A stretch of 48,004 nt of DNA from Plebeiibacterium marinum (GTDB lineage: Bacteria; Bacteroidota; Bacteroidia; Bacteroidales; Marinilabiliaceae), in assembly GCF_026013615.1 (NCBI RefSeq), contig NZ_JAPDPI010000042.1, positions 1-48,004 on the forward strand, given 5' to 3'. Positions 1-48,004 of this stretch are shown one piece after another. Positions within the stretch are counted from its first letter, which is position 1, and each line of letters opens with the position of its first letter. Position numbers and translations under genes: made by a program. The notes beneath the pieces are model-generated. The model made no database searches, was not told the DNA's origin, and saw only the letters and a program-made list of their open reading frames with translations.

Positions 1-23
1 GGTAGTTTCCACTTCAGAGCCTG

Positions 24-128
24 TCCCGATCAAACGGGAGGATGTATGGAGGAGTATAACGAGAAAGTACTTTCAGTTTGTAAGTAACCACTCTTCGTTA
101 AAAGAGTTTTCACACCCCCTGCCAGGGG
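24..128. repeat. Chain of four short inverted repeats at the left edge
   Basis: Four dyads follow each other within about 105 bp: TCCCG/CGGGA (24-28 and 35-39), the perfect palindrome GAAAGTACTTTC (63-74), ACTCTT/AAGAGT (90-95 and 102-107) and CCCCT/AGGGG with a 3-base loop (116-120 and 124-128). No convincing gene covers this stretch. The packing resembles a folded RNA or an interspersed repeat whose other end may lie outside the window. It could also be transcription-termination structure for a gene to the left. Only the dyads are observed; function is unknown. Confidence 0.4.
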
Positions 129-180
129 AAGATTGATTCCCGTAACGTACAACATTTTACTAATATCAAAGCTCTTTCCG

Positions 181-257
181 AACACCCAAGCCCTCCGCTC
201 TAAGCCCTCCGCCCTAAGCTCTATGCCCTTCGCTCTTCGCCCTCCGCTCTCCGCTAT
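181..257. repeat. Degenerate heptamer tandem array (unit about NNGCYCT)
   Basis: From 188 to 257 the sequence can be cut into ten consecutive 7-bp units without slippage, alternating forms such as AAGCCCT, CCGCTCT, TCGCTCT and ATGCCCT; the 7 bases at 181-187 may be a decayed eleventh. The array ends exactly at the stop codon of the leftward PAS gene (stop at 257-259), so it is that gene's 3' flank. Spurious ORFs run through it on both strands. A second 7-bp array of a different word lies after maeB at 47761. Confidence 0.75.
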
Positions 258-721
258 CAATCCTTTCCAGAACAACTCTCTACCAGCAAAACAATATATT
301 TCTCACCCTCATAAGCAAACAATTTGGTCGTATACTGAATCCTCATGTCCACTTTATTTTTATCATCAATATAAAAGGGGCGAATGATTTCTTTTCTAAG
401 GGTACTGGTGTTATTCAAATAAGTAGATATGGCACTTAACCTTAACTCACAGTGCCGGCATTTGGTAGTGGTTCCGCAATCCGTTTGTTCTTCAACCTGG
501 TAGGCACAACCAATGGCCTCTCCACATCTTACAAATTTCAGGTCTTTGTCTTTATTTTTAGGAAATATGGTAATGAGGGCATCGTTAAACGACACCAGCT
601 CCATTTTGTTGTTTAATAACAACACCGCACTGTTGATGTTGTTAAGGATCAGGTTCAGGAATTCCTGTGATCCTTTTAAAAAGTTAAACGAAACGTTGGT
701 AAGTGCAATTTCTAAGCTCAT
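257..721 (-). CDS. PAS-domain protein with a cysteine cluster
   Basis: This is a 154-residue soluble protein without signal peptide or membrane segment. The middle and C-terminal parts read as one PAS fold (INSAVLLLNNKMELVSFNDA near residues 29-48, a typical PAS start). Between the PAS strands lies a cysteine cluster of the form RCGEAIGC followed by CGTTTKCRHC (about residues 66-91), known from a subset of bacterial PAS sensors and possibly binding metal or a cofactor. There is no kinase or output domain, so it may be a free-standing sensor module that acts on a partner. It is divergent from the Omp85 gene across 193 bp. The partner and ligand are unknown; the PAS assignment is fairly secure. 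Confidence 0.7.
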   Translation of the reverse strand: MSLEIALTNVSFNFLKGSQEFLNLILNNINSAVLLLNNKMELVSFNDALITIFPKNKDKDLKFVRCGEAIGCAYQVEEQTDCGTTTKCRHCELRLSAISTYLNNTSTLRKEIIRPFYIDDKNKVDMRIQYTTKLFAYEGEKYIVLLVESCSGKD

Positions 722-860
722 GTGTTAGTGATTAAATTGTGTTTAAGCAATATAAGCAAAAATGGAAACGAAATCCACAATAAAGTGAGTAAAAAAAGTA
801 ACCTCAATGTGTTTATTACGTAATGTCTTTGATTTCATTAATTTAATGCAAGTTGGTTGT

Positions 861-890
861 TTTGAAAAGAATACATAAGTTGTATATTTG
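861..890 (+). promoter_or_regulatory. Bacteroidota-type promoter of the Omp85 gene
   Basis: A -33 TTTG at 861-864 is followed after 18 bp by the -7 element TATATTTG at 883-890, matching TAnnTTTG. Transcription should start near 896. This rules out the TTG at 888 as a start codon, since it lies inside the -7 box, and supports the ATG at 915. Confidence 0.75.
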
Positions 891-914
891 CAGGGATTTA
901 TAATTAGGGTAAAA

Positions 915-2099
915 ATGTTGGAATTCAGAGGGGGGGCGCTGGTCTTTTTCTTGTTTTTTGTATTTAATATGTTGGGGCAGGAGGTAACCACCATTGATCC
1001 TGTAAAAACAGAAGTTGAGGGATTAAATTCTTTAAGCCCGGAACTATGTAAGGAGAAGAATCTTATGATTACACCTTATGTGGCACCCACTTACACCCCT
1101 GAGTTAGGTATGTTAATTTCTGGCGGAGGGTTGGTTTCTTTTAAAATTCATCCACAAAACCCGTTAGTCGACCGCTCAAGCGTACCTTTTTCCATTGGTT
1201 ATAGTACCAATGGTTCCATTTCATTAGCAGCTTTTCCATGTATTTACGGTAAAAATGATAAAATCAGGATACTGACCAGGATCTTTTATCGCGATATGCC
1301 GGATAATTATTGGGGCGTTGGATATGATGCAGGAAACAGGACCGCAGAAACAGATGCTACCACAAATTATCAGCGCCAATGGTTTTCTGTTGAAGGTAAA
1401 GTAGTACGGCGGGTAAATAAGAACTTTTTTGTGGGTTTGAGTTATGATTTTAATAGCACTAAGGCCATGGGGCTTAATGAATATATGCAAGCCGACGCGT
1501 ATGTGATGACTTATGGTTCAAGCGCTACCAATTTTGGTCTTGGACTGGCATTTGAACTGGATAAACGGGATAATGTTCAAAATCCGCAGGAAGGCTACCT
1601 GTTAAGTCTGGCATTCACTAAATACAATAAGATATTTAGGTTTTCTGATAGCAATGAGTTTTCAAAGACCACCCTTGATGCCCGAAAATACTTTAAGCTT
1701 GGGCATAAAAAAGTGTTGGCCACTCAATTTAAAACCCAGTTTGGAGATGGGAATATTCCATGGATGGATATGCCTCAGTTAGGTACCCCTTTTGATTTAA
1801 GGGGCTATCATTGGGGGAGGTTCCGCGACAAAATTTCTTTGTTTGGTATAACCGAGTACCGGCATATGTTCTCGGGCCGCAACATGCGGGCACTCGAAAA
1901 ATATATTAGTAAGATGGGATTTGTTGTTTGGTCGGGTTTTGGAGCGGTAACCCCACGGTACGACAAACTAAAAAATATCCTCCCCAATGTGGGCGCCGGA
2001 CTTAGAGTTGAAATCCAACCGGGTATGAATCTTCGAGTTGATTATGGCGTGGCAAAAGATCAGCGTTCGCTTTATATCGCTTTTAGTGAAGCTTTTTAA
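915..2099 (+). CDS. Omp85/BamA-type outer-membrane barrel protein
   Basis: The protein has 394 residues counted from the ATG at 915. A hydrophobic N-terminus ending near NMLGQ is a signal peptide. The rest is a 16-strand-type barrel of the surface-antigen (Omp85) family: alternating aromatic strands, a DKRDNVQNPQEGY segment typical of the family, and LRGYHWGRFRD (around residue 298), equivalent to the conserved loop-6 RGF/Y motif that folds into the barrel. It ends in Phe, as expected for a Bam substrate. No POTRA domains precede the barrel, so this is a short barrel-only member rather than BamA or TamA itself. The substrate is unknown; such proteins in Bacteroidota are often labelled surface antigen or hemolysin-activator-like. 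It has its own promoter at 861-890. Confidence 0.8.
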   Translation: MLEFRGGALVFFLFFVFNMLGQEVTTIDPVKTEVEGLNSLSPELCKEKNLMITPYVAPTYTPELGMLISGGGLVSFKIHPQNPLVDRSSVPFSIGYSTNGSISLAAFPCIYGKNDKIRILTRIFYRDMPDNYWGVGYDAGNRTAETDATTNYQRQWFSVEGKVVRRVNKNFFVGLSYDFNSTKAMGLNEYMQADAYVMTYGSSATNFGLGLAFELDKRDNVQNPQEGYLLSLAFTKYNKIFRFSDSNEFSKTTLDARKYFKLGHKKVLATQFKTQFGDGNIPWMDMPQLGTPFDLRGYHWGRFRDKISLFGITEYRHMFSGRNMRALEKYISKMGFVVWSGFGAVTPRYDKLKNILPNVGAGLRVEIQPGMNLRVDYGVAKDQRSLYIAFSEAF

Positions 2100-2108
2100 T
2101 AATAATTT

Positions 2109-2160
2109 CTATACAACTTCTATACAAAACCTATATGGTTATGCAACTTCTGTACAACTT
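2109..2160. repeat. Degenerate ~11-bp repeats after the Omp85 gene
   Basis: Starting 10 bp after the Omp85 stop codon, units of the type CTATACAACTT recur: 2109-2119, 2120-2130, a decayed 2131-2149, and CTGTACAACTT at 2150-2160. The intergenic stretch continues with a second set of 11-bp units beginning AATCTG at 2281, 2292 and 2303. No gene is seen in 2100-2459; the remaining bases hold an imperfect hairpin around 2235-2266 (GGTGT and ACACC at its ends). Confidence 0.55.
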
Positions 2161-2389
2161 GTTCGCAAATGGTATGAAACAGCTAAGGGAAGGAGCCGAC
2201 TTAACGATGAGGCAGCCACACAAATTTCCGCAGGGTGTCCACCTGTTGCAGGCAGGATGTACACCATAGGTTTTGCGAATAATCTGTATATAATCTGCGA
2301 TAAATCTGCCTTTCTGTCTCAGATTTGTCTCATGGTTATCCCATAGAAGGTTCATACCAATTCAATTTTTTCGTCCTAATAAATCAGGT

Positions 2390-2450
2390 ACTTTATAAAC
2401 TTTACGAACTTTAAACTTTATAAACTTTACAAACTTTATACTATACAAAC
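2390..2450. repeat. Degenerate 9-bp tandem array (unit ACTTTATAA)
   Basis: Units ACTTTATAA, ACTTTACGA, a 7-base ACTTTAA, ACTTTATAA, ACTTTACAA and ACTTTATAC run head to tail from 2390 to 2441, then fade in TATACAAAC. The array stops 10 bp from the stop codon of the leftward glycosidase gene (2460), so it is again in a gene's 3' flank. Confidence 0.7.
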
Positions 2451-2459
2451 TCCGTCTTA

Positions 2460-5105
2460 TTACTTTCTCTCCAGAATCATTTCGCCCAATAAGGCAGTGT
2501 TCGTATCTACATTCATGTTTTCGTTTTCCGGTTCAAAAGTTAGTTTAAAAGCGTGGGTTCCCTTGCTTAAATGGAAATCGACTCTATTGGATTCTCCAAG
2601 GTTTTTCCATTCATTGGTGCCTCTTTGTGCCATGATTACCGGAGCAACTTTTTGGTTATCGATCCAAAGTGTTCTGATGGCGCATTTGTTATCTGTATTC
2701 CAGGGGCCGCTGCCATTAGTGTATCTAAAATATATGACATAGTTCCCCTCTTTTTTGCAGTTTGCTTTCCAATTTACTGTAGTGTTGCGTGTTTTACTTA
2801 ACTCAATTATGCCAGTAGGTGCTTCGGGTATTGAAACGGTTTTGTCGGCAGAGTAATTGTTAAAAGTACATATGGGCTGTGGTGTACTGTATATGGGCTC
2901 GCTTATAAAAGATGGAGTGTTTACTATATCCATTGCCCTTACAGTATATTCAGCAGGTTCTTTATCAATTGATGCTTTAGTTATATCAGTAGTGGTTTTA
3001 TAAAGACTGCCATCTTTATAAATCTCGTACTTTACAGCATTAGGAATGGCATCCCAAATAATTTCCGTATCTACAATTTTAGGTTCTGGAGTGGTAATGT
3101 GAAACTTATTAGGAACCAGATTGTATTCGCCATAAAAATCATTATTTGCCATTTCTATCTCAATAATATGTTTGCCCTGGCCTAAGAGGCTTATAAAATG
3201 GTTTTCTGATTTTTTCCCATCAATACGGAATGACTTGATCTTATTTCCATAACCATGAATCTTGATATTTAAATCCTTGTTTCTGATTTTTAAATTACTC
3301 AGCTCCATATTGGCATTGTACGATTTTGGAATAGAAGGTGTAAACCAAATCTTGCTATCAGTAGTAAAATTCATTCCAAAAAATATTTTATAAATATGGC
3401 CCAGGTTGCCCGCTACGCTCCATAGTTGCCTGTCTGAATTAAGAGCAGTCATAAAATCGCCATTTTCGGCAACCATATTCTCTTTGTTGGTTAAAAACAT
3501 GGCGGCAGCTCTGTAAAATGCGCTTATCCCATGTTCCAGTGCATTTGAATTTCCTGTTTTAGCAATAGCCAAATTCCAAAAGGTTTGAACAAATGGCCAA
3601 ATACCATTATTGTGGTAGGGGGTAATCTCCGGTATCTGAGGGTATACACATGGGATACCCCATGATACAACCGGTGTGTTTTTGATTACAGTGCCAGCCT
3701 TGTTATCTGCAACTTCATATAAAACAGAAAAAGCTTCGCCCAGTGCTTCGGATTTTGGAGAGACAAATTCATGGTTTCTTCCATAAATGTACTGGTTGTA
3801 ATAGCCTTTTTCTTCATTCCAAAGCTTATTGTTTATGGCTGTTTTTAGGTTTTCAGACCAGGCGTAATATCTTTCCTGATCATTTTCATGATTTAGTATA
3901 CTGGCCATCTCACTTGCAATGAGCAGGGTTTTGTAGTGTACCATGTTGGTTCCCAGATTTTGCGATTGGTAAATATCTACATTATCCATCCACCTGGGGT
4001 AAGTTTGGGTTCGCCAGTCTAAAAATGAAGATTCTCCGCGGTAAAGACCCGATTTGTTATTGTAAACAACCTTTCTGTCATCTTCAATGGTATTCCTGAT
4101 AACCTGATAACTGAATTCCAGCCATTGTTGGTCGCCTGTGATCAGGTAAAGCTCCCATGCCGCCAGCGACCAGGTTGTTCTGTCTGAAGATACAGGCCAG
4201 GCACCCCCAGATCCTGTGTCCTGAACAATCCGGTTTCGTTTTACTTTTTTCAGAAGTGAGGTGCGGGCTCTTTGGGTGTCAGCTATCCCCATACCTAAAA
4301 CAATGGCGTAGCTAACATCACGCGTCCATACTCCGGCCCATTTGGCTCCGGTCCTGAAAGTTCCGTCATCTTCGCTGAGTAGCCTGGTTTCTTCCAAAGC
4401 CATGTTATACAGAGATTGGATTAAAGGATTGTTGGTTTTTAACTGGGGGTATTGACTAATGTCTTCGCTTAGTTTCCAAAAAGGTTTTACATACTTGTCA
4501 GGATCATGTGTGTTTATCTTTACGGATAATTCATATATGTGATCTCCATCTTCATCTTTAAGTTTAACGTCTTCATTAAGGTTTTCAAAATCAAAGTTTA
4601 ATGGAGTAATGTTTCCGGCAAGGAAAACTCCTTTAAAATCATTTTTAGAAATCTTTTCTCCATTAGTATCTTTATAATAACCTGTTGTTTCAAATTCTTT
4701 AAACACCCTGCTCATGTCAAGCTTTATTTGCAGGGTTGTGTTTAACTCAAGTACCTCGTTAATATCGGCTTTGGAATCGGTATATTGCTTGCCAAATGTT
4801 ATTAGTGGTGTAGTGTAAACTCCGTTTTGTGGAGTAACAACAATTTTATGGTTCTTGCCAAATGGAAGTTCGTTGTCTTTATTGTTAATGCTGAATTTGA
4901 GTTCTATGGTTCTTTTATGAAGCTCGTTTCCCGGACTGGCATAGTTGCTGGTTATGGAACCATCCGGTTTTACTTCTGCAATATATTTGCCCTGAACAAC
5001 TTTATTGTTGTATACAGTGTAGTCACGATTTACGTGCATGGGTTTTTGTGTGTTGTTACAGCTCAGTAGGCCATAGGTTAGTAATAAAATCAGGAGGTGT
5101 TTCAT
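2460..5105 (-). CDS. Large lipoprotein with six-hairpin glycosidase-like domain
   Basis: The 881-residue protein starts with a lipoprotein signal (lipobox LLSC, Cys16), so it should be anchored in the outer or inner membrane. Residues about 40-215 look like beta-rich N-terminal domains. Residues about 220-610 look like an (alpha/alpha)6 glycosidase fold, with GVWTRDVSY near 260, a GGAWPVSSDRTTW segment, and LWSVAGNLGHIYKIFFG before the linker; this resembles GH63/GH37-type enzymes, but the exact family cannot be assigned. Residues about 660-735 resemble a fibronectin type III domain. The last 140 residues resemble a galactose-binding or CBM6/35-type carbohydrate module. Substrate is unknown. 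It stands alone on the minus strand, divergent from a glutamate dehydrogenase across 562 bp, with no SusC/SusD pair nearby. Confidence 0.7.
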   Translation of the reverse strand: MKHLLILLLTYGLLSCNNTQKPMHVNRDYTVYNNKVVQGKYIAEVKPDGSITSNYASPGNELHKRTIELKFSINNKDNELPFGKNHKIVVTPQNGVYTTPLITFGKQYTDSKADINEVLELNTTLQIKLDMSRVFKEFETTGYYKDTNGEKISKNDFKGVFLAGNITPLNFDFENLNEDVKLKDEDGDHIYELSVKINTHDPDKYVKPFWKLSEDISQYPQLKTNNPLIQSLYNMALEETRLLSEDDGTFRTGAKWAGVWTRDVSYAIVLGMGIADTQRARTSLLKKVKRNRIVQDTGSGGAWPVSSDRTTWSLAAWELYLITGDQQWLEFSYQVIRNTIEDDRKVVYNNKSGLYRGESSFLDWRTQTYPRWMDNVDIYQSQNLGTNMVHYKTLLIASEMASILNHENDQERYYAWSENLKTAINNKLWNEEKGYYNQYIYGRNHEFVSPKSEALGEAFSVLYEVADNKAGTVIKNTPVVSWGIPCVYPQIPEITPYHNNGIWPFVQTFWNLAIAKTGNSNALEHGISAFYRAAAMFLTNKENMVAENGDFMTALNSDRQLWSVAGNLGHIYKIFFGMNFTTDSKIWFTPSIPKSYNANMELSNLKIRNKDLNIKIHGYGNKIKSFRIDGKKSENHFISLLGQGKHIIEIEMANNDFYGEYNLVPNKFHITTPEPKIVDTEIIWDAIPNAVKYEIYKDGSLYKTTTDITKASIDKEPAEYTVRAMDIVNTPSFISEPIYSTPQPICTFNNYSADKTVSIPEAPTGIIELSKTRNTTVNWKANCKKEGNYVIYFRYTNGSGPWNTDNKCAIRTLWIDNQKVAPVIMAQRGTNEWKNLGESNRVDFHLSKGTHAFKLTFEPENENMNVDTNTALLGEMILERK

Positions 5106-5629
5106 CTCGTTATAATTATTAAATATGAATCAATACTTCGTTAAGCCTTTGGAAAGCACTTGTAAATAATGTATTGGTGGTGTCAATTTGTTTTATTCTT
5201 ACTGCTAAAAAACTATAATGCCAGGTATGTTACTAAAAATACAAAAAATATATAGATGATAATAATGATGCATGGATTGAATATCAGGTATATAAGGTGT
5301 GGTGGTGAGGCGAGTAATATAGATTGAGTATGGCCGGTGTTACGGTGTTTAAACAAGGAATTGGAAGGATAATTATATAAAATGACAAAAAAAGTGTAAC
5401 TGCATTGTAATGCTTATGTGTACGAGGTTTTTGATAGGTTTTTTTTGTAGTTTTTATGGAGGGCTTATAAATTGTAACTGATTTTGTGCATTATTTATGA
5501 TGGTTATCATGACTTCTGGTATTAATGAAGTTTTTAATGAGGTAAGTGTTTGAAAATTAATGAGGAATAAACTTTTTGCTAAAAGGAGATAAGTTGCTAA
5601 AAGTCATGAATTCCGTATTTTGAAATACC
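5106..5629. other. Long divergent intergenic region, no gene seen
   Basis: This AT-rich stretch separates the glycosidase lipoprotein (leftward) and glutamate dehydrogenase (rightward). No ORF with family resemblance, no strong hairpin with a T-run and no repeat array was found. It presumably holds the control regions of both genes; only the gdh -7 candidate at its right end is recognisable. Confidence 0.5.
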
Positions 5630-5637
5630 TAATTTTG
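5630..5637 (+). promoter_or_regulatory. Candidate -7 element of glutamate dehydrogenase
   Basis: TAATTTTG matches TAnnTTTG and would give a leader of about 25 bases before the ATG at 5668. No good -33 TTTG is seen at the usual spacing, so this is a moderate call. Confidence 0.45.
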
Positions 5638-5667
5638 AATTGTTAAAAATTTATAAATGTATTTGTC

Positions 5668-7005
5668 ATGGATGCTAAAATAAAAGAGTTCATAGATACA
5701 GTAAGGATGAAAAATCCTGGGGAAGACGAGTTTTTACAAGCTGTTGAAGAAGTAGTTGAAACAGTTTGGGAATTTTATCAGGAAAATCCACATTACCAAA
5801 AAGCAAAAATACTTGAGCGAATGACTGAACCTGAGAGGGTAATCATGTTCCGAGTGCCATGGGTAGATGATAGTGGTGAAGTTCAGGTAAACAGAGGTTA
5901 TAGAGTTGAGTTTAATAGCGCAATTGGGCCATATAAAGGTGGGCTTCGGTTTCACCCAAGTGTTACTTTGAGCGGGCTTAAATTTTTAGGTTTTGAGCAG
6001 ACGTTCAAAAATAGTTTAACAAGTTTGCCTATGGGTGGTGGCAAAGGAGGTTCTGATTTTAATCCAAAAGGAAAGTCAGACTATGAGATTATGCGTTTTT
6101 GCCAGGCGTTTATGAGTGAACTATATCGCCATATTGGTCCAAATACCGATGTTCCTGCAGGAGATATCGGTGTTGGCGGCAGGGAAATAGGCTATTTGTT
6201 TGGTCAGTACAAAAAGCTCCGTAACGAGTTTACAGGCGTTTTAACCGGTAAAGGCTGGGAGTTTGGCGGTAGTTTGATCCGTCCTGAAGCAACCGGTTTT
6301 GGTGCTATTTATTTTGTGCGCGAAATGTTGGCACTAAAAGGTCAGTCCCTGAAAGGAAAAACTATTGCGCTTTCAGGATTCGGTAATGTGGCATGGGGGG
6401 CTGCTTTAAAAGCAGTTGAATTAGGAGGTAAAGTAGTCACTTTATCAGGACCAGATGGGTATATCTATGATCCGGAAGGTGTTTCAGGTGATAAAATTGA
6501 TTTCTTGCTTGAATTAAGGGCTTCAAACCAGGATGTTATTCAGCCCTATGCCGATAGATATGGAGTAGCGTTTTTTGAAGGCAAAAAGCCATGGGAACAG
6601 AAGGTGGATATAGCAATTCCTTGTGCAATCCAGAACGAGTTGAATGAAGAAGACTGTAAAAAGCTTATTGAAAATGGGTGCCAGTTGATTGCAGAAGCAT
6701 CAAATATGGGATGCACAGCAGAAGCTGCATTTATGGCTACTGAGAAAATTCTGTTTGCACCAGGAAAAGCTGTAAATGCCGGGGGTGTTGCAGTTTCTGG
6801 TTTGGAAATGAGCCAGAATAGTATGCGCTTAAACTGGAACGAGGAAGAAGTTGACAGCCGACTGAATGATATCATGGTTAACATACATAAAGTATGTGTT
6901 CAGTATGGAACGGAAGTTAACGGGAAAATTAATTATATCAAAGGCGCCAATGTGGGTGGATTTGTTAAGGTGGCGGATGCAATGATCGCACAGGGAGTTG
7001 TGTAA
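5668..7005 (+). CDS. gdhA: Glutamate dehydrogenase, NAD-type signature
   Basis: The 445-residue protein has the full length of hexameric bacterial glutamate dehydrogenase, which interconverts glutamate and 2-oxoglutarate plus ammonium. The substrate-binding motif GGLRFHP (about residue 91) and PMGGGKGGSDF with the catalytic lysine (about 126) are intact, as is AGDIGVGGREIGYLFGQ. The dinucleotide fold reads SGFGNVAWGAA and then TLSGPDGYIYDPEG. From memory this closely resembles the NAD-dependent enzyme of Clostridium symbiosum, whereas the second copy at 12650-14002 has the GSGNVAQ/SDSNG form of NADP enzymes. I infer that this copy is the catabolic, NAD-preferring one. It is monocistronic, followed by a strong terminator at 7049-7088. 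Confidence 0.95.
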   Translation: MDAKIKEFIDTVRMKNPGEDEFLQAVEEVVETVWEFYQENPHYQKAKILERMTEPERVIMFRVPWVDDSGEVQVNRGYRVEFNSAIGPYKGGLRFHPSVTLSGLKFLGFEQTFKNSLTSLPMGGGKGGSDFNPKGKSDYEIMRFCQAFMSELYRHIGPNTDVPAGDIGVGGREIGYLFGQYKKLRNEFTGVLTGKGWEFGGSLIRPEATGFGAIYFVREMLALKGQSLKGKTIALSGFGNVAWGAALKAVELGGKVVTLSGPDGYIYDPEGVSGDKIDFLLELRASNQDVIQPYADRYGVAFFEGKKPWEQKVDIAIPCAIQNELNEEDCKKLIENGCQLIAEASNMGCTAEAAFMATEKILFAPGKAVNAGGVAVSGLEMSQNSMRLNWNEEEVDSRLNDIMVNIHKVCVQYGTEVNGKINYIKGANVGGFVKVADAMIAQGVV

Positions 7006-7048
7006 TGTCATCGGTTCAACTAGCTGAACGTAATAATTGAAATTTATT

Positions 7049-7088
7049 AAAAACCTTAAAGGGGCTAATTCTCCTTTGAGGTTTTTTT
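7049..7088 (+). terminator. Intrinsic terminator of glutamate dehydrogenase
   Basis: A stem of about 16 pairs (7049-7064 with 7071-7086, two G-T pairs, loop CTAATT) runs into a seven-T tract. It lies 44 bases after the stop codon. Confidence 0.9.
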
Positions 7089-7091
7089 CTA

Positions 7092-7121
7092 TTGGTCTTT
7101 GTGAAAAATATTCCACCTTTG
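7092..7121 (+). promoter_or_regulatory. Candidate promoter of the tatD gene
   Basis: TTG at 7092-7094 is followed after 19 bp by CACCTTTG (7114-7121), one mismatch from TAnnTTTG. The leader would be about 20 bases. Confidence 0.45.
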
Positions 7122-7148
7122 TAATTGATAAAAAACAATATTTGCTGA

Positions 7149-7919
7149 ATGGGAATAATAGATACGCACTCTCATATCTATCTGGAGCAGTTTGATGATG
7201 ATCGTGATGAAATGATAAGGAGAGCTTTTGAAGCAGGCCTCGAAAAAATACTGATGCCCAATATAGATGTTGAATCTATAAAAGCGATGATGGACTTGCA
7301 TGATAAATATCCTGAGAATTGCATTCCTATGATGGGGCTGCATCCTACTTCGGTTGGAGAAGGATATCAAAAGCAGTTGGATGAGATGTTTGGGCAGCTT
7401 CAAAAACATCGCTTTTGTGCCATAGGTGAAATAGGGATAGACCTGTATTGGGATAAAACCTATTTAAGCCAACAGCTGGAGGCGTTTAGAATCCAGCTCA
7501 ATTGGGCAAAAGAGTTTGAACTGCCTGTTGTTATTCATGCAAGGGATGCTTTTGATGAAATTTTTCAGGTGCTGGATGGTATGGATATGCAAGGGATTAC
7601 CGGTGTGTTTCATAGTTTTAGCGGTACAGAAGAGCATGCCAGGAAGATTCTGGACTACCAGAACTTTTATCTGGGAATAAATGGAGTGGTGACCTTTAAA
7701 AATTCCGGACTGGATAAAATAGTTCGTGAGATTGGCTATGAAAAGCTACTTCTTGAAACAGATGCACCATATCTGACACCAACTCCTTTTCGGGGAAAAC
7801 GTAATGAGCCCGCATATATTAACTATGTGGTTCAAAAGCTGGCTGATATTTTTGAAGTTTCACAAACAGAAATAGAGGATGTGACAACAGCAAATGCCAG
7901 GGATTTATTCAACCTTTAA
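7149..7919 (+). CDS. tatD: TatD-family metal-dependent DNase
   Basis: This 256-residue protein is a TatD-family hydrolase with a TIM-barrel amidohydrolase fold. The metal ligands are present: DTHSH at residues 5-9, the glutamate of GEIGID, the histidines of VIHARDA and GVFHSFSG, and the aspartate of LETDAPYL. TatD proteins are cytoplasmic Mg-dependent 3'-5' exonucleases linked to DNA repair and turnover. The gene overlaps or abuts the asparaginase gene, so the two are probably co-transcribed. Length and motif order are normal. It could equally be the YcfH/YjjV paralog; these are hard to separate by sequence alone. Confidence 0.93.
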   Translation: MGIIDTHSHIYLEQFDDDRDEMIRRAFEAGLEKILMPNIDVESIKAMMDLHDKYPENCIPMMGLHPTSVGEGYQKQLDEMFGQLQKHRFCAIGEIGIDLYWDKTYLSQQLEAFRIQLNWAKEFELPVVIHARDAFDEIFQVLDGMDMQGITGVFHSFSGTEEHARKILDYQNFYLGINGVVTFKNSGLDKIVREIGYEKLLLETDAPYLTPTPFRGKRNEPAYINYVVQKLADIFEVSQTEIEDVTTANARDLFNL

Positions 7920-7932
7920 ATATTTTGATATT

Positions 7933-8958
7933 TTGAAACGTAAATTGCTGATAATATATACAGGAGGTACAATAGGGATGGTGAATGATCCTGAAACAAA
8001 TTCACTTGTTCCTTTTGATTTTTCAATGATTGAAGAAAAGGTTGTTGAGCTTAAACGCTTTGATTTTAAGGTCGACAGCACATCCTTTTCGCCCATTGTA
8101 GATTCTTCAGATATGAATCCCCAAACGTGGATAAAGCTGGTCACAATTATTGAAGAAAATTACGATGTGTATGATGGTTTTGTGGTTTTGCACGGAACAG
8201 ATACCATGGCCTACACAGCCAGTGCGCTCAGCTTTATGTTGCAAAACCTGGCTAAGCCGGTTGTGTTTACAGGAAGCCAGTTGCCTTTAAGTACCCTGCG
8301 TACCGATGGAAAAGAAAACCTGATTACCGCATTGGATATTGCCTCTACATACGAAAACGGGCAGGCAAAAGTGCCTGAGGTCTGCATCTTCTTTCAAGAT
8401 AAGCTGTACAGGGGCAACCGGACAACAAAATTTAATGCCGAGCACTTCAGGGCATTCCGAAGCGATAATTATCCTCCCCTTGCAGAAGTAGGGATTCATA
8501 TACGATACAACGATCCATATATACACCGGAATAACCCCAAAGACGAATTTTGTGTTGCAAAACATATGGATAATAATGTGGCCCTTTTAAAGATATTTCC
8601 GGGTATGAGTCAGGCCTATCTGGAAACCGTTTTGGGTACCCCCGGATTAAAGGCATTGGTTCTTGAAACATATGGCTCTGGCAATGCACCAACCACTCCC
8701 TGGTTCCTGAATGCAATAGAAAAAGCGGTGCGTAATGGCTTGATTATACTCAATGTTACTCAGTGTCTTGCAGGAAGTGTGGCTATGGGAACTTACAAAA
8801 CCGGTGTGCATCTTTTGGAGATGGGAGTTTTTAGTGGAGCCGACATCACAACAGAATCTGCAATCACCAAATTAATGTACTTGTTGGGTAATACCAGCTC
8901 GTTGGACGAGGTTAAGATTTATTTAAATAAGTCACTAAAAGGGGAAATCTATATTTAA
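7933..8958 (+). CDS. ansA: Type I L-asparaginase, probable TTG start
   Basis: The enzyme hydrolyses asparagine to aspartate and ammonium in the cytoplasm. TGGTIGM holds the first catalytic threonine and HGTDTMAYTA the second Thr-Asp pair. An ATG at 7894 would overlap tatD by 26 bases and add 13 unrelated residues. The TTG at 7933 instead gives a protein beginning MKRKLLIIYTGGTIGM, which is where family members normally start, and a length of 341 aa, close to E. coli AnsA. I therefore prefer 7933, although 7894 cannot be excluded. It lies just downstream of tatD and near glutamate dehydrogenase, which suits amino-acid catabolism. There is no signal peptide, so it is not the periplasmic type II enzyme. 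Confidence 0.9.
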   Translation: MKRKLLIIYTGGTIGMVNDPETNSLVPFDFSMIEEKVVELKRFDFKVDSTSFSPIVDSSDMNPQTWIKLVTIIEENYDVYDGFVVLHGTDTMAYTASALSFMLQNLAKPVVFTGSQLPLSTLRTDGKENLITALDIASTYENGQAKVPEVCIFFQDKLYRGNRTTKFNAEHFRAFRSDNYPPLAEVGIHIRYNDPYIHRNNPKDEFCVAKHMDNNVALLKIFPGMSQAYLETVLGTPGLKALVLETYGSGNAPTTPWFLNAIEKAVRNGLIILNVTQCLAGSVAMGTYKTGVHLLEMGVFSGADITTESAITKLMYLLGNTSSLDEVKIYLNKSLKGEIYI

Positions 8959-9110
8959 ATACTATTTGTATTTGATGATTTTTTTGTATTTTGCACACCT
9001 GAATTTTTAAAATTTCAATTATTAACTTGTTTATTGCGATAAAAAGGGAATTATTAGCAAATAAACTATAGTATTAACAAACTAATACAAACAAAAATTT
9101 TTTACAGACT

Positions 9111-9917
9111 ATGAAAAAGCTATTTGCGTTTTTTGCAGTTTTCGGGATGATGACGATTGGTGCATCAACAATGTATGCTCAGGATGAAACTGAAGCACAA
9201 GAAGAACAAGCTGTTGAGCAGACAGTAACCGAAGAAGTTGCTGATGAAGTTGTAACTGAAGAAGTTGCTGCAGAAGCTCCTAAAGGAGTTCACAAACAAA
9301 TCAAAGCTAAATTTATCGAAGGTGGTGCTATCTTCATGAGTTTCGTGCTTTTATGTTTGATTTTTGGATTGGCTTTGGCTATTGAAAGAATCATTTATTT
9401 GAATCTTGCATCTACCAATACCAAAAAATTATTACAAAACATTGAAGATGCCCTAAATGAAGGTGGTGTTGAAGGTGCTAAAGAGGTATGTCGTAATACG
9501 CGCGGACCAGTAGCTTCAATTTTCTATCAAGGTTTAGATCGTATTGATGAAGGTGTTGAGGTTGTTGAGAAGTCAGTTGTTTCTTACGGATCAGTTCAAA
9601 TGGGTCTTTTGGAAAAAGGTTTAACCTGGATTTCTTTATTTATCGCACTTGCTCCTATGCTTGGGTTTATGGGAACAGTAATCGGTATGATTGAAGCATT
9701 TGATAAAATTCAGGCTATGGGTGATATCTCTGCAACAGCTGTAGCAGGTGGTATTAAAGTAGCACTTATTACTACAGTATCTGGTTTGATCGTAGCAATT
9801 ATTCTTCAGGTATTCTACAACTACATCGTATCTAAAATCGATGGTATTGTAAATACAATGGAAGATGCTTCTATCTCTCTATTAGATATTTTAGTAAAAT
9901 ACAACATGAAAAAATAA
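9111..9917 (+). CDS. exbB: ExbB/TolQ-family proton channel with acidic leader
   Basis: The 268-residue protein is the channel subunit that uses the proton gradient to drive TonB. After a signal-like N-terminus ending at YAQ (residues 1-24) comes an unusually acidic stretch rich in Glu, Thr and Val (about 25-57). The usual MotA/TolQ/ExbB core follows: a membrane segment near 75-95, a cytoplasmic loop, then two C-terminal membrane segments containing APMLGFMGTVIGMIEAF and GIKVALITTVSGLIVAII. The extra N-terminal region is common in Bacteroidota ExbB. It is first in an operon with a small membrane protein and two exbD genes (gaps of 7, 10 and 5 bp). A near-consensus promoter (GTATTTTGC at 8986-8994) leaves a leader of about 110 bases. 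Confidence 0.92.
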   Translation: MKKLFAFFAVFGMMTIGASTMYAQDETEAQEEQAVEQTVTEEVADEVVTEEVAAEAPKGVHKQIKAKFIEGGAIFMSFVLLCLIFGLALAIERIIYLNLASTNTKKLLQNIEDALNEGGVEGAKEVCRNTRGPVASIFYQGLDRIDEGVEVVEKSVVSYGSVQMGLLEKGLTWISLFIALAPMLGFMGTVIGMIEAFDKIQAMGDISATAVAGGIKVALITTVSGLIVAIILQVFYNYIVSKIDGIVNTMEDASISLLDILVKYNMKK

Positions 9918-9924
9918 GTAAAAC

Positions 9925-10371
9925 ATGACTAAGCTTTCAAAAATATTAAATTTCGTATTATATGCATTGATAGCTGTGACTGTTGTATTTACTATCATGT
10001 TTTATACAGGAGGTGATGTTGCTGGTGAAACTTATCAGACGCCTGTTTATACTGACATGATCTTAAACTGGGCTAAGGCTTTAGTTTTTGCAACAGCTAT
10101 TATAGCTATCTTGTTTGAGATTTTTCATTTGGTACTTAATCCAAAGAATGCCGTTAGAACTTTAATTTCAATTGGAGCATTAATTGTTATTGCTTTAATT
10201 TCTTATAGTTTGGCAGATGGCACACCTATGGAATTAGGAGGTTATGAAGGATCAGATAACGTACCTTCAATGCTAAAACTTGCAGGAGCATTCCTTTATG
10301 GTACTTACATACTTTTAGCAGTTGTTGTTGGTGCAATTTTGGTATCAGAGGTATCAAAAGTATTTAAATAA
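9925..10371 (+). CDS. Small polytopic membrane protein of the exbB-exbD operon
   Basis: This 148-residue protein has four predicted membrane segments (about residues 7-27, 45-68, 75-95 and 118-143) and short loops. I recognise no named domain. It lies 7 bp after exbB and 10 bp before the first exbD, all on the same strand, which suggests a structural or accessory role in the same energy-transducing complex. A gene of this kind between exbB and exbD is a recurring arrangement in Bacteroidota as I recall it, but its function is not established. The start ATG at 9925 is preceded by AAAAC and no clear Shine-Dalgarno, normal for the phylum. Confidence 0.8.
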   Translation: MTKLSKILNFVLYALIAVTVVFTIMFYTGGDVAGETYQTPVYTDMILNWAKALVFATAIIAILFEIFHLVLNPKNAVRTLISIGALIVIALISYSLADGTPMELGGYEGSDNVPSMLKLAGAFLYGTYILLAVVVGAILVSEVSKVFK

Positions 10372-10381
10372 TTAAGGTAAT

Positions 10382-10957
10382 ATGGCAAAAAGAGAAACAC
10401 CAGAAGTGAATGCGGGGTCAATGGCCGATATTGCATTCCTTCTACTTATATTCTTCCTTGTTACCACTACCATGGATACTGATTCTGGTTTGGCAAGGCT
10501 TTTGCCTCCTCCAGTACCGGAAAATCAGGAGCCACCACCACCAATTAAAGACAGGAACGTTTTTACTGTTCTTTTGAATAGTAACAACCAATTGTTGGTG
10601 AAAGGTAAACCATTGAGGGTAGAAGAACTCAAGGATGCTGCAAAAGAATTTATTCTTAACGAGGATAATGATGAAAAATTACCTGAATTTAAAGATGTTG
10701 AGGTAGATTTCTTCGGAGTTGTTCCAGTAAGTAAAGGGGTAATTTCTTTGCAAAACGATAACGGAACTCAGTATCAGGCATATTTGATGGTTCAAAATGA
10801 ATTACAAAGAGCCTATAATGAGGTTAGAAATGAATTAGCTAGAAGAAAATGGGGTAAAGGTTACGATGATCTTGATGAAGATCAGCAAAAAGCAATTCGT
10901 GCCATTTATCCTCAAAAGATTTCTGAAGCGGAACCTAAAAATATTGGTAAAAATTAA
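10382..10957 (+). CDS. exbD: ExbD/TolR-family protein, first copy
   Basis: The 191-residue protein has one N-terminal membrane helix that begins GSMADIAFLLLIFF; its aspartate is the conserved proton-translocating residue of ExbD/TolR. A proline-rich linker (PPPVPENQEPPPP, about residues 42-54) leads into a periplasmic domain of about 130 residues, longer than in E. coli ExbD (141 aa in total). It is followed 5 bp later by a second exbD, so the complex may contain two different ExbD subunits, as in other Bacteroidota loci. No tonB gene is adjacent; TonB must be encoded elsewhere, unless the M56-TonB fusion at 41700 has a related role, which is unlikely. Confidence 0.92.
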   Translation: MAKRETPEVNAGSMADIAFLLLIFFLVTTTMDTDSGLARLLPPPVPENQEPPPPIKDRNVFTVLLNSNNQLLVKGKPLRVEELKDAAKEFILNEDNDEKLPEFKDVEVDFFGVVPVSKGVISLQNDNGTQYQAYLMVQNELQRAYNEVRNELARRKWGKGYDDLDEDQQKAIRAIYPQKISEAEPKNIGKN

Positions 10958-10962
10958 ACATT

Positions 10963-11433
10963 ATGGCAAAGTTTAGAAAAAAAGGATCGAAAGGACTTCC
11001 TCCTATTAGTACAGCTTCTTTGCCGGATATCGTGTTTATGCTTTTATTCTTTTTCATGGTATCAACTACCATGAAAGAGGTTTCATTAAAAGTTAGAATC
11101 CAATCACCACAGGCAACAGAATTAGCTAAATTAGAGAAGAAGAGCTTGGTAACTTATATTTATGTTGGTGTACCAACACATCAGTATAAGGCGCTTTATG
11201 GTTCAGAACCTCGAATTCAGTTAAATGACCAGTTTGCAACTGTTGGTGACATTCAAAGTTATATCGCGCAGGAGCGTGAAGGTATGAAAGAAGCAGATCG
11301 TCCTAAGATGACTACTTCTATCAAAGCTGACTTTGACTGTCCAATGGGTATTATTACCGATATTAAACAGGCATTACGTAAAGCTCAGGCACTAAAGATT
11401 AATTATTCTGCAGTGCAAAAGTCGAATTATTAA
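10963..11433 (+). CDS. exbD: ExbD/TolR-family protein, second copy
   Basis: This 156-residue paralog also has a single N-terminal membrane helix with the key aspartate in SLPDIVFMLLFFFMVSTTM. Its N-terminus is basic (KFRKKGSKG), matching a cytoplasmic start, and its periplasmic domain is shorter than that of the first copy. It is the last gene of the exbB operon and is followed by a strong terminator at 11455-11484. The two ExbDs are clearly different in sequence, so this is an old duplication rather than a recent one; they probably co-assemble with ExbB. Confidence 0.92.
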   Translation: MAKFRKKGSKGLPPISTASLPDIVFMLLFFFMVSTTMKEVSLKVRIQSPQATELAKLEKKSLVTYIYVGVPTHQYKALYGSEPRIQLNDQFATVGDIQSYIAQEREGMKEADRPKMTTSIKADFDCPMGIITDIKQALRKAQALKINYSAVQKSNY

Positions 11434-11454
11434 GATTGACTTGAAATATAAAAG

Positions 11455-11484
11455 AAAGGGGATCAGTTTTGATCCCCTTTTTTT
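11455..11484. terminator. Bidirectional terminator between exbD and cobT
   Basis: A perfect 11-bp stem AAAGGGGATCA/TGATCCCCTTT (11455-11465 and 11470-11480) with loop GTTT is followed by T residues. It lies between two convergent genes and, with A-rich sequence on its left side, could serve both. Confidence 0.92.
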
Positions 11485-11495
11485 ATCCTTTAGTT

Positions 11496-12554
11496 TTAAA
11501 GAATCCTGATTCCTTCTCCGGTAGTATCTGTAATGCTGGCCTGCTCAAAACTTGTCATGTCGTTTATCATGGCCACTGCTCCCTGGATAATAGGGTATGC
11601 CAAAGCTGCTCCCGTTCCTTCACCTAGTCTCAGATCAAGATTAAGAACCGTTTCTGCTTTTAGATAATCCATCATCAATGCGTGTCCTCCTTCTTTTGAA
11701 TTATGTGAATAAATAACGTAATCAAGAACGTTTTTATTCAAGGCCTTTGCTGCCAACAAAGCAGAAGTAATGATAAATCCATCGTTAAGTATAAGCATTC
11801 CAAGTTCTGCTGCCATTAACATACCACCGGTAATTGTAGCAATTTCTAATCCTCCGTATTGATAAAGGATTTCTAATGGATCACTAATTCCTGGACATCT
11901 GTCAATACACTTTTGTAAGATGGTCAGTTTTTTCAGTACCCCTTCTTTATTCAACCCGCTTCCTGCACCAACGCACTGTTCTAGTGGTATGTTGCAATAT
12001 AGATGCATTAAAATGGATGCCGGGGATGTATTACCAATGCCCATTTCACCAAAACCAATAACATTACAGCCCTGTTGGTTTAATTCCTTAACGATTTTGG
12101 CTCCGTTTTCAATGGCCTTTAGGCACTCATCTTTGCTCATTGCCGGTTCTGTTAAGAAATTTTTTGTAGACCTGACGACCTTTGCGTCAATAATATTGCT
12201 ATTTGCTGACAGATCGTAATCCACTCCTGCATCTACTACCTTTAAATTCATATTGTAGAAGCTTGAAAAAAGACCTATTCCACCACCTCCTTTGGCAAAG
12301 TTTTGCATTTGCTGCCACGTTATTTCCTGTGGACAGGGGCTAACTCCTTCTTCGCAGATTCCGTGATCGGCTCCTACCAATACAATATGTGGATTGGTTA
12401 GCCTGGGGGATGTCGTTTTTTGTATCCTGCAAATTTGATAAGCAATCTTTTCAAGTTGACCTAAAGAGCCAAGGGGTTTTGTTTTATGGTCAATTTTGTA
12501 TTTTATCTCCTCATTTAGTGTGTCAGATAGAGGGGAGATTTTAAAATTTAACAT
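11496..12554 (-). CDS. cobT: Nicotinate-nucleotide-dimethylbenzimidazole phosphoribosyltransferase
   Basis: CobT transfers phosphoribose from nicotinate mononucleotide to the lower-ligand base of cobalamin, yielding alpha-ribazole phosphate. The 352-residue length matches the family. Seen motifs are TKPLGSLG near the N-terminus, LVGADHGI, the glycine-rich KGGGGIG, GFGEMGIGNTSPA and LRLGEGTGA, where Glu312 corresponds to the catalytic base of Salmonella CobT. No other cobamide gene is nearby, and the 95 bp before the gene are too short for, and show no sign of, a cobalamin riboswitch. This isolated copy may serve lower-ligand remodelling or complete synthesis from genes elsewhere. Function assignment is firm. 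Confidence 0.94.
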   Translation of the reverse strand: MLNFKISPLSDTLNEEIKYKIDHKTKPLGSLGQLEKIAYQICRIQKTTSPRLTNPHIVLVGADHGICEEGVSPCPQEITWQQMQNFAKGGGGIGLFSSFYNMNLKVVDAGVDYDLSANSNIIDAKVVRSTKNFLTEPAMSKDECLKAIENGAKIVKELNQQGCNVIGFGEMGIGNTSPASILMHLYCNIPLEQCVGAGSGLNKEGVLKKLTILQKCIDRCPGISDPLEILYQYGGLEIATITGGMLMAAELGMLILNDGFIITSALLAAKALNKNVLDYVIYSHNSKEGGHALMMDYLKAETVLNLDLRLGEGTGAALAYPIIQGAVAMINDMTSFEQASITDTTGEGIRIL

Positions 12555-12649
12555 CGTATTGTAACTTTAGAATAATAAAGCACAAAGATGTTCAAAATAT
12601 GTTTGAGTTATAATATACAAGCCAGTTTTTATATTTAATTAGTATTGAT

Positions 12650-14002
12650 TTATACTGTTCCAAGGTCTATCATTGTGTCAGCTACTTTTACAAAACCTCC
12701 AATGTTGGCACCGTCCATGTAATTGACATATCCACCGGGTTTGGTTCCGTATTTAATACATGTTTTATGTATCTCTTTCATAATATTTTTTAGTCTGGCA
12801 TCAACCTCTTCCCTTGTCCAATTCAATCGCATGGAATCCTGGCTCATTTCCAGTCCGGATACAGCTACACCTCCAGCGTTTGCAGCTTTACCCGGGCCAT
12901 AAAGTAGTTTGTTTTGTATTATTATTTCAATTGCTTTGGGGGTGCATGGCATGTTTGCCCCTTCCGAAATGCAGATACATCCATTGGCAATTAAACTTCG
13001 GGCATCATCTTTTGTTATTTCATTTTGCGTTGCGCTGGGTAGTGCAATATCAGCCTTCTCCTTCCAGGGTGTTTCATTTTCGACGTATTTTACATTGTAT
13101 TTTTCTGCATACTCTTTGATTCTTCCTCTTTCAATATTTTTGAGTTGCATAACAAATTTTAATTTGCTTTTATCAATACCATTGGGGTCGTAAATATAAC
13201 CGTTGCTATCAGACAGGGTAACAACTTTGCCGCCCAGGTCATTTACTTTTTCGGCGCTGAATTGTGCTACGTTGCCCGAACCGGAAATCAATACAGTTTT
13301 TCCCTTTATGCTTTCATGTCTGGTGTTGAGCATTTCTTCTGCGAAATATACATTCCCATACCCGGTGGCTTCCGGTCGTATGTAGCTACCGTCCCAGTTA
13401 ACTCCTTTTCCGGTAAGTGTTCCTGTAAATTCGTTAGTTATTCGTTTATACTGTCCAAATAGATATCCAATTTCCCTTCCTCCAACACCAATGTCTCCAG
13501 CCGGAATATCGGTATTGTGTCCAATATGCCTGTATAATTCTGTCATGAAACTTTGACAGAATCTCATTACTTCACTGTCGCTTTTCCCTTTGGGGTCGAA
13601 ATCGCTACCTCCCTTGCCGCCTCCAAGCGGCAGCGTTGTTAAGCTGTTTTTAAATACTTGTTCAAATGCTAAAAATTTTAGGATTCCCAGGTTTACTGTT
13701 GGGTGAAACCTTAATCCTCCTTTGTATGGGCCAATGGCACTGTTCATCTCAATTCTATAACCGCGGTTTACAATTATTTTCCCCACGTCGTTTACCCAGG
13801 GTACCCTGAATATGATAATTCTTTCAGGTTCCACCATTCTTTCTAAAATACCTGAATTGATATAGTGGGGATTCTCTTCAAGAAAGGAAGCGAGAGATAA
13901 TAGTACTTCATGAACAGCCTGGTGAAATTCTGGTTCTGCAGGATTTTTATCGATAAGGTCAGACATAAAACCTTCAACAAAGGAATCAATGTAGCGTTTC
14001 AT
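12650..14002 (-). CDS. gdhA: Glutamate dehydrogenase, NADP-type signature
   Basis: The 450-residue protein is a second hexameric glutamate dehydrogenase, with GGLRFHP, LPLGGGKGGSDFDPKGKS (catalytic lysine) and AGDIGVGGREIGYLFGQ intact. In the cofactor domain it reads ISGSGNVAQFSAEK and TLSDSNG, like the NADP-dependent enzyme of E. coli (GSGNVAQ and SDSSG). I infer an NADPH-linked ammonium-assimilating role, complementary to the NAD-type copy at 5668. The copies are opposite in direction and differ through much of the C-terminal half, so this is not a fresh duplication. The gene is divergent from the PEP-binding receiver protein across 233 bp, where no clear promoter was identified. Confidence 0.95.
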   Translation of the reverse strand: MKRYIDSFVEGFMSDLIDKNPAEPEFHQAVHEVLLSLASFLEENPHYINSGILERMVEPERIIIFRVPWVNDVGKIIVNRGYRIEMNSAIGPYKGGLRFHPTVNLGILKFLAFEQVFKNSLTTLPLGGGKGGSDFDPKGKSDSEVMRFCQSFMTELYRHIGHNTDIPAGDIGVGGREIGYLFGQYKRITNEFTGTLTGKGVNWDGSYIRPEATGYGNVYFAEEMLNTRHESIKGKTVLISGSGNVAQFSAEKVNDLGGKVVTLSDSNGYIYDPNGIDKSKLKFVMQLKNIERGRIKEYAEKYNVKYVENETPWKEKADIALPSATQNEITKDDARSLIANGCICISEGANMPCTPKAIEIIIQNKLLYGPGKAANAGGVAVSGLEMSQDSMRLNWTREEVDARLKNIMKEIHKTCIKYGTKPGGYVNYMDGANIGGFVKVADTMIDLGTV

Positions 14003-14235
14003 GATTGTGAAATTTTGAAGTTTTGTTTAGAAAAAGTTAAGGAAATATTTTAATAAATACCTAATAAGTTGTTAAAAAGCAATATATTAAGAACGTTGCC
14101 GTGTTGGGTATTTATTTACGGGCATCAGGTTAGAGCCCTTATGGTATAAGGTGTTAATTATTTGTAATTGTGTGTAAAGATTAGTAAGGTTTAAGTGTTT
14201 ATAAATTATTGTGTTAGGCGGATAATTAAAAAGAT

Positions 14236-17043
14236 ATGGATAGAGAAGGGGAAATAATTTACTCTGGATTGTTCGAAGAAACTGCATTTGATCATCTTAT
14301 GCAAAATCGTATTCAATCGGTTTTGCTAATTTTGAGTAATTATGATGCATTTTTGCTGGAAGAAGATGGCCGTATTGAAGAACAAATATTTAATGAGTAT
14401 GTCTCCTTAAATTTAAGGTACCCACCCAAGTTTATTTTAGTTACTACATCGGAACAGGCTTTAAAAACGTTGGAGAGAGAATCCGTTGATTTGATTATCT
14501 CAATGTTGAATATTGGAGGTATGGATCCATATCAACTTTCTAAAACCATCAAAAATCAATATCCTGCAATCCCTATTGTTGTTTTAACTCCATTTTCGCG
14601 TGAGGTCAGTATAAAATTAAAACATGAAGATACAAGTGCTATCGATTATGTGTTTTGCTGGTTAGGGAATACAGATATACTAGTAGCCATTATAAAACTA
14701 ATCGAGGATGAGATGAATGCGGAAACCGATATTCTTGAAGTGGGTGTACAGTGTATCATATTGGTAGAAGATTCCATTAGGTTTTATTCTAGTTATTTGC
14801 CTCTTATTTACAGGATAGTTTTAAAGCAGTCGAAAAAGTTTATGGCAGAAGGTTTGAATGAACATCAAAAGATGCTTAGGATGAGGGGGCGTCCTAAAAT
14901 TTTATTGGCCAGGAATTATGAAGAAGCCATTGATTTGTATCAAAAGTATAAATCCAATTTGTTAGGGATTATTTCGGATGTTTCATTTAATAGAAATGGT
15001 GTTAAAGATCAATTTGCAGGTGTCAGGTTAGCCAAACAGGTTAAACGAGATGATGTTTATATGCCTTTAGTTTTGCAATCTTCGGATATAAAGGTTGCTG
15101 CTATTGCTAAAGATCTTAAGGTTGGTTTTTTATTTAAGCACTCAAAGAAACTACTTAGGGAATTAAAAAGCTTTTTAAATTATAACCTTGCGTTTGGGGA
15201 TTTTATTTTTGTAGATCCGGTGACCCAACGAGAGGTGGAAAGGGTGAGTACGCTAAAAGAATTGCAAGATAAACTCCTTCGGATACCAGACGACTCCTTG
15301 CGGTATCATTTTCAGCGTGATCACATATCAAAATGGTTAAAGGCACGGGCTTTGTTTCCTATAGCCGAAGTGATCAAAAACCTGAAGATTGAAGATTTTG
15401 GATCATTGGAAGCGTCCAAATCCTTTTTATATAATACAATCGTTAATTTTCGAATTTCTAAAGGGAATAGGGTTATTGCCCAGTTTTACCCGGACAGGTA
15501 TGATAAATATGTGAAATTTGCAAGGATTGGGAATGGGTCCATTGGTGGTAAGGCCCGAGGGTTGGCTTTTTTGAACACCATTATAAATAATAATATAGGA
15601 GAACTCAATTTTGAAAATGTTGAGATTACCATCCCCAGGACTGCTGTTGTCGGGACTGATATTTTTGAGCACTTCATGGATTCTAATAATTTGTACGAGG
15701 TGGCCTTGTCTGATTTTAGTGATGAAGAAATACTGGACCGTTTTGTTAAGGCTAAATTGCCAAGTGTATCGGAGGTGTATTTAAAACGTTTTATTTCAGT
15801 AGTGAACAACCCTATAGCAATCCGTTCATCCAGTGTTTTGGAGGATAGCCATTATCAACCATTTGCAGGGATATATTCTACGTATATGATATCCAATACT
15901 GATGATATCGATGTGGTGGTAAGGCAAGTTGCTGATGCAATCAAATGTGTTTATGCTTCTGTTTACTTTAAATCGAGCAAGGCATATATGACGGCTACGA
16001 TGAATATTATTGATGAGGAACGCATGGGGATTGTTTTGCAGGAAGTTGTTGGGCAGCAACATGAAAATCGATTTTATCCTACGATTTCGGGAGTTGCACG
16101 ATCAGTGAACTTTTATCCAATATACCCAGAAAAGACAGATGATGGAATTGTCAATGTAGCTTTAGGTCTTGGGAAGCAGATTGTAGAAGGGGGTGTTTCC
16201 TTGCGTTTTTCACCTGGTTACCCTCAAAAGTCTCTACAGTTGTCAACTCCTGAGTATACACTTAAAGATACCCAAAAAACGTTTTTTGCGCTTGATTTGG
16301 ACAATCATAGCTTTAAGCCTTCAGTAAATGATGCTATAAATCTTTTGAAATTGGATGCCAAAACAGCGTTAAAAGATGGTACATTGCGCTGGTTAGGGTC
16401 AGTTTATGATTATCAAAATAATATTATTCGAGATGGAGTTACTTTCAAGGGGATTCCTTTAATTACGTTTGCAAATGTTTTGAAATATGATACTTTTCCA
16501 CTGGCAAGTATCGTTAAATCTATCCTGGCAATTGGTCAAAGGGAAATGAATCAGCCGGTAGAGGTGGAATTTGCAGTTGATTTACAGTCGGCTTCGGGCA
16601 AACATGTTTTTTATCCCCTTCAAATACGCCCAATTGTGGAAACGGAAGAGAGCCTGAAGGAGGATCTTCTCAGTTTAACTCCAGACAGGCATTTGGTGTA
16701 TTCTACATTGGCTTTGGGGAATGGAGTTGTTGATGATGTTAAAGATGTGGTGTTTGTTAAAACAGATGGGTTTAAGGCGGCTAATATGGTTAAAATGGTT
16801 TCTGTTATTGAAAAATTAAATCAGAGTATTTTAAATGAGAACAGAAATTATATACTTATCGGTCCTGGGAGGTGGGGCTCCCAGGATCCATGGTTGGGAA
16901 TACCTGTAAAATGGCCTCAGATATCAGGGGCTAGAGTTATTGTAGAGACAGCTCTTGATGGGTTTAGTGTTGATCCAAGCCAGGGAACCCATTTTTTTCA
17001 AAATCTAACCTCGTTACGGGTTGGCTATTTTAATGTAAATTAG
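14236..17043 (+). CDS. Receiver-like / PEP-pyruvate-binding fusion protein, ends at in-frame TAG
   Basis: The open frame encodes 935 residues. Residues about 55-165 resemble a degenerate receiver whose phospho-acceptor Asp is lost (DLIISMLNIGG). Residues about 170-320 resemble a second receiver, with VEDS and an Asp in GIISDVSF. From about 430 onward there is an ATP-grasp-like PEP/pyruvate-binding domain as in PEP synthase and pyruvate phosphate dikinase: GGKARGLAFL, AIRSSSVLEDS, QPFAGIYSTY, and later IGPGRWGSQDPWLG. The phosphohistidine and PEP-barrel domains are absent, so it is not a complete PEP synthase. The frame ends at TAG 17041-17043, but 51 more in-frame codons look like the normal end of this family, so the protein is either shortened or read through. 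Reaction and partner are unknown. Confidence 0.85.
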   Translation: MDREGEIIYSGLFEETAFDHLMQNRIQSVLLILSNYDAFLLEEDGRIEEQIFNEYVSLNLRYPPKFILVTTSEQALKTLERESVDLIISMLNIGGMDPYQLSKTIKNQYPAIPIVVLTPFSREVSIKLKHEDTSAIDYVFCWLGNTDILVAIIKLIEDEMNAETDILEVGVQCIILVEDSIRFYSSYLPLIYRIVLKQSKKFMAEGLNEHQKMLRMRGRPKILLARNYEEAIDLYQKYKSNLLGIISDVSFNRNGVKDQFAGVRLAKQVKRDDVYMPLVLQSSDIKVAAIAKDLKVGFLFKHSKKLLRELKSFLNYNLAFGDFIFVDPVTQREVERVSTLKELQDKLLRIPDDSLRYHFQRDHISKWLKARALFPIAEVIKNLKIEDFGSLEASKSFLYNTIVNFRISKGNRVIAQFYPDRYDKYVKFARIGNGSIGGKARGLAFLNTIINNNIGELNFENVEITIPRTAVVGTDIFEHFMDSNNLYEVALSDFSDEEILDRFVKAKLPSVSEVYLKRFISVVNNPIAIRSSSVLEDSHYQPFAGIYSTYMISNTDDIDVVVRQVADAIKCVYASVYFKSSKAYMTATMNIIDEERMGIVLQEVVGQQHENRFYPTISGVARSVNFYPIYPEKTDDGIVNVALGLGKQIVEGGVSLRFSPGYPQKSLQLSTPEYTLKDTQKTFFALDLDNHSFKPSVNDAINLLKLDAKTALKDGTLRWLGSVYDYQNNIIRDGVTFKGIPLITFANVLKYDTFPLASIVKSILAIGQREMNQPVEVEFAVDLQSASGKHVFYPLQIRPIVETEESLKEDLLSLTPDRHLVYSTLALGNGVVDDVKDVVFVKTDGFKAANMVKMVSVIEKLNQSILNENRNYILIGPGRWGSQDPWLGIPVKWPQISGARVIVETALDGFSVDPSQGTHFFQNLTSLRVGYFNVN

Positions 17044-17199
17044 ATATCGGATAAAGACCGTTTGGATGAGTCTTTTTTGTTAGCCTTGCCGGCAATCTAT
17101 GAAGACGCCTGGATAAAACATGTACGTTTATCTTCTGCTGCAATTATAAAAATTGACGGAAAAAACAGTGTAGGAGTGATTTACTACCCTGATGTTTAA
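17044..17199 (+). pseudogene. In-frame C-terminal remnant after the TAG stop
   Basis: After the TAG, the same frame stays open for 51 codons to TAA at 17197-17199. It encodes DESFLLALPAIYEDAWIKHV, then a strand-like SAAIIKIDGKNSVGVIYYPD. From memory, family members end in this way (about 980-990 aa, with an RHVRF-like motif followed by KIDG...GVI). The remnant stop overlaps the stop codon of the convergent kinase-like gene by two bases, as expected if this were the original gene end. It could be a recent nonsense mutation, a sequencing error, or stop-codon readthrough. Confidence 0.75.
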
Positions 17200-18935
17200 C
17201 TTAAATGGTGTTTGATTTTCCCTATCAGGTCTTCCGGTTGAAATGGTTTACTGATATAATCATCCATGCCGGATGCCATGCACCTTTCTTTATCTTCAGG
17301 GAAAGCGTTTGCTGTTACTGCAATGATTGGCGTGTGGGTATTGGTGCTTTTTTCTATTTCCCTGATTTTTTGAGTGGCTTTAAAGCCATCCATAATAGGC
17401 ATCTGAACATCCATCAGTATTAAATCATATTTGGCCTTGCCAAATTTATCCAGCGCCTCTTTCCCGTTGTAGGCAACTTCAATCTTATTAACCTCATTTT
17501 TTATGTACAGGATAATAATTTGCTGGTTGCTAAAATTATCTTCAACCAATAATATATTGGCATTTTTAATATCAACAGATGGTTTATAAAAGGATTCGCT
17601 ATTAGTAATCTTATCGTTTAGTTTTTGTAGTGATATACTTTGAGTGTTTTCCTTGAATGTAATTCCAAATTCAAAGGTAGTCTCTTCTATATTAGGTTGT
17701 ATATGAAGAATGTGGCCATCTTGCTCGATAAGTTTTTGGGTTAATCCCAGATCGAGATACTGAATGTGCTTTGAAGTATTGAGCCTAAGGATGTCATCGC
17801 TATATAAAGAGTCTTCAGACTTATATTCTTTAGGGAAAGGAATGTTCCCAATGCTGATTATCTTAAAGTTCAGTTCGATAATTCCTGGCATATTGTTAAT
17901 TCGGGAAACTTCAATATTAATAAGCTTTTGTTCAGCAACGTTATATTTTGCAATGCTATTGAGGATATTCAGAAATATTTGTTTTGTTTTAATAGCGTTC
18001 CCCAACATAGTTGAAGGAATGTCGGCCGAGAAAGAAAGGCTGAACTTTTGTTTGGTGTTATTTTCCGAAAACAAACGAATGGTATTGTTTAAAGTGGAAT
18101 AAAGATTAAAGCTAATTTCCTCTTCTGTAGCCGGTGTTAACCCTGATTTGGAGGATGAAACCATGTTGGTTACCACATTTACAAGGTTGTTTGCTGAAGC
18201 GTGTATGGTGTTGATGTAATCTCTCTGGTCATCAGTTAAGTTTGTTTTTCCAAGAATGTCCAGGATACCGGTTATATTACTTAATGGGGTTCTGATTTGC
18301 CTTGAAAGGTCAGATATTTGCTCCTCTTTAGAGTTTTTGCTGTTTTGGGAATTGATCATTGCCCTTTCCTTGGTAAGCATAACTTCTGCAAATATAAACT
18401 TAAGTGTATATGCTATGATAAAGGAGAAAATGAAATATATAGAGAACAGAATTTCCATGTTTAAGGTGTATTGGGTAGCTTGAGGAACTATTTTGCTAAG
18501 CAATACAAAATCAATAATCACAAAAAGGAACATATATAATGAATACATGGCTCCCTGGTGTCTGCCAAACAGGTTAATTGCAACAAACGGGAAGATGCCA
18601 AGCCAGATAATATTAATGTTTGTTGGCCCTCCAAAAATTACAAAAAAAGAAAAAGTAATTATAATAAATGAAAAAAGAATTTCTTTATAATAGGTGGAGT
18701 TTGACCGGCGTCCGGTGTATAAATAGTTAAATGCAAAAAGTATACTGAAAAACAACAGCGGGCCTGCAAAAAACAGGTTCTCCTCAAGCAAAGAAATAAT
18801 ACCTTCGATAAAAACAATTACAAAAAGAAAGAAGTTAAGAACATTTGAAAAAAGTTGTACGGTTTTTGTTTCTACTTCAACCTTTTCGTCATGATCAAAA
18901 GAAAAGAGCAATATAAATTTATTAATAAACTTCAT
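17196..18935 (-). CDS. Degenerate histidine-kinase-like membrane protein with intact receiver
   Basis: The 579-residue protein has about six N-terminal membrane segments (residues about 30-185), a short coil, a dimerisation-like helix pair, a kinase-like domain and a C-terminal receiver. The H-box, usually SHEIRTPL, reads SRQIRTPL with Arg212 at the phospho-accepting His and Gln in place of the Glu. The ATP-binding part keeps an N-box-like NILNSIAKY, but no DxGxG or GxGLGL glycine motif can be found (the region reads YLDLGLTQKL). The receiver (about 455-579) is complete: VEDN, LILMDVQMPIMDG, AVTANA and SKPF. It should therefore not autophosphorylate but could be a phospho-sink or scaffold served by another kinase. 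It is convergent with the PEP-binding gene, stops overlapping. Confidence 0.85.
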   Translation of the reverse strand: MKFINKFILLFSFDHDEKVEVETKTVQLFSNVLNFFLFVIVFIEGIISLLEENLFFAGPLLFFSILFAFNYLYTGRRSNSTYYKEILFSFIIITFSFFVIFGGPTNINIIWLGIFPFVAINLFGRHQGAMYSLYMFLFVIIDFVLLSKIVPQATQYTLNMEILFSIYFIFSFIIAYTLKFIFAEVMLTKERAMINSQNSKNSKEEQISDLSRQIRTPLSNITGILDILGKTNLTDDQRDYINTIHASANNLVNVVTNMVSSSKSGLTPATEEEISFNLYSTLNNTIRLFSENNTKQKFSLSFSADIPSTMLGNAIKTKQIFLNILNSIAKYNVAEQKLINIEVSRINNMPGIIELNFKIISIGNIPFPKEYKSEDSLYSDDILRLNTSKHIQYLDLGLTQKLIEQDGHILHIQPNIEETTFEFGITFKENTQSISLQKLNDKITNSESFYKPSVDIKNANILLVEDNFSNQQIIILYIKNEVNKIEVAYNGKEALDKFGKAKYDLILMDVQMPIMDGFKATQKIREIEKSTNTHTPIIAVTANAFPEDKERCMASGMDDYISKPFQPEDLIGKIKHHLS

Positions 18936-19365
18936 ATGGTTTTAACTCAAAATGTTTAATGGTACTCAAACACAAATTATTCATACACAAACATCCTGAA
19001 ACAGTTATTGGTGTGGATGTTCAGATATAAAAATGATTATACCAAATCAGGCTATCGTTATTAGTTGCGTTCAAATAGTGCAAAAATGCAAAAACTTTTA
19101 CGTGTTCAAACTAAATAGGTTTGAATTTTTAATGCAATTTAAAGTAAATATGCGAATATAAATTGAATAACTATGAATTTAAATGTTTTAGAATTTATGA
19201 CGATTTATAAGTGTTTGAATGCTAAGGTGTATTTGCTGATGGAATAGTGAAGTTGAAATTGTTTTTGTAAATTTTTCCTTTAAAATATAACCCAATCTAA
19301 TTATTTTCGTTTTAGTATATCTTAATAAAAGAAAATTGTTGTTTTTGAATTAAAAATAAAAAGAA
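18936..19365. other. AT-rich intergenic region, no gene seen
   Basis: This divergent gap between the kinase-like gene and the secreted unknown protein holds no supported ORF, no strong hairpin and no exact TAnnTTTG element correctly placed for either gene. Confidence 0.45.
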
Positions 19366-20211
19366 ATGAAGAAATTAATTGTTAGTCTAATAGTTGTGGC
19401 AATGGCAGTAGGTGTTGTTGCTCAAAAAAATATGGCAACAGAAGCTGATTATAAAAAGTTCTTTAATACCAAAACTTATGTTGTAATGGATGACAACCCC
19501 ATGTCTGATTTTAACTTTATGATAAAAAAGGTTATGCCTCGGGTTTGGGATGTTACTGAATATGAAATTATTTCCCATTCAGAGTTTGATGAGAAAAGAA
19601 GAGATCCGTCATATTCATTTATTGTTACTTCTACAGTCACTTTTGATAAGGATAAAACAAAAGCCAGGTATACCTTTATTAGTTTATTATTAGGAAAGGA
19701 TGTGTATTCGATTACAGATATGCCGGATTTGTGTTCAATACCATTGTCTTATTTAAGGGTAGAAGATGATAGTTATGCCTATAAAATGGAGGGCTTTATC
19801 AAGTTTATGCAGGATCATGTAAAGTTGGTTTCTCAAAACCCAAACATTATAGGTGCTAATATGTTTAAGTATTATAACAAAAATGTAAAGAGCCTGAATA
19901 ATAAAAAGTTATTGCTGGTTAAAGAAGACCTTACTGCCGACATTAATACTTTAAGCAAGTTGCAAAAAGAATATCCTTATCATGTAGAGATTGTGGATCA
20001 GGAGATTATTACAAAAGCTATTGAAGATAAAGATCCTGATGTGGTTTATTTGCATAAGGTAGGACCTGAAGGAACTAAGTATAAAGCAAGATGTTATAAA
20101 ATTGTGATAGGGGCTGCCGATTCGCAGTTTTATTATTTCGACTGGCACATGGTAACTCCCAAAAACAGAGATGGCCTGTTGCTTAAAGATGTTAAGGCAA
20201 TGGCAAAATAG
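19366..20211 (+). CDS. Secreted protein of unknown function
   Basis: I do not recognise this 281-residue protein. Residues 1-19 form a signal peptide (MKKLIVSLIVVAMAVGVVAQ), so it is exported to the periplasm or beyond. The mature part is mixed alpha/beta with many charged residues, no repeat, no further membrane segment and only two cysteines. Features seen are RVWDVTEYEIISHSEFDE near the N-terminal third, and a C-terminal YKIVIGAADSQFYYFDWH segment. It stands alone, divergent from the kinase-like gene and followed by its own terminator, so it is probably monocistronic. Similar lone signal-peptide proteins of this size are common in Bacteroidota genomes, but no function should be assigned. 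Confidence 0.75.
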   Translation: MKKLIVSLIVVAMAVGVVAQKNMATEADYKKFFNTKTYVVMDDNPMSDFNFMIKKVMPRVWDVTEYEIISHSEFDEKRRDPSYSFIVTSTVTFDKDKTKARYTFISLLLGKDVYSITDMPDLCSIPLSYLRVEDDSYAYKMEGFIKFMQDHVKLVSQNPNIIGANMFKYYNKNVKSLNNKKLLLVKEDLTADINTLSKLQKEYPYHVEIVDQEIITKAIEDKDPDVVYLHKVGPEGTKYKARCYKIVIGAADSQFYYFDWHMVTPKNRDGLLLKDVKAMAK

Positions 20212-20232
20212 GATATTTACATTCTTTAATAT

Positions 20233-20267
20233 AAAACCTTACTAGTTTTTCTGGTAAGGTTTTTTTA
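20233..20267 (+). terminator. Intrinsic terminator after the secreted unknown protein
   Basis: The stem AAAACCTTACTAG (20233-20245) pairs with CTGGTAAGGTTTT (20251-20263, one T-G pair) around a five-T loop and runs on into T residues. It separates this gene from ettA. Confidence 0.92.
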
Positions 20268-20284
20268 TGCCTGTTTTTTAATGT

Positions 20285-20292
20285 TATTTTTG
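20285..20292 (+). promoter_or_regulatory. -7 element of ettA
   Basis: TATTTTTG matches TAnnTTTG and sits 24 bp before the ATG at 20317. The usual -33 position falls in the T-run of the preceding terminator and has no TTTG. Confidence 0.6.
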
Positions 20293-20316
20293 CAGCAAAT
20301 TTAATACTCTTAAATA

Positions 20317-22002
20317 ATGTCTGACGATAAGAAAATTATATTCTCAATGGTTGGAGTGAGCAAAGTGGTTCCTCCCCAAAAAAAGATTTTAAATAATATT
20401 TATTTGTCTTTTTTCTATGGTGCTAAAATTGGTATTATTGGATTAAATGGTTCAGGTAAATCAACCTTAATGAAAATAATTGCCGGAGTAGATAAGAACT
20501 TTCAGGGTGAAGTGGTTTCTTCTCAGGACTATTCGGTTGGTTATTTGGAGCAGGAACCGGTTTTGGATGATAATAAAACAGTAAAACAAGTTGTGGAAGA
20601 GGGAGTGCAGGAGGTTGTTGATGTTTTAAATGCATATAATAAGGTGAATGAAAAGTTTGCCGATCCTGAAGTATTGGAAGATCCGGATAAAATGCAGGCC
20701 TTGATGGACGAGCAGGCCAAATTACAAGAGAAAATTGATCAGTATGATGCATGGAATCTGGATACAAAACTTAATATTGCGATGGATGCTTTGCGTTGTC
20801 CGGATGAGGATAAGCAAATAAAATTCTTATCCGGTGGAGAACGCAGGAGGGTGGCTTTGTGTAGGTTGTTGCTTCAGGAGCCGGATGTGTTGCTTTTAGA
20901 TGAGCCTACTAACCACCTGGATGCGGAATCTGTGCAGTGGTTAGAGATGCACTTGCAGCAATATAAAGGTACGGTTATTTCAATTACACACGATAGGTAT
21001 TTTCTGGATAATGTAGCAGGCTGGATTTTGGAATTGGATAGAGGAGAGGGCATTCCATGGAAAGGTAATTATTCATCGTGGCTTGAGCAAAAAACCAAGA
21101 GAATGGAGCAGGAAGAGAAGTCTGCTTCAAAAAGGAGAAAAACGCTGGAAAGGGAATTGGAGTGGGTTAGGATGGCTCCTAAAGCACGGCATGCAAAATC
21201 AAAAGCCCGCTTATCAGCCTATGATAAATTGATGGATGAAGATGTTAAAGAGAAAGAAGAAAAACTGGAAATCTTTATTCCTAATGGTCCCCGTTTGGGA
21301 GATAAGGTAATTGAAGCGCATGGCGTAGCAAAAGGATTTGAGGATAAGTTACTTTTTGAAGATTTGGAGTTTCTTTTACCTAAAAACGGTATTGTAGGTG
21401 TTATTGGCCCCAATGGCGCAGGTAAAACTACATTGTTTAGAATGATTATGGGACTTGAAGCTGTAGATAAAGGTACTTTCGAGGTTGGCGAAACAGTTAA
21501 AGTAGGGTATGTTGATCAAACCCATGAGGCTATAGATCCCGACAAGTCTATTTTTGAAGTGGTTGCAAATGGACAGGATACTTTGAAAATTGGCGGGAGA
21601 GACTTGAATTCAAGAGCATATCTTGCAAGGTTTAATTTTACGGGTGGTGATCAGCAAAAAAAATGTGGGGTACTTTCCGGAGGAGAGCGTAATCGGTTAC
21701 ATCTGGCCTTAACCCTAAAAGAAGAGGCTAATGTGTTGCTGTTGGATGAGCCAACCAATGATATTGACGTAAATACACTACGGGCTCTGGAAGAAGGACT
21801 GGAGGATTTTGCAGGTTGCGCTGTTGTAATTTCTCACGACAGGTGGTTCCTTGATCGGATAGCAACGCATATCCTGGCATTTGAGGGTGAATCAAAGATC
21901 CATTATTTTGAAGGATCATTCTCGGAATATGAGGAGAGTAAAAAACGTAGAATGGGCGATATAACTCCTAAACGTATACGTTATAAAAAGTTGATGGATT
22001 AA
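20317..22002 (+). CDS. ettA: ABC-F translation factor EttA
   Basis: The 561-residue protein has two ABC ATPase domains and no membrane segment, the layout of ABC-F ribosome-binding factors. Domain 1 has Walker A GLNGSGKST (about residue 43) and signature LSGGERRRVALCRLL with LLLDEPTNHLD. Domain 2 has GPNGAGKTT and LSGGERNRLHLAL with LLLDEPTNDID. The linker is charged and contains the PKARHAKSKARLSAYDKL element typical of EttA, and an arm is inserted in domain 1. EttA binds the ribosomal E site and links early elongation to the ATP/ADP ratio. The gene has its own -7 element and terminator and is monocistronic. Length is close to the E. coli protein (555 aa). Confidence 0.95.
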   Translation: MSDDKKIIFSMVGVSKVVPPQKKILNNIYLSFFYGAKIGIIGLNGSGKSTLMKIIAGVDKNFQGEVVSSQDYSVGYLEQEPVLDDNKTVKQVVEEGVQEVVDVLNAYNKVNEKFADPEVLEDPDKMQALMDEQAKLQEKIDQYDAWNLDTKLNIAMDALRCPDEDKQIKFLSGGERRRVALCRLLLQEPDVLLLDEPTNHLDAESVQWLEMHLQQYKGTVISITHDRYFLDNVAGWILELDRGEGIPWKGNYSSWLEQKTKRMEQEEKSASKRRKTLERELEWVRMAPKARHAKSKARLSAYDKLMDEDVKEKEEKLEIFIPNGPRLGDKVIEAHGVAKGFEDKLLFEDLEFLLPKNGIVGVIGPNGAGKTTLFRMIMGLEAVDKGTFEVGETVKVGYVDQTHEAIDPDKSIFEVVANGQDTLKIGGRDLNSRAYLARFNFTGGDQQKKCGVLSGGERNRLHLALTLKEEANVLLLDEPTNDIDVNTLRALEEGLEDFAGCAVVISHDRWFLDRIATHILAFEGESKIHYFEGSFSEYEESKKRRMGDITPKRIRYKKLMD

Positions 22003-22024
22003 TCAATTTTGTGAATGAACTAAC

Positions 22025-22055
22025 AGGGTTGCCAGAAAATTTGGCAACCCTTTTT
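22025..22055 (+). terminator. Intrinsic terminator of ettA
   Basis: A perfect 10-bp stem AGGGTTGCCA/TGGCAACCCT (22025-22034 and 22042-22051) is followed by a T-run. The convergent cyclase gene ends at 22070. Confidence 0.93.
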
Positions 22056-22069
22056 GTATAACGAAGGTT

Positions 22070-23176
22070 TTAAAAAACATCAAAGTTTTCGTAAATGTTA
22101 ATCAATTCTATATCTGAAATTACATCCATAACATGAAATACATCTACTTCTTTCATACCTTTTAACTTTACCTTTCCCTGGTGTTCATATATAAAATCAT
22201 CTTTGGTTAGGTTGTATGTGTTGTTGCTCACAGCAATGTTCATGGGGGTACAACTTGTTTGTATTCTTGAGGCTGTATTAACATTTTCACCAAATACATC
22301 AAACAAATAGTTTTCAACCCCAATCAGGCTGCCAATTACATCACCACTGTTTATGCCAATTGTAATTTCCCATTTCACGGGATTAACAATGTTTCGTTCC
22401 AGAATAAACTGTCTGAACTCAATAGCGGCCTGTATCAGGTGTTTTGCATGGTTTTCGTTTTCGTCAGGAAGTCCGCAAACGGCAAGGTATGCATCACCAA
22501 TTGTTTTTATTCGTGTACAATTGTATTTGCAGATTATCCTATCAAATGCAGAAAAGATATCACTTAGTTCGTTAATTAATCTTTTGGGCGACATGGTGGT
22601 GGTTTTTTTTGTAAAACCTACCAGGTCGGTAAACATTACAGAGGCATTTTTGTACCGTTGGGGTTTTGAAGTACCGGTTTCTTTTATTTCATGCAGGATT
22701 TTTTTGGGTATTAAGCCTTCAAGTATTTTTTCTACTTTATGTCGTTCGTCTTCTAATTCAGCATGTTTTTGTTTTAATGCACTAATTGTGCTGGTCAGGG
22801 CTAAAGTTGATTTAACCCTGGCAATGAGTTCTACAGGAGAAATGGGTTTTTTAATATAATCAATTGCCCCGGCATCCAGGGCTGTTTTTACGTTTTCAGC
22901 ATCTGAAAAACCGGAGGAAATAATTACAGGGATGTCTTTTGTGGAAGGATGTTTTTTTATCAGGTTTAGTGCATCAATCCCCGTCATTTTGGGCATTTCC
23001 CAATCCATTATAATTAAATCAGGTAAAGCATTCCTTGCAATTTTACAGGCATCCCTGCCATTTGTGGCTTTAAGGTAAATAAAACTCTGACCCATTTCTT
23101 CGAGGTGGGATATGATAATATCCATTATAATGGACATATCATCAACAAGAAGAATTTTATACGGTTTTTCTAACAT
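22070..23176 (-). CDS. Receiver-linked class III adenylate cyclase, intact receiver
   Basis: The 368-residue soluble protein has an N-terminal receiver (Asp12, Asp13, phospho-acceptor Asp58, Lys109) and, after a coiled linker (about 125-160), a class III cyclase domain. All catalytic positions are visible: metal-binding Asp184 (FTDLVGFT) and Asp228, the adenine-specifying pair Lys224 (RIKTIGD) and Asp293 (LFDVFG), and transition-state residues Asn300 and Arg304 (VNTASR). It should make cyclic AMP from ATP under phosphorelay control. It lies 6 bp downstream of a paralog of the same layout, so both form one operon. The cognate histidine kinase is not adjacent. Confidence 0.93.
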   Translation of the reverse strand: MLEKPYKILLVDDMSIIMDIIISHLEEMGQSFIYLKATNGRDACKIARNALPDLIIMDWEMPKMTGIDALNLIKKHPSTKDIPVIISSGFSDAENVKTALDAGAIDYIKKPISPVELIARVKSTLALTSTISALKQKHAELEDERHKVEKILEGLIPKKILHEIKETGTSKPQRYKNASVMFTDLVGFTKKTTTMSPKRLINELSDIFSAFDRIICKYNCTRIKTIGDAYLAVCGLPDENENHAKHLIQAAIEFRQFILERNIVNPVKWEITIGINSGDVIGSLIGVENYLFDVFGENVNTASRIQTSCTPMNIAVSNNTYNLTKDDFIYEHQGKVKLKGMKEVDVFHVMDVISDIELINIYENFDVF

Positions 23177-23182
23177 GGGAAT

Positions 23183-24310
23183 TTAGTTTGTCGACAGTTT
23201 TTCAATGAGTTTCCCTAGTTTTAGGTTATGTTTTTTTTTGTCATTTAATAGGATGGGATTGATTGAGGATTTTAAGTAATACATCCTTTTTTTACCAATT
23301 CCTTTCACTTCCGCAGGTAACCTTTCTATGTATCTAAACGAATTTCTTGTGATAAGATATGTTGTCTGAGATATGTTTACCTGATTAGGTTCGCATGTAT
23401 TCTCCATCCTGGAAGCCTCGTTGACCGTATCTCCAAATACATCAAATAAGTAGTTGGATTTTCCAAGGACGCTGCCAATAACTTCACCAGAATTAATTCC
23501 AACTTTGATATCCCATTTTACCTTATTGATTAAGTTTCTCTGTTTAAGGAATTCTCTCATGTCAATGGCTGCTTGTATTAAATTTTTGGCATGGTCTTTA
23601 TTTGGCGTTGGTATTCCCGAAACTGCCAGATAGCCATCTCCCATGGTTTTAATTCTGGTGCATTGATTTTTTTTCATGATTTTATCAAATTCCTCAAATA
23701 TCTCCGAGAGCTCATCAATAACTACCTTAGGAGATAGGGTGCGTGATTTTTTTGTAAAATCAACCAGGTCGGCAAACAATACTGAGGCGTCCCGGTATTT
23801 TTTAGGCTTGGATTCTCCGTACCGGGTAATTTCATTAATAATTTCAGAAGGCATGAGGCCTTTGATCATTTCCTCAATTTTTTCTTGAGATTCGTTTATA
23901 ACCCTGTTTTGCCTGTTTAATTTTGCGATGGTGCTCGACAGGGTTAACGCTGTTCTGACCCTTGCGAAAAGTTCTATAGATTTAAAGGGTTTTTTTATGA
24001 AATCGAGGGCTCCGTTTAGTAAAAACTCTTCAATATCACTGGCAGAACATTCTTGTATACTAACAAGAATTGGGGTGTCAGCGTTTTTTGTTGAGTTTTT
24101 TATTTCAGAAATTTTCTGATTTAACATTTCAGAAGTTTCGCTACAGTCAATAATGCAAAGGTCGAACTTGCTTTTGTTGATTGCATGGTGAGCATCTTCG
24201 CACCCCATATTAAATATCAACCAATCATCACCAAACTCAAGTAACCTGCTTTTGATAATCTGCAGGTTTATCTTGTCGTTCCCAATTGCTAAAATCTTCA
24301 CTGTATCCAT
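23183..24310 (-). CDS. Receiver-linked class III adenylate cyclase, degenerate receiver
   Basis: This 375-residue paralog precedes the previous gene in the operon. The receiver-like domain keeps Asp55 and Lys106, but the acidic pair that holds Mg reads Gly10-Asn11, so normal phosphorylation is doubtful. The cyclase domain is complete: Asp181 (FADLVDFT), Lys221 and Asp225 (KTMGDGY), Asp290 (YLFDVFG), Asn297 and Arg301 (VNEASR). I infer an active adenylate cyclase with altered input, or one that heterodimerises with its neighbour, since class III catalytic sites form at a dimer interface. A 13-T run (24407-24419) lies in the upstream region; no exact TAnnTTTG was found there. Confidence 0.9.
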   Translation of the reverse strand: MDTVKILAIGNDKINLQIIKSRLLEFGDDWLIFNMGCEDAHHAINKSKFDLCIIDCSETSEMLNQKISEIKNSTKNADTPILVSIQECSASDIEEFLLNGALDFIKKPFKSIELFARVRTALTLSSTIAKLNRQNRVINESQEKIEEMIKGLMPSEIINEITRYGESKPKKYRDASVLFADLVDFTKKSRTLSPKVVIDELSEIFEEFDKIMKKNQCTRIKTMGDGYLAVSGIPTPNKDHAKNLIQAAIDMREFLKQRNLINKVKWDIKVGINSGEVIGSVLGKSNYLFDVFGDTVNEASRMENTCEPNQVNISQTTYLITRNSFRYIERLPAEVKGIGKKRMYYLKSSINPILLNDKKKHNLKLGKLIEKLSTN

Positions 24311-24522
24311 TCTTTCACTTCTTGGCTTAAAAATTATCCTATCAAATTGTATTATTCTATAATACTGTAAAGTTTTAGTACGGTTTATGAATAGTGACGA
24401 AACCGATTTTTTTTTTTTTGAATGTTTGGTTTCCTTAGACTAATGGATTTTACCCTGCTTATGGATAATATTATGAAGTTTTTATTGTGTTGGGCACTAA
24501 AAAAATATATAGTTTTAAGCCT

Positions 24523-25005
24523 ATGATAGTTATAAATAAAAGTGTAATTGAGCAACTCATATCAGATGCCAGGCAGGCAGACCGGAAAAGAAAGAATCTA
24601 AACTTTCATAAGTATAAAGAGGATCCCCTTCAAAGGATGTTGAACGCCTTTGAACCAGGCACCTATGTTCATCCTCATACACATGAAAACCCTGATAAAA
24701 GAGAAGTGTTTTTAGTTTTGACAGGTAAGCTTCTGGTAATTTTCTTTAACGAAAAAGGAGATGTTGTGGAGCATGTTGTTTTAGACAGGGATAAAGGGTT
24801 TTTTGCAGTTGAGATCAATCCCGGTGAATGTCATACAGTAACAGGACTGGAAACAGGTACTGTAGCTTATGAAATTAAAGATGGCCCTTACGATGTTTCA
24901 GATGATAAAAATTTTGCCGATTGGGCACCGGAAGAAGGTAGTGCAGAAGCAGATAATCAACTTAAACAATGGATTAATAAGCTTGGTTTTTCTTTGAATT
25001 GCTAA
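24523..25005 (+). CDS. WbuC-like cupin-fold metalloprotein
   Basis: The 160-residue protein begins at the ATG at 24523; an upstream TTG at 24487 would add 12 residues unlike the family. It is a small cupin: HPHTHENPDKREVFLVLTGKL (split as HPHTHENP and REVFLVL, about residues 50-68) carries the first metal-binding motif, and NPGECHTV the second histidine. This pattern fits the WbuC family, which is often near polysaccharide or O-antigen genes, though none is seen here. The biochemical activity is unknown; metal binding is an inference. It is transcribed towards hisS, but hisS has its own promoter. Confidence 0.8.
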   Translation: MIVINKSVIEQLISDARQADRKRKNLNFHKYKEDPLQRMLNAFEPGTYVHPHTHENPDKREVFLVLTGKLLVIFFNEKGDVVEHVVLDRDKGFFAVEINPGECHTVTGLETGTVAYEIKDGPYDVSDDKNFADWAPEEGSAEADNQLKQWINKLGFSLNC

Positions 25006-25033
25006 ATGCCATGCATGTTTCAAATAAAATAAA

Positions 25034-25041
25034 TAACTTTG
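25034..25041 (+). promoter_or_regulatory. -7 element of hisS
   Basis: TAACTTTG matches TAnnTTTG exactly, 38 bp before the preferred hisS start at 25072. No clear -33 TTTG is present. Confidence 0.55.
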
Positions 25042-25071
25042 CGCTTCGTTAAAATTTAAATGTTTAATATA

Positions 25072-26436
25072 ATGGCTCAAAAACCTGCTATACCAAAAGG
25101 AACCAGGGATTTTTCGCCCGTTGAAATGGCGAAACGTAATTATATATTTGATACCATAAAATCAGTATTTGTAAAATATGGATATCAACCTATAGAAACA
25201 CCGGCAATGGAAAATTTATCCACATTAATGGGTAAATATGGAGAGGAAGGGGATAAGTTATTGTTTAAGATATTGAATTCTGGTGATTTCCTGGCAAAGG
25301 CAAATGAGCAATTTTTAACCGAAAAGAACTCGGTAAAAACTACAACCCAAATTTCTGAAAAAGGGTTAAGATATGACCTAACGGTACCATTTGCCCGCTT
25401 TGTTGTACAGCACCAGAATGAGATTACATTCCCTTTCAAACGATACCAGATTCAACCCGTTTGGCGGGCAGATAGGCCACAAAAGGGGCGCTACAGGGAG
25501 TTTTATCAGTGTGATGTAGATGTTGTTGGTTCGGACTCGCTGATGAATGAAGTGGAGTTGATTCAGATAGTTGATGATGTTTACAATGCCTTGGGGATTA
25601 ATGTTGTGGTAAAACTGAACAACAGAAAGATACTTACAGGTATTGCCGAGATCATTGGAGAGGCTGATAAAATAATAGATATAACTGTTGCTATTGATAA
25701 GCTCGACAAGATTGGATTAGATAAGGTGAATGAAGAGTTGAGGCAAAAGAATTTGTCGGAAGGAGCTATAGAAAAGCTACAGCCTATCATTAACCTGGCA
25801 GGAACCAATCAGGAGAAGGTAGAAACACTTAAATCGGTTCTTAAAACATCGGAAGTTGGTTTAAAAGGTGTAAGTGAAATTGAAAGTGTACTTGAATATC
25901 TAGCAACCTTAACAATTACAACTGAAGTTGAGCTTGACCTCACCCTGGCAAGAGGGCTGAATTATTATACAGGAGCTATTTTTGAGGTGAAAGCCCTTGA
26001 TGTTCAGATAGGGAGTATTACCGGGGGTGGAAGGTATGATGACCTGACCGGTATCTTTGGGTTGAAAGATGTATCTGGTGTTGGTATATCTTTTGGTGCA
26101 GACAGGATTTATGATGTGATGAATACCTTGGATCTTTATCCTAAGGAATCTATTGTTTCGACCCAATTGCTGTTTGTTAATTTTGGGGAAAAAGAAGCCT
26201 TGTATTCATTAAAGGCCTTACAACATGTTAGGGCTGCCGGAATCAAAGCTGAGTTGTATCCTGATTCTGCAAAAATGAAGAAACAAATGGCTTATGCTAA
26301 TAAAAAAGAAATTTTGTTTGTGGCCATGGCAGGCGAAGATGAAATTTTGGAGAATAAGATTACCCTCAAAAACATGAGTTCAGGTGAGCAGAGTCTTGTT
26401 ACTGTTGAAGAAGCAATAAGTATTATTCAGAAATAA
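25072..26436 (+). CDS. hisS: Histidyl-tRNA synthetase
   Basis: HisS charges tRNA-His. The 454-residue protein shows class II motif 1 (near residue 40), motif 2 around [16 protein letters not shown], the histidine motifs LTVPFARFV and [14 protein letters not shown], motif 3 (GGGRYDDL...[11 protein letters not shown]) and a C-terminal anticodon-binding domain. Two in-frame ATGs exist. The one at 25060 would leave only about a dozen leader bases after the -7 element, while 25072 gives [16 protein letters not shown], matching how homologs begin, so 25072 is preferred. The gene ends in a strong terminator. Confidence 0.96.
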
Positions 26437-26444
26437 AATATTGC

Positions 26445-26475
26445 AACGAGCAGGAACAACCTGCTCGTTTTTATT
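26445..26475 (+). terminator. Intrinsic terminator of hisS
   Basis: A perfect 10-bp stem AACGAGCAGG/CCTGCTCGTT (26445-26454 and 26460-26469) with loop AACAA runs into a T-run that overlaps the stop codon of the convergent Spy-like gene. Confidence 0.93.
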
Positions 26476-26950
26476 TTCTTTTAGCCTCTCTTTGTGATGG
26501 TTTTAAAGAGTTTTGATTTCTTATTTGTGTAAGTAAGTAGTTTTTGTATTGCTGTTCGGAATTATATAGTTTAATTACTTTATCAATACTAAGTATACTT
26601 TTGAATTTTTGATGATAGGCTTGTTCCAGTTTTGCTTCTTTCAATCTAAAGTTAATCAGGCTATCAGCCAATTCAGTCTTCTTTTCGCTTGAGTATTTCA
26701 TCCAGTTGTTTTGTAAATCAAGAGTAATCTGTTTTTTTTGTCTGGCAAGACCTTCCCGTTTTTTAAAAAAATCATTGTAAACAGGCCAAAATGCCTGGGC
26801 TTCTTCTGTTGACAGGTTTAATTTATTGGTTATAAATGCAACTTTTTGTGCTTTAAGTCGCTCTATTTTTTCTTCCCTCGAGAATTGTTGTCCCCAGGAA
26901 AATATATGTATAGAAAGAAACAATATTATTAGTAGAAAAGTCTTATTCAT
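26471..26950 (-). CDS. Exported Spy/CpxP-like helical protein of a sigma-factor operon
   Basis: The 159-residue protein has a signal peptide (residues 1-20, ending SWGQ) and a highly charged helical mature part. The segment KLNLSTEEAQAFWPVYNDFFKKRE resembles the LxLTxEQ-type repeat of periplasmic Spy/CpxP proteins. In Bacteroidota, proteins of this kind lie behind ECF sigma and anti-sigma genes and are often labelled sensor of ECF-type sigma factor. It is the third gene of such an operon, 10 bp after the anti-sigma-like gene. A periplasmic stress-sensing or chaperone role is inferred from context, not shown. Confidence 0.8.
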   Translation of the reverse strand: MNKTFLLIILFLSIHIFSWGQQFSREEKIERLKAQKVAFITNKLNLSTEEAQAFWPVYNDFFKKREGLARQKKQITLDLQNNWMKYSSEKKTELADSLINFRLKEAKLEQAYHQKFKSILSIDKVIKLYNSEQQYKNYLLTQIRNQNSLKPSQREAKRK

Positions 26951-26960
26951 TTTTTTTGCT

Positions 26961-27389
26961 TTAAAAGATTACAATATCTTCAATGTCTTCGTATGTCAAT
27001 CCTTCAAGTAAGTTGGGATCGGAATTTATATTGTCAAATATAGCATTGTTTTCATTATCGATTATGATATCTATTAACTCATATTCATCAAAACTGGGGG
27101 ATAAATACTCAAGAGATACTTCTGTTGTAAATGATGCATCTGCAATTTGATTGTTGGTTTTTGATATTGGAGATACATAGTAAACCAAAGTAATCAGGGT
27201 AAAAATAGCCGCAAGTGACAGCCATGGCTTTAATATCATAACAACCTTTTTCCCGGTGGATATTTTTTTTGACTCAATCAGGCTCATCATTTGATCATCA
27301 AACGAATCAAAATAATGATCTGGAACAGAGAATCCAGTATCCGGGTTTTCCTTTTTTATCTGATTAAGTATATTAAACTCCTCTTTCAT
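26961..27389 (-). CDS. Putative membrane anti-sigma factor
   Basis: The 142-residue protein has a cytoplasmic N-terminus of about 48 residues, one membrane segment (about 49-70, VVMILKPWLSLAAIFTLITL) and a periplasmic acidic C-terminus. This is the usual topology of a single-pass anti-sigma factor. No zinc-binding HxxxCxxC motif is present, so it is not a ZAS-type protein. It lies 74 bp after an ECF sigma factor gene and 10 bp before a Spy-like exported protein. Binding to the adjacent sigma factor is inferred from position and topology. Confidence 0.75.
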   Translation of the reverse strand: MKEEFNILNQIKKENPDTGFSVPDHYFDSFDDQMMSLIESKKISTGKKVVMILKPWLSLAAIFTLITLVYYVSPISKTNNQIADASFTTEVSLEYLSPSFDEYELIDIIIDNENNAIFDNINSDPNLLEGLTYEDIEDIVIF

Positions 27390-27463
27390 TTCAATTATCT
27401 CCTGTTATTTCTTTGATTCTGGTTTTATTAAAAGGTTTAATTGTTCAGATCAAAAAAAATCTA

Positions 27464-28030
27464 TTATTTGTTTACTAATGTGTTTTTTAAGTATGCTTCA
27501 ATTTTTTTTGCAGCGTGGTGATATGATGCTTTTAAAGATCCAACTGAAGTTTCTAAAATTTCAGCAATCTCACCATATTTTAAATCATCAAAATATTTCA
27601 TATTGAATATGATTTTTTGTTTTTCAGGTAAAGTGCTAATTGCTTTTTGAAGTTGTATCTGAATTTCAGTTCCTTCAAAGTAAGGATCGCTTTTTAGTTG
27701 GCTTTCCAGTTTGTTTACTTCTCCATCTATAGGATAGGCACTGTTTTTTTTCTTTTTCTTTAGTAAAGTTAATGATTCGTTTGTTGCTATCCGGTATATC
27801 CAGGTGTATAAAGCCGAGTTGCCTTGGAAAGAATCAAGGTTCTGCCATATTTTCACAAACGTATTTTGTAGCACATCGTCGGCATCTTCATGTGTAAGTA
27901 CTATTTTTCTAATGTGCCAATATAGCCTTTCTTTATACTTTTGCATTAGTATCTTAAAGGCTTTTTGTTGGCTGTCCTTAGATTTAAATAGTTCAACAAG
28001 TTCTATGTCATTTATTTTCTGGTATGCCAT
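27464..28030 (-). CDS. ECF-type RNA polymerase sigma factor
   Basis: This 188-residue sigma-70-family protein has region 2 (about residues 25-95, with HEDADDVLQNTFVKIWQNL and YTWIYRIATNESL) and region 4 (about 130-183, LPEKQKIIFNMKYFDDLKYGEIAEIL and the recognition helix SVGSLKASYHHA), with no region 1 or 3. It is first in an operon with an anti-sigma-like membrane protein and a Spy-like exported protein, which suggests an envelope-responsive circuit. Its target promoters cannot be read from this window. The 259-bp upstream gap to ychF shows no exact TAnnTTTG on the minus strand, so it may drive itself from a different promoter. Confidence 0.92.
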   Translation of the reverse strand: MAYQKINDIELVELFKSKDSQQKAFKILMQKYKERLYWHIRKIVLTHEDADDVLQNTFVKIWQNLDSFQGNSALYTWIYRIATNESLTLLKKKKKNSAYPIDGEVNKLESQLKSDPYFEGTEIQIQLQKAISTLPEKQKIIFNMKYFDDLKYGEIAEILETSVGSLKASYHHAAKKIEAYLKNTLVNK

Positions 28031-28239
28031 TAATATTATTTCTCAATCAATATCGATTAACTTACGGTTCTTTTGACGTGATATATGTAAAAAGGTTTAA
28101 TATTATGCGGCAAAATTTATTGAATGGGCAGTTTTAGTTTTTTAAAGTATTGTTATATAATGAGATGTGGGGTAGTGCCAAGTTGCAGTAATTTGTTGTG
28201 TTATTTCCCATAATGTTTTTTCAAGCCGAAAATTTGATG

Positions 28240-28247
28240 TACTTTTG
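28240..28247 (+). promoter_or_regulatory. -7 element of ychF
   Basis: TACTTTTG followed by C matches the Bacteroidota -7 consensus and lies 42 bp before the ychF start. The -33 position is T-rich without TTTG. Confidence 0.6.
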
Positions 28248-28289
28248 CACAAATTTTTGATAAAATAGTGATACTGAAATAAATATAAA

Positions 28290-29390
28290 ATGGGATTACA
28301 ATGTGGGATTGTAGGTTTGCCAAATGTTGGAAAGTCTACATTATTTAATTGTCTGTCAAATGCTAAAGCTCAGTCTGCTAATTTTCCATTCTGTACTATT
28401 GAGCCTAATGTGGGTGTTATAACAGTACCGGATGAGCGTTTGATTAAACTTGAAGAATTGGTTCAGCCACAAAGGGTTTTGCCTGCAACGGTTGAGATTG
28501 TAGATATTGCAGGATTGGTGAAGGGTGCAAGTAAAGGTGAAGGTCTTGGAAATAAATTCTTGTCAAATATCCGTGAAACAGATGCAATTATCCATGTTTT
28601 GAGATGTTTTGATGATGATAATGTAACTCATGTTGACGGTTCGGTTGATCCGGTCAGAGATAAAGAAGTGATTGATATGGAACTTCAGATGAAAGATTTG
28701 GAGACCATTGAAAATCGTTTGCAGAAATCAGAAAAAGCAGCCAAGGCTTCTAAAGATCAGGATCTAAAGCGGTTGGTAGAAGTTTTGTATTTGTATAAAG
28801 AAGTTCTGGAATCAGGGAAATCTGCCAGAACGGTTGAGCTTACCGAAGCCCAGCAAAAAGTATCTAAAGATTTATATTTGCTTACCAATAAGCCAGTATT
28901 GTATGTGTGCAACGTTGATGAAGGCTCGGTTGTTGATGGCAATGGTCATGTTGAAGCAGTAAAAACAGCTGTTGCTGATGAAAATGCTGAGGTTTTGGTA
29001 ATTGCAGCACAAACAGAAGCTGATATTGCAGAGTTGGATTCGTTTGAGGAAAGACAAATGTTTTTAGAAGATATAGGGCTTTCTGAATCAGGGGTTGCAA
29101 AATTAATCAGGTCGGCCTATAAACTTTTAGAGTTAGAAACTTATTTTACCGCAGGGGTTAAGGAAGTAAGAGCTTGGACCTATCCTAAAGGTGCATGTGC
29201 GCCACAGGCAGCTGCTGTTATTCATACTGATTTTGAAAAAGGTTTTATCAGGGCTGAGGTTATTAAATATGATGACTATGTACACTATAAGTCGGAATTG
29301 GCTTGTAAAGAAGCAGGGAAGATGAATGTTGAGGGTAAAGAATATGTTGTTCAGGACGGCGACATTATGCATTTTAGGTTTAATGTATAA
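28290..29390 (+). CDS. ychF: YchF/OLA1-family P-loop ATPase
   Basis: The 366-residue protein is a universally conserved Obg-family member that hydrolyses ATP rather than GTP. G1 GLPNVGKST (about residue 8), the switch region NFPFCTIEPNVG, G3 DIAGLVKGASKGEG and the altered G4 motif CNVDE (instead of NKxD) all fit YchF. The C-terminal TGS domain follows TYPKGACAPQAAAVIHTDF. It associates with ribosomes and affects the oxidative-stress response in other bacteria. It is monocistronic, with its own -7 element and terminator. Confidence 0.96.
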   Translation: MGLQCGIVGLPNVGKSTLFNCLSNAKAQSANFPFCTIEPNVGVITVPDERLIKLEELVQPQRVLPATVEIVDIAGLVKGASKGEGLGNKFLSNIRETDAIIHVLRCFDDDNVTHVDGSVDPVRDKEVIDMELQMKDLETIENRLQKSEKAAKASKDQDLKRLVEVLYLYKEVLESGKSARTVELTEAQQKVSKDLYLLTNKPVLYVCNVDEGSVVDGNGHVEAVKTAVADENAEVLVIAAQTEADIAELDSFEERQMFLEDIGLSESGVAKLIRSAYKLLELETYFTAGVKEVRAWTYPKGACAPQAAAVIHTDFEKGFIRAEVIKYDDYVHYKSELACKEAGKMNVEGKEYVVQDGDIMHFRFNV

Positions 29391-29421
29391 TTGCCTCGTT
29401 CAAAATTTAAGATAGTAGAAT

Positions 29422-29450
29422 AAGCCGGTCAGTAATGATCGGTTTTTCTT
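29422..29450 (+). terminator. Intrinsic terminator of ychF
   Basis: The stem AAGCCGGTCA/TGATCGGTTT (29422-29431 and 29436-29445 with two G-T pairs, loop GTAA) is followed by T residues. Confidence 0.8.
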
Positions 29451-29469
29451 TTTTATGCACTATTAAAAG

Positions 29470-29498
29470 TTGTAATTTTATTGCAGGAATTACTTTTG
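29470..29498 (+). promoter_or_regulatory. Promoter of the DUF4294 gene
   Basis: TTG at 29470-29472, an 18-bp spacer and TACTTTTG at 29491-29498 form a good Bacteroidota promoter. The predicted leader before the ATG at 29515 is only about 10 bases. Confidence 0.7.
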
Positions 29499-29514
29499 TC
29501 ATACTCTCTTTTTT

Positions 29515-30123
29515 ATGAGGAAGCTTTGCAAAAATATAATTGTGTTATATGGATTAATGACATTCAGTTTGAGCGTTGTGGCTCAGGTGGATACTCTTAA
29601 AACCAGTACTCTAAATCTTTTAAAAGGCAAAGTGCTTGAAGGAGATACAATTCCCCATGTGTACATTAAAGAGGTGCAGGTTTCTCCCCCTTGGAAGTTT
29701 AAAAATAAAAGGCAGCATAAGCGATATAGCAGATTGGTTATTAATGTTAAAAAGACTTTGCCCTATGCCAGGCTGGCTAAGCGGCGGTTGGATGCCATAG
29801 CTTTGGCCTTAGACACAATATCTGGCGAAAAGCAGAAGAAGCAATATATCAAAATTGCTGAAAAAGAACTTTTTGAAGAGTTTGAAAAGCCTTTAAGGAA
29901 ACTTACTTTTTCACAGGGAAGGATGCTTATTAAATTGATAGAAAGAGAAACCGGAGATACTAGTTATAAGTTAATAAAAGACTTAAAAGGAGGTTTGTCG
30001 GCATTTATGTGGCAGTCTGTTGCACGAATTTTTGGTTCAAACCTTAAAACTGAATTCGATTCGGAAGGAGATGACAGAATGATTGAGCATATAATAATGT
30101 TGTTGGATAATGGGGTGTTGTGA
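29515..30123 (+). CDS. DUF4294-family exported protein
   Basis: The 202-residue protein has a signal peptide (residues 1-24, ending VVAQ). The mature part matches the DUF4294 pattern as I know it: GDTIPHVYIKEVQV, then KRYSRLVINVKKTLPYA, then a long charged helical region with FSQGRMLIKLIERETGDTSYKLIKDLKGG. These proteins are confined to Bacteroidota and have no assigned activity. The gene has its own promoter with a very short leader and is convergent with a LytTR regulator. The family call is good; function is unknown. Confidence 0.82.
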   Translation: MRKLCKNIIVLYGLMTFSLSVVAQVDTLKTSTLNLLKGKVLEGDTIPHVYIKEVQVSPPWKFKNKRQHKRYSRLVINVKKTLPYARLAKRRLDAIALALDTISGEKQKKQYIKIAEKELFEEFEKPLRKLTFSQGRMLIKLIERETGDTSYKLIKDLKGGLSAFMWQSVARIFGSNLKTEFDSEGDDRMIEHIIMLLDNGVL

Positions 30124-30189
30124 GGGAGGTGTAGGAAAAGATGCAAATTTCTTATTGAGAAAGTTAGGTGTGTTTGATAGTGATAAGAC

Positions 30190-30930
30190 CTAGTTTGAAT
30201 TATTAGTTAATCTGGATAATTCTTCAATTAGATTTTTAAAGTTGGCAGAGGCCAGGGGTACTTTAATACCATCAAGGTGAATAATATTTTTCTCTTTATC
30301 AATTTCAGATATGTAATTAAGATTTGCGATACACGAACGGTGGGTTCTGAAAAAATGTAGTTTAGGAATGTTTTCTTCAATACTGCCTATTGTTTTGGAT
30401 ACATATAAAGGTTCGTCATTATCCCTGTATATTTTGCAGTAATTTCCATCTGCCTCTATGGCTTTTATTTTTTTATACGGAATAATATGAACGCCTTTTT
30501 GGTGGTTAACCAAAAGTTTGCAATTGTTATAGATCCATTGTGCGTTGTTTTTGTAATTATCTGTGTTTTGTTGTCGAATATTTATTTTTAGTACTATGTC
30601 TACCAATTGCTTTGGCTTTATTGGTTTTAATAAATACCCGGCTGCTCCAAGTCCAACAGCATTAACCGCATATTGTTGGTGTGCAGTAACAAAAACCACA
30701 TCAAAGTTTATGTTGGTAAAATAATTGAATAACTCTAAACCTGATTCTTTGGGCATTGATATGTCAAGAAAGACAATGTTGGGGTTTAATCTTCTGATTA
30801 AAGCAATCCCTTTTTCAAGATCGTCTGCTGTATCCATAACTTCAACAATATCGTTAAGATACATTTCAAGTATTTTTTTTATGCTCTGACGGGCAGAAGA
30901 TTCGTCATCAATTATTATTGCCTTTAGCAT
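30190..30930 (-). CDS. LytTR-family response regulator
   Basis: The 246-residue protein has a receiver (residues about 1-120: IDDES, phospho-acceptor Asp in IVFLDISMP, VTAHQ, LLKPIKP) and a C-terminal LytTR DNA-binding domain (about 145-240: IKAIEADGNYCKIY, FFRTHRSCIANLNYI). Such regulators usually pair with a 5TM/LytS or His-kinase-family sensor; none is adjacent, so it is an orphan here. It should bind DNA as a dimer at short direct repeats. It is convergent with the DUF4294 gene. Target genes cannot be told from the sequence. Confidence 0.93.
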   Translation of the reverse strand: MLKAIIIDDESSARQSIKKILEMYLNDIVEVMDTADDLEKGIALIRRLNPNIVFLDISMPKESGLELFNYFTNINFDVVFVTAHQQYAVNAVGLGAAGYLLKPIKPKQLVDIVLKINIRQQNTDNYKNNAQWIYNNCKLLVNHQKGVHIIPYKKIKAIEADGNYCKIYRDNDEPLYVSKTIGSIEENIPKLHFFRTHRSCIANLNYISEIDKEKNIIHLDGIKVPLASANFKNLIEELSRLTNNSN

Positions 30931-31085
30931 GGAATAGATTTTTGGATGCTTGTAGTTATTTTAATTTATAACATGTGAATTTAAATAAAATATTCAAATT
31001 TTCAAGCATAAAAAAGTCGTCTTGTTTAAAAAAGTGGGGGGTTCATTTGTAAATCATGGTGTTTCATTAAATGAGGCGGATGAGG

Positions 31086-31118
31086 TTTGGTTAGAAAACT
31101 GAAATTTTATCATCTTTG
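31086..31118 (+). promoter_or_regulatory. Probable promoter of the 39-aa membrane protein gene
   Basis: TTTG at 31086-31089 and CATCTTTG at 31111-31118 (one mismatch to TAnnTTTG), spacer 21 bp, precede the small ORF at 31150 with a leader of about 25 bases. Confidence 0.5.
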
Positions 31119-31149
31119 TGTGAAATTTGTAATAACTAAATGACTAATT

Positions 31150-31269
31150 ATGAGAGTTACCAGACAAACACCTTTGCTAGGATCGATTTTAAGGGCTGAT
31201 GTCCCAAACGTAATTTTAACCATTCAAATTATTATCGTAGGCCTGGCTATCTTTGTACTTATTTTTTAA
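31150..31269 (+). CDS. Small single-pass membrane protein (39 aa)
   Basis: An ATG at 31150 opens a 39-codon frame ending in TAA at 31267-31269. The N-terminal half is polar and basic (MRVTRQTPLLGSILRADVPN); the second half is one hydrophobic helix (VILTIQIIIVGLAIFVLIF). A promoter-like pair lies just upstream and a strong terminator starts 6 bases after the stop codon, so the unit promoter-ORF-terminator has almost no room for anything else. This framing is the main evidence that the gene is real. I recognise no family. It could be a membrane regulator or an accessory subunit of a larger complex. Confidence 0.65.
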   Translation: MRVTRQTPLLGSILRADVPNVILTIQIIIVGLAIFVLIF

Positions 31270-31274
31270 AGTGC

Positions 31275-31309
31275 AAAAAAGGCCTCCTTTCTTTTGGGTG
31301 GCCTTTTTT
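31275..31309 (+). terminator. Intrinsic terminator after the 39-aa gene
   Basis: AAAAAAGGCC (31275-31284) pairs with GGCCTTTTTT (31300-31309), extended inward by CC/GG pairs. The A-rich left side means it could also stop the convergent elbB transcript. Confidence 0.92.
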
Positions 31310-31328
31310 ATGTTTCGATTAAAGTAAT

Positions 31329-31973
31329 TTATAATTTTATTATTTCGTCAATTAAATTTAAGGTTCCCTGTTCAATCTGAGCAATGTTTGCATCAAGCAT
31401 GTAACAAGGGGTTGTTACAATTTTGTTTTTTGCGTCTATAACAGTCTCTGTATGATTTGTATTCTGATGCGTCGATCCCATTTGGGTGATGGTATCTTTG
31501 GTGGCAATATCGTTTCCTATGGTGACCAGAGAGCCTGGAATTATTTTAGCAATTACTGCAGGAGCTATGCACATGGCCCCAATGGGTTTTTTGTTCGTCC
31601 AGAATTCTTTTATTTTTTCAGCAACTAATGGAAGAACTTTGCAATCTGCTCCCTCAAAAGCAAGATTGCTTAAATTTTTGGCAGCTCCAAAGCCTCCCGG
31701 AAAAACAATGGCATCAAAATCATTAGAATTTAAAGTTTCAAGATCTTTGATCTGGCCTCTGGCAATCCTGGCTGATTCGACCAATACATTTCTTGATTCC
31801 TGCATTTCTTCACCGGTAATATGGTTTATTACGTGGTGTTGAGTGGTGTTTGGGGCAAAACATTGGTAAATAGCACCTTTTTTATTAATAGCTAAAAGAG
31901 TTAGAGTTGCTTCATGTATCTCAGAGCCATCAAAAACGCCACACCCCGATAAAACTACTGCTATATTTTTCAT
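31329..31973 (-). CDS. elbB: ElbB-type glyoxalase (DJ-1/PfpI superfamily)
   Basis: The 214-residue protein belongs to the DJ-1/PfpI superfamily branch ElbB (sigma cross-reacting protein 27A). Seen are VVLSGCGVFDGSEIHEA at the N-terminus, IVFPGGFGAAKNL in the middle, and the nucleophile-elbow cysteine in IGAMCIAPA (about residue 134). The length matches E. coli ElbB (217 aa), reported to have glyoxalase activity. It stands alone, convergent with the small gene at 31150. No exact minus-strand TAnnTTTG was found upstream. Confidence 0.93.
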   Translation of the reverse strand: MKNIAVVLSGCGVFDGSEIHEATLTLLAINKKGAIYQCFAPNTTQHHVINHITGEEMQESRNVLVESARIARGQIKDLETLNSNDFDAIVFPGGFGAAKNLSNLAFEGADCKVLPLVAEKIKEFWTNKKPIGAMCIAPAVIAKIIPGSLVTIGNDIATKDTITQMGSTHQNTNHTETVIDAKNKIVTTPCYMLDANIAQIEQGTLNLIDEIIKL

Positions 31974-32295
31974 TTGTCTTTATTGGTTAGTAGTATATTT
32001 CATTATTGAAAAAACCAAAGTACTATTTTTTGTGGTAAAGCTCAATAATTATGTATTCTTTTCGTTATTATAACTAAGGAAAGTGCTTATATATTGATGT
32101 GTTTATTAATAATTTTTAACTTTTAAAGACGGTGTTTTTTTAATAGCTTGGTAAAGCTAATTTAGATATTGGAGCAGCAATTGTTGGGGTGTTTGATTTT
32201 TTATTGAAATGAAAACCGGTAATTATAAAGGGCTAAAGGAATCTAAATTGTAGTTAAAAGCTGTTAAGGTTTTTTTTATCAATTAGTTAAACTGT
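31974..32295. other. AT-rich intergenic region, no gene seen
   Basis: This divergent gap between elbB and the 50-aa gene holds no supported ORF, terminator hairpin or repeat. Only the -7 element at its right end (32296) is recognisable. Confidence 0.45.
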
Positions 32296-32303
32296 TATAT
32301 TTG
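32296..32303 (+). promoter_or_regulatory. -7 element of the 50-aa membrane protein gene
   Basis: TATATTTG is an exact match to TAnnTTTG and lies 7 bp before the ATG at 32311, so the transcript would be nearly leaderless. Confidence 0.55.
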
Positions 32304-32310
32304 TAGCGTA

Positions 32311-32463
32311 ATGTTAGAAAAATTTAGGGAGATGTTTAGAAAAACGGATGATAATACGGTTAGGTTAAAGAGAAAGATTTTTTGGTTTTTCGTAATTGAA
32401 GTTTTGTTGGTAATTGCTTTATTAGGTTTCACATTTTTCTTGATTACTGTTGTGTTGAACTAA
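32311..32463 (+). CDS. Small single-pass membrane protein (50 aa)
   Basis: The frame from ATG 32311 to TAA 32461-32463 encodes 50 residues. Residues 1-24 are polar and strongly basic (MLEKFREMFRKTDDNTVRLKRK); residues 25-49 are one hydrophobic helix (IFWFFVIEVLLVIALLGFTFF). The positive-inside rule puts the N-terminus in the cytoplasm. An exact -7 element lies immediately upstream. It ends 4 bp from the stop codon of the convergent DUF3859-like gene. I recognise no family, and the frame is short enough that chance cannot be ruled out, but promoter position and protein composition support it. Confidence 0.6.
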   Translation: MLEKFREMFRKTDDNTVRLKRKIFWFFVIEVLLVIALLGFTFFLITVVLN

Positions 32464-32467
32464 TATA

Positions 32468-32857
32468 TTACGGTTCTTTAACATATAGTGATTTTTGGAT
32501 TAATAGTTCCCCTTCGAGCCAGGTTGTAAGTTTCCATTCTCCTTTTTTATTATGGATGGGTTCCCAGATGGTATCTCCTAAAAAGAACTCATAATCGTTA
32601 GAACGTACAAAATATTCTCCGGTAAAGGGGGGTGCAATTCTACCATTTTCATCTGTAAATGGCGGATGATCTATCTTAAACGTAATCCTTTTTCCTTTTG
32701 CTCCTTTAATTTTAATCACATAGCCAAATTCAATGTCTAATTCCAGGGGTATCTGTTCTGTTATTTTTAATAATTTTGGTAAAGCGCGGGAATTTCTATC
32801 CCAGTTTGTATATATTCCGTAGCTATATAATTCTGTCTGTATTTTTTTCTTTGCCAT
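32468..32857 (-). CDS. DUF3859-like protein
   Basis: The 129-residue protein has no signal peptide or membrane segment and is beta-rich. LELDIEFGYVIKIKGAKGKR (about 37-56) and the C-terminal GEWKLTTWLEGELLIQKSLYV resemble the DUF3859 family, in which a G-rich loop and a final strand pair are conserved. No activity is known for the family. It follows the 733-aa TPR gene on the same strand with a 19-bp gap, so the two are probably co-transcribed. Family assignment is moderate. Confidence 0.65.
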   Translation of the reverse strand: MAKKKIQTELYSYGIYTNWDRNSRALPKLLKITEQIPLELDIEFGYVIKIKGAKGKRITFKIDHPPFTDENGRIAPPFTGEYFVRSNDYEFFLGDTIWEPIHNKKGEWKLTTWLEGELLIQKSLYVKEP

Positions 32858-32876
32858 TTATTTGTAGGTTTATGTA

Positions 32877-35078
32877 TTATCCTTCAATATTATATTTTAG
32901 TTGATCAATAATAAAAGGGATATCCTCTTTTAGGATGCCGTTTTTGGTAAGATAAGGGATGTCTTCATTAAATACTTCGAAAAACTCAGTGAAGTTATTG
33001 TTCATTTTAGAAATAGCTTTTTGATAAAATTTTAAGGCTTCTCTTCTGTTGTTTTGGCACCAAAAAACATGTGCGATGTTAATTATATCGTGTGTGTTTG
33101 ATGATGTAAGAAGTAGTTTATTGTAATATTTTTCTGCTTGTTTCAAATTGCCGACAACAAATGAACACCATGCGATCGGTCGCCATACTTTGGTGTTTGA
33201 TTCGTCAAGATATTCAACCTTAAAATAATATTTAAGGGCATCAGTGTAGTTTTTTAAGTCTAAATGGCAATGGCCAATGGAGGCTTGAGTATATAAGTCT
33301 TTAGGTTTTAGTCTTTCTGCAATTAAATAGTATTCCAAAGCTTTTTCTGGTTGCCTTAATAGTTTATACATTAAGGCAATTTTTTTTGTAGTCCATATTT
33401 GCTCAGGTTTTAAAATGTCGGCCTTTAAGTACTGTTTCAGGGCTTTTTTATATGTTTTGTTTTGCTGATAACAGTAAGCCAGCTTTTGTATGATTTCAAT
33501 ATTATCTATTTGTTTTTTATTGATGATCTCAAAAGCTTCAGCCGCTTCATTAAAGTATTCTTTTTTAAAGAAAAATTCTGCAATCTGTCTTAAACTGTCA
33601 ATGTCTTCAATAATGTACGTAAAGAAAGTTTTGTTATGAAAATCCATTTTCCATGCAAAAATATCTTCAAATTGGTGGTGCTGAGGATGGATCTTAAAAA
33701 AACGATATAAATCCTGGATATACCTGTTCGAAATAATTGATTGTTTTTTTTCGGGACTAATAATTTTTTCGTCTTTTTCTATTTCATCCATTTGTTCCAT
33801 CTGTTGCTCAAACATTTTTCCCATCATATCTTTTTGAAATGGTGGCATGTGTGGGATGCTCAGAAATAGAGAATATTTATCTGAGTTGCATAGAAAACCT
33901 GAGTTGGCTAAACTTTCTTGTATTTTCTTGTTTGAGAAAATATTATCTTCATTTCCGAGGGCTTTTTTTAATTCAGGATTTTCGAGGTAAAAAGGAGTAA
34001 ACCAGTTGTAAACAGAATTGAAGAAGCTAAAGTGTTTGAGCATTTTAAAGGTCGTCAGGAAAACATCAGCCCCTTCCAGTTGCAATTCCGTTAGTTCTTC
34101 CAACTTGTTCATTAATTCAGGAGAGTCTTTGAAAAAGTCTTCCCATTCCGGGTTTTCTCCTTCGTTGAGCTTTTCGCCAAGGAGGTTATCTAAATCCAAC
34201 TTGTTTCTAAGGTTTGGTTGCATTTTTACTACCTCCGGAAGTATCTCCTCATTTAGTTTTGTAGAAATCTTTTCTGTCTCCCTTGTTCTGATGAGTTGTA
34301 TTGCGATAGATAATATATTTTTAATCAATCGCTTGTCTTCCTGTAATAATGTAAGCCTTGATTTGATTTTGGGGTAGACAAACAATCTGCTGTCATATTT
34401 AAAAAGGACTAATAGCAGGCCGGTTAGTGTTCTTTGCAATATTACATCCTCATTGCTTTGTAAAGCATTGAAAAGAAGTAGAATCTTATTTTCGTTGAAT
34501 TCCTGAAATAACCCAATTGTTATGGCTGAGATAAAAATGCACCTATAACTAAAGTGTATATTATGGTCAACAATAAGTTCCAGGATTCTCTTGTATTCAT
34601 CATCAGAAATATTAGAAGTAGCCCAAAGGTGGTTAAATAATATTCCAGATATTTCAAGAGAATACTGGCTGCTGATTTCATTTTGTGCTGTAATTTGGTT
34701 TTTTGCGTGTTCAGCAAAAAACTCTTCAATAACCGATACAACTGATATTTGATTATTTAATTGAAGGTTACGCTGGGTTTCATAAAAAATATTGTTGGAT
34801 TTGCTGTTGTTAATTGAAGCAAATAGTGCATCGGATAAATCGTAGCATGATTTTATAATATTGTTATATACCTGTTGTTGTTCCGGATCACTAACTCCGT
34901 CAAAAGTGTATTTTAACATGCTTTTATATGCGAACTCCAAATTATAAAGTTCATCGTTAAGCATCCCTTTATGGTTGTTTAGCGCTAATTGGTTAAGGAT
35001 TGACAGAGCATCTTTTATGCGTTTTTGATTCAGTGCTGTTTCAACGTTGTTTTGTAAATGTGGTATATTTTTGTTCAT
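32877..35078 (-). CDS. Large cytoplasmic TPR protein
   Basis: The 733-residue protein has no signal peptide or membrane segment. The first two thirds are helical and without recognised domain; residues about 500-690 form a row of tetratricopeptide repeats, for example AAEAFEIINKKQIDNIEIIQ, KALKQYLKADILKPEQIW, KALEYYLIAERLKPKDLY and DALKYYFKVEYLDESN, each about 34 residues apart. TPR arrays hold protein complexes together; the partner is unknown. It is 140 bp downstream of another TPR gene on the same strand and 19 bp upstream of a DUF3859-like gene. Whether it shares the BlaI-controlled promoter at 36487 depends on readthrough across that gap; no terminator is visible there. Confidence 0.8.
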   Translation of the reverse strand: MNKNIPHLQNNVETALNQKRIKDALSILNQLALNNHKGMLNDELYNLEFAYKSMLKYTFDGVSDPEQQQVYNNIIKSCYDLSDALFASINNSKSNNIFYETQRNLQLNNQISVVSVIEEFFAEHAKNQITAQNEISSQYSLEISGILFNHLWATSNISDDEYKRILELIVDHNIHFSYRCIFISAITIGLFQEFNENKILLLFNALQSNEDVILQRTLTGLLLVLFKYDSRLFVYPKIKSRLTLLQEDKRLIKNILSIAIQLIRTRETEKISTKLNEEILPEVVKMQPNLRNKLDLDNLLGEKLNEGENPEWEDFFKDSPELMNKLEELTELQLEGADVFLTTFKMLKHFSFFNSVYNWFTPFYLENPELKKALGNEDNIFSNKKIQESLANSGFLCNSDKYSLFLSIPHMPPFQKDMMGKMFEQQMEQMDEIEKDEKIISPEKKQSIISNRYIQDLYRFFKIHPQHHQFEDIFAWKMDFHNKTFFTYIIEDIDSLRQIAEFFFKKEYFNEAAEAFEIINKKQIDNIEIIQKLAYCYQQNKTYKKALKQYLKADILKPEQIWTTKKIALMYKLLRQPEKALEYYLIAERLKPKDLYTQASIGHCHLDLKNYTDALKYYFKVEYLDESNTKVWRPIAWCSFVVGNLKQAEKYYNKLLLTSSNTHDIINIAHVFWCQNNRREALKFYQKAISKMNNNFTEFFEVFNEDIPYLTKNGILKEDIPFIIDQLKYNIEG

Positions 35079-35218
35079 AACAATATTTTCGTTGTTTATT
35101 GGGTAAAAGTACGAAAATATTGTGTTTTGGAATACGGTGATCAGCTGCCTGTTTGTATTAAATTGTTTGTTTTGAAAAGCAGGAGCTTATTTTTATGAAA
35201 GTTTGATGATTTATACCG

Positions 35219-36454
35219 TTAATTTTCTTTTTCCCAAAAAAGGGTTTCATTCAGCTTGGCAACCCTCATTTTGCAGAAAGTTTCTATTTGGCTTTCCGAG
35301 GTTGAATCTTCCCTGTTTATTTTGTTTATAAGGTTATTGTAGCATTGTAGTGCCTTCTCTTTGTTTTTTATTTCGTAATCATATATCATGGCAATCTTAT
35401 ATTCACCAAAAATGTTTTCAGGACTGTAATTTGATATTAGTTTGTAGTGGGCAATCGCCTGTTTGTATTCCATCATCCATTCGAATGATTCAGCTATTCC
35501 TTTGTGAATCATGGCCATTGTTTTACTGTCGGGAGTGTACAATTCTAGTGATTTGTTCAGATAGGCAATGCTTTTATTGAAATTATTGTTGCGTTTGCAG
35601 CATATGCCTAAAACGTAATAAGCCAGGTAGTCTGTAGTGTCCTTTTTAATATAGTTCTCTAATACCGATTCCCCCCTAGTAAAATGAGAAATCTTCCAGC
35701 ATGAAAGTCCTAAAAATTTAGAAGTAACCTGTGATGAATCTCCATTTTTATATAAGTCATTAAAAATTTCGTATGCATCATATATACTGTCGTTTACATA
35801 TTGGGTTTTTCCATATAGTCGTTGCAGGACTTTACTGCAGTGCTGTTTTTTTGAATAGTAAGTGTTTAGGAAATGAAGTGCTTCGGTGTTCTTTTTGTTT
35901 TTTAATAGGATATCGGCCCCCTTGATTAAATTTGAGGTAGTTGGGTTCATTTCACAAGCCTTAGTATAATAAACTAAAGCGCTGTCTGCCGCATTAATAT
36001 CACGATAGGTGTCTGCAATTTGTGTAATAATATATAAGTTGTGTGGATCCTGCCATCTGATGTTTTTTAAAATTTGCAAGGCTTTCTTGTGTTCGTCGAG
36101 TTTCTTGTATAGTAATCCGCTTTTTATTCTGTAATGATTATTTTGAGGTTGATATTTTAATATTTTTAAAGTAAAGTCTAGTGCTTCCTGGTATTGCGAA
36201 GTATTTGTGTATAGCGACTCAAGTTCCTTGAGTATTTCCAAATTGGTAGTGTCGCGTTGATATATTTTTTGATAAGCATTAATTGCTTTATATAACTTGT
36301 AATTGTGCTCTAGCAGCTTGGCTTCTGAAATTTCGCTTGCATTGTTTGTATTTAATGTATCAGATAATATTTGGAATTGGGCAGATATTGCTGTCAGGTG
36401 TCCTGCCAAAAAAAGCAGAAAGCAAATTATAATTGTTTTTCTTGATAGTTTCAT
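35219..36454 (-). CDS. Exported TPR protein under a BlaI-type promoter
   Basis: The 411-residue protein begins with a signal peptide (residues 1-25, ending AISAQ), so its repeats lie in the periplasm or at the outer membrane. At least seven tetratricopeptide units follow, such as NYKLYKAINAYQKIYQRDTTN, EALDFTLKILKYQPQNNHYR, HKKALQILKNIRWQDPHN and SALVYYTKACEMNPTTSN. No other domain is seen. Its promoter (36487-36517) is followed directly by a 16-bp dyad identical to the one downstream of the blaI promoter at 41231, with a second dyad upstream. I infer direct repression by the BlaI-family protein encoded at 41323. Confidence 0.85.
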   Translation of the reverse strand: MKLSRKTIIICFLLFLAGHLTAISAQFQILSDTLNTNNASEISEAKLLEHNYKLYKAINAYQKIYQRDTTNLEILKELESLYTNTSQYQEALDFTLKILKYQPQNNHYRIKSGLLYKKLDEHKKALQILKNIRWQDPHNLYIITQIADTYRDINAADSALVYYTKACEMNPTTSNLIKGADILLKNKKNTEALHFLNTYYSKKQHCSKVLQRLYGKTQYVNDSIYDAYEIFNDLYKNGDSSQVTSKFLGLSCWKISHFTRGESVLENYIKKDTTDYLAYYVLGICCKRNNNFNKSIAYLNKSLELYTPDSKTMAMIHKGIAESFEWMMEYKQAIAHYKLISNYSPENIFGEYKIAMIYDYEIKNKEKALQCYNNLINKINREDSTSESQIETFCKMRVAKLNETLFWEKEN

Positions 36455-36470
36455 GGTTATATTTTTTAAG

Positions 36471-36486
36471 AACTAAAATATTAGTT
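36471..36486 (-). promoter_or_regulatory. BlaI-type operator O1 at the TPR promoter
   Basis: On the minus strand this reads AACTAATATTTTAGTT, a dyad of the form AACTAA-N4-TTAGTT. It starts at the base right after the -7 element, covers the expected transcription start and ends 16 bp from the start codon. All 16 bases equal the operator at 41231-41246 before blaI. Confidence 0.8.
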
Positions 36487-36517
36487 CAAACTTAAACTAA
36501 AAAAATAAGTTTGCAAA
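36487..36517 (-). promoter_or_regulatory. Promoter of the exported TPR gene
   Basis: On the minus strand, -33 TTTG (36517-36514), a 19-bp spacer and -7 TAAGTTTG (36494-36487) form a full consensus promoter. It is enclosed by two operators. Confidence 0.82.
36506..36513 (+). promoter_or_regulatory. Possible rightward -7 element towards GH31
   Basis: TAAGTTTG also occurs on the plus strand here and is followed 10 bp later by operator O2. It could start a transcript into the GH31 gene with a leader of about 250 bases. No -33 TTTG is present at the right spacing, so this is tentative. Confidence 0.35.
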
Positions 36518-36523
36518 TTATTT

Positions 36524-36539
36524 AACTAATAAATTAGTT
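36524..36539. promoter_or_regulatory. BlaI-type operator O2 between TPR and GH31 genes
   Basis: AACTAATAAATTAGTT is a perfect AACTAA-N4-TTAGTT dyad. Its start lies exactly 53 bp from that of O1, the same offset as between the two dyads at the blaI promoter (41178 and 41231). The rest of 36540-36769 before GH31 shows no gene and no exact promoter. Confidence 0.75.
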
Positions 36540-36775
36540 GTATTGAATTGGTGGGTAACAATAGATTGTATAGTTTCTATATTTTATGATAGTTTAAGTA
36601 AATTAAGTGGCAGATATATAGGTTGATATAAGTAGTGTTGTTTATATTTTTTGATGTTGTGTAGTAAAAAGGAGAAATTGCACTTTTACTAATTTATGAA
36701 ATTGGGATTGATATTAAATGTGCGCAGAAAAATTTGTATTGAGACCATGTTATAAAATATCTTATTAAAATGTAT

Positions 36776-39163
36776 ATGAAATTTACTTCTGGATTGACAA
36801 TTTTACTAATTACCCTGATTGGTTTCACAGGATGCCGTTCTAATTGCGACGGTCGCTTTGTAAAGGATGTAATTGAAACCGAAAAGGGCCTGACTGTAAT
36901 TACTAATGAAGGAGAAATCTATTTGAATGCGTTAACAGATTATTCGATTGAAGTTGAGTACGCATTATATGATATCGAAAACCCTCCCTCTTATGCAATT
37001 CCAAACACCCGCAAAAAGGTTGAAACAATTATAAAGGATAGTGGTACAAAACTTTCATTTTCAACAAAGGGAATGACCGCAGAGATAGGTAAATGTCCTT
37101 TTTCTTTATCTTTTTTTTCAGGAGATTCACTGTTGTTTTCAGAGGAAGTTGGTTTGGTGTATAATGATTCTTTAAAAGGATTCCGGATGAATCTTGAGCC
37201 AAATGAAATATTGATGGGGGGAGGCGAGCGTGTGCTGGGTATGGACAGAAGGGGGCATCGTCTTAGGCTGTATAATAAGGCTAGTTATGGTTATCAAACA
37301 CATGCTGAACTAATGTATTATTCTTTGCCTGTGGTGGTTTCATCAAATAAATATATGCTGTTGTTCGATAATGCTGCAGATGGTTGGTTAGATCTGGGTA
37401 AAACAGATCGGGATATTCTTCAGTTTGAAACAGTAGGAGGGAGGATGAGTTATGTTGTGGTGGCCGGGGAATCGATGCAAAAAGTGACCGAAAACTATGT
37501 GCAAGTTACAGGTTATCAACCAATGCCTCCTCGATGGGCGTTGGGTAATATTACTTCTCGAATGGGTTATCGTAGCCAGAAACAGGTAGAAGCTGTTGTT
37601 GATGAATATAAAAAGCAGGGATTTCCTCTTGATGGAATAGTTCTTGATCTGTACTGGTTCGGACCTGATGTTAAGGGGCATATGGGTAATTTGGACTGGG
37701 ATTGGAATGCATTCCCGGAACCAGAAAAAATGATGGAGAAAATAAAATCACAAGGTGTTAAAACAGTTTTAATTACCGAACCTTTTATTTTAAAAACAAG
37801 CAAAAAGTTTGAGGAATGTGCCCGTAATAATTTATTGGGGACAGATTCGTTGGGAAATCCTTATGTATTTGATTTTTTCTTTGGAACTACTGCTCTGCTC
37901 GATATATTTAAACAAGAGACAAAAGATTGGTTTTGGAGTGTTTATAAAAAACATACATTAAGTGGAGTAGATGGCTGGTGGGGCGATTTAGGTGAGCCGG
38001 AAATGCACCCGGATAACTTGCGTCACATAGTTGGGGATGCTAATGTGGTGCATAATGCCTATGGGCATGAATGGGCCAAAACAGTTTTTGAAGGTTTTCA
38101 AAATGATTTTACAAACAGGCGGCCTGTTATTTTAATGAGGGCAGGTTTTGCTGGTTCGCAACGGTATGGTATGATACCCTGGTCGGGCGATGTGAGTCGT
38201 ACGTGGGGAGGTTTAAAGCCTCAGGTGGAAATATCTTTACAAATGGGAATGCAGGGTTTGGCTTATATGCACTCGGATTTAGGCGGTTTTGCAGGAGATT
38301 ATAAAGATGCTGAATTGTACACAAGATGGCTTCAATATGGCGTATTCCAACCAGTGTACAGAACCCATGCACAGGAAGATGTTCCTCCGGAACCTATTTA
38401 TTGGGATAAAAAAACAAGGGATATAACCCGTAGATATATAAAATTGAGGTATGCGTTGACTCCATATCTATATACTATGGTTTACGAAAACAGTACAAAA
38501 GGAACACCATTGATGCGTCCCTTGTTTTATATGGATGAAGATACTGCTATAATGGATAATAAAGATACTTATTTATGGGGTAAAAACATGCTGGTTTCGC
38601 CGGTTACGGAGAAAGGTGCTGTAGATTGGCAGGTTGCCTTACCTCAAGGCGCTATTTGGTTTGATTTTTTCACAGGCGAAAAATTTGAAGGTGGTCAGGT
38701 AGTGACTGTTCCTGTGGATATTGAAAATATTCCGGTTTTTGTAAAAGGGGGTGCTTTTATTCCTATGGTAGACCCTGTTGGAAATATGGAAGAATATAGT
38801 ACAAAAAAACTAAGCCTTCATTATTATCATGATTCATCATTGATGAGTTCAGAGGATTTTATGTATGAGGATGACGGTATGTCAAACAATAGTTGGAAAA
38901 CTAATAGGTTTGAAAAACTTAATTTTAGGATGGAGAATATAAAAGGAGGTTTTGCTGTTATCCTATCCCGGGAAGATTATGAATACAAAGAAAAACCAGA
39001 TAATAGAGATATTTCTTTTTTTATCCATAATGTTCCTGAAGAACCAGAGGAAGTTGTCATAAATAATATAAAAACATCTTTTAACTATGATAGGAAAAAG
39101 CAGCAGCTTTATATAGATGCAGTCATGACAGGGAGTGATCAATTAGAAATAGTTATTAAATAA
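36776..39163 (+). CDS. GH31 alpha-glucosidase-type lipoprotein
   Basis: The protein is a glycoside hydrolase family 31 enzyme, expected to release glucose (or a related sugar) from the non-reducing end of alpha-glucans. Starting at the ATG 36776 gives 795 residues with a clean lipoprotein signal (lipobox FTGC); the ATG at 36770 adds two residues. The catalytic TIM barrel spans about 240-620, with the nucleophile Asp in GWWGDLGEPE (residue 404) and the acid/base Asp in WSGDVSRTWGGL (residue 472). An N-terminal GH31 beta domain and C-terminal beta domains flank it. The next gene is a GH13 lipoprotein 94 bp away on the same strand, so the pair probably acts on starch- or glycogen-like substrate at the cell surface or in the periplasm. 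No SusCD transporter is adjacent. Confidence 0.92.
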   Translation: MKFTSGLTILLITLIGFTGCRSNCDGRFVKDVIETEKGLTVITNEGEIYLNALTDYSIEVEYALYDIENPPSYAIPNTRKKVETIIKDSGTKLSFSTKGMTAEIGKCPFSLSFFSGDSLLFSEEVGLVYNDSLKGFRMNLEPNEILMGGGERVLGMDRRGHRLRLYNKASYGYQTHAELMYYSLPVVVSSNKYMLLFDNAADGWLDLGKTDRDILQFETVGGRMSYVVVAGESMQKVTENYVQVTGYQPMPPRWALGNITSRMGYRSQKQVEAVVDEYKKQGFPLDGIVLDLYWFGPDVKGHMGNLDWDWNAFPEPEKMMEKIKSQGVKTVLITEPFILKTSKKFEECARNNLLGTDSLGNPYVFDFFFGTTALLDIFKQETKDWFWSVYKKHTLSGVDGWWGDLGEPEMHPDNLRHIVGDANVVHNAYGHEWAKTVFEGFQNDFTNRRPVILMRAGFAGSQRYGMIPWSGDVSRTWGGLKPQVEISLQMGMQGLAYMHSDLGGFAGDYKDAELYTRWLQYGVFQPVYRTHAQEDVPPEPIYWDKKTRDITRRYIKLRYALTPYLYTMVYENSTKGTPLMRPLFYMDEDTAIMDNKDTYLWGKNMLVSPVTEKGAVDWQVALPQGAIWFDFFTGEKFEGGQVVTVPVDIENIPVFVKGGAFIPMVDPVGNMEEYSTKKLSLHYYHDSSLMSSEDFMYEDDGMSNNSWKTNRFEKLNFRMENIKGGFAVILSREDYEYKEKPDNRDISFFIHNVPEEPEEVVINNIKTSFNYDRKKQQLYIDAVMTGSDQLEIVIK

Positions 39164-39257
39164 TAATGTCAAGGACTTAAATTAGCATGACGATAAAAAA
39201 TGGAGATCTCTTTTCTCAGGATTCCGGTTTATCAGGATTGACACTAAATTTTATAGT

Positions 39258-41126
39258 ATGAAAAATAATTTAATAAGCATAGTGATTATGTTTGCTTTGT
39301 TAAGCGGGGCTTGTGTGCAACAAGGAAAACAGAAATCAGAACAGGATATAAAACCTGAAAAAGCGATAGTTTACCAGGTATTTACCCGTTTATTTGGAAA
39401 TAAAAATACCAATAACAAGCCATGGGGAACCATAGAAGAAAATGGTGTTGGAAAGTTTAATGATTTTACCGACCAGGCGCTTTCAGAAATCAAAGATTTA
39501 GGAGTTACACATATTTGGTATACAGGTGTTCCACATCATGCAACCATTACAGATTATTCTAAATATGGGATTTCCAATGATGATCCGGATGTTGTAAAGG
39601 GTAGGGCCGGGTCTCCTTATGCAGTTAAAGACTATTACCAGGTAGATCCTGATTTGGCAGTAGATCCTGAAAACAGGCTTGAAGAATTTAAGGCATTGGT
39701 GAATAGGACTCATAAGCACGGAATGAAAGTTATTATAGATATTGTGCCAAACCATGTGGCACGCAATTATAGAGGATTAAATAATCCGGAAGGAGTTGTT
39801 GATTTTGGGAGTCAAGATGATGTGAATGTTGAATATAAGAGGGATAATAATTTTTACTATGTGGTAAATGAAGCCTTTGAAGTACCTGAGACAATAGATG
39901 GATATGTGCCTTTGGGAAGTGCTGTACATCCTCTGGCTGATGGGAAGTTTGTTGAAAATCCTGCAAAATGGACAGGAAATGGATCCCGGTTGGCTCAGCC
40001 ACATCATTATGATTGGTATGAAACGGTAAAAATCAACTATGGCGTTCGCCCCGATGGTAGTTTTGATTTTGATACACTACCAGTGGCTTATTCAAATAAA
40101 GGGTTTGAAGCCCATTATGAATTTTGGAAGGATAAGATTGTGCCTGATTCGTGGACTAAATTCCGGGATATTGCTTTCTTTTGGTTGGATATTGGAGTTG
40201 ATGGTTTTCGATATGATATGGCAGAAATGGTTCCTGTTGAATTTTGGAGTTTTATGAATTCATCCATTAAAATGAAAAAAACAGATGCATTTTTGATGGC
40301 TGAGGTCTATCAGCCCGGGCTTTATCGTGATTACATTCATAAGGGCAAAATGGATTATTTATACGATAAGGTGGATTTGTACGATACACTGAAGCATATC
40401 ATGCAAGGTCGTGGTTTAACCGATAATATTGCTCCCATACAGGAAAAGCTTATGGATATAGAACATCACATGTTGCATTTTTTAGAAAATCACGATGAGC
40501 AGCGTATTGCTTCACCGGGTTTTGCAGGCGATGCAAGAAAAGGAATGCCAGCTATGGTAGTTTCAGCAACATTAAGTACTTCACCAACCATGGTTTATTT
40601 TGGACAAGAAGTTGGGGAGCCAGGAGATGAAGATGCTGGGTTTGGGAACCCTACACGAACTTCTATTTTTGATTATGTTGGGGTGCCTCACCATCAGAGG
40701 TGGATGAACGGAGGGGCTTTTGACGGAGGACAATCGACATTGGCGGAAATAGAGTTGCGTGATTTTTATAAGCGATTGTTAAATTTTACTGCCAAAAGCA
40801 AGGCTTTAATGGGATCATATAAAGATATTCATGCTTATAATAGAGAAAAAACAACAGGTTATACCTCCAAAGTTCATTCATTTGTTAGATGGAGTAGTGA
40901 TGAGAAGTTGGTTATTGTCTCAAATTTCAGCGATTCTGAGAATTTTGCTTTTCAACTAAAGCTACCGGAGGAAATTGTAAAAGAGTGGCAATTAACTAAT
41001 AAGCAATACAAACTTACAGATCAGTTATATCAGGAAGAGATTATGTATTTAGATGTGAAAGATGGCTTGGGTACTATAAATTTAGAAATAGGGTCATTGC
41101 AATCATTCATTTTAAAGCTCATGTAA
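39258..41126 (+). CDS. GH13 alpha-amylase-family lipoprotein
   Basis: The 622-residue protein has a lipoprotein signal (lipobox LSGAC) and a GH13 alpha-amylase barrel. The four conserved regions are visible: IIDIVPNHV, DGFRYDMAEM with nucleophile Asp320, LMAEVYQP with acid/base Glu349, and FLENHDEQR with the transition-state Asp413. A C-terminal beta domain (about 530-622) follows. It should cleave alpha-1,4-glucan links; the precise substrate (starch, glycogen, cyclodextrin) cannot be told. It is co-directional with the GH31 gene and lies 196 bp before blaI, which has its own promoter. No terminator was seen after it. Confidence 0.93.
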   Translation: MKNNLISIVIMFALLSGACVQQGKQKSEQDIKPEKAIVYQVFTRLFGNKNTNNKPWGTIEENGVGKFNDFTDQALSEIKDLGVTHIWYTGVPHHATITDYSKYGISNDDPDVVKGRAGSPYAVKDYYQVDPDLAVDPENRLEEFKALVNRTHKHGMKVIIDIVPNHVARNYRGLNNPEGVVDFGSQDDVNVEYKRDNNFYYVVNEAFEVPETIDGYVPLGSAVHPLADGKFVENPAKWTGNGSRLAQPHHYDWYETVKINYGVRPDGSFDFDTLPVAYSNKGFEAHYEFWKDKIVPDSWTKFRDIAFFWLDIGVDGFRYDMAEMVPVEFWSFMNSSIKMKKTDAFLMAEVYQPGLYRDYIHKGKMDYLYDKVDLYDTLKHIMQGRGLTDNIAPIQEKLMDIEHHMLHFLENHDEQRIASPGFAGDARKGMPAMVVSATLSTSPTMVYFGQEVGEPGDEDAGFGNPTRTSIFDYVGVPHHQRWMNGGAFDGGQSTLAEIELRDFYKRLLNFTAKSKALMGSYKDIHAYNREKTTGYTSKVHSFVRWSSDEKLVIVSNFSDSENFAFQLKLPEEIVKEWQLTNKQYKLTDQLYQEEIMYLDVKDGLGTINLEIGSLQSFILKLM

Positions 41127-41177
41127 ATGCACCTTTTGTATTATCTCGGGTAAGGAGAGGAGTAATTGGTTTTGTGT

Positions 41178-41193
41178 AACTAAAAAAGTAGTT
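41178..41193. promoter_or_regulatory. Upstream imperfect operator at the blaI promoter
   Basis: AACTAAAAAAGTAGTT has one mismatch to the AACTAA-N4-TTAGTT dyad. It starts 53 bp before the downstream operator at 41231, exactly the offset seen at the TPR promoter. Confidence 0.6.
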
Positions 41194-41198
41194 TAAAA

Positions 41199-41230
41199 TT
41201 TGGATATTAAAAATAGATCGTTTATTTTTG
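41199..41230 (+). promoter_or_regulatory. Promoter of the blaI-M56 operon
   Basis: -33 TTTG (41199-41202), a 20-bp spacer and -7 TATTTTTG (41223-41230) form a full Bacteroidota promoter. The downstream operator begins at the next base. Confidence 0.8.
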
Positions 41231-41246
41231 AACTAATATTTTAGTT
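41231..41246 (+). promoter_or_regulatory. BlaI-type operator overlapping the blaI transcription start
   Basis: AACTAATATTTTAGTT directly follows the -7 element. It is identical, base for base, to the minus-strand reading of 36471-36486. Binding here would block the promoter, so autorepression is expected. Confidence 0.8.
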
Positions 41247-41322
41247 GAATGATAAGACAGGATAGAAAATGGGATCGAGTATAAAGATGATTTTTCTTCT
41301 TGTCGGATAAAGAGAGTGTGAA

Positions 41323-41694
41323 ATGAAGGAATTAACAAAAGCAGAAGAACAAGTAATGCAGATTATGTGGCAATTGGGCAAAACCACAGTGAAAAGCATT
41401 GTTGAAAAAATGCAGGAACCCAAACCTGCATTCAATACCATATCTACCATAGTAAGGATTTTAGAAACTAAAGGTTTTGTTGATCATGAAAAGGCAGGTA
41501 GAGGGTATGTTTATTTTGCTGTTGTATCTAAAGAATCATATCGTAAAAAGTTTATGAAGCGTTTTGTGTCAAACTATTTTCAAGGATCGTTGAAAGAATT
41601 GGTATCCTTTTTTGCAAAAGAAGACAATATGGATATTAAAGAACTTGAAGATCTGATGAATGATGTTAAGGACGAGTTAAAAAACGAAAATTGA
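41323..41694 (+). CDS. blaI: BlaI/MecI-family transcriptional repressor
   Basis: The 123-residue protein is a winged-helix repressor of the BlaI/MecI/CopY family: LTKAEEQVMQIMWQLGKTTVKSIVE at the N-terminus, the recognition region AFNTISTIVRILETKGFVDHEK (a typical T-V-x-T-x-L-x-R-L type helix), GRGYVYFAVVSKE, and a C-terminal dimerisation helix pair. In the classic system a membrane M56 metallopeptidase triggers its loss. The adjacent gene encodes such a peptidase, and the reading frames are only 5 bp apart. Operators at 41178 and 41231 suggest autoregulation. No beta-lactamase gene is nearby, so the inducer is probably not a beta-lactam. Confidence 0.92.
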   Translation: MKELTKAEEQVMQIMWQLGKTTVKSIVEKMQEPKPAFNTISTIVRILETKGFVDHEKAGRGYVYFAVVSKESYRKKFMKRFVSNYFQGSLKELVSFFAKEDNMDIKELEDLMNDVKDELKNEN

Positions 41695-41699
41695 CAGCT

Positions 41700-43214
41700 A
41701 TGGAAACTATTATTAAGTATTTGTTAGAATCATCCGTAATATTAGGAGTGTTAGCTGTTTTTTATCGCCTTGTGCTTCATAACGAACCAATGTTCAGGTT
41801 TAACAGAATGTACCTGCTTTTGTCGCTATTGGTGGCTGCAGTAGTTCCTTTGTTGGATTTGTCATCGTATTTTTTTACAAAAAACAGTGGCCCAAATATC
41901 ACTTACATGCTTGGGGCGGTGAATGTGTATTCTGGTCAGGTACAGCAAACTATTGTCCCGGTTATTACAAAGCACCATTTCTTTAATTGGCTTTATGTTG
42001 TCGGGGCATCTGTTTTGTTAGCCAGGCTTTTTTATGGGTTTTTCCGTTTGGGCGGATTATCCCAAAAGGCAGAATGGCAAAAAATTAATGGTTATAAGGT
42101 GGCAAATTTGCCCGGTCGCTTTAATCCGTTTTCGTTCTTTCGTGTCATTTTTGTTAACAGTTCTCTTTATTCAAAAGATGATTTGGCTAAAATTATGGAG
42201 CATGAAATGGCTCATGTTCGATTCAATCATTCACTAGATGTTATTATTATTGAGGCACTTTTGGTAATACAGTGGTTTAATCCATTTGCCTGGATTATTC
42301 GTCGGTTATTAAAAGAGCTTCATGAGTTTCAGGCCGATCAGGAAGTGTTAAAAAAGGGAGCTTCCATTGGTCAGTACAAAATGTTGTTGTTGTTTCAGGC
42401 ATCAGGTGCCCGTTTGCTGCCTGTAAATAACTTCAATCAATCCATTACTAAAAAACGATTTAAAATGATGACAAATAATTCTTTAAGAAACAGTGGCGTT
42501 ATGAAGGCTGTTGCTGGTCTCTTTGTTGTAGCCACAGTTACCTTCTTTTTTGCCTGTGATAATATTGGTACAGAAGAAATTCAGCAACAGGCTGATGAAA
42601 TATCCAATGAAGAGCTGATGGCTACAAAAGTTGAAGGATATTTTTTGCCGGACTCTTCAACCGTATATTTTATGGTTGACGAGATGCCGCAATTTCCTGG
42701 AGGTGATATGGAATTGCGGAAGTATATAGCACAGAGCGTGAAGTATCCTGTAATTGCCCGGGAGCAAGGAGTGCAAGGAAGGGTTTATGTGCAGTTTGTG
42801 GTTGATACAGATGGTAAGGTTGCTGATGTGAAAACGGTCCGGGGTGTTGATGTTAATCTTGACGAAGAAGCTATCCGGGTTATAGCCGGAATGCCAAAGT
42901 GGATACCCGGAAAGCACGAAGGTGAGCCAGTTAGGGTTTCGTATACTGTTCCTATAAATTTTGTTTTACAGGGTGAAGGTTCCGGGAAAGACATAATATC
43001 TGAAGAGCCCATGGTTTTAAAAGATGGAGTTGAGATAAGTAAGGCGGATATGAATAAACTGGATCCGGAAATAATAGAGTCGGTTAGTGTATTGAAGGAC
43101 AAGGCTCTTGCGGTAGAAAAATACGGTGAAAAAGCTAAGAATGGAGTAATAATTATAGAAACCAAAGAGGCTAATTCTGAAAAAAATGCAGTTCATGTTG
43201 TAGGCTATAAGTAG
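41700..43214 (+). CDS. M56 (BlaR1-like) metallopeptidase fused to TonB C-terminal domain and plug-like tail
   Basis: Numbering is from the ATG at 41700 (504 aa); a TTG at 41691 is a poorer start. The N-terminal part has several membrane segments and an M56 peptidase core with zinc motif HEMAH (168-172) and the downstream Glu of HEFQADQE. After a further membrane segment (about 270-290) comes a TonB C-terminal-like domain (about 329-425: PQFPGGD, YPVIAREQGVQGRVYVQFVV, WIPGKHEGEPV). The tail (about 450-500) reads DPEIIESVSVLKD...YGEKAKNGVIIIETK, which closely resembles the plug segment of SusC/TonB-dependent receptors. It probably senses an envelope signal and inactivates the adjacent BlaI. The role of the TonB- and plug-like parts is unknown. 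Confidence 0.88.
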   Translation: METIIKYLLESSVILGVLAVFYRLVLHNEPMFRFNRMYLLLSLLVAAVVPLLDLSSYFFTKNSGPNITYMLGAVNVYSGQVQQTIVPVITKHHFFNWLYVVGASVLLARLFYGFFRLGGLSQKAEWQKINGYKVANLPGRFNPFSFFRVIFVNSSLYSKDDLAKIMEHEMAHVRFNHSLDVIIIEALLVIQWFNPFAWIIRRLLKELHEFQADQEVLKKGASIGQYKMLLLFQASGARLLPVNNFNQSITKKRFKMMTNNSLRNSGVMKAVAGLFVVATVTFFFACDNIGTEEIQQQADEISNEELMATKVEGYFLPDSSTVYFMVDEMPQFPGGDMELRKYIAQSVKYPVIAREQGVQGRVYVQFVVDTDGKVADVKTVRGVDVNLDEEAIRVIAGMPKWIPGKHEGEPVRVSYTVPINFVLQGEGSGKDIISEEPMVLKDGVEISKADMNKLDPEIIESVSVLKDKALAVEKYGEKAKNGVIIIETKEANSEKNAVHVVGYK

Positions 43215-43237
43215 TATATAAACATTTAGAAATCCAA

Positions 43238-43272
43238 AAAATGCCGTTAATTCAATGAGTTGGCGGCATTTT
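43238..43272 (+). terminator. Intrinsic terminator of the blaI-M56 operon
   Basis: AAAATGCCG (43238-43246) pairs with CGGCATTTT (43264-43272), and inner TTAA/TTGG pairs extend the stem. T-rich sequence follows, and a nine-G run occurs at 43285-43293. Confidence 0.8.
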
Positions 43273-43387
43273 GTGTTTTAAGATGGGGGGGGGCCGAGTG
43301 TAAAGATTCTCTCAATTTTGAAATTGTTGCTTGAAAAAGTCATCCTGTTATCTTAACTTTTGTTTTTACATTAAAATTTAAAGCGTT

Positions 43388-43651
43388 ATGGCTAATTCAG
43401 ACATTACAATTTTAGGCGTAAGTGTGTATGACCGTACACAAGAAGCTGGTGAAGTGCAAAATGTATTGACAAAGTATGGGTGTTCCATTAAAACTCGTTT
43501 AGGAATGCATGAAGTATCTAATGATTTTTGCAGTAAAAGTGGTTTAATTATCCTCGAGCTTTTTGGAGAAATGGAAGAACAAGAGAAGTTAGAGACATCC
43601 TTAAAACAAATTAATGGTGTAGAAGTGCAAAAAATGGTATTCGGAAAGTAA
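43388..43651 (+). CDS. TM1266-family hydrogenase-associated ACT-like protein
   Basis: The 87-residue protein is a small ACT/ferredoxin-like fold. ITILGVSVYDRTQEAGEVQ at the start and RLGMHEVSNDFCSKSGLIIL in the middle match the TM1266 family, named iron-only hydrogenase system regulator because it is usually found beside [FeFe]-hydrogenase maturation genes. Exactly that holds here: hydG follows 165 bp later on the same strand. Its biochemical role is not settled; DNA binding has not been shown to my knowledge. hydG has its own -7 element, so the two may be transcribed separately. Confidence 0.88.
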   Translation: MANSDITILGVSVYDRTQEAGEVQNVLTKYGCSIKTRLGMHEVSNDFCSKSGLIILELFGEMEEQEKLETSLKQINGVEVQKMVFGK

Positions 43652-43781
43652 TATTTGTCAAACGAAAATAGCGAAGTGGGGACCTAAAGCAATATATTAT
43701 AGTCCTACCTTCGCATTTCTGGAATAACCTGGAGACTTAAATTATTTGGTAATTATTTACCTTTTTCTCCGAAAAAGCCCT

Positions 43782-43789
43782 TATTTTTG
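43782..43789 (+). promoter_or_regulatory. -7 element of hydG
   Basis: TATTTTTG followed by C matches the Bacteroidota -7 consensus, 27 bp before the hydG ATG. No clear -33 TTTG is at the expected distance. Confidence 0.6.
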
Positions 43790-43816
43790 CATCTCTAAAC
43801 TTATAGGAGAGAAAAG

Positions 43817-45250
43817 ATGTCAATGATCTATCATCCACAAAAATATCGTATTGAGGATAAATCAATGCAGAATTTCATAGATGAGGAAGAAATTAATGAA
43901 ATTCTACAAAAAAATGAAAACCCTTCCAGGGAACGAGTAAGGGAAGTAATTGAAAGGTCTCTGAAAAAAAACAGGCTCTCACTTGAAGAAACGGCTGTTC
44001 TTATAAATGCCAATGATCCGGAACTGATTCAGGAAATAAAAAATGCTGCCAAAGAACTTAAAGAAAGGGTATATGGAAAACGTATTGTTCTTTTTGCCCC
44101 TTTGTATATCGGGAATTTGTGTGTGAACAATTGTACATATTGTGGTTTTCGCAATGATAATAAAGACCAAAAGAGAACAACACTTACAGAACAGGATTTA
44201 AAGGACCAGGTAAAAGCATTAGAAGATAATGGTCATAAACGGCTTATCCTGGTTTATGGTGAACATCCTAAATATAATGCAAAGTTTATTGCAGATTCTG
44301 TGCGTACCGTTTATTCCGTCAAGCATAAAAACGGTGAGATTCGCAGGGTTAATATTAATGCTGCCCCACTTGATGTGGAGGGATTTAAAACGGTAAAAGA
44401 AGCGGGTATCGGGACTTACCAGATATTTCAGGAAACATACCACAAAGAAACCTATCTGAAAGTTCACAAAAGCGGAGTGAAGCGTGACTATGACTGGAGA
44501 ATTTCCGGTTTAGACCGGGCAATGGAAGGAGGGATAGATGATCTGGGAATCGGTGCTTTGCTTGGCCTGTATGACTGGCGTTTTGAAGTAATGGGACTGT
44601 TGCGTCATGTTAATCACTTTGAGGCGGTGTATAATGTAGGTCCCCACACCATCTCGTTTCCGCGTTTACAAATGGCCTCAGGAGTTAATGCTGATAAAAA
44701 GTGGATGGTATCGGATGAGGATTTTACTAAATTAGTGGCTATTCTTCGTTTAGCAGTACCTTATACCGGATTGATTCTTACAGCCCGCGAACCAGCAGCT
44801 ATACGTGATGAGGTATTACAATATGGTGTTTCGCAGATAGATGGAGGTACTAATATAGAGTTGGGTGGATATACTAGCATAGAAGAACAGCAGGATTTGG
44901 ATCAGGAGCAGTTTGAAATATGTGACGACCGTTCACTGAATGAAGTCATGGAGGAATTGGTTAGTAATGGTTATATCCCCTCTTTTTGTACGGCTTGTTA
45001 CCGTTTAGACCGGACAGGTGAACATTTTATGGAGTTTTCTGTGCCTGGGTTTATTAAGCGCTTCTGTCAGCCCAATGCTATGCTCACTTTAGCAGAATAT
45101 TTAGAAGATTATGCACCGGAAGAAACCAAAAAGAAAGGGTATGATTTGATAGAAAAAGAGTTGGCAAATTATGAAGATGAGCGATTCAAAGAAAAACTTG
45201 TCGATCGTTTAGAAAAAATAAAAGAAGGCCAACGCGATTTATATTTTTAA
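43817..45250 (+). CDS. hydG: [FeFe]-hydrogenase maturase HydG (tyrosine lyase)
   Basis: HydG is a radical-SAM enzyme that cleaves tyrosine and supplies the CO and CN ligands of the hydrogenase H-cluster. The 477-residue length fits. The radical-SAM cysteines are Cys102, Cys106 and Cys109 (CVNNCTYC), and the second cluster, which separates HydG from the related ThiH, is ligated by Cys391, Cys394 and Cys417 (CX2CX22C; FCTACYRLDRTGEHFM then FCQPNA). The TM1266-family gene upstream supports the assignment. HydE, HydF and the hydrogenase itself are not in this window. It implies anaerobic hydrogen metabolism. Confidence 0.96.
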   Translation: MSMIYHPQKYRIEDKSMQNFIDEEEINEILQKNENPSRERVREVIERSLKKNRLSLEETAVLINANDPELIQEIKNAAKELKERVYGKRIVLFAPLYIGNLCVNNCTYCGFRNDNKDQKRTTLTEQDLKDQVKALEDNGHKRLILVYGEHPKYNAKFIADSVRTVYSVKHKNGEIRRVNINAAPLDVEGFKTVKEAGIGTYQIFQETYHKETYLKVHKSGVKRDYDWRISGLDRAMEGGIDDLGIGALLGLYDWRFEVMGLLRHVNHFEAVYNVGPHTISFPRLQMASGVNADKKWMVSDEDFTKLVAILRLAVPYTGLILTAREPAAIRDEVLQYGVSQIDGGTNIELGGYTSIEEQQDLDQEQFEICDDRSLNEVMEELVSNGYIPSFCTACYRLDRTGEHFMEFSVPGFIKRFCQPNAMLTLAEYLEDYAPEETKKKGYDLIEKELANYEDERFKEKLVDRLEKIKEGQRDLYF

Positions 45251-45465
45251 CAGCAATATAAAATTGGAAGTATGAGGGAGGATGGTAGGACTGCTCTTCT
45301 CTCTCTGAACTTCTAAAATATGATCTCCATTCCTGGCACTATACTTCCCTGATTTAATTCATGCTTATCGCATCGTATATTTCAGTAACTTTATTTACTT
45401 AGAAGTTTGTACAGTTGTAGCAAGCTTAAATAGTCGAATAATTTATTGAAATAAATCTATCACTT

Positions 45466-47748
45466 ATGGCTGATTCAAAGATAAGAATTCAGGATGCACT
45501 TGATTATCATACCAAGGGAACCCCAGGAAAAATTGAAGTTGTTCCAACAAAAGCTACCAAAACACAACGAGATCTTGCTTTAGCCTATTCTCCAGGAGTA
45601 GCTGAGCCATGTCGTAAAATTGCCGATGAGGTTGAAGATGTATATAAGTATACAGCAAAGGGAAATCTTGTGGCTGTAATATCAAATGGTACGGCGGTGC
45701 TTGGTTTGGGGGATATCGGTCCTGAAGCTTCAAAACCTGTAATGGAAGGAAAGGGATTGTTGTTTAAGATCTTTGCTGGTATTGATGTATTTGATTTGGA
45801 GTTGAATACCAAAAACATTGAGGAATTTATTACCGTGGTAAAAGCTCTTGAACCCACATTTGGCGGTATTAATCTGGAGGATATTAAGGCTCCTGATTGT
45901 TTTGAGATTGAACAAAGGTTAAAGGAAGAACTCAATATCCCTATCATGCACGACGATCAGCATGGAACTGCAATTATTTCCGGGGCGGGTCTGATAAATG
46001 CGCTGAAAGTAGTAGGTAAAAAGGCTGCAGAAGTCAGGGTAGTAGTTTCTGGAGCTGGCGCATCAGCCATTTCTTGTATAAAGATATTTATAGAGTTGGG
46101 TGTACAAAAATCTAATATCATAGTTTGTGACTCGAGAGGTGTAATCCGAAATGACCGGGATCAGTTGTCAGGGAGCAAAAAGGAATTTGCAACAGATAAA
46201 GATTATCATAATCTGGAAGAAGCAATGGCAGATGCAGATGTTTTTTTAGGTTTGTCAAAGGGGAATGTAGTAACTCCATCTATGTTAAAGAAAATGGCTC
46301 CCAACCCAATTGTATTTGCCCTGGCAAATCCAGATCCGGAGATTGCTTATGATCTGGCAATGGCTACACGGGATGATGTGTTAATGGCAACAGGTCGTTC
46401 AGATCATCCCAACCAGGTAAATAATGTGCTTGGATTTCCCTTTATTTTTAGAGGAGCTCTGGACGTAAGGGCTACGGCAATTAATGAAGCCATGAAGTTG
46501 GCGGCGGTAAAGGCTTTGGCGGATCTTGCCCAGGAACCAGTGCCAGATGTGGTTATAAAAGCTTACAATAAAGATACTATTTCGTTTGGGACGGAGTATA
46601 TCATTCCCAAACCACTTGATCCCCGGTTGTTAACAGTGGTGGCACCTGCTGTAGCAAAAGCTGCTATCGATAGCGGGGTGGCAAAACATCGAATTACAGA
46701 TTGGGAAGAGTATAAAACGAGTCTGATTAAACGTTTGGGGCACGATGACCAGATTATTAGGCGGTTAACCAATAAAGCCAAGCAGCATCCCAAACGTATT
46801 GTTTTTGCTGAAGCAGAAGACTATCGTGTGCTTAAGGCAGCGCAAATTGCTATGGATGAAAGAATTGCCATTCCGATATTATTAGGTGATGAAGATAGGA
46901 TCAATGCTTTAATTGAAAAGTATAATCTTGATTTGGGGGATACCAGGATTATTAATCCACAGAGCAAGTGTTCTTCCGATATGGTTAAGCGCTACGGAAA
47001 AATGTTCTTCGAAAAGCGGCAGCGTCGTGGCTATAATCTCTATGAAGCAAATAATGAAATGACTAAGCGTAATTATTTTGGTTGTATGATGGTTGAATCA
47101 GGGGAGGCAGATGCGATTATTTCTGGTATTAGCCGTAAATATGCACATACAATTAAACCGGCGCTTCAAATTTTTGGAACAGAAACTCCAGGGAAAAAAG
47201 TGTCAAGTATGTATATGATGCTGACCAAACGTGGGCCGTTGTTTCTTACCGATACTACTATGATACCTAACCCAACTTCCGAAGAGCTTGTGGAAATAGC
47301 CTTTCAGGCAGCAATGGCTGTTAAAGAAATGATGGGTATGGAGCCAAGGGTTGCTTTTCTTGCCTATTCAAATTTTGGATCTTCGGATGATGTTGAGCCT
47401 AAATTGGTAAGAAGTGCAGCTGCACAAATGAAAGATAAATACCCCGAAATTATCTCTGATGGGGAAGTCCAGGCAAATTTTGCCTTCAACCAGCAAGAAT
47501 TGAAAGAAAATTACCCGTTTTCAAATTTAATAGGTCATGAGCCCAATGTTTTAGTGTTTCCAAATTTGGCAAGTGCAAATATTGCTTATAAATTAATGCA
47601 GGTTATGAAAAGTGGAGAAGCAATAGGGCCAATTGTTCTTGGAATGAAACAACCGGTACATATTCTGCAATTGGGGTGTTCTGTACGTGAGATAGTCAAT
47701 ATGATTACTATTGCAACTGTAGATGCACAAATAAAGGGAGGGGAATAG
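45466..47748 (+). CDS. maeB: NADP-dependent malic enzyme (MaeB type, with PTA-like domain)
   Basis: The 760-residue protein has the MaeB layout. Residues about 1-430 are the malic enzyme, with YSPGVAEPC, the metal-binding HDDQHGTAII and the dinucleotide motif SGAGASAIS; residues about 430-760 are a phosphotransacetylase-like domain, thought to be regulatory and to respond to acetyl-CoA rather than catalyse. It decarboxylates malate to pyruvate with NADP, supplying NADPH. It is monocistronic. No strong promoter match was found in the 215-bp gap before it, which otherwise holds no gene; downstream lies a heptamer array and then a probable rRNA promoter region. Confidence 0.96.
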   Translation: MADSKIRIQDALDYHTKGTPGKIEVVPTKATKTQRDLALAYSPGVAEPCRKIADEVEDVYKYTAKGNLVAVISNGTAVLGLGDIGPEASKPVMEGKGLLFKIFAGIDVFDLELNTKNIEEFITVVKALEPTFGGINLEDIKAPDCFEIEQRLKEELNIPIMHDDQHGTAIISGAGLINALKVVGKKAAEVRVVVSGAGASAISCIKIFIELGVQKSNIIVCDSRGVIRNDRDQLSGSKKEFATDKDYHNLEEAMADADVFLGLSKGNVVTPSMLKKMAPNPIVFALANPDPEIAYDLAMATRDDVLMATGRSDHPNQVNNVLGFPFIFRGALDVRATAINEAMKLAAVKALADLAQEPVPDVVIKAYNKDTISFGTEYIIPKPLDPRLLTVVAPAVAKAAIDSGVAKHRITDWEEYKTSLIKRLGHDDQIIRRLTNKAKQHPKRIVFAEAEDYRVLKAAQIAMDERIAIPILLGDEDRINALIEKYNLDLGDTRIINPQSKCSSDMVKRYGKMFFEKRQRRGYNLYEANNEMTKRNYFGCMMVESGEADAIISGISRKYAHTIKPALQIFGTETPGKKVSSMYMMLTKRGPLFLTDTTMIPNPTSEELVEIAFQAAMAVKEMMGMEPRVAFLAYSNFGSSDDVEPKLVRSAAAQMKDKYPEIISDGEVQANFAFNQQELKENYPFSNLIGHEPNVLVFPNLASANIAYKLMQVMKSGEAIGPIVLGMKQPVHILQLGCSVREIVNMITIATVDAQIKGGE

Positions 47749-47760
47749 AAATGCTTTTAT

Positions 47761-47837
47761 CAATGAGCAATAATCAATAACCAATAAGCAGTAACCAGTA
47801 ACCAATGTCCATTGACCATTGACTAATAGCTAATGCC
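47761..47837. repeat. Heptamer tandem array (consensus CAATAAC)
   Basis: Eleven consecutive 7-bp units without slippage begin 13 bp after the maeB stop: CAATGAG, CAATAAT, CAATAAC, CAATAAG, CAGTAAC twice, CAATGTC, CATTGAC twice, TAATAGC and TAATGCC. Units vary at every position but keep phase. Like the other arrays in the window it sits in a gene's 3' flank. Confidence 0.85.
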
Positions 47838-47871
47838 TATTTCCCATCAAAAAAAATCCCCATCCAACCCC

Positions 47872-47902
47872 TTGACAAGATGCCAGTTATATTATATCTT
47901 TG
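47872..47902 (+). promoter_or_regulatory. Probable rRNA operon promoter P1
   Basis: TTG at 47872-47874 (within TTGACA), a 20-bp spacer and TATCTTTG at 47895-47902 form a full consensus promoter reading off the right edge. Confidence 0.75.
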
Positions 47903-47932
47903 AATTCTTTGTGAAAAAACTTTGCAAAAAAG

Positions 47933-47964
47933 TTTGGCGGGTAAAAATAAAACCTCTTTCTTTG
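47933..47964 (+). promoter_or_regulatory. Probable rRNA operon promoter P2
   Basis: TTTG at 47933-47936, a 20-bp spacer and TTTCTTTG at 47957-47964 (one mismatch to TAnnTTTG) give a second promoter in tandem with P1. An inverted repeat GCGGGT/ACCCGC (47937-47942 and 47966-47971) encloses its spacer and -7 box. Confidence 0.6.
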
Positions 47965-47971
47965 CACCCGC

Positions 47972-48004
47972 TTTAGAGAAAAACGGTTCTTTAAAAGATA
48001 GCAA
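47972..48004 (+). other. boxA-like leader of a probable rRNA operon, cut by the window edge
   Basis: GGTTCTTTAAAA near 47986-47997 resembles the boxA antitermination element (TGCTCTTTAACA in E. coli) and the leader commonly seen before 16S rRNA in Bacteroidota. With two tandem promoters upstream, a 16S gene probably starts shortly beyond the right edge. No mature rRNA sequence is in the window. Confidence 0.65.

Follow-up and report, generated by a model that had tools for sequence, protein, structure and literature searches.

Pairs of a 16-bp dyad, AACTAA-N4-TTAGTT, bracket the promoter of a gene for an exported TPR protein (36471-36539) and the promoter of blaI (41178-41246) in the window, the whole stretch of 48,004 nt that was analysed. 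The BlaI-like repressor whose gene starts at 41323 very probably uses the dyads as operators, and it would form with its M56 partner a proteolytic switch that has an exported TPR solenoid as its output. The established role of BlaI/BlaR is in switching antibiotic resistance. Judged from the sequence, the chassis found here is the known one, and the operator, the sensor and the output differ from those of known BlaI/BlaR systems. A sequence-only reading of this DNA had proposed a BlaI/M56 circuit whose target is an exported TPR protein rather than a beta-lactamase, and the placement and recurrence of the dyad support such a circuit.

Operator pairs at the TPR and blaI promoters

The TPR gene (35219..36454, minus strand) starts at 36454. 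In its predicted promoter, operator A (36524..36539), an exact dyad, lies upstream of the -33 element TTTG (36514..36517, minus strand), and operator C (36471..36486; minus strand AACTAATATTTTAGTT), also exact, directly follows the -7 element (36487..36494, minus strand). The core between the dyads reads TTTG-N19-TAAGTTTG on the minus strand. The blaI promoter, on the plus strand, has operator A at 41178..41193, the -33 element TTTG at 41199..41202, the -7 element at 41223..41230 and operator C at 41231..41246, and its core reads TTTG-N20-TATTTTTG. The promoter elements were read from the sequence; TTTG/TAnnTTTG is the promoter type of Bacteroidota. The 16-mer of operator C is identical at the two promoters, and at each of them the dyad starts are 53 bp apart and the gap is 37 bp, all as had been claimed. 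The second dyad that had been placed across the -33 box of both promoters is exact at the TPR gene only; at blaI (AACTAAAAAAGTAGTT) it has one mismatch within the 12 fixed bases. The two promoters are identical at 47 of 69 bases overall, but at only 19 of the 37 bases between the dyads.

The full array in relatives, often found at the blaI promoter, has the order A / -33 / B / -7 / C. All three sites are present within one mismatch at 7 of 30 BlaI loci, the A-to-C distance being 54 bp at six of them and 53 bp at the seventh. Most of site B is gone from both window promoters and A and C are kept. A putative worn middle site B of 17 bp at the TPR promoter (36495..36511; minus strand AACTTATTTTTTTAGTT) is recognised by its match in position to the intact site B of relatives. 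The shared distance of 53 bp is best read as the outer spacing of a promoter-embedded array of three sites, of which A and C are retained at the two window promoters. The TPR promoters of two relatives (G007 and G008) carry exact pairs that are also 53 bp apart.

Repressor, sensor and exported TPR protein

The blaI gene (41323..41694, plus strand) encodes a Penicillinase_R repressor of 123 aa (PF03965, 114.2 bits; cut-off 22.6) that matches MecI/BlaI structures, including the MecI structure 1okr (E 1.6e-13). The cut site of S. aureus BlaI is given as N101-F102 in the excerpted text of PMC9834060. At the P1' position of this cut, F102 aligns with a Phe in the window BlaI, and N101 also aligns with a Phe. 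The window BlaI contains no cysteine.

The blaR gene (41691..43214, plus strand) overlaps the end of blaI and encodes an M56 sensor-protease of 507 aa with matches to PF05569, PF03544 and PF07715. The M56 domain scores 35.7 bits against PF05569 (cut-off 31), and H171, E172 and H175 of its HEMAH zinc-protease motif (42201..42215, plus strand) are invariant in 30 aligned sequences. The structural model of BlaR has a mean pLDDT of 80.7, and chains of S. aureus BlaR1 are its top hits in the PDB (8exp, E 6e-6); the membrane-protease part aligns with 8exr at a TM of 0.65 by target. In place of the penicillin sensor, BlaR has a TonB_C domain (42738..42968, plus strand), identified by Pfam and by a fold match to TonB C-terminal domains. 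The end of the protein contains a weakly matching plug-like segment (42981..43148, plus strand; PF07715, 22.9 bits against a cut-off of 23.9) that resembles SusC/RagA plug regions. No penicillin-binding domain was found in BlaR: outside M56, the only Pfam families are TonB_C and Plug, and the fold search matches this part to TonB domains. In Flavobacteriaceae, a gene for a small protein (about 158-169 aa) that matches the TonB-like part of BlaR often lies near blaI-blaR-TPR (L091, L109, L160, L179, L183, L195 and others).

The TPR protein (411 aa) has an N-terminal signal sequence, recognised by eye, and is modelled as a helical TPR solenoid with a mean pLDDT of 89.5. The fold was set aside as a clue to function, as only generic TPR superhelices were matched.

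Distribution of the dyad and linkage of TPR genes to blaI

The exact dyad occurs four times in the 5,621,283 bases (5.62 Mb) of the genome to which the window belongs, and three of the four lie at the TPR and blaI promoters. If placement were uniform, finding three of four dyads within 400 bp would have a P of about 1e-12, a figure calculated after the fact. A looser pair, AACTA-N6-TAGTT/N37/AACTA-N6-TAGTT, is found in this genome with 0 mismatches only at the TPR and blaI promoters; two further matches each require 3 mismatches. The agreement of the two promoters, which had been called hard to explain by chance, is borne out by these searches. Across 9 genus genomes, the exact dyad is present at 22 places, of which 19 are blaI or TPR promoters, one is another blaI and two lie elsewhere. 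Random spread of the dyad had been named as evidence against the circuit, and the BlaI-family and TPR promoters make up 20 of these 22 places. Counting the own genome in each set, dyad pairs were detected in 12 of 71 family genomes, where all 14 places are blaI or TPR promoters, and in 9 of 395 genomes from across the phylum. No beta-lactamase or PBP2a gene was found under an operator pair, and the only pairs of the own genome serve blaI-blaR and TPR.

Of the four exact dyads in the own genome, the remaining one (G000, C176:116521; L005 8522-8537) is located just upstream of a gene for an exported-looking thioredoxin-domain protein. This possible third target has a single dyad only, and no dyad within one mismatch was found at 8 other related loci, paralogs included.

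Upstream regions of 30 BlaI homologs that had been picked by protein contain the dyad (at most one mismatch, within 300 bp) in 24 cases, and the reversed control gave 0 of 30 for the same homologs. The six homologs without a site in 300 bp include one with only 38 bp of upstream DNA and one with an array about 570 bp upstream. Public genomes were scanned for exact dyad pairs 9-38 bp apart, which provided at least 118 stretches with at least 119 pair groups. Among the matches listed, 96 of 119 pair groups are directly followed by a BlaI gene (at -60 to 200 bp), 72 of 80 titled rows bear Bacteroidota names (read by eye), and blaR is the next gene after blaI in 41 of the 42 loci with 4.5 kb downstream. 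Of the 23 groups among the matches listed that fail the adjacency rule, some are probably chance occurrences or other targets, and several may have a blaI open reading frame hidden by the filter used (L154, L185 and L200, where blaR is next). The comparison identifies the dyad as the predicted BlaI operator of this group. Exact operator pairs are also found upstream of other exported-looking proteins (L099, L153, L118, L122, L131, L180 and L201), which are possible further targets in other lineages.

Two BlaI paralogs of the own genome, on C136 (L231 4888-5262) and C101 (L232 2236-2619), have tandem 16-bp dyads upstream with other halves, AACTTA/TAAGTT at C136 and TACGAC/GTCGTA at C101, which may point to a family of BlaI paralogs that each use their own operator code.

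An alignment search of the 71 family genomes returned 31 one-piece full-length TPR orthologs, followed by a clear gap. The dyad is present upstream of 16 of the 30 orthologs that were analysed as loci, and the reversed control gave 0 of 30. Four of these 16 genes are divergent neighbours of blaI and share its array (G002, G004, G005 and G006), three are separated from blaI on the same contig (the window, G007 and G008), and nine have an exact dyad and are located on contigs that show no BlaI match (G001, G017, G019, G034, G064, G065, G066, G069 and G070); the contigs of these nine are draft, and the distance to BlaI is large in G001. Another seven orthologs lie downstream of blaI on the same strand in blaI-blaR-TPR operons (G011, G013, G029, G031, G079, G080 and G081). 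Neither a dyad nor a blaI operon was found at the remaining 8 of the 31 (G016, G023, G027, G061, G062, G063, G071 and G072), and seven of these genomes have no close BlaI, G016 with a 73% identical BlaI being the exception. Conservation of the TPR promoter dyads in relatives that keep blaI had been named as a check: the dyads do recur where a close BlaI is kept, and conservation is incomplete to the extent of these eight orthologs. For the 24 TPR genes outside operons, a BlaI at least 65% identical is found with 15 of 16 that have the dyad versus 1 of 8 that do not (Fisher 1.8e-4, with a threshold picked post hoc and a test that ignores kinship).

A BlaI of at least 70% identity is present without a full-length TPR ortholog in five genomes (G003, G018, G033, G067 and G068), and in G068 the TPR frame is broken. 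Among the matches listed in public genomes, a TPR gene lies downstream of blaI in 16 of 42 loci, versus 2 of 185 other large open reading frames, and no TPR gene is downstream in the other 26; at L115 the TPR gene has an exact pair of its own. The TPR gene is, by this gene-order comparison, a recurring partner of blaI-blaR, often as operon partner or divergent neighbour.

Glycosidase genes of families GH31 and GH13 (36770-41126) are found between TPR and blaI in the window, G007 and G008, and before TPR in G004. From this gene order, a local rearrangement appears either to have split a divergent TPR/blaI pair or to have brought the pair together. The glycosidase genes themselves are not favoured as operator targets: the operators stay with TPR though GH31 is about 690 bp away in G007, and the GH31-GH13 genes of G004 are not preceded by an operator, even with one mismatch allowed.

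Counted on its own, the single dyad shows no excess, and the reversed pattern is as frequent (6 places versus 4 in the own genome; 31 versus 22 in the genus), as would be anticipated for chance palindromes in AT-rich DNA. Dyad placement, not dyad count, is non-random. The concentration at BlaI-family and TPR promoters, the two promoter controls without a single hit and the reversed-pair controls, with 0 in 71 family genomes and 0 in 395 phylum-wide genomes, rule out a chance origin, raw counts notwithstanding, and leave it next to no probability.

It is unlikely that the TPR sites, though real operators, are recognised by an unrelated regulator or by a paralog of BlaI, with TPR and blaI co- or cross-regulated. 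The own genome does encode the two further BlaI-type proteins, and in relatives BlaI paralogs of 42-49% identity have one AACTAA-N4-TTAGTT upstream (G005 C46, L289, L292 and L297); however, the own paralogs are preceded by different tandem 6-N4-6 dyads, and the presence of the dyad at TPR goes together with that of a close BlaI ortholog. The array common to the divergent genes in G002, G004, G005 and G006, together with the two intervening glycosidase genes in the window, G007 and G008, would also suit a relic, in which TPR was once a divergent neighbour on shared blaI operators and moved off with a piece, leaving sites that no longer matter. Such a history without present function is very improbable, since the DNA between the dyads of the window promoters has diverged while the dyads stay exact, the exact pairs are kept at the same 53 bp in G007 and G008, and an exact dyad is kept at nine TPR genes on other contigs.

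Proposed switch and known systems

In the preferred BlaI/M56 switch, a BlaI dimer on the sites that bracket the -33/-7 core would repress two promoters, that of its own blaI-blaR genes and that of the exported TPR gene. An envelope signal on the TonB-like extracytoplasmic part of BlaR would activate the M56 protease, the activated BlaR would cleave BlaI, and both promoters would open together. Binding, repression, cleavage and signal are steps that we infer for the switch. The cleavage chain is most likely as modelled on S. aureus BlaI/BlaR1, where BlaR1 cleaves BlaI on signal according to the excerpt of PMC9834060. The exported TPR protein would be the main output besides repressor and sensor; it most likely acts in the envelope, as a periplasmic partner or effector, and perhaps as a feedback partner of BlaR. 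The lack of a penicillin-binding domain speaks against a beta-lactam, bound in the known manner, as the signal, and the TonB-like part of BlaR points to a cue from the outer membrane or from transport.

More tentatively, a widespread Bacteroidota envelope-surveillance switch may be envisaged, in which an M56 protease with a TonB-/plug-like sensor would report TonB-dependent outer-membrane transport or another envelope cue and destroy BlaI, yielding an exported TPR solenoid that acts in or feeds back on the machinery. If true, the staphylococcal penicillin switch would represent a single variant among those built on a general sensor chassis. In many Bacteroidota the BlaI/BlaR chassis appears with a different operator, a different sensor and, as its recurring output, an exported TPR protein. 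The defined 16-bp operator and the minimal regulon, which in the genus extends hardly beyond blaI-blaR and TPR, provide a directly testable system and would give a role to the genes that annotation usually labels penicillinase repressors.

The system resembles S. aureus BlaI/BlaR1 and MecI/MecR1 in having a Penicillinase_R repressor beside an M56 sensor-protease and, here by sequence, operators at its own promoter; with BlaI/BlaR1 it also shares the BlaR1-like fold of the membrane-protease part and the Phe at the mapped cleavage position. The differences are the AACTAA-N4-TTAGTT operator, where the classical BlaI core is TACA/TGTA (PMC7253601, in the part available), the TonB_C domain and plug-like segment, where BlaR1 and MecR1 have a penicillin-binding domain, and the candidate target, an exported TPR protein and not a beta-lactamase or PBP2a. 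The copper repressors CopY/CopR are related, and the same part of PMC7253601 describes for Enterococcus hirae a 16-base operator with two copies per promoter. In contrast to the window system, their operator is RNYKACANNTGTMRNY, metal control is exerted via a C-terminal Cys-X-Cys, which the cysteine-free window BlaI cannot provide, and no M56 partner is present.

No description of an AACTAA-N4-TTAGTT operator or of a TPR target was found in the open-access library that was searched, and PMC12578637, as excerpted, proved to be a false lead. The same repressor-protease pair occurs as blaI-M56 gene pairs in other Bacteroidota. In the excerpts seen, a BlaI-family gene that neighbours an M56 gene appears in the hemin-dependent tables for P. 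gingivalis (PMC10470040), a BlaI-family gene is up in an R. anatipestifer mutant (PMC5294843), and BlaI-family regulators are up on algal polysaccharides in Zobellia (PMC5613140).
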